From Candidatus Kapaibacterium sp. (GTDB lineage: Bacteria > Bacteroidota > Ignavibacteria > Kapaibacteriales > UBA961): a stretch of 39,300 nt of DNA. The position numbers and the translations under genes were made by a program. Location of the stretch: assembly GCA_017302855.1 (NCBI GenBank), contig JAFLBY010000010.1:1-39300 (forward strand), read 5' to 3'. Position 1 is the stretch's first letter. Every line of letters starts with the position of its first letter. Shown here piece after piece: positions 1 through 39,300 of this stretch. The notes under the pieces were generated by a model, which saw nothing but the letters and a program-made list of their open reading frames with translations, had not been told where the DNA came from and did not search any database.

Positions 1-345
1 GGAGTTATTTGATTCACTATCTTTATGGTCTAAGAGGACTTAATATAGCTTATCATAGTATAATCCATATATCAGGGAAAAAATGCCCTCCCTCGTTTCT
101 CTCCTACGCATAAACTTATAAAGTTTTTAGAAGAGTGCCCGTATAACGAAAGGAGGGGGCTTTCAAGAAATGTTCTCCGGTGAAATACTAATAACTAAAT
201 GGGTAGATTGCGAAAGTATAGCCAAGACGTAACATTACTTTATCCACACCCGACACAAACTAAGCATAATACCCACAGTAAAAACTCAATTATGCACTAA
301 AATACAAAAGGTTGAATTATCTTCCAAACATTCCATAAAATTTAA
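1..345. other. Gene-free stretch at window start
   Basis: No convincing open frame is seen on either strand. A C-rich run near 85-93 and a G-rich run near 151-160 could form an imperfect stem (CCCTCC with GGAGGG). No T-run follows, so I do not call a terminator. The stretch lies downstream of recJ, which reads towards it. Confidence 0.5.
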
Positions 346-2055
346 CTAAAATTCACCGTCCGGTATCACATCCTTAATAGATAACTGTGGCGTTACTTGT
401 CCTTTATAGACATTTTCTTCTAAAGTATAGGCAATAGTAAATGGTTTGCCATTTGTACACAAATTAGCTTTAGCACCTAAATTAAATCCAATGGCATCTA
501 TAACAAAATTTGATTGTAATGCTCTGAATTTAAGATGATTATTGCCAACGATTTTCACCCCATTAGCCGATTGGACAGACCGTGAGTAAAAAATAGGTTT
601 CGGATTATGATGACCGAATGGTGCGAACTGTCTTAGATAACGGAAAAAATGCGGTGACAATTCATTAAGAGATAATTCTGTGTCAATAACGATTTCTCTC
701 TCCAACATTTCATCAGTCACATTTTCTTTAGCATAATTATCAAATCGTTCCCTCATAAGAGCAATTTTTGATTCTTCGAGGGTTAATCCGGCAGCATGTT
801 TATGCCCACCGAACTCGACGAGCAAGTCTTCGCATGCTTTAAGTCCCGCATGAATATCAAAATTACGAATACTTCTCGCAGAACCTTTGGCATGATAATC
901 AACCGTTGTGAGCATCACTACGGGCAGATGGAATTTTTCCACAAGCCGCGAAGCCACAATCCCTATAACGCCCGCATGCCAATCCGGTTTGTGTAATACA
1001 ATAGAACGTCGAGTATTATCTTCAGCCAGTAATCGTTCAGCTTCTTTGAGAGCACTTGTAAACGTTGTTTCATCAATGGAACGGCGGCGGCGATTATCGC
1101 GTTCTAATTCTTGCGCAATGGAAAATGCCACACCTTGGTCTGTTTGCGCCATCATTTCGACGGCTCTTTTTGCATCTCCTATGCGTCCTGCTGCGTTAAT
1201 CCTTGGAGCAAGCCCAAATATAACATCGGCGGTATTGACATTGCTGAGAGCAATACCGGCAACATCAAGTAAAGCTTTAAAACCCGATCGTGTATGGGCA
1301 TTGAGTTGCTTCAGCCCGAAATGCACCAGTGTCCTATTTTCCCCAATGAGAGGAACGATGTCGGCAGCCGATGCCAAGGCGACAAAATCAAGGTATTCGA
1401 ACGCTCTTTCCGGCTCACCGCGATTGATACCTAATGCTTGGGCTAATTTGAATACAACACCACAAGCAGCCAAAAACTTGAAGGGATAAGAGCAACCGGG
1501 CTTTATAGGATCAAGTATTGCTACGGCATTCGGTAATTCTTCTGCCGGCTCATGATGATCGCAAATAATTGATTCAATGCCATAGCCCGCAGCAAGCCGC
1601 ACGGCTTCAATAGAAGTTATGCCGCAATCAACCGTTATAATCAATTGCGCATTATTGTCACGGGCTTCATTGATGCTTGTCGTGCTTAATCCATATCCCT
1701 CACCTTGACGATCGGGAATAAAATACTGCACTCTTGCACCAAGCCCACGCAAGTACATCATCAATAATGCTGTACTGGTAGTACCATCAACGTCATAGTC
1801 ACCATGTATCCAGATAAGTTCATCATGCGCAATCGCATATTCTATGCGCTCAACCGCTTTTGCCATGCCGTCCATTAAAAACGGGTCATGCAGTTCGCTC
1901 AGCGACGGCTGTAGAAAATGCACTGCTTCTTCTCCCGTCGAAACGCCACGTGCCGCTAAAACACGCGCCAGACTTGGAGGAATGCCTATCGAATTTGTTA
2001 GTTGTTGTATGATACTATCGTTTCTGTTCTCACGGATAATCCAACGATATTTCAC
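346..2055 (-). CDS. recJ: Single-stranded-DNA-specific exonuclease RecJ
   Basis: RecJ degrades single-stranded DNA 5' to 3' in the cytoplasm, in recombinational repair, mismatch repair and rescue of stalled forks. The DHH phosphoesterase core is plain: HGDYDVDG at residues 84-91, DCG at 143-145 and the signature DHH at 166-168. A DHHA1 domain follows, with GGHKHAAG near residue 415, then a C-terminal OB-like part. At 569 residues the length is normal for the family. The ATG at 2055 gives the usual N-terminus, and the gene ends 345 bases from the window start. It is divergent from rsgA across about 130 bases. Long frames antisense to it are shadows. The family assignment is secure. Confidence 0.96.
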   Translation of the reverse strand: MKYRWIIRENRNDSIIQQLTNSIGIPPSLARVLAARGVSTGEEAVHFLQPSLSELHDPFLMDGMAKAVERIEYAIAHDELIWIHGDYDVDGTTSTALLMMYLRGLGARVQYFIPDRQGEGYGLSTTSINEARDNNAQLIITVDCGITSIEAVRLAAGYGIESIICDHHEPAEELPNAVAILDPIKPGCSYPFKFLAACGVVFKLAQALGINRGEPERAFEYLDFVALASAADIVPLIGENRTLVHFGLKQLNAHTRSGFKALLDVAGIALSNVNTADVIFGLAPRINAAGRIGDAKRAVEMMAQTDQGVAFSIAQELERDNRRRRSIDETTFTSALKEAERLLAEDNTRRSIVLHKPDWHAGVIGIVASRLVEKFHLPVVMLTTVDYHAKGSARSIRNFDIHAGLKACEDLLVEFGGHKHAAGLTLEESKIALMRERFDNYAKENVTDEMLEREIVIDTELSLNELSPHFFRYLRQFAPFGHHNPKPIFYSRSVQSANGVKIVGNNHLKFRALQSNFVIDAIGFNLGAKANLCTNGKPFTIAYTLEENVYKGQVTPQLSIKDVIPDGEF

Positions 2056-2189
2056 AAAAAATGAATGTTTGTTTCTAAAACTGACGTAAATTTAGTAAAA
2101 AGTACCAACCTAACATCAAATTTTGTCAATTTTTTTTAACAATTAGCATTTGCTGTGTGGATTTTTCTTGACACACATTGCATAAAAAC

Positions 2190-3263
2190 ATGAAGAAATC
2201 AAACCACAGAAATACCGATTTTGACGAGGAAGATTCCCCGCTTAACGATACCTCATATATGAGTTTATCGAATAAAACGAATAAACACAGCTTTAGAAAA
2301 ACACGTCTTGTGGACACCAAAAAGTCAAATACAGAAACCCATGAAGGTATTGTGATTGCAGGAGTCGGGGCTTTGTGGCTAGTCAATGTTGTGCTCAATG
2401 AACATGATGCAGATGTGACAACTATCGAATGCAAGGCTGCGGGCATTATTGTTTCAGAACATCAAGATGCTTCCCTCATAGCAGTGGGCGATGTTGTCGG
2501 CATTGAATTACAAAGCAATGAAACTCCACATTCAGGGACCATTGTCCGTGTGGCACAAAGACATACACGTTTATCAAGAGTTATTGCTGCTAAGCACAAA
2601 ACTGAACAAGTGGTGGTAAGTAATATTGACCAGTTAATCATAGTTATGGCAGCAGCTGAACCATTTTTTAATGTTCGGCTCATTGACAGATACTTGATTG
2701 CGGCAGATAAAGGTGATCTTGAACCAATTATCTGTATCAACAAAACAGACCTTATGCCCATAGAATTTATTGAAGATCAACTATCAGTATATCAAGCACT
2801 TGGCATACCTATCGTTCTAACTTCCGTCAAAAAGAATACAGGAATTGCGAATATGTACGCACTCTTACAAGGCAAATCATCCGTTTTTAGCGGTCCTTCT
2901 GGCGTGGGTAAATCATCCCTGACGAATGCGCTTCTTGGTGAAAACACACAAAGCACACGTACCGTCAGTGAGGCATCCTTTAAGGGAACCCACACAACAT
3001 CCTTCGTCAAAATGTTCGCATTAAAGAATGGTGGTTATCTTGTTGATACACCGGGACTTCGTGAATTTGCTATTTGGAATTTATCCATCGAAGAACTTCC
3101 ATTTTATTTTACCGAGTTCGAAAACTTCAGGCATAAGTGCAAATTCAATACCTGCTCTCATATCCATGAACCGGATTGTGCCGTCTTAGAAGCTGTTCAT
3201 GAAGGGTTAATTCATCAGGAGCGATATCAAAGTTACTGCAATATCCGAGAAAGTTTGCTGTAG
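2190..3263 (+). CDS. rsgA: Ribosome small-subunit-dependent GTPase A
   Basis: RsgA (YjeQ) is a circularly permuted GTPase that checks late maturation of the 30S subunit. The permuted motif order is visible: NKTD (G4) at residues 184-187 precedes GPSGVGKS (G1) at 235-242 and DTPG (G3) at 286-289. The C-terminal zinc knuckle has C317, C322, H324 and C330, which is C-x4-C-x-H-x5-C. An OB fold begins near residue 50. It is preceded by a polar, low-complexity extension of about 45 residues, longer than usual. I chose the ATG at 2190; a TTG at 2178 in frame would add four residues. The identification is secure, the start less so. Confidence 0.93.
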   Translation: MKKSNHRNTDFDEEDSPLNDTSYMSLSNKTNKHSFRKTRLVDTKKSNTETHEGIVIAGVGALWLVNVVLNEHDADVTTIECKAAGIIVSEHQDASLIAVGDVVGIELQSNETPHSGTIVRVAQRHTRLSRVIAAKHKTEQVVVSNIDQLIIVMAAAEPFFNVRLIDRYLIAADKGDLEPIICINKTDLMPIEFIEDQLSVYQALGIPIVLTSVKKNTGIANMYALLQGKSSVFSGPSGVGKSSLTNALLGENTQSTRTVSEASFKGTHTTSFVKMFALKNGGYLVDTPGLREFAIWNLSIEELPFYFTEFENFRHKCKFNTCSHIHEPDCAVLEAVHEGLIHQERYQSYCNIRESLL

Positions 3264-3294
3264 AAGTCTTTATTTTTCAATTATATAAAAACTT
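3264..3294. terminator. Weak hairpin between convergent genes
   Basis: AAGTCTTTAT at 3264-3273 and ATAAAAACTT at 3285-3294 form a 10-bp inverted repeat with one mismatch, directly after the rsgA stop. It is A/T-rich and sits between convergent genes, so it may act as a terminator. The stem is weak. Confidence 0.3.
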
Positions 3295-3384
3295 TACTTA
3301 GCAACATATTGGCTTTGGTGACCTCAGTATTAGTATCCCTACCAATCAAGAAAATATCTCCAATTATCTTTATCCTTGAATGCA

Positions 3385-6069
3385 TTACATTCGCACGCCA
3401 ATACTGAAATAACCCAAATATGGTCCGAGTACAGCACCATCGGGGTCACTTTGAAAATAGAAACCGCGACCAACGGAAAACTTCGCCGGTCCGATTGGCG
3501 TATCGAAGCCTAACAATAGCCCCACACCATGACGCAATGTACCAATCCTGATATTTTGAAATGTTTCCCATATTGACCCAATATCATAACGAAATGAACA
3601 ATATGTGTCGAATAATAGTTTAAACGGAAATTTATAACGAGTTTCCACTGATGCTTGAGCGATTTGTCTGCCGCGTTTATCATCTTCGCGTAAACCGAAG
3701 AATGAGTCTTCGCCGCCGATAGTAAAAAATTCGGGTATAGGTGTTGTATTGTCCGCAAACCCCATACGAAAAGAGGGTCGAATGGTAAAAATCCCAATTT
3801 GCGTCGTGGAACGTGTAAACATGGATACTTTTGAAAATGCAATAAAACTTGCACCACTCAATACCGAGGTTTCAAGTGACATATCTAAGATGCGTCCATT
3901 TGTGGGAAAATCACTTTTGTCTTCAGAATCAAACCGAGCATTGATTTTGAGCGCGCCGATTGATGAAAATGAGGGTAACTCACCCGTTTCATTGATTGAA
4001 TATAATCTTTGCTGCTCAAAACGTAATCCGGCAAAGAGTTCACCATCTCTGCCTACTCGGCTGCCAAAACGCGTTAACAATCCCATTCTTTGTTCAACGA
4101 TTTCTCCGTCTCGAAGACGTGCATATTGCCCGGTGGGTAAATTCGTTGCATTACGGTAAAGATATATATATTTCCAATCAAGATACCCCTGCACACCGAG
4201 CGTTGCCTCAGTTTCAAACAGACGCCGAGTTGAGAGACCAAGTTGGATATGTTGATTCCGCGCACCAATACCAATGTTTGCTTCGGAGCGAATACCTGTC
4301 GCAATTAGTTCATCATAGACAAAACCAATGCCTGCACGTGTATTGCGCTCATTATCTATACGAACACCAATTTGTATTGCCTGATTAGGTTTTTCACGGA
4401 CTTCTACAATAGCGGTATATCCACGTTTTGCATTCATAACAAACTCAACAGTAGCAGATTCAAAAATGGCTGAGCCAAGCAATGCCTCCCAACGATTCGC
4501 AAATTCTTCCATCGAAGAAAGGGGTGATTCTTCGGATATAGAAAGTAATTTCATCACAATATCTTTTGCCGATTCTTTGGCATTAACAACTTCGAGTGCA
4601 TTTATTGTCTGCGGTGTGAGCGCATAATGAAGTGTTTGCGTTTCCTGATTATATGAGTGATGGGCAACAGTTATCAACGATAATCCAAGCCGCTCATAAT
4701 GTGCTTTCACCGCTCTTTGCAATATGTATTCAGTTTTTTCAGACATAGACGAATGCGCCAAGGATTGATAAACACTTTCCGGAACTTGTTCATTGTCTTC
4801 TTGCGTGATATGGACTATTTCTTGTTTTGTCTTTGGCAGAATGGATACACTAAGTAAGCTGTCGCGCAAAATGACATTTGCCTGCACATCTGCGCTGTGG
4901 TATGAGTCCCTGATAAATGAATGAAGTAAAGTTCCCATCCGTTTTGGGGAGGCAATCGGTGCACTTATCGGTTCTTTCTGATTATAGAGTCGCATCATAG
5001 TGAATTGAGAGTCAGAAGAAGGCACTTCGCGCTGTATGAGTTTTGTCGCAGATTCTACGCATAAGGAATCGTAATATGATTGAATACGGGGCATGATTGC
5101 CAACACTGCTTGCTTGCCCAACATGATTATTGAATCTAATTGTTGATAATCAGAATTGGAACGATTACCCAATTCGGGAGTAATCAGTATATGGGGATGA
5201 TGCTTTTTATGTTCCTCATACTTTTTCATCAGAATAGAAACCACTTGATCGGCAACATTCCAAGGTTTATCCAATTCATCGCCGGAATGCAGTGGCGATG
5301 TTGTATTCACAGCAATAATAATATCAGGAGAAAATTCTTGTGCATATTCAATGGGTATATTCGCCAACACGCCCCCATCAACCAAAAGCATAGAATCAAC
5401 TTTGACCGGAGAATAACGCAATGGCAAAGTAGCACTTGCCCTAATTGCATTCACAAGATTACCGGAAGCTAAGGAAACGCTTCGCGCTCGGATTAAATCG
5501 GTTGCAACAGCTCTAAATGGACGGTATAACTTGTTGAAATTATTGTTCGGTAAATAAGGTGCATTCCACAGTAATCTTTGTAAAATACTTGAAAAACGAT
5601 TACCTTCCGACACTGCCTGGGGCACGACAAATTGAAAATCACGAAAACGCAAAGTTATGATATTGCGATCTTGCTCCAATTTCTGATCTAAAAACATATT
5701 GTCGCGGTCTTGTTCGCTTGTCAGCCCAAACAATTCTTGCCAATCAAGCGATAATATCAGCGAATCAAGTTCCGCAGCACTGTATCCGACAGAATATAGA
5801 CCACCAATGATTGCTCCCATACTTGTCCCGACAACATAATCAACAGGAATACCGTGTTTCTCAAGCTCTTGGATGACACCAATTTGGGCTATACCACGCG
5901 CACCGCCGCCGGATAGTACAAGTGCAACTTTGGGTCTGTAATGAGATGCAGATATTGGAAATGACTTTAAAAATGTGTCCCTACCGTCATGAGCAGAACC
6001 CACAGAAACACCCACCATACAATATGACAAGCATAAAATGTAGAATAAACGGATTGTACGGTATTTCAT
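3385..6069 (-). CDS. Patatin-like phospholipase fused to BamA-type beta-barrel
   Basis: This is an exported lipid acyl hydrolase joined to an outer-membrane barrel, as in PlpD-like (type Vd) proteins. A signal-type segment covers residues 1-25. The patatin domain follows with the oxyanion loop GGGARG (54-59), the nucleophile elbow GTSMG (81-85, Ser83) and the catalytic Asp in DGG (231-233). Around residues 480-600 a POTRA-like section precedes a C-terminal Omp85/surface-antigen barrel of about 300 residues ending in an aromatic-rich strand. I start at the ATG at 6069 (894 aa). An in-frame extension to 6171 would run into the upstream gene and bury the signal peptide. It probably acts at the outer membrane; whether the patatin part is released is unknown. 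Confidence 0.88.
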   Translation of the reverse strand: MKYRTIRLFYILCLSYCMVGVSVGSAHDGRDTFLKSFPISASHYRPKVALVLSGGGARGIAQIGVIQELEKHGIPVDYVVGTSMGAIIGGLYSVGYSAAELDSLILSLDWQELFGLTSEQDRDNMFLDQKLEQDRNIITLRFRDFQFVVPQAVSEGNRFSSILQRLLWNAPYLPNNNFNKLYRPFRAVATDLIRARSVSLASGNLVNAIRASATLPLRYSPVKVDSMLLVDGGVLANIPIEYAQEFSPDIIIAVNTTSPLHSGDELDKPWNVADQVVSILMKKYEEHKKHHPHILITPELGNRSNSDYQQLDSIIMLGKQAVLAIMPRIQSYYDSLCVESATKLIQREVPSSDSQFTMMRLYNQKEPISAPIASPKRMGTLLHSFIRDSYHSADVQANVILRDSLLSVSILPKTKQEIVHITQEDNEQVPESVYQSLAHSSMSEKTEYILQRAVKAHYERLGLSLITVAHHSYNQETQTLHYALTPQTINALEVVNAKESAKDIVMKLLSISEESPLSSMEEFANRWEALLGSAIFESATVEFVMNAKRGYTAIVEVREKPNQAIQIGVRIDNERNTRAGIGFVYDELIATGIRSEANIGIGARNQHIQLGLSTRRLFETEATLGVQGYLDWKYIYLYRNATNLPTGQYARLRDGEIVEQRMGLLTRFGSRVGRDGELFAGLRFEQQRLYSINETGELPSFSSIGALKINARFDSEDKSDFPTNGRILDMSLETSVLSGASFIAFSKVSMFTRSTTQIGIFTIRPSFRMGFADNTTPIPEFFTIGGEDSFFGLREDDKRGRQIAQASVETRYKFPFKLLFDTYCSFRYDIGSIWETFQNIRIGTLRHGVGLLLGFDTPIGPAKFSVGRGFYFQSDPDGAVLGPYLGYFSIGVRM

Positions 6070-6106
6070 ATTCTGCACAATGCAAATGTACAAATGCAAA
6101 AAAGTC

Positions 6107-6988
6107 TTATTCTTTGACAAATGAAATATGATGTTTCTTCTTTTCAGAAGAGAGAACAAGTGTATATGCACCTTTTTCTAAGTCACTAATGTCTAAAGAA
6201 TGCAAACCATCAGCATGAGTATCACTTGCGGCAATACGTTTAACCTCTTTACCTAAGACATTGAAAATAAAAGCATCTGTAAATTTCCCTTCATGAGTGT
6301 TATGCGCTATACTAAGTCTTGATTGAGCAGGATTAGGTAAAACATACACATCTGATTTCGATTCGGTAATTACGGATGCCGCTTGTGGCTTCTTAATTCT
6401 GACTTGATGAGTGATAATTGTATCATTTTTATTGGTATTATCTTTATTGGCAATATTGATTGCATAGTAGAATGTCACATCTCCCACATCAAAAATTGGT
6501 GATTCCCATGTAAATTTCCACTCTAAAGTATCGGGTTTTGTTGGAGTTATGCCACCAACTTTGTGCGTAAGGTAACGTCGGTTAAAACCAAAGACTTGAT
6601 TCTGTTGTAATTGTGTCGTGGCTGAATTTGCCAATGGACTTATGCGACCCGCATTGCTGTACGATTCATCCAAAGCCACAATCTGAAAACCTGCTCTTTT
6701 TAATCCCGAGCGGACGACACGTAAGGTAACATCATACTTTTTATTGTATTCAAAATTGTCCGTAAGTTCTTTTATTATTAACTGACTAACATTCCCCACC
6801 GAATCCTGTGGTACAGCCGGAGAGGTATCATGACATAAATTGTCAGCACAAGTCAACTCGCCGGGAGCACCAGTTGAACTTTCATGAGAAGCGGATGCTT
6901 TGGCAGTAATGGAATGTTCAGGCACTGATGCAAACATGAGTAACATCATCACAGAAAAGAAAGCTGTCAATAGTAAAGATGTTCTCAT
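6107..6988 (-). CDS. Secreted choice-of-anchor V-like protein with T9SS tail
   Basis: This is an exported protein with a hydrophobic signal segment (residues 5-22), a conserved TGAP patch followed by C47-x4-C52-H53, a Reeler/choice-of-anchor-V-like beta domain to about residue 190, and a C-terminal sorting domain. The tail reads VLPNPAQS then GAYTLVLSSEKK and ends in a Lys-rich strand, the pattern of T9SS type A cargo. CX4CH is a possible c-type haem site, as in tetrahaem cytochrome c3, but it is also a family signature whose haem content I cannot judge. The gene lies 5 bases downstream of a clear paralogue (6994-7875) in the same orientation, so the two look like a tandem duplication in one transcript. 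Confidence 0.75.
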   Translation of the reverse strand: MRTSLLLTAFFSVMMLLMFASVPEHSITAKASASHESSTGAPGELTCADNLCHDTSPAVPQDSVGNVSQLIIKELTDNFEYNKKYDVTLRVVRSGLKRAGFQIVALDESYSNAGRISPLANSATTQLQQNQVFGFNRRYLTHKVGGITPTKPDTLEWKFTWESPIFDVGDVTFYYAINIANKDNTNKNDTIITHQVRIKKPQAASVITESKSDVYVLPNPAQSRLSIAHNTHEGKFTDAFIFNVLGKEVKRIAASDTHADGLHSLDISDLEKGAYTLVLSSEKKKHHISFVKE

Positions 6989-6993
6989 GATAC

Positions 6994-7875
6994 TTAACGA
7001 TGAATAATAAAAGAAGAGGTGACTTGTGTATCGTTTTCCATAAGTGTTACTGTATAAACACCATTTGATATAGTTTGCGGCAATCGAATTTCTACTTTAT
7101 CATCTGATATTCTCACAACCGATAGAGCTTGAACTGTCTGACCATGTATATTGGTAATAGAGTACGATGAAGCTTCATCCGATGACATGGGAATGTGTAC
7201 GATTATACTTTCTTTATTGGTAGGATTGGGGGCGACCTTTATCTGTGATTGAGTCAGTGAAGTGTTTTCCGCTACCGATGTTGCAGAATTTACTCTTATC
7301 GTTTTGTTCATCGTATAGGAATAATCACCTTTATCAGTGCCATCATTATTTGCAGAAACCGTAGCCAAATAGAAGGTGACTTCTTCCATTGTTTCGGGGG
7401 CTTTCCAATCAAAAGTCCATTCGCCCTTGCCTGTTTCAACCGCTGATGTTCCCGCATACGTATATGTCAGATATTGCCTGTCTGTTAAGCGAATTTCATT
7501 GTGCATACTTTGTGTGCGGTCTGCGTCCGTAATGAGAAAAGTGCCAATGTTTTTTCCTTCTTTATTTACTGCAACAATCTGAAATCCAAAACGCATTACT
7601 TCCGGTTCTGCAATACTCACCTGCATACGATACGTATGACCCGGTATATAATATTGCCCTTGCTCAAGCCCATTTATATGAAAATCGGTCACTGCATTGC
7701 CGCTATTCAACGGCGCGGTGTCATGACAACTGCTTGTAGCACATGTCGTTTCCTCAGGAGCTCCTGTTGATGAAACGGGCGCACCCGCACTATGTGGTAT
7801 TGCAGTAAAATCACTCGTAAATCCGGAAATACATATACCGACACACAGAACAAAGAGGACAATTTTTATGTTCAT
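6994..7875 (-). CDS. Secreted choice-of-anchor V-like protein, tandem paralogue
   Basis: It has the same length (293 aa) and architecture as its downstream neighbour: signal segment (3-19), STGAP followed by C45-x4-C50-H51, a beta-rich middle with a matching FGFQIVAV-type strand, and a T9SS-type C-terminal domain with VAPNPTNKE and GVYTVTL. Both probably reach the surface through the type IX machinery. The role is unknown; redox or haem binding is only suggested by the C-x4-C-H motif. A candidate Bacteroidota -7 box lies about 30 bases upstream on the minus strand, so this may be the first gene of a transcript including its paralogue and possibly the patatin-like gene. Confidence 0.75.
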   Translation of the reverse strand: MNIKIVLFVLCVGICISGFTSDFTAIPHSAGAPVSSTGAPEETTCATSSCHDTAPLNSGNAVTDFHINGLEQGQYYIPGHTYRMQVSIAEPEVMRFGFQIVAVNKEGKNIGTFLITDADRTQSMHNEIRLTDRQYLTYTYAGTSAVETGKGEWTFDWKAPETMEEVTFYLATVSANNDGTDKGDYSYTMNKTIRVNSATSVAENTSLTQSQIKVAPNPTNKESIIVHIPMSSDEASSYSITNIHGQTVQALSVVRISDDKVEIRLPQTISNGVYTVTLMENDTQVTSSFIIHR

Positions 7876-7905
7876 ATTGCATTTTGTTTATGAAAAAACT
7901 CATAA

Positions 7906-7913
7906 CAAACTTA
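7906..7913 (-). promoter_or_regulatory. Candidate -7 box upstream of the T9SS pair
   Basis: On the minus strand this reads TAAGTTTG, a match to TAnnTTTG, about 30 bases before the ATG at 7875. No good -33 TTTG is seen at the right distance, so this is tentative. Confidence 0.35.
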
Positions 7914-7939
7914 CACAATTTACTACAATTATTCTACGA

Positions 7940-8866
7940 TTACAGATATTCCTTATCTTCGCTGTGATTGGGTGGCAGATAGCGGCTTTCCAAATGACTC
8001 ATCACTTCTGCTTGTCCGGGCATGGCATTTCTTATCTCATTTTCTAATGTTGTGGCTTTAGCATGTGCAATCTCTATGGGTGTACCATCAGGAAAGACGA
8101 TATGAAAATCGGCATAAATTCTCTGTCCTGTTTCTCGTAAACGCAAACGATGAAACGAAACATCATGCTCAAGACAATATTGTTGTAAAATTTCATGGGC
8201 TATGTGTTCCAATGCTGGATTGGTTTTATCCATCAAGCCATCCACTGATGACCGCAAGAGTTTCACCGCCTCAACAATAATATTTGCGCCAAAAAGTAAA
8301 GCAAAAATTGGGTCAAGGACACTCCATCCGCTCACTGCCGCCAAAACTATACCAAGCACAGCACCCACACTTGTCCACGCATCAGTAAGAATATGCTTGC
8401 CATTCGCCTCTACAAGAATGGAATGTTCTTTTTTACCCACATTGACTAAATACAATCCCAACACAGCATTGATTGCTCCCGCAGCCGCAGTTAATATTGC
8501 ACCCAATGACACAGATTCCAGCGTAAAACCATTGAGTATTTTATCAACTGCTGTGATGATGATGACAAATGCTGCAACCAATATCAAAGCACCTTCTAAT
8601 CCCGCGGACAAATACGAAACCTTATCATGACCGAAATGATGATCTTTGTCGGGTGGCATGACACTTACCCGTAAACTATACCATGCTACGCCCACAGCAA
8701 TAATATGGACGACTGTTTCCATCGCATCGGAAAATATAACCACCGAACCGGTAAGATAATATGCAAACCATTTAATCACCAACATACAACAACCTATAAA
8801 AAGCGACAAATTCATCGCTTTCTGCTGTTTCTGTATGGTTTCTGAGTGTTGATTGTGGGAAATCAT
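7940..8866 (-). CDS. Cation diffusion facilitator family transporter
   Basis: This is an inner-membrane divalent-metal/proton antiporter of the CDF family (Zn, Fe, Co or Mn efflux; the metal is not determinable here). From the ATG at 8866 it has 308 residues, the usual length. The FSDAMET motif in TM2 (Asp47), HFGH (77-80) after TM2 and H158-x3-D162 in TM5 are the family's metal-site pattern. A cytoplasmic ferredoxin-like domain covers the last 90 residues. The frame extends to 9040, but the extra residues lack family similarity and a candidate promoter box lies inside that stretch, so the shorter start is preferred. It is transcribed alone, divergent from the Omp28-like gene. Confidence 0.88.
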   Translation of the reverse strand: MISHNQHSETIQKQQKAMNLSLFIGCCMLVIKWFAYYLTGSVVIFSDAMETVVHIIAVGVAWYSLRVSVMPPDKDHHFGHDKVSYLSAGLEGALILVAAFVIIITAVDKILNGFTLESVSLGAILTAAAGAINAVLGLYLVNVGKKEHSILVEANGKHILTDAWTSVGAVLGIVLAAVSGWSVLDPIFALLFGANIIVEAVKLLRSSVDGLMDKTNPALEHIAHEILQQYCLEHDVSFHRLRLRETGQRIYADFHIVFPDGTPIEIAHAKATTLENEIRNAMPGQAEVMSHLESRYLPPNHSEDKEYL

Positions 8867-8909
8867 CGAATGTACTAATCTTTTTTTCTGATAAAGGTGA
8901 TTTTTTTTA

Positions 8910-8917
8910 CAAAAATA
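8910..8917 (-). promoter_or_regulatory. Candidate -7 box for the CDF gene
   Basis: The minus strand reads TATTTTTG (TAnnTTTG), placing a start site about 35 bases before the chosen ATG. No matching -33 box is obvious. Confidence 0.35.
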
Positions 8918-9138
8918 CGAGCAATGCTGTAAGGATTGGGCTTCAGCTACGACTAATAGTGAAAAGCAAAAACACAATGGTCTTGTTTCCGAACGAAGGA
9001 TGAACCACTGTAGTCTTGCACAATAGTTTAACACGAACATAAAAGAACGGCAAAAACTATGTCATTGGAAAAACACATTGACTCACACACAATCAAGTTA
9101 TACTCTCACCTTTTTTTCACCATTACTTCATCAATCGT

Positions 9139-10158
9139 ATGAAAAAAACCATATTCAGCTCATCCGTGTTCGCAGTGCTGCTGTTTCTCAGCGTATCGGG
9201 GCTTCAAGCACAAAATTCAAAAAAAGTTCTCGTAGAAGTATTCACAAACTCGCATTGTTCTGTTTGCCCGTCCATGTACAATGGTTTAAACACTTTCGTT
9301 AAGCCATCGCCGATAGCCGACAATATCGAGTATATCTTCTATCATGTCAATACCTATTCGGACGATGTCCTTTATCAAGAAACCAAAGATCAATCATTGC
9401 CGCGAGCTAAGTACTATGCTATTTCCGGTACCCCAACCGCTGCTTTTAATGGCACTGTTCAAAACCGATCTTATGCAAATTACCCGACGCAATTACAAAA
9501 CTCGCTAACGCAAACCAAAGACATCACGCTGACCATTCAAGCAAATAAGGATAATAATTCCTTGAAACTATCCCTTAATGCAAGCTCTGTTCCTCCACAA
9601 TCATCGCTCTATATTATCATGACCGAAGATATTGAGTACAAAGGACGGAATGGGATTGTCAATCACACCAATGTAATGAGAAAGATGCTTACCGGCACAA
9701 ATGGAATTGTTATTGACAACATGGAAGGAATGATTTATGAACAAACATTTTCATTCTCCGATATGAATATAAAAAACACCGATAATGCACGCATAGTTTG
9801 TTTCTTGCAAAACAATACCACAAAAGAAATTTACCAAACTTCAGCATTACCTATGAAAGATATAGTCGCTTCAATCTCAGATTCCGAACAACAAAGTGTC
9901 ACTATATATCCCCAACCCGCTCAAGATAATCTGACTATTACGCTTGATGCAAAGACAATCAATGACAATACACCCTTGACGATATATTCTCTCCTTGGAA
10001 ATAAGATAATGGAAATTGCGCCCAAATTTCAACGCGATGGCTTACTGACTTTTCAGTGGAATTTACGTGATGCAAACGATAACAAAGTATCACCGGGACT
10101 ATATGTTATACAATCGTCTTCTCACAAAAACACTTCCTTTATTTGTATTATTCAATAA
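9139..10158 (+). CDS. Omp28-like thioredoxin-fold secreted protein, T9SS tail
   Basis: A signal peptide (residues 1-25, ending GLQAQ) is followed by a thioredoxin-like fold with C40-SV-C43-P, the Omp28-type motif 'VEVFTNSHCSVCP', and a later SGTPTAAFNG strand holding the expected cis-Pro. Residues 255-339 form a T9SS type A sorting domain (IYPQPAQDN, then PGLYVIQ). It is probably an exported thiol-disulfide or lipoprotein-like protein retained at the surface. The next gene, a P460-type cytochrome, starts 30 bases later, so the two may be co-transcribed. Omp28 proteins have no settled function. Confidence 0.82.
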   Translation: MKKTIFSSSVFAVLLFLSVSGLQAQNSKKVLVEVFTNSHCSVCPSMYNGLNTFVKPSPIADNIEYIFYHVNTYSDDVLYQETKDQSLPRAKYYAISGTPTAAFNGTVQNRSYANYPTQLQNSLTQTKDITLTIQANKDNNSLKLSLNASSVPPQSSLYIIMTEDIEYKGRNGIVNHTNVMRKMLTGTNGIVIDNMEGMIYEQTFSFSDMNIKNTDNARIVCFLQNNTTKEIYQTSALPMKDIVASISDSEQQSVTIYPQPAQDNLTITLDAKTINDNTPLTIYSLLGNKIMEIAPKFQRDGLLTFQWNLRDANDNKVSPGLYVIQSSSHKNTSFICIIQ

Positions 10159-10188
10159 TTTTTATTCATTTTTTTTTGGAGTTCCAAT

Positions 10189-10704
10189 ATGGATATTTCA
10201 TTCCGTAAAGCTGTACTTACTTTGTCTGTTTTCACTTTTATTTCATTCAATATCGGCTGTTCAAAAGACGAAGAAGTTGCAGCACCAGCACAAGAATTTG
10301 TTGCTGCCGATGCCGATATTGCTAATTATTCCACATGGACTAAAACCGCCGAAAATCTGGAAGGTCCTGACCCTGCCGGCTTAATTGGGGCTGCCCATGA
10401 AGCAAATAATATGGATGTACGCAGAACTGTATTTTTAAACAAACCTAATAATAAATCAAACGGTAAATGGGCAAATGGCACTATTCTCGTGAAGGAAATG
10501 CGCCACAAAGATGGCCGCTTATTAGCTGCTATGGGTATGGTAAAACGTGGAGCATCGTTCAACACTACTCACAATGGGTGGGAATGGTTTATCGTCAAAG
10601 ACGGTAAAATTGCCGACAGAGCTGCGGGTTTGATGGACGGTATGTGCAATGGCTGCCATTCATCAAGTAAAGATACTTACGATTATGTCTTTACGAAAAA
10701 ATAA
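10189..10704 (+). CDS. Cytochrome P460-family haem lipoprotein
   Basis: This is an exported lipoprotein with a lipobox ending at Cys24 (FNIGC). The body matches the cytochrome P460 fold: NGKWANGTILVKE near residues 91-103 is typical, and the C-terminal CNGCH (153-157) binds a c-type haem. P460 proteins oxidise hydroxylamine or bind NO and related ligands; the substrate here is not known. GGAG lies 7 bases before the ATG, one of the few good ribosome sites in the window. It follows the Omp28-like gene by 30 bases and ends at a strong terminator, so the pair is probably one transcript. The cross-linking Lys of true P460 enzymes cannot be assigned by eye. Confidence 0.85.
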   Translation: MDISFRKAVLTLSVFTFISFNIGCSKDEEVAAPAQEFVAADADIANYSTWTKTAENLEGPDPAGLIGAAHEANNMDVRRTVFLNKPNNKSNGKWANGTILVKEMRHKDGRLLAAMGMVKRGASFNTTHNGWEWFIVKDGKIADRAAGLMDGMCNGCHSSSKDTYDYVFTKK

Positions 10705-10731
10705 AGAGTAACAATCCGTTACATGCTGAGT

Positions 10732-10776
10732 AAGCAATGGTTGTTACGCTGTAATAATCATTGCTTCTATTTTTTA
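10732..10776 (+). terminator. Rho-independent terminator after the P460 gene
   Basis: AAGCAATG at 10732 pairs with CATTGCTT at 10759. Allowing G-U pairs, the stem runs 16 bp to a 3-base loop (GCT). It is followed by CTATTTTTTAT. It closes the Omp28/P460 transcript. Confidence 0.8.
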
Positions 10777-10798
10777 TAGATATCTTTACTTTAACAAT

Positions 10799-11083
10799 AT
10801 GAAATTTTTTATAATGTTACTCAAGCCATTGCTTATATCATGTCGGCAAGCCGCTGAGCTAATGTCATCATCTCTCGATACGCGACCTAATTTGTTGACA
10901 CGTCTAAAAATTGCTTTACACGGCTATTTATGTCCGCCATGTGAATATTTGCGTAAACAATTTATTTTTATTGATACATTATTACAACATAGACATGGAG
11001 AACACAAAACTCACGATATAACATTGCCTCATGAAATCAAAGATATTATCAAAAAAAAACTTGTGGACAATAACAGAATTTAA
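10799..11083 (+). CDS. Zinc-finger anti-sigma-like small protein
   Basis: The 94-residue protein has C15 in an ISCRQAAEL helix and then H41-x3-C45-x2-C48. This is the HxxxCxxC signature of zf-HC2/ZAS anti-sigma factors. The spacing to the upstream Cys also fits that domain, and LLTRLKIALHGYLCPPC resembles the family's second helix. There is no membrane segment, so it would be a soluble ZAS protein. It lies tail to tail with an ECF sigma gene, with only 5 bases between the stops. Normally the anti-sigma gene is co-directional with its sigma gene, so the pairing is inferred from proximity and domain content. Confidence 0.65.
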   Translation: MKFFIMLLKPLLISCRQAAELMSSSLDTRPNLLTRLKIALHGYLCPPCEYLRKQFIFIDTLLQHRHGEHKTHDITLPHEIKDIIKKKLVDNNRI

Positions 11084-11088
11084 ACACA

Positions 11089-11679
11089 TTATGGCTTAAA
11101 CCAGTGAAATTCTAAACATTTCCGTAATTGCAAACGCGATTTGTGTAAAATTTGCCAATAATTGCTTTTTGAAAGAATTACATTGGAATCGTCTTGAACA
11201 TATTTTTTCTCAAAGTATGTGATTTCTACTGTTGTCAACCACTTTTCCGGCAAGCGTTGTAAGCATTGTTCCCATACATCAATAAATTCGGGATTATCCA
11301 ATAAATTGGATTCCCCATACCATTCCGTCGGCATATACTCCGATTTCCACATACCGTCTTCTGTGAACATATCGCTGCTTTCTTGTGTGTCATTGTCGAG
11401 TACAGCCATGTGTTTTCTTTTTCTATACACATCAGCAATTTTATTATTGAGTATGGCAAACAACCATGTTTTAGGATGACTGCGTTGAGAAAATTTCTCT
11501 ATTTGCTGTAATGCTGCTAAAAATGTGTCTTGTACTATATCTTGCGCTAGTTCTTTATCCTTTGTCTTCGTATATGCCCAAGCATATAAATCATCAGAAT
11601 AATCATCAACCCACGCAATAATGGTATCAGATGGTTTCATTTCAGGATTTCCTCTAAAATAATCAAGGGATCTACTCAT
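11089..11679 (-). CDS. ECF-type RNA polymerase sigma factor
   Basis: A 196-residue sigma-70-family protein with region 2 (residues 25-90: core-binding DIVQDTFLAAL at 47-57 and the -10-reading segment TWLFAILNNKIADVYRKRK) and a C-terminal region 4 (about 135-190, with LPEKW and a helix-turn-helix). There is no region 1 or 3, as in ECF factors. It is likely controlled by the convergent zinc-finger protein at 10799-11083. Region 4 is slightly divergent (SKSNYWQILHKSRLQLRK). The target genes are unknown; the neighbouring exported haem and T9SS proteins are possible but unproven candidates. Confidence 0.85.
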   Translation of the reverse strand: MSRSLDYFRGNPEMKPSDTIIAWVDDYSDDLYAWAYTKTKDKELAQDIVQDTFLAALQQIEKFSQRSHPKTWLFAILNNKIADVYRKRKHMAVLDNDTQESSDMFTEDGMWKSEYMPTEWYGESNLLDNPEFIDVWEQCLQRLPEKWLTTVEITYFEKKYVQDDSNVILSKSNYWQILHKSRLQLRKCLEFHWFKP

Positions 11680-11731
11680 GTATGAATTGACCCCTTGATA
11701 TAAAATAATAATTACAATTTAAGAGTATGTA

Positions 11732-14700
11732 TTATGGACCTGCCACCACTTGCGATGAATCCGTTGGTCCGATACCTGCTTTTTTACGCAAATCATCCAA
11801 TCGGATATACCATTGAGATACGATTTGCTGTAATTGAGGATCTTGGCTGTACTTCATCATATACTCATTGGCTTTCATCATGGCACCGCGATAATCACCT
11901 TGATTTTCGAGTTTGACAACATCTATATTGTCCATCTCGAAACGAATACGAAGATTATTTTCTTGTTGCTGCCACATCATAAGCATTTCTTTCGCTTTAT
12001 CATAATTGCCAAGCATCATGTGGGCTTTGGCTGCTGCATCATAAGGCGAAAACTGATCGGCAAAACGCTCAAATTCGATTAACTTCGGCGTGTCCCTTAA
12101 TTGTTGAGTTGACGCTAAGAGTAATGTCGCATATTTTTTAGCTTTGTCCATCGCACCAATTTGCTTATACATTTCCGACAACTGATATTCCCATGTATAA
12201 CCCATCGGGAACATAGTCGGAGAAATATTCTGATCTAAAGCATCAAGCACTCTTTCCGCTTTTTTCTTATCGTTTTTCTCATTGATTAAATAATTGGCAT
12301 AACGCAAATAGGAAATACGATAGCTGTCCGGGAAACGACGTGCAGTCTCATCATAATAGACATCAGCATTATTCAAATTGCGATATTTAAATCCATATTT
12401 CGGTGTTGTCGAAAAATTATCTGAATTATCAATATTCAATAAACATTGATCCATCACTTCTTCATTAAAGGATTCGCCCATTCTGCCACCTTGCGGCACA
12501 GGGCATACGCGCAATGCAAGACCTTCCCAACGGAGATAATTTTCAAGACCGCAATATTCTGTTGTTCCGGGTGTGAAATAGACAGGACGTTCAAATTTTG
12601 TTGTTTCGATAATATTACGAATTAACTGATGCTGAACACCCATAAAATACATACGAATGCCGCCTTCACCTTGGCGAGCATTACCATCACCATTGAACAT
12701 AAACTGCATTGTTCCTCGCTGAATAACAGCAGGGTCATTGGTAAATTTTGCCAAAATATTTTTATTGACTTCTACTGTCACCGGCATAGCTTCACCATAC
12801 GTAGGAGCTAAGGAACGCGGGTCGGTTTCATCAACCATTAATGACTCATCAGAAAATGTGAGCGGTATTTTTTTAGCACCCCAAGGAGCTAAATTTTTCA
12901 GTTCATTGATATACCACCCTGTTTGACCAAGACTTAAATTCACCACACGTACATCGCGACGCACACCGGCAACATCTTGCATATACCACAATGGGAATGT
13001 ATCATTATCGCCATACGTAAAGACGATAGCATCTTTTTCCAAGCTCTGCAATACATTATAGGAAAAATCAAAAGGAATATAATTTCCTGCACGGCTATGA
13101 ATTTTCCAACCACCTGCACCCATATTCAAAGGTAAAGCAATAATACCTATGGCAAGAACAGCACCTGTGACGCCCACATTTTCTCTTGCTGCTCTGATGG
13201 AATCAATAATGGCAAAAACGCCAATACCAATCCACATACTCCACACCATAAACGAAGCCACATAAAAATAATCACGTTCTCGCGGTTGCGGATCTTGTTG
13301 ATTCTGAGCAAATGCAGCAAGCATACCTGTCATTAAGAACAATACCAAATAGGTAAAAGCAATTGTCGGGTCTTTACGGAAATGGAAAAACATTCCCACC
13401 AAGCCAATGAGCAAAGGAATACCCCAAAACTTTATCGGGAATAAATCCGCAAAGCCGGAACCATAAGTATATGCTTTATAGTCCATATCGCGTTTAGTGC
13501 CGAAGAGCGTAGCGGGTGCATCTTGATTATCGCCTGTTCTGCCCATAAAATTCCAGAGGAAATAACGCAGATACATGTGATTAAACTGATATTTGAACAG
13601 ATAACTCATTTCACCGCTGAAATTCGTTTTTTGTTTGCCATAATCAGGCACCCTTAATTGTTGACCATCTTTACGTTCAACAATTTTATCCGGCGCGGGA
13701 TACCATGCCCCATGTTTGCGGTGACGATCTTCGAAACGATCGCCCGATTGATAACGACGGGGCCATGAAGGCGCATCGCCATATTGTTCACGATTAAGAT
13801 ATGATGTCAATTTTGCAAATGTATTCGGAGCATTTTCATTCATCGGCGGGCGCGCATTGGAACGGATAAGAATATGCGCATACGTGCTATAACCCAAAAG
13901 TACAAGCAAAAACGATGCGCAAGCAAGGTTCACGACGGGCTTATTATTTTTTGTACCATACCATACACCAAAAATAGCAGCACCGATAATACCCAAAGCA
14001 AGAAGAATCACGGCAGGATTATCCGCTATGCTATACTCATGCGCTTCTGTGCGGAATAAATTACCCGCAAGCATCGAAGGAATAATTTTCACAATACCCG
14101 GATAGATTATACCAAATGCCACCACGCTGATAACACCCATCAAGATGAATGTGGACAATTTGAATTGATAGCGACGGAAATAGACAATCAATGCAATCGA
14201 GAACATCGTCAGAATACTGAAAAGGTGCACACCCGTTGACAAACCCATGAGATAGGCAATTATCAACAGATAGCGTTCATTATTCGGTTGTTCGGCTTCC
14301 TCACTCCATCGCATCATAAGCCATGTGATAAGAGCCACAAAAAGTGTGGAAGCAGCATAGACCTCCGACTCGACGGCATTAAACCAGAATGTATCGCTGA
14401 AGGTATAGGCAGTAGCTCCAATGAATGCCGAGCCATACGTTGCTATCGCTTCCGAAAAACTCTGTTGCGAAGAACCGCGCCAATGATTAATGACTTGCAC
14501 AGTAATCAAATACAAAAGCCATACAGTAAAAGCACTGGCAAACACGGAAACTAAGTTCACACGCCAACCCGGATCGCCAAATGGTATGAGGTGGAATAAT
14601 TTGCCCACCATAAGAAACAATGGTGCGCCCGGCGGATGCGGTACCTGCTGATGAACGGCGGCGGCGGTAAACTCACCGCAATCCCAAAAGGGCACTGTGG

Positions 14701-14782
14701 GTTGCACAGTCATAAGATACGTGACAAGTGCTACGGCAAATGCCAAAATGCCGAAAGCACGGTGAATAACTTTTGTATTCAT
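11732..14782 (-). CDS. DUF2723 membrane glycosyltransferase (GT117) with TPR tail
   Basis: This is a large inner-membrane protein related to protein O-mannosyltransferases and used in Bacteroidota for O-glycosylation of exported proteins. The N-terminus has the first TM segment followed by PFWDCGEF and the HPPGAPLF loop, the signature acidic region of DUF2723. About twelve hydrophobic segments fill residues 10-560. A soluble domain (570-790) follows, then helical tetratricopeptide-like repeats to residue 1016. The 1016-residue length is ordinary for the family. The gene is divergent from lpdA across a 200-base gap and precedes the ECF sigma gene by 52 bases in the same orientation, so some read-through is possible. 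The sugar donor and acceptor proteins cannot be told from sequence. Confidence 0.85.
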   Translation of the reverse strand: MNTKVIHRAFGILAFAVALVTYLMTVQPTVPFWDCGEFTAAAVHQQVPHPPGAPLFLMVGKLFHLIPFGDPGWRVNLVSVFASAFTVWLLYLITVQVINHWRGSSQQSFSEAIATYGSAFIGATAYTFSDTFWFNAVESEVYAASTLFVALITWLMMRWSEEAEQPNNERYLLIIAYLMGLSTGVHLFSILTMFSIALIVYFRRYQFKLSTFILMGVISVVAFGIIYPGIVKIIPSMLAGNLFRTEAHEYSIADNPAVILLALGIIGAAIFGVWYGTKNNKPVVNLACASFLLVLLGYSTYAHILIRSNARPPMNENAPNTFAKLTSYLNREQYGDAPSWPRRYQSGDRFEDRHRKHGAWYPAPDKIVERKDGQQLRVPDYGKQKTNFSGEMSYLFKYQFNHMYLRYFLWNFMGRTGDNQDAPATLFGTKRDMDYKAYTYGSGFADLFPIKFWGIPLLIGLVGMFFHFRKDPTIAFTYLVLFLMTGMLAAFAQNQQDPQPRERDYFYVASFMVWSMWIGIGVFAIIDSIRAARENVGVTGAVLAIGIIALPLNMGAGGWKIHSRAGNYIPFDFSYNVLQSLEKDAIVFTYGDNDTFPLWYMQDVAGVRRDVRVVNLSLGQTGWYINELKNLAPWGAKKIPLTFSDESLMVDETDPRSLAPTYGEAMPVTVEVNKNILAKFTNDPAVIQRGTMQFMFNGDGNARQGEGGIRMYFMGVQHQLIRNIIETTKFERPVYFTPGTTEYCGLENYLRWEGLALRVCPVPQGGRMGESFNEEVMDQCLLNIDNSDNFSTTPKYGFKYRNLNNADVYYDETARRFPDSYRISYLRYANYLINEKNDKKKAERVLDALDQNISPTMFPMGYTWEYQLSEMYKQIGAMDKAKKYATLLLASTQQLRDTPKLIEFERFADQFSPYDAAAKAHMMLGNYDKAKEMLMMWQQQENNLRIRFEMDNIDVVKLENQGDYRGAMMKANEYMMKYSQDPQLQQIVSQWYIRLDDLRKKAGIGPTDSSQVVAGP

Positions 14783-14829
14783 GCTCTTTTAGTATAATGA
14801 AACAACTATTTTTTTTATGCGAGATCTGA

Positions 14830-14855
14830 AATCACGGCACTTCCGCAGCGTGATT
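14830..14855. promoter_or_regulatory. Inverted repeat in divergent promoter region
   Basis: AATCACG and CGTGATT form perfect 7-bp arms around a 12-base spacer, between the DUF2723 gene (minus) and lpdA (plus). Its location suits an operator, but no regulator is known. Confidence 0.3.
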
Positions 14856-14982
14856 AACGGCAAAATTACGATGCAAGACCAAACAAAACTCCGTTTGTTC
14901 GTCTTTTCATGTCAGTTTCAGCAAAAAAATTCGGATTTTTGCATTCTTTCATAAGACAATATTCTTTCTTTCATTATTTTCA

Positions 14983-16401
14983 ATGGACAAACAGCGTATG
15001 AATACACATAAGTGTGACGTAGTAGTAGTAGGTGGCGGTCCCGGCGGTTATGTGGCAGCAATTCGTGCTTCACAGCTTGGCAAAGATGTCATTTGTGTCG
15101 AAAAAGATAAACTCGGCGGTGTATGTTTGAACTGGGGTTGTATTCCCAGCAAAGCACTTCTTAAAAGCGGCGAATATGCCAACTTCCTTAAACATGCCGA
15201 TGAATATGGTTTCGGTTTGCCCGAAGTAAATGTCAATTTCCCGCAAGTCATCAAACGCAGTCGCGATGTAGCCGACCGTATGTCAAACGGTATCAATTTC
15301 TTATTCAAAAAATATAAAGTGCGTTCCGTCAAAGGTCACGGTGTGGTGAAATCTGCCAAAAAAATCGAAGTGCGCGATGCAAACGGCAATGTCACCGACA
15401 CCATCGAATGCAATAATGTGATTATCGCTACGGGCGCACGTCCCCGCATGATTCCCGGTATTGAAGTTGACAGAAAACGCGTCCTCACAAGCTCCGAAGC
15501 AATGATTCAACAAGAGATTCCGAAAAACATGATCATCATGGGCGCAGGTGCTATCGGCGTGGAGTTTGCTTATTTCTATAATGCTTTCGGCACTGCCGTC
15601 ACTATCGTGGAAATGATGCCCAATATTGTTCCGGTCGAAGATATTGAAGTTTCCAAAGAATTGGAACGCAATTTCAAAAAAGCAGGCATGAACCTGATTA
15701 CCGAAGCGCGTGTACTTTCCGCTAAAACCGTTGGCGAAGGTGTGGAAATCGTCGTACAGAAAAAAGACGGCTCACAAGAAACACTCAAAGCAGATATAGC
15801 CCTCAATGCTATCGGCGTGCAAGGCAATATCGAAGGCATAGGACTTGAAGAACTTGGCATTGCCATGGAACGCGGTTGGATTAAAGTGGACAAATATCTC
15901 CGCACCAATGTCGAAGGCATTTTTGCTATCGGCGATGTGGCAGGTCCGCCATGGTTAGCGCATAAAGCATCTGCCGAAGGTTTGGTTTGTGCAGAATTTC
16001 TTGCAGGTCATCATACCGATGGCGTCAACTATAAAAATATCCCCGGCTGTACATATTGCCAACCGCAAGTGGCAAGCATCGGATTAACCGAAGCAAAAGC
16101 ACGTGAAGCCGGATATGAAATCAAAGTCGGTAAATTCCCCTTCACCGCCAATGGTAAAGCCCATGGCATTGGTAAAACAAATGGCTTCGTCAAATTAATT
16201 TTCGATGCCAAATACGGTGAATTACTCGGCGCACACATGATTGGTCCCGATGTAACGGAAATGATTGCAGAATTAGGATTGGCACGCGAACTCGAAGCAA
16301 CGGGTCCTGCCATTTTCAAAACAATTCACGCTCACCCGACTTTATCGGAAGCCGTGATGGAAGCCGCAGCCGGCGCATGGGGCGAAGCTGTCAATTTCTA
16401 A
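14983..16401 (+). CDS. lpdA: Dihydrolipoyl dehydrogenase (E3)
   Basis: This flavoenzyme reoxidises dihydrolipoamide in 2-oxo-acid dehydrogenase and glycine-cleavage complexes, passing electrons to NAD. The FAD-binding GGGPGG (residues 17-22) and the redox disulfide GGVCLNWGC (C48, C53) with IPSKALL are plain. So are the NAD site MGAGAIGVEFA, the FAD strand FAIGDVAG and the C-terminal active-site HPTLSE (H451, E456). The 472-residue length is normal. An in-frame ATG at 14998 is an alternative start. It ends at a strong terminator and so is transcribed alone. Codon use is richer in G/C than in the accessory genes to the right. Confidence 0.95.
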   Translation: MDKQRMNTHKCDVVVVGGGPGGYVAAIRASQLGKDVICVEKDKLGGVCLNWGCIPSKALLKSGEYANFLKHADEYGFGLPEVNVNFPQVIKRSRDVADRMSNGINFLFKKYKVRSVKGHGVVKSAKKIEVRDANGNVTDTIECNNVIIATGARPRMIPGIEVDRKRVLTSSEAMIQQEIPKNMIIMGAGAIGVEFAYFYNAFGTAVTIVEMMPNIVPVEDIEVSKELERNFKKAGMNLITEARVLSAKTVGEGVEIVVQKKDGSQETLKADIALNAIGVQGNIEGIGLEELGIAMERGWIKVDKYLRTNVEGIFAIGDVAGPPWLAHKASAEGLVCAEFLAGHHTDGVNYKNIPGCTYCQPQVASIGLTEAKAREAGYEIKVGKFPFTANGKAHGIGKTNGFVKLIFDAKYGELLGAHMIGPDVTEMIAELGLARELEATGPAIFKTIHAHPTLSEAVMEAAAGAWGEAVNF

Positions 16402-16424
16402 AAAAATACATCTTTCTTATGTTC

Positions 16425-16462
16425 ATCCTCTGCTTTTTTCCGAGAGCAGAGGATTTTTTTTT
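16425..16462 (+). terminator. Rho-independent terminator after lpdA
   Basis: ATCCTCTGC and GCAGAGGAT form a perfect 9-bp stem (16425-16433 and 16446-16454) followed by a run of nine T. It lies 24 bases after the lpdA stop. Confidence 0.88.
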
Positions 16463-16507
16463 ACTTCTTACTCAATCAATATTACAAACCTATAAAGTTT
16501 TCAATAT

Positions 16508-16538
16508 GCCTTCCCCACGGGGAAGGACGGGATGGGGC
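16508..16538. repeat. G/C palindromic repeat, copy 1
   Basis: A 31-bp element: CCTTCCCC-AC-GGGGAAGG, then ACGGGATGGGGC. Near-identical copies are at 16697, 17400, 22480 and 22676. After it comes 'ATCATAATTCTATAAAC', which also follows the copies near 22521 and 22717. It is G/C-rich in an A/T-rich background and has no reading frame. It could be a REP- or MITE-like intergenic element. Confidence 0.8.
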
Positions 16539-16641
16539 ATATCATAATTCTATAAACGTGTAATCCCTTCGGGATTTAATCCGCTCTTGCGTTTCATCCC
16601 ATCCATCGGAGGCTTGTCCGCAGGACGGGGTGTATGAATGA

Positions 16642-16727
16642 ATTGATTGAGATTTTGCCCCTCTTTTTTTCTCCCCGACGGGGAGAATTTTATTATGCCT
16701 TCCCCGCGGGGAAGGACGGGATGGGGC
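16642..16727. repeat. Double-palindrome repeat unit, copy 2
   Basis: A composite unit of about 86 bp holding two palindromes: CTCCCCGACGGGGAG, then TTTTATTATG, then the perfect 18-bp CCTTCCCCGCGGGGAAGG. Composite copies recur at 22434-22511 and 22622-22706. In RNA or single-stranded DNA each unit would fold into two adjacent hairpins. Confidence 0.82.
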
Positions 16728-16881
16728 AAAAAAAAACGAACATGATATTTTATTATAATCTCATCCCATGCAGGATGTTTTAATTATAATTCATCCTGCA
16801 ATTATTTCCGAGAATGCAGATAAAATTATATCCTGATAATTATACAATCCATCCCATCCTGTACTGACAATGACCGCAAAT

Positions 16882-17112
16882 GAGCCAACGACCAACCCGC
16901 CCGAGCCGACGACCAAACCGCCCGAGCCGACGACCAACTCGACCGAGCCGACGACCAAACCAATCGAGCCGACGACTAACTCGACCGAGCAGAAAACCAA
17001 CTCGACCGAGCAGAAAACCAACCCGATTGAGCAGAAAACGACCCCGATTGAGCCGATGACGACCCCGATTGAAGCGATGACGACCCCGATTGAAGCGATG
17101 ACGACCCCGATT
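16882..17112. repeat. 21-bp minisatellite, block 1 (11 units)
   Basis: Eleven tandem 21-bp units with no spacers drift gradually from a GAGCCGACGACCAA type to a GAAGCGATGACGACC type. Because 21 is a multiple of three, frames on both strands stay open as apparent heptad proteins (EPTTKPP or VELVVGS). These have no start context, and I treat them as by-products of the repeat. The block is much richer in G/C than its surroundings. Confidence 0.9.
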
Positions 17113-17117
17113 GAAGT

Positions 17118-17285
17118 GCTTCAAGACCCCTCGTAGTCGCTTCAAGACCCCTCGTAGTCGCTTCAAGAGCCCTCGTATTCGCTTCAAGAGCCCTCGTAGT
17201 CGCTTCAAGACCCCTCGTAGGCGCTTCAAGACCCCTCGTAGGCGCTTCAAGACCCCTCGTAGGCGCTTCAAGACCCCTCGTAATC
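17118..17285. repeat. 21-bp minisatellite, block 2 (8 units)
   Basis: Eight tandem 21-bp units, each beginning GCTTCAAGACCCCTCGTA with small changes, start 5 bases after block 1. Read on the other strand each unit begins GAAGCG and shares ACGA and TT at the same positions as block-1 units, so the two blocks look like diverged inverted copies. No spacers are present, so it is not a CRISPR array. The open frames across it are not counted as genes. Confidence 0.9.
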
Positions 17286-17399
17286 GGCTCAATTGGCAAA
17301 AAAATGGCGTTTTTTGGCAAAAAAGGGAAAAAGTTGAGATAAAAAGCCACGTTTTCGGTACAAACGATTTGTTTTGATATACTGTGGGATTATTCCATC

Positions 17400-17430
17400 G
17401 CCTTCCCCGCGGGGAAGGACGGGATGGGGC
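17400..17430. repeat. G/C palindromic repeat, copy 3
   Basis: This 31-bp copy of the CCTTCCCCGCGGGGAAGG element plus ACGGGATGGGGC is identical to the copies at 16697 and 22676. It is the last copy before the restriction-modification gene. Confidence 0.82.
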
Positions 17431-17481
17431 AAAAAACGAAACCGAAATATGAACGAGGTGGATGATATATCACAAACCTAA

Positions 17482-17498
17482 AAGGTTTTGAAAACCTT
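17482..17498. repeat. A/T palindrome
   Basis: AAGGTTTT-G-AAAACCTT is a perfect 8-bp inverted repeat around one base. A degenerate relative ('ACAAACCTATAAAG') occurs near 16480. It may be another short interspersed repeat or a hairpin in the leader region. Confidence 0.45.
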
Positions 17499-17552
17499 AG
17501 AGGGTTAAGGAATGACGAAGCATTAACTTTCTCATAATTCACGCATTTTCTG

Positions 17553-17560
17553 TAAGTTTG
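17553..17560 (+). promoter_or_regulatory. Candidate -7 box for the R-M gene
   Basis: TAAGTTTG matches TAnnTTTG and lies 57 bases before the ATG at 17618. The in-frame TTG at 17558 overlaps this box, which argues that the TTG is not the start. No clear -33 box is seen. Confidence 0.4.
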
Positions 17561-17617
17561 CAGCAGCGTCGCATCTGTCACTACGCTGCTTATAATTATT
17601 TATTCCGTGAAAAAACC

Positions 17618-20404
17618 ATGAACAACTTAGCACAAACAAAAGATGCCCTTGCTGCATTAGCACAGCAATTCCGTTCCTACAATTATAAATCACTCAATGA
17701 ATCGCAAGTACGCAAAAGTTATATTGATGAATTTTGGAATATTCTCGGATGGAATACTGCCGACATACGCCAAGTGCAAGTAGAGACAAGAGATAGGAAC
17801 AACAAAAAACCCGATTACAGATTTTTAGTGCAAAATAAAACGGCATTTTTTGTCGAAGCAAAAAAACCGTCCGAAGACCTCATGAAAAATAGCGAACATA
17901 TTTTTCAGGCAAAATCCTATTGTTGGTCTGGTAATGTGCCGCTTGTGGTGCTCACCGATTTTGAGGAGTTCCGCCCCTTCAAATGCGTCAATCAACCCGA
18001 TAAAAATAAACCCAAAGACGGCATCATAAAACAATTGGATATGACTTTTGAACAATATCCTGACCGCGCCGAGGAACTCTTGCTCCATTTCGGCTATGAA
18101 TCCGTCGTCGGCGGTTCGCTTGCGCAATTATTACAATTGGCTAAAGTCAAAGACCAAGATCGCGTGGACAGAGTATTTTTAAAACAATTAGCAGAATGGA
18201 GAAAAGTACTTGCAGAAAAAGCCGCGCTTGTCAATACATTTCACAGCAGCAATGAACTTGCAGAAGCAGTGCAAAGAATTTTAGACCGTTTGGTGTTTTT
18301 AAGGATTCTCCAAGATCGCTCCATCGAAGACAAAGACCATTTGCGCACCATAGCCGACACAAAAAAACATGCCTACAAAACATTTGTGGAATTATGCCAA
18401 ACATTTTCCCATACCTATAATGGACTTATTTTTAATGCCCATCCATTGAGCGAATCCATCACCATACATGATTTGGATTTTAAGCCCATAGTGAAGGAAT
18501 TATTGCCCGATGAATCGCCATATCGTTTCGATGAAATTCCCGTGGAAGTTCTCGGCACTATTTATGAGCGTTTTTTGGGCGATGAAATTATTTTGCAAGG
18601 GCGCAGTGCCATCGTCGAAACCAAACCCGATGTGCGCAAAGCCGGAGGTGTCTATTATACGCCTCAATACATTGTCGAATATATTGTCAATAATACCGTT
18701 GGCACATTATTAGCCCAATGCAATCATCCAAAAGAAGTTGCGGCGCTGACTATTTGCGATCCTGCTTGTGGCTCGGGGTCTTTTTTGCTCGGCGCATTCG
18801 ATGCACTCATAGCCTGGCATGAACAATACTTTGAGCAGCACCCCGATGAATGGAAAGAAAAATCCGGTAAATCATTTATTGAGCTTGCTTTTCGCGATTC
18901 ATACAATAAAGTCCGGCTCACAGCCGAACAAAAAGGACGCATTGCTAAAAATAATCTCTTTGGTGTGGATTTGGACAGACAAGCAACCGAAGTCACGCAA
19001 ATGTCGCTCTATATTAAAATATTGGAAACTATTGCCGAAGAGCCATCCATCACTATCGGTTATAGAAATGCTATTTTGCCCAAATTATCCGACAATATTA
19101 AACATGGTAATTCTTTGGTGGATGTGGATTATTATGATATGTTCCCCGAAGAACAACATAATACCATTCAATCACAGATTCGCCCTTTCAATTGGAAACA
19201 TTCCTTCCCCGCTATTTTTAAAAAAGGTGGCTTCGATGCGGTTATCGGTAATCCGCCGTATGTTAGGAGTCAGTCTATTGACGGATTGATAAAGAATTAT
19301 CTAACCAATAATTATAAGACAGCATCATACCAACCTGATGCTTTTTCATTTTTTATTGAGCAAGGAATAAAGATTCTGAAATCTGAGTCAAATTTTGGAT
19401 ATATTATACCTAATGGAATATTAACAAATACATATTACGAAAAATTAAGGAACTACCTTCTTGATGAAACTTCGATTGTTACAATATTAAACATGAAGAG
19501 TGGAGTATTCGACAATGCCGCAGTTGACACATCAATTATAATTCTTAAGAAACCATATATTCAGAATAATTTAATAAAAATCAAAGAGATTCAAGGTGAT
19601 AAAAAAGCCAATATTAACCAAGATTATAGGCATATTGACCAAGAGTTAATCAAAAGCTTAAAAGGTATGGTTTTTAATACAGGATTGGATAACAACCTCA
19701 CAGATTTAATCAATAAAATTAGCATAAACAAAAATAGAATATCTGAATATTGTGATGTCAAAGCAGGTATGAAAGTTAGAGGAGAATTCATTGCAGAGTA
19801 TAAAAAAGATGAAAGATATAAAAAATATATCCAAGGATCTAGTGTAAGACCATATTTAATTATCAATAAGAATTTGTGGGTTTGTTATGACAAAGATTTA
19901 GAAAGTTTATATACAAATCAAGCATTTAGAGATGAAACTATCTTCTTATCACAGGAAAAAATTCTAATTCGGCAAGTAATGGGTAAAGAGAGAATATATG
20001 CAAGTATAGATACCGAACAATTCTACACGGATCAATCAATATACAATGTAATCTTGAAAGATAACATATTATCAGCAAGATACATTTTAATGATTATAGT
20101 ATCAAAATTAATGTATTTTTACTTTTCAAACACATTATCAGATAGAAAAGAGACGTTTCCTAAAATAAAAGGGGTTCAAATTCTAGATTTGCCTGTAATT
20201 ATACCTAATGAGAATCAACATAAAATAGCTTATGACCTCGTTCAAACGATGTTAGACTTACACAAAACGAAGGAAGGAGCGAGCGGTGAGAAATTAGAGC
20301 AGATACAAGCCCGCATCAGCCACACCGATGACAAGATCAACCGCTTGGTCTATGAATTATATGAGCTAACCGACGAGGAAATCCGCATAGTGGAAGGAGT
20401 GTGA
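17618..20404 (+). CDS. Type IIG (Eco57I-like) restriction-modification enzyme
   Basis: One 928-residue chain joins nuclease, adenine-N6 methyltransferase and DNA recognition. An HsdR_N-like PD-(D/E)xK nuclease motif is at the N-terminus: PD at 65-66 and FFVEAKK with E80 and K82. A helical linker follows. The methyltransferase core has motif I DPACGSG (381-387) and motif IV NPPY (545-548). The target-recognition region is C-terminal, ending with ILDLPVIIP and a helical coil. Such enzymes cut outside an asymmetric site and protect it by methylation, so no separate methylase is needed. From about residue 550 to 885 the DNA is clearly poorer in G/C than on either side, suggesting a replaced specificity domain. 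A KAP-like NTPase gene follows after 36 bases. Confidence 0.88.
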   Translation: MNNLAQTKDALAALAQQFRSYNYKSLNESQVRKSYIDEFWNILGWNTADIRQVQVETRDRNNKKPDYRFLVQNKTAFFVEAKKPSEDLMKNSEHIFQAKSYCWSGNVPLVVLTDFEEFRPFKCVNQPDKNKPKDGIIKQLDMTFEQYPDRAEELLLHFGYESVVGGSLAQLLQLAKVKDQDRVDRVFLKQLAEWRKVLAEKAALVNTFHSSNELAEAVQRILDRLVFLRILQDRSIEDKDHLRTIADTKKHAYKTFVELCQTFSHTYNGLIFNAHPLSESITIHDLDFKPIVKELLPDESPYRFDEIPVEVLGTIYERFLGDEIILQGRSAIVETKPDVRKAGGVYYTPQYIVEYIVNNTVGTLLAQCNHPKEVAALTICDPACGSGSFLLGAFDALIAWHEQYFEQHPDEWKEKSGKSFIELAFRDSYNKVRLTAEQKGRIAKNNLFGVDLDRQATEVTQMSLYIKILETIAEEPSITIGYRNAILPKLSDNIKHGNSLVDVDYYDMFPEEQHNTIQSQIRPFNWKHSFPAIFKKGGFDAVIGNPPYVRSQSIDGLIKNYLTNNYKTASYQPDAFSFFIEQGIKILKSESNFGYIIPNGILTNTYYEKLRNYLLDETSIVTILNMKSGVFDNAAVDTSIIILKKPYIQNNLIKIKEIQGDKKANINQDYRHIDQELIKSLKGMVFNTGLDNNLTDLINKISINKNRISEYCDVKAGMKVRGEFIAEYKKDERYKKYIQGSSVRPYLIINKNLWVCYDKDLESLYTNQAFRDETIFLSQEKILIRQVMGKERIYASIDTEQFYTDQSIYNVILKDNILSARYILMIIVSKLMYFYFSNTLSDRKETFPKIKGVQILDLPVIIPNENQHKIAYDLVQTMLDLHKTKEGASGEKLEQIQARISHTDDKINRLVYELYELTDEEIRIVEGV

Positions 20405-20440
20405 GGAGATGGGTTGGAATTGTAATTTAATGATTTACTG

Positions 20441-22360
20441 ATGGGAAGCTATATGAATATAGAGCAATTATTGAAAGTTACCACTAATTTCCTTGAGAAC
20501 AAGTTTCAAAATTATGCAATCGCAATTAATGGTGACTGGGGCAGTGGCAAAACATTCTTTTGGTATAATACGATTACTGAAAAAATTAAAGAACGAAAGT
20601 CAATACCAATTTATGTTTCTGTTGGCGGCATTGAAAACATGGAGGTCTTTGAGTCAAAACTTCTTGAAGCACTTTTATTAAACATCAATCAAGACACCGA
20701 ACATAAAAAATTTTTAAAGTCCTTTAGTGGGCCAACAAAAAAAATCACACAATCAAACAATTCTTCGTTAAAAGAAAATCAACGACTCATAATTTCATTA
20801 GTAAAAAATATTGGAATATATTGTATAGATTACTACATAAGAGAAAGAAAATGTAATAACGTTGTTCTATGTATTGATGATCTTGAGAGAACAGAACTTA
20901 AATACGAACAACTGTTTAGTTATTTAGACAGCATCATACAAAGAACGCAGATAAAGATTATTGTTTTAGTTAATGAATCGTCGATTAATTCAGAAGATAG
21001 CTATAAAAAAAATAAAGAAAAACTGATTCGTTTTACATATCACTTCAAACCTAACTACGATGAAGTATTTAGCTCAATCTATAAAAACCTTGAAAACATT
21101 TCAGTAAAAGTTGATTTCCTAAAGGAGTATGAATCATATATTATAGATTTATTTAAAGAATACAATCTCAATAATGTAAGAACTTTACTATACTTTGTTG
21201 ATTGTTTGTTATATATTTACAGCTATATTGATAAAAGCAATGATAATGATACTTCATTTAAAAGTATTATTCTTCTCACATTAATACTAAGTATAGAGAC
21301 AAAACAAGGTAAGCTGACGATGGATGATGCGGGACACAGTAAAAATTTAAGCTCTATATCGTTCAGTTTTATGAGAAGCAGAAGACTAAACACTACACCA
21401 ACAAAGAAAATTTCTGAAACTCAGAAAGCAATACAACAACACGTTGCGGATGGTCTTGGTAAAAACCACAATTTTGATTATGCAGATGAAATATGTCGTA
21501 ATTATTTGCAGAATTACATTCATCACTATTTTTTTTATGATTCAATTTACCAATATATCTTGATTGGTTATCTTGACAAAGAAAGTTTGAATAGAGAAAT
21601 ACAGAATCATTCAAAAACAAAACTATTACATGAAGATATATGGGATAAATTAGTTTCTTTTGAATATGGCGAACTGGAAAAAGAGTCAATCGATAGGATT
21701 ACTGATGAATTTCTCAAATTTTTACAAGTTGGACTTTACCAAAAGTATGTAATCTTGGAGAGCACAAGAATACTATCAGTTTTATTAATTAACAACTTAA
21801 TTCAAAATAAAAAAGACAAGATACTAACTTCCTATGAAAACGCAGTAAACGCACTACCTGTTGAGGTTTTAGATGTCTATGAAGTGTATCACGAAGGTAA
21901 TGATAATATTGTTCTTCCCCACGTACAAACTATGATTAATAGAAGAATTGAGAAAGAAGATTCAAACACTGATCTTGCTAAAAAAGAACAGTTCATTTCA
22001 CTATTACGTAATGAAATGTCTGATGAAGAGAGAGAAAACTTTGCTTCTGTATTTTATACATGGGATAACTTTCACAAAGCAATTCAGCCAAAGGATATTG
22101 TCAGTGAATTACGACTTTCCGAAGATAAAAATATAGTTTTCCTTCGTAAATTATTGCAATCAAAGTATAATTGTCAGAACATTAACCAAGTTCGCCCAGA
22201 TGATAAAGATTTTTTAACAGATCTCTATTTTTCATTAAAAATTGAGAATATAGTTTCTCAAGGCCAAAAATTTTACTTCTTAGATAAATTAAAAAAAGAG
22301 TTGGAGAAAATCCTCACGATCTATGGTGTAGATATAAGTAATGGTGACCCGTATCTATGA
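20441..22360 (+). CDS. KAP-like P-loop NTPase beside the R-M enzyme
   Basis: A 639-residue protein with Walker A GDWGSGKT (31-38) and Walker B VVLCIDDLE (141-149), the latter ending in the DDLER form common in KAP-family NTPases. KIIVLVNES at about 165 fits a sensor-1 strand and NNVRTLLYF near 247 the C-terminal helical region of the ATPase. Residues 330-639 are helical and charged with no recognised domain. I see no membrane segments, unlike classical KAP proteins. KAP-like NTPases occur in several anti-phage systems as sensor or motor parts. Its position 36 bases after a type IIG gene suggests a shared transcript. The specific function is unknown. An alternative ATG is at 20453. Confidence 0.7.
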   Translation: MGSYMNIEQLLKVTTNFLENKFQNYAIAINGDWGSGKTFFWYNTITEKIKERKSIPIYVSVGGIENMEVFESKLLEALLLNINQDTEHKKFLKSFSGPTKKITQSNNSSLKENQRLIISLVKNIGIYCIDYYIRERKCNNVVLCIDDLERTELKYEQLFSYLDSIIQRTQIKIIVLVNESSINSEDSYKKNKEKLIRFTYHFKPNYDEVFSSIYKNLENISVKVDFLKEYESYIIDLFKEYNLNNVRTLLYFVDCLLYIYSYIDKSNDNDTSFKSIILLTLILSIETKQGKLTMDDAGHSKNLSSISFSFMRSRRLNTTPTKKISETQKAIQQHVADGLGKNHNFDYADEICRNYLQNYIHHYFFYDSIYQYILIGYLDKESLNREIQNHSKTKLLHEDIWDKLVSFEYGELEKESIDRITDEFLKFLQVGLYQKYVILESTRILSVLLINNLIQNKKDKILTSYENAVNALPVEVLDVYEVYHEGNDNIVLPHVQTMINRRIEKEDSNTDLAKKEQFISLLRNEMSDEERENFASVFYTWDNFHKAIQPKDIVSELRLSEDKNIVFLRKLLQSKYNCQNINQVRPDDKDFLTDLYFSLKIENIVSQGQKFYFLDKLKKELEKILTIYGVDISNGDPYL

Positions 22361-22560
22361 TTGAGTACTTACTAACCATCATATATATCAAAGAATATTC
22401 ATATCATGAATGCGCCGATTATTTAGCAAAGCAGATTTTGCCCCTCTTTTTTTCTCCCCGACGGGGAGAATTTTATTATGCCTTCCCCACGGGGGAAGGA
22501 AAGGATGGGGCAAAAAATGAACATCATAATTCTATAAACCTGTCATCCCGACGGGATTGA
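22357..22560 (+). other. Short frame cut by repeat, possible gene remnant
   Basis: An ATG overlaps the stop of the NTPase gene (ATGA), as in coupled genes. It opens 26 codons of ordinary-looking sequence (MIEYLLTIIYIKEYSYHEC and so on). From 22434 the frame runs into the palindromic repeat, which supplies all remaining codons to 22560. It may be the start of a third gene interrupted by the repeat, or chance. I do not count it as a gene. Confidence 0.25.
22434..22511. repeat. Double-palindrome repeat unit, copy 4
   Basis: Composite unit as at 16642: CTCCCCGACGGGGAG, then CCTTCCCCACGGGGGAAGG with an extra G, then AAAGGATGGGGC. It starts 74 bases after the NTPase stop and is followed by the 67-bp repeat. 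Confidence 0.8.
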
Positions 22561-22587
22561 ATTTCAAAAATTCCCCTCATTGAGGGG
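22521..22587. repeat. 67-bp direct repeat, first copy
   Basis: It begins ACATCATAATTCTATAAACC, contains ATCCCGACGGGAT and ends CCCCTCATTGAGGGG. A second copy at 22717-22783 differs at one base. Together with the double-palindrome units this makes a tandem duplication of about 190 bp. Confidence 0.88.
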
Positions 22588-22621
22588 TGGCAGACGCAGT
22601 CTGACGGGGTGGATGAATATT

Positions 22622-22706
22622 TTGATTGAGATTATGCCCCTCTTTTTTTCTCCCCGACGGGGAGAATTTTATTATGCCTTCCCCGCGGGGAAGGACGGGA
22701 TGGGGC
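22622..22706. repeat. Double-palindrome repeat unit, copy 5
   Basis: The same two palindromes as at 16642-16727, with the second in its perfect 18-bp form. It precedes the second 67-bp copy. Confidence 0.82.
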
Positions 22707-22716
22707 AAAAAAACAA

Positions 22717-22783
22717 ACATCATAATTCTATAAACCTGTCATCCCGACGGGATTGAATTTCAAAAATTCCCCTCATCGAGGGG
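22717..22783. repeat. 67-bp direct repeat, second copy
   Basis: Matches 22521-22587 at 66 of 67 positions by direct reading. Its 3' end forms the terminator-like stem listed next. Confidence 0.88.
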
Positions 22784-22790
22784 AATTTTT
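22762..22790. terminator. Bidirectional terminator hairpin
   Basis: AAAAATTCCCCTC and GAGGGGAATTTTT form a perfect 13-bp stem around ATC. A-runs and T-runs flank it symmetrically, so it can stop transcription from the NTPase gene (plus) and from the F420/NADP-like gene (minus, ending at 22828). Confidence 0.75.
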
Positions 22791-22827
22791 CGATTGTTTG
22801 TATGTTTATTTACGGATTATATATTTT

Positions 22828-23439
22828 TTACCGTTTCACAACTTTAAATCCTATTGAGCGACCATATCCCTGCATTATGGCAAGATTAATCCATGATAAA
22901 GCAAAACATTCCAATAATTCCACTTTATCGCCTTTACCAAAATCATAACATTGCTCAAAGCCTGCATCCTTTGCTAACTGTGTTGCCACAGCTTTGGCTG
23001 CATCGCTGTCACCCGCCATAAACATATCAAGAGTCACGGTGTCATAGCGCGGATTACTCATATTTTCAAAACCCGTAGAATTAAAGCATTTCACTATTGC
23101 CGCTTCCGTTTTTGCCGCCAAATAATGATACACCGTACTATAGGGTTCCGGCTTCTGACGCACTGCATTCGTTGCATCAATGCAATATTTCCCGCTCAAA
23201 TTGCCACTTTGCTCAATAATATCGAAAATTGCCGTCGGCGGCGTTGCTATGAGTATAGTCTCAGCTTGGGCAATGGCTTCCGCAACCGATACCGCCTTCG
23301 TATTGGGATTATGCAATAAATCCATGCCCTTGAATTGCTCGGTATTCTGAACACCAAGAAAAATAGTGTGACCCGCTTTAGCCCATGATGTCGCAAGCGC
23401 ACCGCCAACATTTCCTGTACCAATAATTGCAATATTCAT
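22828..23439 (-). CDS. F420-dependent NADP-reductase-like Rossmann protein
   Basis: A 203-residue protein with an N-terminal dinucleotide fold (IAIIGTGNVGGAL, GTGNVGG at 7-13), the IATPPTAI segment, DATNAV, a KCFNSTGFENM loop near residue 117 and a C-terminal LAIMQGYGRS helix. This is the NADPH-dependent F420 reductase (Npd-like) family. In organisms without F420 such proteins are NAD(P)-binding oxidoreductases of unknown substrate, and whether this host makes F420 cannot be seen. It lies 118 bases downstream of the TMEM175-like gene in the same orientation and may be the last gene of that cluster. An AGAAAGG purine run lies shortly before the ATG. Confidence 0.75.
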   Translation of the reverse strand: MNIAIIGTGNVGGALATSWAKAGHTIFLGVQNTEQFKGMDLLHNPNTKAVSVAEAIAQAETILIATPPTAIFDIIEQSGNLSGKYCIDATNAVRQKPEPYSTVYHYLAAKTEAAIVKCFNSTGFENMSNPRYDTVTLDMFMAGDSDAAKAVATQLAKDAGFEQCYDFGKGDKVELLECFALSWINLAIMQGYGRSIGFKVVKR

Positions 23440-23458
23440 ACTATGCCTTTCTTTTTAC

Positions 23459-23491
23459 AAGATAACAGTAATAGTGAAAATACTGTGTCTT
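23459..23491. promoter_or_regulatory. Imperfect inverted repeat upstream of the F420-like gene
   Basis: AAGATAACAGTA and TACTGTGTCTT pair over about ten bases. It lies 20 bases before the start at 23439 and may be an operator or a weak processing hairpin. No T-run follows on either strand. Confidence 0.3.
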
Positions 23492-23557
23492 GAATAAATA
23501 ATTGAAAAAAAATGATATAACTATGTCGCCATTATCCATTAACAATAGCGAATCGCC

Positions 23558-24142
23558 TCAGCCGGAGCGTTTTTTTTGCCTATCCGGCATAAAATACCAT
23601 ATCGGTATGAAGGCAAAAATAACAAATGAAAGAAAAACAGAAATATATGCTAAGGGAATGGATAAAAAATAAAACAGCGATGCGAGTGCATTCGTGCGAT
23701 GAATATGCGGACTATAGGGCAAGAGCTTTGCATGAATTTCCACATAACGCCGCAATAGTAAAAACACCAAAGCATTGAGAAACATGACAATGCCGTAAAA
23801 CATCACCGCCGGATACATTGTCGGATGCTGTGCCATAAATGCCGTCGGCAAAGGAATAAGCGACATCGTAAATAATAAAGCCATATTATACCAAATAAGC
23901 GCACTGTCCGTATGGGGAATTTTATCAAAAAGTGCGTGATGATTCAACCACATAATAGCAATCACGAGAAAACTCAGCGTATAGGACAATAACTTCGGTA
24001 AAAGAGAAAGGGCAATATCACGCAATGCCGTAGCAGCAAAAGGCTCGGGAATATCCTGAATTTTTAAATCAAATACCATAATGGTGATAATAATGGCAAT
24101 GACTCCATCGCTGAATGCTTCTATACGATTTTTTGCTAACAT
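23558..24142 (-). CDS. TMEM175-family (DUF1211) ion channel protein
   Basis: A small inner-membrane protein of 194 residues with six hydrophobic segments. RIEAFSDGVIAIIIT at residues 6-20 carries the FSDG signature that forms the pore helix of TMEM175 channels. Bacterial members form tetramers that conduct K+, with modest selectivity. I use the ATG at 24142; an upstream TTG at 24148 would overlap the stop of the preceding gene. It follows the bestrophin-like gene by 2 bases, so it is almost certainly co-transcribed with it and the carbonic anhydrase gene. Confidence 0.82.
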   Translation of the reverse strand: MLAKNRIEAFSDGVIAIIITIMVFDLKIQDIPEPFAATALRDIALSLLPKLLSYTLSFLVIAIMWLNHHALFDKIPHTDSALIWYNMALLFTMSLIPLPTAFMAQHPTMYPAVMFYGIVMFLNALVFLLLRRYVEIHAKLLPYSPHIHRTNALASLFYFLSIPLAYISVFLSFVIFAFIPIWYFMPDRQKKRSG

Positions 24143-24144
24143 AC

Positions 24145-25080
24145 TCAATAGATAAATCCATGATGCGGCACGGTAGTGCGGGTGATTGTGTCGCCAAGCA
24201 TTTCCTTCATATCATATTCAATGGTATGGCAAAGTGATGTCATTGGAACATCGGTAATAGTATTTTCAAAAGGATTTTCATTGACCTCACCAACTTTACT
24301 CATCACACCAAACACAAATGATATAAGAATACTGATTGGTACCATAAATAATGGCATATCCATTTTTGTAAAATCACCGATAAGAGTCAATGGCAATAAT
24401 ACCATAAATACCAATAAAAATAATCGCGTAAAAAAATGATACTGACGCAATAGAGGCGTATATTTAATTCTTTCGCATGAACCTTGCGCAACCACAATCC
24501 CCGCTATTGCCGGTTCAATACTTATCATATCAAAAGCCCCGAGATATTCTGTTCTTATACCTTCTTTTATTTTTTCCCCTTGTTTTTGTAGAATATAATT
24601 CGGTTTATTTGTTTTGTGTAAAAGTTCACGATATTCTTGTTCGGGGAGAAATGCGGAAACTTCATTCCATGAATCTTGCTGCCGTAAATGTAAACGTAGA
24701 GCATGGGCAAAAGCAATTTGACGTACTATCACTTCACGTGTATAATCATCGCATTGTTGTTGAGATATTTTCCCGATGGCAACAGCATTCGCCGTATTAG
24801 CAATAACTTGTCTTGCAATAATGCGGCTATTATTGACAATAGTGCCCCATTGTGTGCGTGCTTCCCACCAACGGCTGTAAGCAGTATTATTACGAAAAGC
24901 AATAAAAATTGCAAGCGCACTGCCAACAATAGCGGTTAATGAAAAAGGTAAAGCCACTATGCCCGACGCATTATTCTGCGACAAAAAATAGACCGCAAGA
25001 GAAACTACCGTCGAAACGAAAAGCTCAACACGCATATAACGCATGACGGCAATGGGATTAAACACTGTACGTACTATCAT
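24145..25080 (-). CDS. Bestrophin-like (RFP-TM) anion channel family protein
   Basis: A 311-residue inner-membrane protein of the bestrophin/UPF0187 family. The hallmark segment after the second TM helix is present: AFRNNTAYSRWWEARTQWG near residues 61-79, followed by a helical cytoplasmic region. Another TM pair (LFLLVFMVLLPLTLIGDF and the next hydrophobic segment) and a conserved ENPFENTITDVPM acidic loop lie near the C-terminus. Eukaryotic bestrophins conduct chloride and bicarbonate, while a characterised bacterial one conducts cations, so the ion here is open. Its start overlaps the carbonic anhydrase stop by 4 bases, which couples it to CO2/bicarbonate chemistry. Confidence 0.84.
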   Translation of the reverse strand: MIVRTVFNPIAVMRYMRVELFVSTVVSLAVYFLSQNNASGIVALPFSLTAIVGSALAIFIAFRNNTAYSRWWEARTQWGTIVNNSRIIARQVIANTANAVAIGKISQQQCDDYTREVIVRQIAFAHALRLHLRQQDSWNEVSAFLPEQEYRELLHKTNKPNYILQKQGEKIKEGIRTEYLGAFDMISIEPAIAGIVVAQGSCERIKYTPLLRQYHFFTRLFLLVFMVLLPLTLIGDFTKMDMPLFMVPISILISFVFGVMSKVGEVNENPFENTITDVPMTSLCHTIEYDMKEMLGDTITRTTVPHHGFIY

Positions 25081-25718
25081 GAGAGTAAAGGTTTTACATC
25101 ATAAATTTCACGAATTTTCATAAATTCTTTTTCCATTGATAAACCTAAATCACGTAATTTTCCTGTACGTACATCAAAAATCCATCCATGCACTTTAGGA
25201 AATCCTGTTTTATACCATGATTTTTGGACATGATCAATTTTAATAATATTCATACATTGCTCATAGACATTTAATTCCACCAATCGGTCGAAACGTTGTT
25301 TTTCATCGGCAATGCTTTGCAATTCTTCATAATGCAATCGTCGCACATCACGCAATGTCTGCAACCAATTATTTAATTGCCCCATATCGCTCGGATGTAA
25401 TGCAGCTTTCACACCACCACATTCATAATGACCGCACACAATAATATGCTGCACTTTCAAATATTCAACAGCATATTGAATGACGGCATTACTATTACAA
25501 TCGGTCGGTATCACCTGATTGGCAATATTACGATGGACAAATATTTCTCCGGGTTTCAATCCCATTAAATCTTCGGCAGTCACACGGCTGTCAGAACATC
25601 CAATATAGAGAAACTCTGGTTTTTGTCCATGTGCCAATTCTTCAAAATACTGTGGATTATTCGCAACTTTATCGGCAATCCATTGTTCATTATTCTTAAA
25701 AATCGCCTCAAAATTCAT
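25077..25718 (-). CDS. can: Beta-class carbonic anhydrase
   Basis: This zinc enzyme interconverts CO2 and bicarbonate. Zinc ligands and the catalytic dyad are in place: C41-S-D43-S-R45, H97 and C100 in CGHYECGG. The GEIFVHRNIANQV strand is typical, and 213 residues is a normal length. The gene overlaps the next one, a bestrophin-like channel, by ATGA, and starts 18 bases after the exported protein gene, in one minus-strand run from 27503. The neighbourhood suggests coupling of bicarbonate formation to an ion channel, which is inference. Confidence 0.94.
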   Translation of the reverse strand: MNFEAIFKNNEQWIADKVANNPQYFEELAHGQKPEFLYIGCSDSRVTAEDLMGLKPGEIFVHRNIANQVIPTDCNSNAVIQYAVEYLKVQHIIVCGHYECGGVKAALHPSDMGQLNNWLQTLRDVRRLHYEELQSIADEKQRFDRLVELNVYEQCMNIIKIDHVQKSWYKTGFPKVHGWIFDVRTGKLRDLGLSMEKEFMKIREIYDVKPLLS

Positions 25719-25736
25719 AAGATAATCGCAGAGAAA

Positions 25737-26375
25737 TTAAAAATCATATCGTATAAAAAGACCAATATTTTCGGTGCTGCTCACGGCAGAGAAATCTTTA
25801 CCAATTTGTTGTAAATCTACCATAATACCTCCGGCAATGGCATTATGGCGTAGTCCCAACCGCAAACGCTGCACAGCATTGAGAATATCCGTCTTTGGAT
25901 TATATACGGGGAATAATTCACATTGGCTGAATATTTTCCATTTATCCATAAGCTGCGGCTGATAGCGAAGCAGTACAAACATATCAATGCCGCCTTTTTC
26001 TTGTATATCCGCAACAAGCCATCCGAAAATTAATGTATTTTCTGTGCTGTGTACATATTGCACACCTGCTTTTGCAATAACCCCTGCATTAAGAAATGAA
26101 GCGACACTTACAATGCCTATACCATTCGAAAAATTATAGGAAATTGCATTTGTCGAACCGAATAAAGTCGGCGATTTTGTATAGTCACTATTCGCTCTGT
26201 TACGACTAAAAAATAACCAAGGACTATTGTTTCCATCCTCATAGCGAATAAATTTATACCACATGAGATCAATGCCATAACGCTCATCGCCGGCATATAC
26301 TTCCGTTGCTTGCGCTCTTGCCATACTCTGAGCGCAAAGTATGGCAAGAAGACTCCACAATATATTAGCGGTCAA
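25737..26375 (-). CDS. Exported protein of unknown function, probable beta-rich
   Basis: I do not recognise this family. A signal peptide is evident (ILWSLLAILCAQS, then a likely cleavage after ARAQA). The mature part of about 190 residues is rich in alternating hydrophobic strands with aromatic ends and finishes in IGLFIRYDF, a terminal Phe typical of outer-membrane beta-barrels. The reading frame extends to 26540, but that part overlaps the VOC gene. I chose the TTG at 26375, which puts the signal peptide at the N-terminus with an overlap of only 11 bases. The ATG at 26426 (62-base overlap) is the alternative. It sits between the VOC and carbonic anhydrase genes. Confidence 0.55.
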   Translation of the reverse strand: MTANILWSLLAILCAQSMARAQATEVYAGDERYGIDLMWYKFIRYEDGNNSPWLFFSRNRANSDYTKSPTLFGSTNAISYNFSNGIGIVSVASFLNAGVIAKAGVQYVHSTENTLIFGWLVADIQEKGGIDMFVLLRYQPQLMDKWKIFSQCELFPVYNPKTDILNAVQRLRLGLRHNAIAGGIMVDLQQIGKDFSAVSSTENIGLFIRYDF

Positions 26376-26739
26376 GTGATAAAAGACCGATTTTATTTCC
26401 TTCGGAATCAATAATAATGGACGCATACCCAAATTTTCCAAGATTAATTTCGGGAACGATAACTTTTCCACCCGCAGACTCGACTTTTCCGACGGCATCC
26501 GATAATGTTCCGAAAGCATGAAGATATAATACTCCCCCATCTGTTGTTGGCTTTAAATCAGGACGCACGACAATAGAACCACCGACAGCTTCACCCGTGG
26601 AAAATGGAACATTAAATAAAATCAAATCGCCGGAACCAAAAGTCCCTTTACGTACATTGCCATTGAGCACTGTTGAATAAAACGCAAAAGCACGCTCCAA
26701 ATCCAGCGCGGGAATTTCAAACCATTGTATTGCATTCAT
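26365..26739 (-). CDS. VOC (glyoxalase/dioxygenase fold) family protein
   Basis: A 124-residue protein with the paired beta-alpha-beta-beta-beta layout of the vicinal oxygen chelate superfamily: WFEIPALDLERAFAFYSTVL at the start, a GGSIVVRPD strand, and the second half ending GYASIIIDSEGNKIGLLS. It resembles the bacterial glyoxalase-like group often called YaeR/PhnB-related. No catalytic assignment is possible, though a Glu near the end (SEGNKIG) is a usual metal ligand. It starts 5 bases downstream of the DJ-1/PfpI gene, so both are probably expressed together, perhaps against reactive aldehydes. Confidence 0.82.
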   Translation of the reverse strand: MNAIQWFEIPALDLERAFAFYSTVLNGNVRKGTFGSGDLILFNVPFSTGEAVGGSIVVRPDLKPTTDGGVLYLHAFGTLSDAVGKVESAGGKVIVPEINLGKFGYASIIIDSEGNKIGLLSLDR

Positions 26740-26744
26740 AATGA

Positions 26745-27503
26745 TTATTTCTGTAATGATTGTACTAATAATTCTGCCGCAGCAGCACCTGAATTTTGCT
26801 GTTGTCCCGTAATTAAATTGCCATCTTGAATTGCATACGAAGAGAATGGTGCCGCCGTTTTAAATATCGTACCTTCAATTTTTTTTGCTTCCGTTTCAAT
26901 GCGATAGGGTTGAATTTTCATACCTACTGCCTGATCGGCAAATTCTTCTTCGGCATCGGCAAAACCTGTCCATATTTTTCCTTTGACTAATAATTCACCA
27001 TCGGATGTTTTTGCATCTAATAATAATGTAGTGGAATGGCATACCGCAGCTGATGGTTTGCCGTTTTCATAAAAAGCAACAAATAATTTTTCCAAATCAT
27101 TATTGCCTCTAAAAGTGTACATAGGACCTTGCCCACCGACCAAAAAGATTGCATCATAGTCTTGTGGATTGACCTCCGTTACTTTTTTTGTATTGGCAAT
27201 CATTTCTTGAAACCACGTTTGCTGCATATAGCCCAAAGAAATAATATCATGCGCCGAATAACCGCTGGCATCGGTGGGATTGGAATAACTGTCCATCATT
27301 AATGCGCCACCTTCCGTAGAAACAAGCTCCACATCATAGCCGGCTTCTTGAAAAACACGTAAGGGATGAGTTAATTCAGCAGCCCAGAAACCTATGGGCC
27401 ACCCTGTCTGTGCGCTCACACTTGGCGAGCTAGCTACCATGAGGATTTTTCCTTTGGTCGGCGCGCCGTGAAAATGCACATAGGATTGAACTTCTTTTAT
27501 CAT
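26745..27503 (-). CDS. DJ-1/PfpI family protein (type 1 glutamine amidotransferase-like)
   Basis: A 252-residue protein of the DJ-1/PfpI superfamily, nearest the Hsp31/YhbO-like glyoxalase and chaperone branch. The nucleophile elbow AAVCHS (C155, H156) is intact. GGQGPMYTF (123-131) and the N-terminal strand KILMVASS (19-26) fit the fold, and the GFWAAEL loop contributes the usual acidic residue. I chose the ATG at 27503 because GGAG lies 6 bases before it; a TTG at 27542 is in frame. It is divergent from an HxlR regulator and leads a compact minus-strand cluster starting with a VOC protein, which fits carbonyl-stress detoxification. Confidence 0.85.
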   Translation of the reverse strand: MIKEVQSYVHFHGAPTKGKILMVASSPSVSAQTGWPIGFWAAELTHPLRVFQEAGYDVELVSTEGGALMMDSYSNPTDASGYSAHDIISLGYMQQTWFQEMIANTKKVTEVNPQDYDAIFLVGGQGPMYTFRGNNDLEKLFVAFYENGKPSAAVCHSTTLLLDAKTSDGELLVKGKIWTGFADAEEEFADQAVGMKIQPYRIETEAKKIEGTIFKTAAPFSSYAIQDGNLITGQQQNSGAAAAELLVQSLQK

Positions 27504-27558
27504 GAGAGACTCCGTGAAATTATGGTAAATTCTATGCTGCAAAATTGCTGATAGTTAC

Positions 27559-27566
27559 TATCTTTG
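27559..27566 (+). promoter_or_regulatory. Candidate -7 box for the HxlR gene
   Basis: TATCTTTG matches TAnnTTTG and lies in the 133-base gap between the divergent DJ-1 gene and the HxlR gene. No TTTG is found at the usual distance upstream. The GTG at 27586 is about 20 bases downstream of it. Confidence 0.45.
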
Positions 27567-27636
27567 CAAAGAGTGTAACCAAAAAGTGCGATACATACTT
27601 TTTGGAAAGTATCATAAAAATGAAGGAGTTATAACA

Positions 27637-28002
27637 ATGCCTGACTTTATCTACAATGGCAAAGTGTATTATAATCCCGTGCAATTGGTCATGGAACAAA
27701 TCGGCGGTGTCTGGAAAGCCCCTATTCTTTGGCGTTTAAAAGATAAAGTGATGCGCTATGGGGAATTGCGGAAGGATATAAAACATATCTCCGACAAAAT
27801 GCTGACTCAACAGCTCCGTGAACTTGAACAAGATGGGTATATACAAAGAACGGTGTATGCGGTTATTCCACCCAAAACCGAATATACTCTCACCGAGCAA
27901 GGAAAAGATATTATCGAACTTATTACCATTATTCGGAATTATGGATTAAAAATGATAGAAAAACAAAAAATTGAACATACTCAAGAAAAAAATCCGCAAT
28001 AA
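27637..28002 (+). CDS. HxlR-family transcriptional regulator without cysteine
   Basis: A 121-residue winged-helix regulator. The HxlR pattern is clear: IGGVWKAPILWRL, MRYGELRKDI, ISDKMLTQQLRELEQDGYI and a wing ending PPKTEYTLTEQG. Family members that sense electrophiles or diamide use a conserved N-terminal Cys before Pro-Val. Here that position is Asn (YYNPV), and the whole protein has no cysteine. AAGGAG lies about 10 bases before the ATG at 27637; the GTG at 27586 is a weaker start. Divergence from the DJ-1/VOC cluster suggests that it controls that cluster and itself. Confidence 0.85.
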   Translation: MPDFIYNGKVYYNPVQLVMEQIGGVWKAPILWRLKDKVMRYGELRKDIKHISDKMLTQQLRELEQDGYIQRTVYAVIPPKTEYTLTEQGKDIIELITIIRNYGLKMIEKQKIEHTQEKNPQ

Positions 28003-28106
28003 TTATACTCAATGGGAACATTATTCTTGTGTTCAGATGGCTTGTTTCGTGATAGAGCAAAAGCATCGTCAATGTATAGCGGATAATGTAACCCTTGCAC
28101 AACTCA

Positions 28107-28185
28107 TCGGTGTTCAGAAACAAATGTGAACAACTATGTTTGGATGGAAAGCCAAAATTTTATAGTTTTGGGGAAATGAATGACG
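28107..28185 (+). repeat. Repeat A, copy 1 (79 bp, promoter-bearing)
   Basis: Begins TCGGTGTTCAGAAACAAA and ends near GAATGACG. It matches copy 2 (28946-29024) at 72 of 79 positions by direct count, in the same orientation and with no length change. The pair brackets the DUF3885 gene. It contains a promoter (next entry). Confidence 0.92.
28139..28170 (+). promoter_or_regulatory. Bacteroidota promoter inside repeat A copy 1
   Basis: TTTG (28139-28142), 20 bases, then TAGTTTTG (28163-28170). This fits the TTTG...TAnnTTTG consensus with correct spacing. The predicted start site is about 45-50 bases before the DUF3885 ATG. Confidence 0.65.
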
Positions 28186-28224
28186 CAAAGCATCATTTTA
28201 AACAATCAATAGAGCAAGGATAAA

Positions 28225-28878
28225 ATGTTAAGACAAGAATTACAATCATATTTTGACAGAGTTTATCCTTATTCCAAAATAGACACGGAATACACGCTCG
28301 ATGGACAAGTTTATATTAGATTTGAACTTGGTGAAGGTAAAGACAATGGGACTATCGAAAGAATAAATCAGTCAACAGATAGGGCGTTGACAATTTTCAA
28401 CGAAATATTTACTGAACCGACACACGACATTTTCATTCTTATTTATGAATACCAAGGCGAAAATATTTTCAACGCCTCAAACGACTATTTACACAAACAA
28501 TTTCCGACTGACAGGTTCAAGAAATTTTACAATCAATTGGAGACAGTAAATACTCGCTACATCACGACAGACGATAACGGGAATAATGTTTTAGAAAAAG
28601 ATGAAGTCAGAATAATAATTGGAAAACTACCCGTTAAAGACATTAACGTAAAAAATATTCTGAATGGAATTGCAAATACAGAAATGGGGTTTAAGCCGGG
28701 TATAGACCAAAGAATTTTCTTTTTCGACCCATCAACCGACAAAGCCTTTCACATGTACGACGACAGGGGATGTGATGTTTGGAGCGACAATGCAGACAAA
28801 ATTCGTGACATTTACATAAAAAGAAATGACTGGATTGTTGAATATCACAGACAAAAAATTGAAGAATACTTTAAATAA
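28225..28878 (+). CDS. DUF3885 domain protein, cassette-like gene
   Basis: A 217-residue cytoplasmic protein recognised as DUF3885 by its overall pattern: YIRFELGEG early, RALTIFNEIF in the middle, and a C-terminal part with FHMYDDRGCDVW followed by NDWIVEYHRQKIEEYF. The domain has no known activity. It is often an orphan in Firmicutes and Bacteroidota. The gene is bracketed by two copies of repeat A, and the first copy supplies its promoter. It uses GAC far more than GAT for Asp, unlike the zorA/zorB-like genes to the right, which hints at a separate origin. Confidence 0.75.
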   Translation: MLRQELQSYFDRVYPYSKIDTEYTLDGQVYIRFELGEGKDNGTIERINQSTDRALTIFNEIFTEPTHDIFILIYEYQGENIFNASNDYLHKQFPTDRFKKFYNQLETVNTRYITTDDNGNNVLEKDEVRIIIGKLPVKDINVKNILNGIANTEMGFKPGIDQRIFFFDPSTDKAFHMYDDRGCDVWSDNADKIRDIYIKRNDWIVEYHRQKIEEYFK

Positions 28879-28894
28879 TAACAAGAAGCACCGA

Positions 28895-28930
28895 CTAACA
28901 GCAGTTCCCCTTGTACTACTCATCTGTTAG
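28895..28930. repeat. Inverted CTAACAG/CTGTTAG pair after cassette gene
   Basis: CTAACAG (28895-28901) and CTGTTAG (28924-28930) are perfect complements, 17 bases after the DUF3885 stop. The TAAC/GTTA ends resemble the core and inverse core of integron attC sites, but the pair is shorter (36 bp) than normal attC. ACTAACAG recurs at 35922, overlapping the stop of another cassette-like gene. Confidence 0.45.
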
Positions 28931-28945
28931 CTTATAGAACAAAGA

Positions 28946-29024
28946 TCGGTGTTCAGAAACAAACGTGAACAACTATATTTGTATGGAAAGCCAAAGTTTT
29001 GTAGTTTTGGGGAAAGGAAGGACG
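28946..29024 (+). repeat. Repeat A, copy 2 (79 bp, promoter-bearing)
   Basis: Second copy of the 79-bp element at 28107-28185. The seven differences leave TTTG, the 20-base spacing and TAGTTTTG untouched. It stands before the exported-protein gene at 29109. Confidence 0.92.
28978..29009 (+). promoter_or_regulatory. Bacteroidota promoter inside repeat A copy 2
   Basis: TTTG (28978-28981), 20 bases, TAGTTTTG (29002-29009). Same layout as copy 1, predicted to transcribe the gene at 29109. Confidence 0.65.
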
Positions 29025-29108
29025 TTTTGTGTCAATGCAAGAGTTACCTGCCATTATTTGGAGATAGTGCAAATACAAACTTTAGTAATAAAACAGACAA
29101 CAATAATT

Positions 29109-29831
29109 ATGAAAAAAACTCTAATGACAATCATCATTCTTTGGACAGTACCTGTGTACGGACAGTCATTTGAAGGAACACTTTCTTACATCTCAGACTT
29201 TGAACTTGCAGAGAACATGAAAAAAATGGGAATGACTAAAGAAATGCTTCATGACAAAATGAAACAAGACGGTTCTTATTCCGACACAATTAAAATATCA
29301 TACAAGCAAGGCAACTATTACATCCTGACAAACAACAATCCCAAGTCATGGTCTATTTACAAAGCAGAGACAAATAAAATCTACACTATGCAAGACGGGG
29401 ACGCTGCGGACATCTGCACCGTTACAGACGCTTCAATAGACCTTCAATTTACTATGACAAGTAAAATGCCGACTATTGAAAAACTTGACACCACAGTAAT
29501 TGTAGGTGGAGTTTCTTGTAGCATAGTAAGAGTAAAATGGAAGAGCGGAACCTATGACTACTATTACGACCCAACCAAGTTAACAGTTGACCCAGCATTA
29601 TTTTCAAAACATGTCTATGACGGTTGGGCTGACTTTTTGAAAATCTCAAAAGCACTTCCTGTAAAAATTGTAAAGACAACAAAGGGAATGATGACCGTTA
29701 CTATGACCTTGGTAACGACAAAAACAGAAGTGATTGACGAAAAATTGTTTTCAATTCCAAAACTTGTTCCAGACAAAGACTTGAACTTGATTAAGATTGC
29801 AAACAGAGAAGTAATGCGAGTAAAGAAATAA
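29109..29831 (+). CDS. Exported DUF4412-like protein, cassette-like gene
   Basis: A 240-residue protein with a clean signal peptide (MKKTLMTIIILWTVPVYGQ). The mature part has FEGTLSYISDF, strands on an alternating pattern, YYYDPTKL near residue 156 and a C-terminal strand set with FSIPKL. This resembles the DUF4412/outer-membrane-associated beta fold found in Bacteroidota periplasmic proteins; that match is tentative. The frame stays open upstream to 28965, but that stretch lies in repeat A and its leader, so the ATG at 29109, right before the signal peptide, is the start. No partner gene is evident. Confidence 0.65.
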   Translation: MKKTLMTIIILWTVPVYGQSFEGTLSYISDFELAENMKKMGMTKEMLHDKMKQDGSYSDTIKISYKQGNYYILTNNNPKSWSIYKAETNKIYTMQDGDAADICTVTDASIDLQFTMTSKMPTIEKLDTTVIVGGVSCSIVRVKWKSGTYDYYYDPTKLTVDPALFSKHVYDGWADFLKISKALPVKIVKTTKGMMTVTMTLVTTKTEVIDEKLFSIPKLVPDKDLNLIKIANREVMRVKK

Positions 29832-29885
29832 AATGACGTTTGACTAATGAACAGAAGAAGTATAACGGCATGTAGCACATTTTCA

Positions 29886-29988
29886 AAAAGTGCGACTTCG
29901 TGCTTCTATGACAGTTTTGTCATACAGAAATTTCAGTTCTCAGCATCAACATCTGTGGTAAAAATCCGCCTTCTGTAAGCTGCAAAAC
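29886..29988 (+). repeat. Repeat B, copy 1 (103 bp)
   Basis: Begins AAAAGTGCGACTTCG and ends AAGCTGCAAAAC. It is homologous over its whole length to 30842-30944 and to the matching part of 31647-31789, with few substitutions and no visible gaps. It lies between the exported-protein gene and the EF-hand lipoprotein gene. TATAACGGC just upstream at 29861 may be part of the element. Confidence 0.9.
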
Positions 29989-30018
29989 ATTATGAGAGAT
30001 TTTAAAAGGACAGACAAT

Positions 30019-30804
30019 ATGAAATTTTTAGAGACCATTTTTACATTGACACTTGTTTACTTAATGACAAGTTGTTCAAACGGAAAATTTGAAGAAAAAG
30101 GTTTTCAGGTAAGAACGACTTCAGACAATTCCGAGAACTACCAATCAAACGGACTAAACAGCGATTCTTTGAAAATTGAGACACGACCAAGTGGCATTTT
30201 GTTGACAGGCGTTCCAAACGTTCGGTTGACAACTATTTATAAAGTAAATTTGAACAAAAAGGACAATTCGACTTTCATTGGTTCAAATAACTTTCATTAC
30301 AAATACGATGAGACCGCAGTAAACAAAGGCAATAATTGGAACAACAAACTTATGCCAGGACTTGAAGCTGTTTACGGCTATAATTTTGTGAATATTTCAC
30401 ATTATGACATTAAAGAAAATAAGCAAAAAAACTTTTTTGAGAAACCAGTTTTAGTTAGAACGCTTTACTATCCGACATTTTCCAAAGATACATTAAACTA
30501 TAACCCAATCTTCAGAAATTACTTTATGGTTTCTGTTTATAATGAAGACACAAACAAAGACGGATTTGTAAATTTAAAAGACCTTAGACGACTGTACTTG
30601 TTCGACATTAACGGTGTAAAACAAAAAGCACTTATTCCTGAAAATTATTCAATTTTTAAGTCAGAGTATGACTCAGACAATGACTTCATGTTTGTATTTG
30701 CACAACTTGACAGAAATAACAATGGGCAACAAGATGAAGGAGAACCAATTCATATCTTTTGGATAGACCTAAAAGATCCATCTAAGACAGGACGACAATA
30801 CTAA
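30019..30804 (+). CDS. Lipoprotein with EF-hand-like loops, cassette-like gene
   Basis: A 261-residue protein with a signal ending in the lipobox YLMTSC. Near the C-terminus two calcium-loop motifs appear: D-T-N-K-D-G-F-V-N-L-K-D and D-R-N-N-N-G-Q-Q-D-E-G-E, both fitting DxNxDG/NG EF-hand or dockerin-type loops. The region between signal and loops is beta-rich and unrecognised. The ATG at 30019 puts the signal at the N-terminus; the ATG at 29992 is in frame. It lies between repeats B1 and B2. It has no promoter of the repeat-A type, so it may depend on read-through. Confidence 0.65.
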   Translation: MKFLETIFTLTLVYLMTSCSNGKFEEKGFQVRTTSDNSENYQSNGLNSDSLKIETRPSGILLTGVPNVRLTTIYKVNLNKKDNSTFIGSNNFHYKYDETAVNKGNNWNNKLMPGLEAVYGYNFVNISHYDIKENKQKNFFEKPVLVRTLYYPTFSKDTLNYNPIFRNYFMVSVYNEDTNKDGFVNLKDLRRLYLFDINGVKQKALIPENYSIFKSEYDSDNDFMFVFAQLDRNNNGQQDEGEPIHIFWIDLKDPSKTGRQY

Positions 30805-30821
30805 AATGACAAGGAAAAAGC

Positions 30822-30964
30822 CACATAACAACAACTACCCCAAAAGCGTGACTTCGTGCTTCTATGACAGTTTAGTAATACGGAAATTTCAGTTCTCAGC
30901 ATCAACATCTGTGGTAAAAATCCGCCTTCTGCAAGCTGCAAAACGATGTGTGTAATCATAGAAC
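30822..30964 (+). repeat. Repeat B, copy 2 (143 bp)
   Basis: Begins CACATAACAAC and ends AATCATAGAAC. It aligns without gaps to copy 3 (31647-31789, also 143 bp) with only a few substitutions. It separates the EF-hand lipoprotein gene from the orphan at 30976. In copies 2 and 3 a frame starting MCVIIE opens inside the element and runs into the next gene; I treat this as chance. Confidence 0.92.
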
Positions 30965-30975
30965 AAAAGACGACC

Positions 30976-31653
30976 ATGTTAGGACTATTTAAAAAGACTA
31001 GTTGGAAAATTGACGGAAAAGCCTTTGACTTTTTTCGACAAGTCTTTATGCAGTTGCCGAGTGACTTTCAGTTTTTATTGGACGGACTTGACAAAGGGCT
31101 TTACAGAAAGTTCTCAGTAAATCACGCGAAGAAAGGACACTTCTATTCAATCGGCTTTGACCCTTCGCAATCAGCCAAGTCAATGACCAAAGGTAAGCAA
31201 TTTGAATTGGAGAATATTTTCATTAAACAAAATGGACAAACATATCCATTGAATATTACAATTCATGAAGGACTTTGGATAGGTTTTGAAATTGAGAAAA
31301 ACATTTTGGACTTCAAGAACTTTCAAATTGACTTATCATCATTTAAGAAAAGTAAAAGTAAGTTTGCCGTAGATAAAAAAATTGAAAAACTCATAATTGG
31401 TTTGACTTGTGAGCAACTTGACTTGACAAACCTTGGAGAATTTGATGTTAATGGCAAGACTTACTACCCAATCAAAGACCTTGAAGATGGCAACTACATT
31501 GCAATTGATAGCAAAGGACAAGTATTCGGCTTAATTCACGACCCAAATAAAATTGAACTCATAAATAAATCAGTGAAAAAATTTGTTGACGTTGTTAATG
31601 GCGGGAGGTTTGATTTTGATAAATATCTAAATGGAGAAGATGGCAACACATAA
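30976..31653 (+). CDS. Orphan protein, cassette-like gene
   Basis: I do not recognise this 225-residue soluble protein. It starts MLGLFKKTSWKID, has a FQFLLDGLDKGLYRKF helix, a charged middle (KKSKSKF) and a C-terminal part with YYPIKDLEDGNYIAIDSKG and FGLIHDPNKIELI. That last part resembles the beta-rich core seen in SMI1/KNR4-like immunity-type proteins, but the similarity is weak. The ATG at 30976 is preferred because upstream codons come from repeat B. Its stop codon lies inside the next repeat B copy, so the gene is tightly framed by repeats. Confidence 0.55.
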   Translation: MLGLFKKTSWKIDGKAFDFFRQVFMQLPSDFQFLLDGLDKGLYRKFSVNHAKKGHFYSIGFDPSQSAKSMTKGKQFELENIFIKQNGQTYPLNITIHEGLWIGFEIEKNILDFKNFQIDLSSFKKSKSKFAVDKKIEKLIIGLTCEQLDLTNLGEFDVNGKTYYPIKDLEDGNYIAIDSKGQVFGLIHDPNKIELINKSVKKFVDVVNGGRFDFDKYLNGEDGNT

Positions 31654-31789
31654 CAACACCTACCCCAAAAGCGTGACTTCGTGCTTCTATGACAGTTTTG
31701 TAATACGGAAATTTCAGTTCTCAGCATCAACATCTGTGGTAAAAATCCGCCTTCTGCAAGCGGCAAAACGATGTGCGTAATCATAGAAC
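31647..31789 (+). repeat. Repeat B, copy 3 (143 bp)
   Basis: Third copy. It begins inside the last codons of the preceding gene (…ACACATAAC) and ends CATAGAAC 17 bases before the next ATG. Its near-identity to copy 2 shows a recent duplication, or strong constraint. Confidence 0.92.
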
Positions 31790-31806
31790 GACACCAACAA
31801 TTAAAT

Positions 31807-32406
31807 ATGACCGAACAAAAAAACATATTCCTTGACAAAGATTTAAGATGTGGTGGCTTCTATGAACTTTCTATTCAAGTTTGCCCAAGTATAGAAAACA
31901 ACCCAATAAAACTTTACACTGACTTTATTTGGACACTGAACAATGTTTCGGGACCTTTTGACGAAGGCTTTAAGACAATACAGGCAGACATTGAAAATAT
32001 TCAACACCGTGGACTTATTAGTCTTGACAATTATGTCATTCCTTTTATGACTTACAATATACGAGAAGACGAGCCTATCGAAACTGGATTCAATTGGTTT
32101 GACATTTGCTTTTACACGGCAGCAATTGAAAAGGTATTTGGAGCTGAGTATCAAACTTGGACAGAAAATCCCAAAGTACCGAAACAGTTAACCAACTTTT
32201 TCACAAGTATATTGAAAGCCTTGTATAAAATTTACCCTTTTGAACTTGCGATGTTAGACTTTGAAGTTTCCGGACAATATTACTTTGAAGATTTAATGAA
32301 ACCGACTAACACTTGGGCTTATTCTGCGTTTTTCGTGGGACAGACTAAATATGACTTAGTCGCAGTTGAAAACAGAAAATTTGTAAAGACCATTGAAGAA
32401 CTATAA
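31807..32406 (+). CDS. Orphan protein, cassette-like gene
   Basis: I do not recognise this 199-residue acidic protein. It begins MTEQKNIFLDKDLRCGGFYEL, has an ELSIQVCPSIE strand, a NWFDICFYTAAIEKVFG helix, a FTSILKALYKIYPFELAMLDFEV segment and a YSAFFVGQTKYDLVAVE strand near the end. It has no signal or membrane segment. It could be an immunity or structural protein of a mobile cassette, but there is no direct evidence. The start at 31807 is the first ATG after repeat B copy 3. Downstream, 300 bases contain no other full gene. Confidence 0.55.
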   Translation: MTEQKNIFLDKDLRCGGFYELSIQVCPSIENNPIKLYTDFIWTLNNVSGPFDEGFKTIQADIENIQHRGLISLDNYVIPFMTYNIREDEPIETGFNWFDICFYTAAIEKVFGAEYQTWTENPKVPKQLTNFFTSILKALYKIYPFELAMLDFEVSGQYYFEDLMKPTNTWAYSAFFVGQTKYDLVAVENRKFVKTIEEL

Positions 32407-32455
32407 TGGAAACGAAGACTAAACAAACGGAAAAAAGTTTAACGCAATCACAACT

Positions 32456-32566
32456 ATGCTTGAAATTCGAGACAAAATAGGTCTTGAAATAATGAATATG
32501 ACTTATGAAGAAGAACGACCCTATTTGGACAAACTTCTTGTACAAGGACAAACCAAAGCGAAGTAA
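32456..32566 (+). CDS. Possible 36-residue small protein
   Basis: A short frame (MLEIRDKIGLEIMNMTYEEE…) starts 50 bases after the previous stop. Its amphipathic, charged make-up is protein-like, recalling N-terminal helices of small antitoxin-like proteins. There is no ribosome site and no known match. It may be a remnant. Confidence 0.25.
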   Translation: MLEIRDKIGLEIMNMTYEEERPYLDKLLVQGQTKAK

Positions 32567-32627
32567 TGCACTTCTGCCAATGGTCTTTATGCGTAGATGC
32601 ATGACGCTAATACAGAACCAAAGAGTT

Positions 32628-32653
32628 TGATGTATTTGGTACAAGATACATCA
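32628..32653. promoter_or_regulatory. Inverted repeat upstream of the MarR gene
   Basis: TGATGTAT and ATACATCA are perfect 8-bp complements around 10 bases, 55 bases before the marR-family ATG. The dyad suits a dimeric regulator. Confidence 0.45.
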
Positions 32654-32687
32654 TAAGGTTTGGACATTCAAGAAAAATTTCTTAATT

Positions 32688-32704
32688 TTGTTGCGTATTT
32701 AACA
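32688..32704 (+). promoter_or_regulatory. 17-bp operator-like repeat, copy 1
   Basis: TTGTTGCGTATTTAACA, immediately before the MarR-family ATG (32708). An identical 17-mer is at 33161, before the DoxX gene. TGTT and AACA form short inverted arms. It is a candidate autoregulatory site of the MarR protein. Confidence 0.6.
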
Positions 32705-32707
32705 GTT

Positions 32708-33145
32708 ATGGCAAAAACATTTAAATTTGAAGATTCATTTGGACGTATTCTTGGAGTTGCTCATACTTCTATGTTTAGATATTTGAGCAAATTAATGAAA
32801 GACCAAGAACTACCTATAACACCTGAACAATTCAGTGTGTTAAGTCATTTATGGCAAAAGGACGGTTTACAACAAAGCGAATTGGCGATATGCACTAACC
32901 GAAATAGAGCAAATGTGACGCGGATCATTGACATCTTGGAAAGAGAAGGTATCGTAGAACGCAGAGATGATGAAAGTGATAGAAGAGTGTTTAGAATTTA
33001 TCTGACTGACAAAGGAAAATCTCTTAGAGAAGTTACGGCGAGATGTGCCGAACAAACAATCAATGACTCACTTAAGGGTTTGACAAAAGAAGAAATAGAT
33101 ACTTGTGTAAAGGTCTTACTACAAGTAAAAAGCAATGTTGGCTAA
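32708..33145 (+). CDS. MarR-family transcriptional regulator
   Basis: A 145-residue winged-helix repressor. The recognition region SELAICTNRNRANVTRIIDILEREGIVER and the wing RRDDESDRRVFRIYLTDKG are typical, with dimerisation helices at both ends. Cys at positions in the helix (ICTNRN) and near residue 112 (ARCAE) could sense oxidants, but this is speculative. I start at the ATG at 32708; a TTG at 32660 lies in frame, before the operator-like repeat. A matching 17-bp repeat before doxX suggests control of the downstream DoxX-pirin-SRPBCC genes. Confidence 0.86.
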   Translation: MAKTFKFEDSFGRILGVAHTSMFRYLSKLMKDQELPITPEQFSVLSHLWQKDGLQQSELAICTNRNRANVTRIIDILEREGIVERRDDESDRRVFRIYLTDKGKSLREVTARCAEQTINDSLKGLTKEEIDTCVKVLLQVKSNVG

Positions 33146-33160
33146 AAAATTTTACCCATA

Positions 33161-33177
33161 TTGTTGCGTATTTAACA
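33161..33177 (+). promoter_or_regulatory. 17-bp operator-like repeat, copy 2
   Basis: Identical TTGTTGCGTATTTAACA, followed by A so that TTGTT/AACAA become 5-bp arms. It lies 23 bases before the DoxX ATG. Confidence 0.6.
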
Positions 33178-33200
33178 ATTAACAATTTAACATTAATACC

Positions 33201-33575
33201 ATGACAACAAAAACAACAAACATCATCAACTGGAGCTTAGCCGGAATCGTCGGCTTCATTTTTATTAGTAGCGCCATGAGCAAATTTTTTGGAGGCGAAG
33301 AAACTTTACAAATGGCGAAAGGAATTGGACTAAGTGCAGAATCTTTTCAAGTCATTGGCATAGTAGAATTTGTGAGCGTGATGCTTTTTGTAGTGCCACG
33401 AACAGGAATAATTGGAACACTCTTATTAGCTGCATATATGGGTGGCGCAATAGCAATACATATATCACATGGTCAATCAATAATTGCACCCGCTATCATT
33501 GAAGCTATAATTTGGATAGCGGCTTTAGTACGATTCCCCGAATTGAAACATCGCATTTTACATTCAAACAAATAA
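33201..33575 (+). CDS. DoxX-like membrane protein
   Basis: A 124-residue protein with four predicted TM helices: SLAGIVGFIFISSAMSKFF, a VIGIVEFVSVMLFVV helix, a GTLLLAAYMGGAIAIHI helix and a C-terminal AIIWIAALVRFPEL helix. The first TM with SKFFGG and the GAIAIHISHG turn are the usual DoxX-like (DUF4267/DoxX_2) pattern. These proteins are linked to quinone or thiol redox balance. Here it follows MarR and precedes a pirin gene by 9 bases, an arrangement common in redox-responsive operons. Confidence 0.84.
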   Translation: MTTKTTNIINWSLAGIVGFIFISSAMSKFFGGEETLQMAKGIGLSAESFQVIGIVEFVSVMLFVVPRTGIIGTLLLAAYMGGAIAIHISHGQSIIAPAIIEAIIWIAALVRFPELKHRILHSNK

Positions 33576-33584
33576 GATATACCA

Positions 33585-34514
33585 ATGAATAGGCGAAATT
33601 TTGTCTTAAAATCATTACTTACTGTGGGAGGTCTCATCCCATTTCGTAAAACATTTTTATCAACAACTTCATATCAAAAGACAATGAACAAAAAAATCTC
33701 AAAAAAACATGATCTCAAGTTTAAGCAAGCATTTCCCGGTTTAATGGGCGTTGATATTATGGCACATGCCTATCCTATTGAACCCTTTTTAGTATTTACC
33801 GAATTTCGAATGACAAGACCTGTTTTTGGTCCACATCCTCATGCAGGAATTTCTGTGATGACCTATATGTTACCAGATAGTAAAGAGAGCTTTATCAATC
33901 GAGATAGTCAAGGTGATTTCAGCTATATAGAGCCGGGTGGAATGCATATTATGCAAGCGGGAAGTGGTATGCACCATGATGAATTTCCTAAAGTTACAGG
34001 TAATGAGTCACATGGATTTCAAATATGGATAAATCATGCAGATAAAAATAGATTTGTTGAACCAAAATCAATGCATGCAAGTGCTCATGAAGTTCCCGAA
34101 AAAATAACAGATGATTATAAAGTTAGAATTGTGCATGGTGAATTTGAAGAAATGACAACACATTACAAAATGGTTACTGCTGTAAATTTGTTTCACATCT
34201 TTTTACAACCCAATAAATCTATTTCTTTGGATGCCATGCCAATGGCATTCGTTTACGGACTTAATGGTAAAGGACAAAGCGAAGGAGAAACTATTCAAGC
34301 CCAAACTTTAGTACATTATTCATTAGAGGGAAATAAAGTAACTATCAATGCTTCAGACGAAGGGCTGGAATGTATGTTCGCAACCGGAACACCACACAAT
34401 GAACCAATTACCTATGGCGGTCCATTTGTTATGACAACTGCTGAGCAAATGGCAGAAACACAACGCCGTTTTTCGAGGGGTGAAATGGGAAAATTAGAAC
34501 CTTACAAAGGATAA
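33585..34514 (+). CDS. Pirin-family protein with Tat-like signal
   Basis: A bicupin of 309 residues. Metal ligands match pirin: HPHAG (H84, H86), then GSGMHHDEF with H131 and E133. Pirins act as quercetinase-like dioxygenases or redox regulators with Fe. The N-terminus is unusual. MNRRNFVLKSLLTVGGL carries a twin-arginine motif followed by a hydrophobic stretch, so the protein may be exported by the Tat route, whereas most pirins are cytosolic. A later in-frame Met (residue 34) would give a cytosolic form. It lies between DoxX (9 bases) and an SRPBCC protein (32 bases). Confidence 0.86.
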   Translation: MNRRNFVLKSLLTVGGLIPFRKTFLSTTSYQKTMNKKISKKHDLKFKQAFPGLMGVDIMAHAYPIEPFLVFTEFRMTRPVFGPHPHAGISVMTYMLPDSKESFINRDSQGDFSYIEPGGMHIMQAGSGMHHDEFPKVTGNESHGFQIWINHADKNRFVEPKSMHASAHEVPEKITDDYKVRIVHGEFEEMTTHYKMVTAVNLFHIFLQPNKSISLDAMPMAFVYGLNGKGQSEGETIQAQTLVHYSLEGNKVTINASDEGLECMFATGTPHNEPITYGGPFVMTTAEQMAETQRRFSRGEMGKLEPYKG

Positions 34515-34546
34515 ATTAAAGTATTAACTCAAAGTATGAGAAAATA

Positions 34547-35086
34547 ATGTTGAATAATAACAACAATTCATCAATCATCAAAGGACGTCACATGTGGATT
34601 ATTCTGATTATCATCATTGTGGGCATCGGAATTTTAAGTAGAACCAGCTTTGAAATTCGCGACGATATTGAAATTAATGCATCAACAGATAAAGTCTGGG
34701 AAACAATTATTGATTTTGAAAATTACAAAAATTGGAATTCGCAATTGATGTACATAGGTGGTAAGGTAGAGCCAAATGGAAAACTTCATTTAAAACTTGC
34801 TGTATCAGGATCCGATCCCTATGAATTTAAGCCGAATATTTCATACTGGCAAGAAAGAAAGGCATTTGCTTGGATTGCAAAAACGGGGTTACCACGAATT
34901 TTTGACGGAGAACACTTTTTTGAACTCAATGATCTTGGAAATGGTAGAACACTTCTTACAAACAGAGAAGAATATCGAGGAGTTTTATCACAAATGTTTC
35001 GACAATTGCCGATGATGAAAACAGCACCCGAAGGATTTAAAAAAATGAACATTGAGCTTAAACATTATATTGAGTCACAGAATTAA
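34547..35086 (+). CDS. Membrane-anchored SRPBCC-family protein
   Basis: A 179-residue protein with an N-terminal TM helix (residues 17-31, WIILIIIIVGIGIL) and a START/SRPBCC domain typical of polyketide cyclase/dehydrase-like proteins: DIEINASTDKVWETIIDFENYKNWN, then WIAKTGLPRIFDGEHFFELN and a long C-terminal helix (GFKKMNIELKHYIES). These bind hydrophobic ligands. It is the last gene of the MarR-DoxX-pirin unit. Confidence 0.78.
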   Translation: MLNNNNNSSIIKGRHMWIILIIIIVGIGILSRTSFEIRDDIEINASTDKVWETIIDFENYKNWNSQLMYIGGKVEPNGKLHLKLAVSGSDPYEFKPNISYWQERKAFAWIAKTGLPRIFDGEHFFELNDLGNGRTLLTNREEYRGVLSQMFRQLPMMKTAPEGFKKMNIELKHYIESQN

Positions 35087-35325
35087 ACCCACATTTAGAT
35101 AAGTATAGAGATTCCATGATTGACTTTTTTATTGGAAAGCATTAGAAATACTATAAACTCCAAAAATAACTTTGTTTCCATTTTATAAGTGGGATATATT
35201 TCACGGAGTAATCAAAGCACAGTGTATTACATGAGATCTTGAACGATTCTCGACAAAGCGCAAACCACCAATCTGTTTTTTGTCATCATAGCACTATTAT
35301 CTCACTCTGAGAAGTGTCACTACGT

Positions 35326-35385
35326 CAGCACTTTCCCCTCCTCTTTCATATCTTTTGGATAGTTAGCCAATTTTTTGTAGTTTTG
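35326..35385 (+). repeat. Repeat C, copy 1 (related to repeat A)
   Basis: Begins CAGCACTTTCCCCTCC, also present at 35943, and ends AGCCAATTTTTTGTAGTTTTG. The latter half aligns with the promoter half of repeat A (AGCCAA…TTTTGTAGTTTTG). It brackets the Cass2-like gene with copy 2. Confidence 0.75.
35354..35385 (+). promoter_or_regulatory. Bacteroidota promoter inside repeat C copy 1
   Basis: TTTG (35354-35357), 20 bases, TAGTTTTG (35378-35385): the same boxes and spacing as in both repeat A copies. The predicted start site is about 45 bases before the Cass2-like ATG. Confidence 0.6.
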
Positions 35386-35437
35386 AAGAAATAACAAACG
35401 AAACAAGAATTAGTGGTAAGTATAATATAATTGAATA

Positions 35438-35926
35438 ATGGAACCAAGAATACAGACATTATCAGAAAAAAAATTGGTCGGACAAAGTCTTGCAATGTCA
35501 CTTGCTGACTATAAAGTTGGAGAGCTTTGGAGAAGTTTTATGCCAAGAAAAAAAGAAATAACAAATATCTTGACAAATGACCTTATTTCCTTAGCAATTT
35601 ACGAATCAACATATTTTGCAGACTTCAAACCGACAAACGAATTTGAACGTTGGGCGGCAGTTGAGGTTGCGGACTTTGATAATGTGCCAAATGAAATGGA
35701 AACTATTCTTTTACAAAGCGGGCTTTATGCGGTTTTTGATTACAAAGGTTTAAATACGGATAAGTCAATTTTTCAATATATTTTTGGGACATGGTTACCA
35801 AGTTCGGACTACATATTGGACGATAGACCGCACTTTGAGGTATTGAGCGAAAAATACAAAAACAATGACCCGACATCAGAAGAAGAAATTTGGATTCCGA
35901 TAAGACCAAAGAGCACCAATCACTAA
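35438..35926 (+). CDS. Cass2/GyrI-like effector-binding protein
   Basis: A 162-residue stand-alone effector-binding domain. PRIQTLSEKKLVGQSLAMSL, the GELWRSFMPRKKEI helix, FERWAAVEV, the SGLYAVFDYKG turn, FQYIFGTWLPSS and the late Glu-rich EEEIWIPI motif are those of the integron-associated effector-binding protein family (Cass2, Pfam PF14526), related to the AraC-type GyrI-like fold. Cass2 proteins bind cationic drugs. The gene is flanked by the two repeat C elements. Its family is typical of integron cassettes, so it supports the cassette-like reading of this region. Confidence 0.8.
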   Translation: MEPRIQTLSEKKLVGQSLAMSLADYKVGELWRSFMPRKKEITNILTNDLISLAIYESTYFADFKPTNEFERWAAVEVADFDNVPNEMETILLQSGLYAVFDYKGLNTDKSIFQYIFGTWLPSSDYILDDRPHFEVLSEKYKNNDPTSEEEIWIPIRPKSTNH

Positions 35927-35942
35927 CAGACATTAAGAAAAA

Positions 35943-35992
35943 CAGCACTTTCCCCTCCCCTAACGTTTTGATTGTACAGCCAATTTTTGTAG
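35943..35992 (+). repeat. Repeat C, copy 2 (promoter box altered)
   Basis: Begins CAGCACTTTCCCCTCC and ends AGCCAATTTTTGTAG. The -33 TTTG is present, but the -7 position reads TAGGAGAG, so the promoter is broken. No gene follows directly. ACTAACAG (35922-35929) overlaps the stop codon of the preceding gene. Confidence 0.65.
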
Positions 35993-36325
35993 GAGAGATG
36001 ACGATTGCGTCAAGAAGGGAGGCATAGGTCTATAGATTTACAAAAGGACTTTATTGACAAACTATGCTTGCATTGAGTAACTGCGGTAATTTGCTTCTAT
36101 TAGTTGCTATAATGACAAGAACTGTTAACAAACCTCTTACAATTGAACGAGAGTATAATTTACTTCCCACTCTATCAATGAGAGTAAATTTTTTGTATTT
36201 TTGCCCTTATCTTGTACAATGTGACGGGCTGTAGGGTTCATTTAACTGATTATTACTTCATCACGCTTTTGTATTTTTGCAATGGATACAGAGTTTCGGC
36301 GCAATAGAGAGTGATATTATAACTT

Positions 36326-36420
36326 GTGCTTCTATTCACATTGAGTTCTTGGCTGACAGTTTAATGCTCCGAATTGAAAATCAACGAAACTCAATCCCCC
36401 ACTGCGCCATGCCATAGAAC
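36326..36420 (+). repeat. Element D, degenerate relative of repeat B
   Basis: Shares GTGCTTCTAT, then (after about 19 extra bases) GACAGTTTAAT, and the end CATAGAAC with repeat B copies 2 and 3. The middle is diverged. AACGTTTGGA at 36430 resembles AACGTTTTGA after repeat C copy 2. It stands directly before the motor operon. Confidence 0.4.
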
Positions 36421-36452
36421 ATTGGGGGCAACGTTTGGACAACTTTGATTGC

Positions 36453-36483
36453 TTTAAACGATAGTGCAAGAAATTTAACTTTG
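36453..36483 (+). promoter_or_regulatory. Candidate promoter of the motor operon
   Basis: TAACTTTG (36476-36483) matches TAnnTTTG. TTTA at 36453-36456 stands 19 bases upstream as a one-mismatch -33 box. The predicted start site is about 20-25 bases before the ATG at 36513. Confidence 0.5.
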
Positions 36484-36512
36484 ACAACAAACTAACGGAA
36501 AAATACAAAACA

Positions 36513-37925
36513 ATGAAACTAGAAATAGAATATATTCCTTATGGACTACTAATTGTGTCGTTCATCTACAGCGAATACTACTTAAGAAAAGCAAAACGAA
36601 CACCGGATAAAATCAATCCATACCTTCTTGAATCTATTCCACAAGTATTTCCAACACTTGGAATTTTAGGAACATTCATGGGAATAGCATATGGACTTTA
36701 CTTTTTCGACACCGATAATATGAATCAAAGTATTCCAGTTCTATTGGAAGGATTAAAAACTGCCTTTATTGCCTCTATTGCTGGAGTTTTAGGACTTTTA
36801 TATTTTCAGAAACGGTTAGAACGTATTCAATGGAAATATGATAAAGATAAAGGGATAACAAACGATGAATTAAAATCCTTAAATGTATTAATTGATATAA
36901 CAAAAAAATCATCTCAGGAGAATTCAGATAATTTCAGAATACTGAACAATTCTCTTATTGGTGATGCAGATGAAAGTTTGGCAACTCAATTTGCTAAAAT
37001 GAAAAACCAAATGACTGAGCAGACAGATAAACTTTCAAAAATTCAATCCGCGCTTGGAGGTGATAATGAAACCAGTCTATTGACGCAGATTCAAAAACTA
37101 CGAGCTGAACAGAATGAGTATGCAAAACTAATTTCTACTAATTCAACATTCATTGTTGACACAATGAATAAGAATAATGAAATCATAAAAACTAAGTTTG
37201 ACGAGTTCACAAAACTTCTGACAGAAAACAACACGAAAGCATTGGTTGAAGCTATGGAAAAAGTAATCACAGACTTTAACTCTCAAATGAATGAACTTAT
37301 TCAGCGTTTAGTAAAAGAGAACTTTGAAGAGTTAAACAATAGTGTCAAAAATCTTAACGATTGGCAACGAACAAATAAAGAACAAGTTACAATACTTATC
37401 AGCCAATTTAATCAGGTTACATCGAACCTTGAACTTACTTCAAAGAATATTCAAGAAATTTCGAGAAACACAGAATCACTTACTAGTAGTAATTCTTCAT
37501 TAGGAAAAATGATTACAGAGCTACAAGCAGTTCTAGTTGAGGATAGAAAATTCACTTCCGCAATTGACAACTTACATAAGGCGACCAAGAGCGTTGAAAC
37601 ATCGAGTACGGAACTTGCTAATTATATGAAAAAAGAGAAACGTTTTCAAGAATCCATCACACAACTTCTAGAAAAATTAAAGGAAATTGAAACAATAAAA
37701 GATACAAATAAGGAATTCTGGAAAGATATCGAGAATAAAATGAGTGAAGGAGTTTCAATAATTGCCAAAGGTAATGAGAAACTTGCAGCGGATGTTACCA
37801 AACTGGATAATGAATTTAAAAAACGCCTTAGCGAGAGTTTTATGAGTTTGGATAAAGTTCTTCAAGCGATGGTACTACAGTATCAAAAGAAAACAATCGA
37901 AGTTATTAACGAACGTAAGTTATAA
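36513..37925 (+). CDS. zorA: ZorA-like MotA/TolQ-family motor protein
   Basis: A 470-residue membrane protein. Hydrophobic segments lie at residues 8-22, 44-64 and 80-97. PTLGILGTFMGIAYGL and LKTAFIASIAGVLGLL are the pore-lining motifs of MotA/TolQ/ExbB proton channels. Residues 105-470 form a long, charged, coiled-coil-rich cytoplasmic tail, the mark of ZorA as opposed to TolQ or ExbB. The gene is followed after 3 bases by a MotB/OmpA-like protein and then by an HNH nuclease, the order of type II Zorya. In Zorya, the ZorA5B2 motor senses phage entry at the envelope and signals to a nuclease. Length fits type II better than type I. The name is by analogy. Confidence 0.75.
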   Translation: MKLEIEYIPYGLLIVSFIYSEYYLRKAKRTPDKINPYLLESIPQVFPTLGILGTFMGIAYGLYFFDTDNMNQSIPVLLEGLKTAFIASIAGVLGLLYFQKRLERIQWKYDKDKGITNDELKSLNVLIDITKKSSQENSDNFRILNNSLIGDADESLATQFAKMKNQMTEQTDKLSKIQSALGGDNETSLLTQIQKLRAEQNEYAKLISTNSTFIVDTMNKNNEIIKTKFDEFTKLLTENNTKALVEAMEKVITDFNSQMNELIQRLVKENFEELNNSVKNLNDWQRTNKEQVTILISQFNQVTSNLELTSKNIQEISRNTESLTSSNSSLGKMITELQAVLVEDRKFTSAIDNLHKATKSVETSSTELANYMKKEKRFQESITQLLEKLKEIETIKDTNKEFWKDIENKMSEGVSIIAKGNEKLAADVTKLDNEFKKRLSESFMSLDKVLQAMVLQYQKKTIEVINERKL

Positions 37926-37928
37926 TCT

Positions 37929-38636
37929 ATGGCTTCAAGTAAAAAAGACAATTACTGGATACCCCTTGCTGATTTAATGACTGTACTAATGGTTATTTTT
38001 CTTTTTATATCCATTTCATACATGATTGATGTAAAAAGTAAACAAGCTGAGCGTGATAAAATCTTTGAGGATTTTAAAGAAACAAAAATTGATTTACTTA
38101 AGGATTTACAAACAGAGTTTAATGATGATTTTAGAAAAGAGAAATGGAATGCTGTGTTGGATAAAGACCTGTCCATTAAATTTGTTAATGAAAGTGTTTT
38201 ATTCGATTACAATAAAAGTAATTTGAAGTCAGAGTTTCAGACAGTATTGACAGATTTCTTTCCAAGGTACTTAAATATTCTGATGAAACCAAAATATATA
38301 GACAAGATTGCAGAAGTTAGAATTGAAGGGCATACAGATATTCAAGGTGATTATATCTATAACTTACAGTTATCTCAAGATCGTACAAGAAATGTTATGA
38401 AATTTCTTCTGAATCTTGATTACTATAAAGAATTAGAAAATGCAGAACAAAACAAGTTACGATTTTGGTTAACTGCAAACGGACTTTCATTCGGAAGAAC
38501 CTTAGATGTAGATGGGAACCTAACAGAGTATTCAAACCAACCACCGGATGATCTTAAATGTAGGCGAGTAGAATTTAGAATTGTAACAACGAGTGATAAA
38601 ATTGTCGAAGAAGCCATAAAACAAATTAGTAAATAA
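37929..38636 (+). CDS. zorB: ZorB-like MotB/OmpA-family protein
   Basis: A 235-residue protein with one TM helix near the start (residues 11-33). It contains PLADLMTVLMVIFLF, and its Asp15 sits where MotB and ZorB carry the proton-accepting Asp. A short linker leads to a C-terminal OmpA-like peptidoglycan-binding domain: VLFDYNKSNLK (91-101), GHTD (134-137), LSQDRTRNVMKFL and the last strand RRVEFRIV (212-219). This is the stator-anchor partner of the ZorA-like protein upstream, with a 3-base gap. The next gene begins 1 base after its stop, so all three are one operon. Confidence 0.78.
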   Translation: MASSKKDNYWIPLADLMTVLMVIFLFISISYMIDVKSKQAERDKIFEDFKETKIDLLKDLQTEFNDDFRKEKWNAVLDKDLSIKFVNESVLFDYNKSNLKSEFQTVLTDFFPRYLNILMKPKYIDKIAEVRIEGHTDIQGDYIYNLQLSQDRTRNVMKFLLNLDYYKELENAEQNKLRFWLTANGLSFGRTLDVDGNLTEYSNQPPDDLKCRRVEFRIVTTSDKIVEEAIKQISK

Positions 38637-38637
38637 A

Positions 38638-39300
38638 ATGATTTACGATTTCTCTGATCTTAAATTTTTTGTAAAGAACCAATTAGGTGTTGATTCCGAC
38701 TTTGTCAAATCCACATTCAAACCAATTACTGAAACATTTACGAGTACAGAACTTGAAAAGAATGTCGAGTTAAGGAATGAAGGAATTTACTTTATTGATG
38801 ATAAAGGTAATAGACATAAAGGATTTCTTTACATTGAATCCGGCTATAGTAGGATAACAGCTCAACAGAATAACTGGAGAACTATTGTTCCGAAATTTCA
38901 TATTGCAAACTGTGAAACAATAGAGCAAAAAAAACGAGTGAAAGATTTTAATGGTAAATATGTTTTCTCGAATGAAACTGTTAGGATGGAAGATATTGAT
39001 GGTAAAACAAAAGAACTTGAAATTTGTGAGAACTGCGTTAAGATACAACGTCCTATGGTAAGAAGCAGAATGAAAACTTCTGAATATAAACAAGAAGTAA
39101 TTCTTAATTGTATTCATGAAGGAAATTTCAGTGACAACGATTTACCAAAATCTATTCCGACAAACTTTTGGGGCTACACTCATGATTGGGATGAAACCAG
39201 TAGAAACTATAGAATAAAACAACAATTTACATGTGAGGAGTGCGGCATAAATCTCAATTCAAACTTTGTTAACGGCTTCTATTTGGAAACTCATCACATG
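38638..39300 (+). CDS. zorE: ZorE-like HNH nuclease (truncated by window edge)
   Basis: The frame opens with an ATG 1 base after the zorB-like stop and stays open for 221 codons to the window end. Near the end C199-x2-C202 and H219-H220 (ETHHM) match the zinc knuckle and first active-site His of an HNH nuclease; the rest of the motif is outside. A separate C130-x2-C133 pair and an N-terminal 190-residue region precede it. Type II Zorya has ZorE, an HNH protein thought to nick DNA, as its third gene, so position and motif agree. Because the gene is incomplete, the assignment is provisional. Confidence 0.62.
   Translation, partial: MIYDFSDLKFFVKNQLGVDSDFVKSTFKPITETFTSTELEKNVELRNEGIYFIDDKGNRHKGFLYIESGYSRITAQQNNWRTIVPKFHIANCETIEQKKRVKDFNGKYVFSNETVRMEDIDGKTKELEICENCVKIQRPMVRSRMKTSEYKQEVILNCIHEGNFSDNDLPKSIPTNFWGYTHDWDETSRNYRIKQQFTCEECGINLNSNFVNGFYLETHHM

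What the first reader, a model, noticed from the sequence alone, without database searches (positions are those of the whole stretch)
36513..39300. Zorya type II-like motor-nuclease operon
Three genes with gaps of 3 and 1 bases encode a MotA/TolQ-like channel with a long coiled-coil tail, a MotB/OmpA protein with a membrane Asp, and an HNH protein. Zorya type II is known to have this gene content. The host appears to be an FCB-group bacterium, and the HNH gene carries a 190-residue leader with an extra CxxC pair, so this may be a divergent subtype.
Basis: partly seen in the sequence, partly recalled or inferred. Interest (0 to 1): 0.78.

Follow-up and report, generated by a model that had tools for sequence, protein, structure and literature searches.

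The report
Ordinary Zorya type II defence operon
Three adjacent genes at the end of this contig encode a known bacterial anti-phage system, Zorya type II, in which a membrane motor is thought to sense infection and license a DNA-nicking enzyme; this is another member of that family, not a new kind.

Summary
Window 36513-39300 carries zorA (470 aa), zorB (235 aa) and the first 221 codons of zorE, with gaps of 3 and 1 bases, cut off by the contig end. PADLOC's type II models fit all three (ZorA2 366 bits, ZorB2 243, ZorE2 122), far better than flagellar or envelope families. The nearest solved structure to ZorA and ZorB is the type II ZorAB complex 8VVI. The ion-carrying Asp (ZorB D15), peptidoglycan-site residues (H135, R212) and ZorE residues shown essential in E. 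coli (H88, Y180, H220) are present. The "190-residue leader with an extra CxxC" is not divergent: it is the N-terminal DUF8245 zinc region present in every ZorE I aligned. This ZorE lies on a well-populated, mostly Bacteroidota-phylum branch that PADLOC already models (PDLC00644). The third gene cannot be completed from this contig. Another contig of the same genome (C58) starts with a ZorE C-terminal half holding the rest of the HNH motif, but the 42-base overlap is only about 81% identical, so it is another allele or a second copy. zorABE is AT-rich, absent from a close relative, and probably acquired. New member of a known kind; low interest.

The parts
36513..37925 (+). zorA (type II), 470 aa: MotA/ExbB-like channel subunit with a long cytoplasmic tail
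   Evidence: PDLC00635 ZorA2 365.6 bits, E 1.2e-109; PF01618 above cut-off; best PDB match 8vvi_F, type II ZorA
37929..38636 (+). zorB (type II), 235 aa: single-helix stator with D15 and a periplasmic OmpA/peptidoglycan-binding domain
   Evidence: PDLC00641 ZorB2 242.5 bits, E 1.2e-72; best PDB match 8vvi_A E 2.9e-36, D15 aligned to D21; H135 and R212 match E. coli H141 and R215
38638..39300 (+). zorE (type II), first 221 codons, cut by the contig end inside the HNH motif
   Evidence: PDLC00644 ZorE2 122.3 bits, residues 2-220 to profile 7-214 of 267; NF041791 ZorE E 5.8e-14; H88, Y108, Y180 and H220 match E. coli H90, Y109, Y189 and H226
38899..39036 (+).
   Evidence: invariant columns of A1; the aligned E. 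coli H90 is essential and predicted to bind Zn (PMC13192584)
39232..39300 (+). start of the HNH (beta-beta-alpha-metal) domain: C199xxC202 ... H219-H220
   Evidence: invariant columns; H220 aligns with the likely catalytic H226 of E. coli ZorE
35927..36512 (.). intergenic leader of the operon; 36061-36369 recurs at 92% identity in a variable stretch of a same-genus genome
   Evidence: no Rfam family and no promoter signal above chance

Best explanation
This is a Zorya type II anti-phage operon, zorA-zorB-zorE, of the branch common in the phylum Bacteroidota. Five ZorA and two ZorB would form an inner-membrane, ion-driven motor, with ZorB anchored in peptidoglycan and a bundled ZorA tail reaching into the cytoplasm. 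Envelope disturbance by an infecting phage would engage ZorB, ions would flow past D15, ZorA would turn, and the tail would recruit or license ZorE, an HNH nickase, to cut DNA. Shown here: gene content, order, family membership, and conservation of motor, peptidoglycan-site and (in part) nuclease residues. Inferred from experiments on relatives: complex formation, ion flow, nicking and defence. The trigger and the ZorA-to-ZorE signal are unproven even in the model type II systems, as far as the papers I read show.
For: All three genes hit their type II models best. The nearest solved structure to ZorA and ZorB is the type II ZorAB complex 8VVI. Relatives with zorA-zorB-zorE in the same order and closely packed occur at L035-L041, in Prevotella and Spirosoma plasmids and in the annotated E. 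coli type II system L093. Key residues are conserved, and each of those E. coli residues was checked against the published numbering. zorABE has 31.5% G+C against 35-41% for most of the contig, apart from the other defence patch at 34%, and a 98.5% identical flank in a same-genus genome lacks it. The window also holds other defence genes: a type IIG restriction enzyme at 17618-20401 and a KAP ATPase of candidate system PDC-S49 at 20441-22357.
Against: zorE is incomplete in the window, so the catalytic Asn/His half of HNH is not seen in cis. All three proteins score far below NCBIfam's equivalog cut-offs (124 of 700, 112 of 400, 52 of 600 bits), which were apparently set on close relatives of the enterobacterial proteins. 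Two peptidoglycan-site positions differ from E. coli (S143 to D137, an Asp as in type I; R230 to E227).
Confidence: 0.95

Rival explanations
1. An envelope or motility motor (TolQR, ExbBD, MotAB or a gliding/T9SS motor) that happens to lie beside an HNH gene.
For: Pfam recognises only the generic MotA_ExbB and OmpA domains. The genome has three other MotA/ExbB-family genes.
Against: ZorA2 and ZorB2 models score 366 and 243 bits, whereas the best non-Zorya NCBIfam hits are about 22 bits (SMC, for ZorA) and 44 bits (YiaD, for ZorB). The long ZorA tail and the linked ZorE are not part of envelope motors. The three other MotA/ExbB genes lie elsewhere, in open frames of 277-297 codons.
Confidence: 0.02
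2. A decayed or recombined Zorya II locus: the zorE reading frame is broken or replaced at the point where the contig ends.
For: In the whole genome the ZorE model finds one N-terminal part (C2) and one C-terminal part (C58:1-261) and nothing else. The 42 bases they share are only about 81% identical, so they are not one continuous sequence.
Against: Both parts are open and well conserved, without stops. Changes in the overlap are mostly synonymous or conservative. Strain mixture in a draft assembly gives the same picture.
Confidence: 0.1
3. A distinct, divergent Zorya II subtype defined by the N-terminal leader with an extra CxxC.
For: The full-length relatives of this ZorE are shorter than E. 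coli ZorE (251-282 against 367 aa) and form a separate branch (support 100/99).
Against: The leader and its H-C-CxxC site are shared by all the ZorE aligned, including E. coli's. The branch is populated by many Bacteroidota-phylum genomes and is already a PADLOC ZorE2 model.
Confidence: 0.03

Closest known systems
Zorya type II of Escherichia coli (zorA2-zorB2-zorE; L093, NZ_CP026578.2; homologue studied experimentally from ATCC 8739)
   Same: gene content, order, close packing, motor Asp, peptidoglycan His, ZorE N-terminal Zn site and HNH residues
   Different: ZorB about 32% identical; ZorA 470 against 550 aa; E. coli ZorE has a long C-terminal extension absent from this branch's full-length relatives
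Zorya type II ZorAB of Sulfuricurvum kujiense (PDB 8VVI)
   Same: closest solved structure to both ZorA and ZorB; D15 aligns with D21
   Different: ZorA longer here (470 against 378 aa)
Bacteroidota-phylum Zorya II operons (L040 in G386, L035-L038; Prevotella plasmid pE2-28, L094)
   Same: same ZorE2 model PDLC00644, same gene order; L040 is closest (ZorB 61%, ZorE 48% identical)
   Different: ordinary sequence divergence only
Zorya type I (zorABCD)
   Same: homologous motor; the nearest ZorB (62%) lies in a Flavobacteriia zorB-zorA-zorC-zorD locus, L007
   Different: no zorC or zorD at this locus; the effector is ZorE

Membership tests
Zorya type II | ZorA: MotA/ExbB-family channel with a long cytoplasmic tail | tested here: met
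   PDLC00635 365.6 bits, tail included; PF01618 over cut-off
Zorya type II | ZorB: one membrane helix with an ion-binding Asp, plus an OmpA-like peptidoglycan-binding domain | tested here: met
   PDLC00641 242.5 bits; D15 aligns with D24 of E. coli and D21 of 8VVI; H135 and R212 conserved
Zorya type II | ZorE: N-terminal DUF8245-type region with a zinc site | tested here: met
   H88, C92, C130, C133 invariant in A1 and aligned with E. coli H90 and C94 and its CxxC
Zorya type II | ZorE: complete HNH nuclease motif | tested here: inconclusive
   first half present (CxxC, H219-H220); gene cut at 39300. The C58 fragment has the second half (N, H, CxxC) but is not the exact continuation
Zorya type II | zorA-zorB-zorE adjacent, co-oriented, without zorC/zorD | tested here: met
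   gaps of 3 and 1 bases; no ZorC/ZorD hit among the three genes
Zorya type II | NCBIfam equivalog cut-offs for ZorA2, ZorB2, ZorE | tested here: not met
   124/700, 112/400, 52/600 bits. These equivalog cut-offs appear to mark close relatives of the enterobacterial proteins; I do not treat them as defining the family
Zorya type II | phage defence requiring ZorA, ZorB and ZorE; ZorE nicks DNA; ZorA5B2 complex | not testable with these tools
   shown for relatives in PMC11890865
Zorya type I | zorC and zorD downstream of zorAB | tested here: not met
   the next gene is zorE
TolQ/ExbB/MotA envelope or motility motors | best profile match to those families | tested here: not met

The most novel reading that the evidence does not exclude
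The genome carries two ZorE alleles (C2 and C58), so that HNH halves can be exchanged between zorE copies, or the Zorya II operon is extended by the NERD-UvrD helicase that follows the C58 zorE fragment by 166 bases, a helicase-assisted variant parallel to ZorD in type I.
Probability: 0.04. Interest if true: 0.4.

Novelty: new member of a known kind. Interest (0 to 1): 0.12.

Why it matters
It adds a Zorya II operon in a draft genome of an FCB-group bacterium, and shows that the supposedly unusual ZorE leader is the conserved zinc region of the family. It changes no view of how Zorya works. Its modest use is in comparative work: the Bacteroidota-phylum ZorE branch lacks the C-terminal extension of E. 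coli ZorE, so it is closer to a minimal ZorE for biochemistry.

Tried and rejected
Reading past 39300: impossible, the contig ends there. Taking C58 as the missing end of zorE: rejected as an exact join, because the 42-base overlap has 8 differences; kept only as a sign of another zorE allele or copy. Proving that C2 and C58 adjoin through gene order in relatives: no relative had both flanks on one contig. Adding the NERD-UvrD helicase to the system: rejected, it is not beside zorE in the other genomes checked. An RNA element or clear promoter upstream: none above chance. A viral-contig search with the ZorE alignment could not run, as no stretch was conserved enough. I did not run a structure prediction: a truncated ZorE folded without an alignment would add little to sequence matches this strong.

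Full report
What is there. The window is one whole contig of a draft genome (G000:C2, 39300 bases; the genome has 298 contigs and is about 94% complete). At its right end three co-oriented genes lie head to tail: 36513-37925 (470 aa), 37929-38636 (235 aa) and 38638-39300 (221 codons, running off the end).

Identity. PADLOC profiles assign all three to Zorya type II: ZorA2 PDLC00635 365.6 bits (E 1.2e-109), ZorB2 PDLC00641 242.5 bits (E 1.2e-72), ZorE2 PDLC00644 122.3 bits (E 6.8e-36), the last over profile positions 7-214 of 267, i.e. all but the missing end. NCBIfam's best hits are likewise ZorA2, ZorB2 and ZorE, but far below its strict cut-offs. Among solved structures the best match of ZorA and of ZorB is the type II ZorAB complex of Sulfuricurvum kujiense, 8VVI.

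Working residues. E. coli type II proteins taken from L093 have the numbering used in the experimental papers: every residue I looked up agreed. ZorB D15 aligns with D24, which is required for defence (PMC11890865), and with D21 of 8VVI. H135 and R212 align with peptidoglycan-site H141 and R215; S143 is D137 here and R230 is E227. ZorE H88 aligns with H90, Y180 with Y189 and H220 with H226, all three needed for defence in E. coli (PMC13192584, a preprint).

The leader is not special. Region 1-190 of the third protein, with CENC at 130-133, aligns along its length with every other ZorE I compared. H88, C92, C130 and C133 are invariant in the seven sequences of A1 and have counterparts in E. coli ZorE, where this region is called DUF8245 and H90 is modelled in a zinc site. 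So the extra CxxC is a family hallmark. In trees of ZorE and ZorB the window falls outside the E. coli-Vibrio-Pseudomonas branch and among genomes of its own phylum; the ZorE split has support 100/99. Several forks are weak and some branches long, so I use the trees only for that statement. A sample of 396 genomes of the phylum gave 21 with a match to PDLC00644, about nine of them strong.

The missing end. In the whole genome the ZorE2 model finds only this gene and a fragment at the very start of contig C58 (bases 7-186, profile positions 204-263). That fragment reads SNYTNGYYLETHHIDGNPKNNDDTNLKCLCVLCHANVDKFH..., with the Asn and His of the HNH motif and the second CxxC. It overlaps the end of the window by 42 bases but with 8 differences (about 81% identity), mostly synonymous or conservative. 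So it is a homologous zorE end, not an exact continuation. Strain mixture in the assembly, a second copy, or a recombined gene would all fit, and I cannot choose. No second ZorB of this type exists in the assembly.

Surroundings. A same-genus genome (G001) has the left flank, window 31651-35915, at 98.5% identity but no zorABE there; beyond that point it carries other genes. The C58 core, from base 2287, also matches G001 at 98.6%, while the stretch before it (zorE fragment and NERD-UvrD helicase) has no match there. zorABE has 31.5% G+C and C58:1-2286 31.2%, against 35-41% for most of the neighbouring sequence. Both are therefore strain-variable, probably acquired segments. The helicase is not beside zorE in the other genomes checked. 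The window carries a second defence patch at 17618-22357, a type IIG restriction enzyme and a KAP ATPase of candidate system PDC-S49.

How it most likely works. By the experiments on relatives (PMC11890865), ZorA5B2 is an inner-membrane complex built like ion-driven rotary motors, peptidoglycan binding and ion flow are needed for defence, and ZorE is a nickase. I infer the same here from conserved parts. What triggers the motor and how its tail activates ZorE are untouched by this finding.

Verdict. A real, probably functional Zorya type II operon with a truncated third gene; a new member of a known kind, of low interest.

Noticed in passing
window 17618-20401 and 20441-22357: A type IIG restriction enzyme-methyltransferase (PDLC03604, 498 bits) followed by a KAP-family ATPase matching candidate defence system PDC-S49 (151 bits), at 34% G+C: a second defence patch on the same contig.
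   Followed up: partly
L034 (G000:C58) 1-261 and 431-2254: A ZorE C-terminal half at a contig start, about 81% identical over 42 bases to the end of the window, followed by a NERD-UvrD helicase (PDLC01087, 200 bits); neither is found in the same-genus genome G001.
   Followed up: partly
L007 1538-7242 (Flavobacteriia MAG, CANGHE010000073.1): A Zorya type I-like locus in the order zorB-zorA-zorC-zorD whose ZorA and ZorB are of the short type II kind (ZorB 62% identical to the window's), suggesting motors and effectors have been exchanged between types.
   Followed up: partly
L040 2923-4508: In the closest full relative zorA is split into two ORFs (314 and 165 aa), either a frameshift or a sequencing error.
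   Followed up: no
window 36005-36085: A short sequence of about 80 bases upstream of zorA that recurs at roughly 72-87% identity in about ten other places of the genome: a dispersed intergenic repeat.
   Followed up: no
window 16882-17286: A 21-base tandem repeat array (8 copies at 95% and about 9 at 84% matches) between genes.
   Followed up: no
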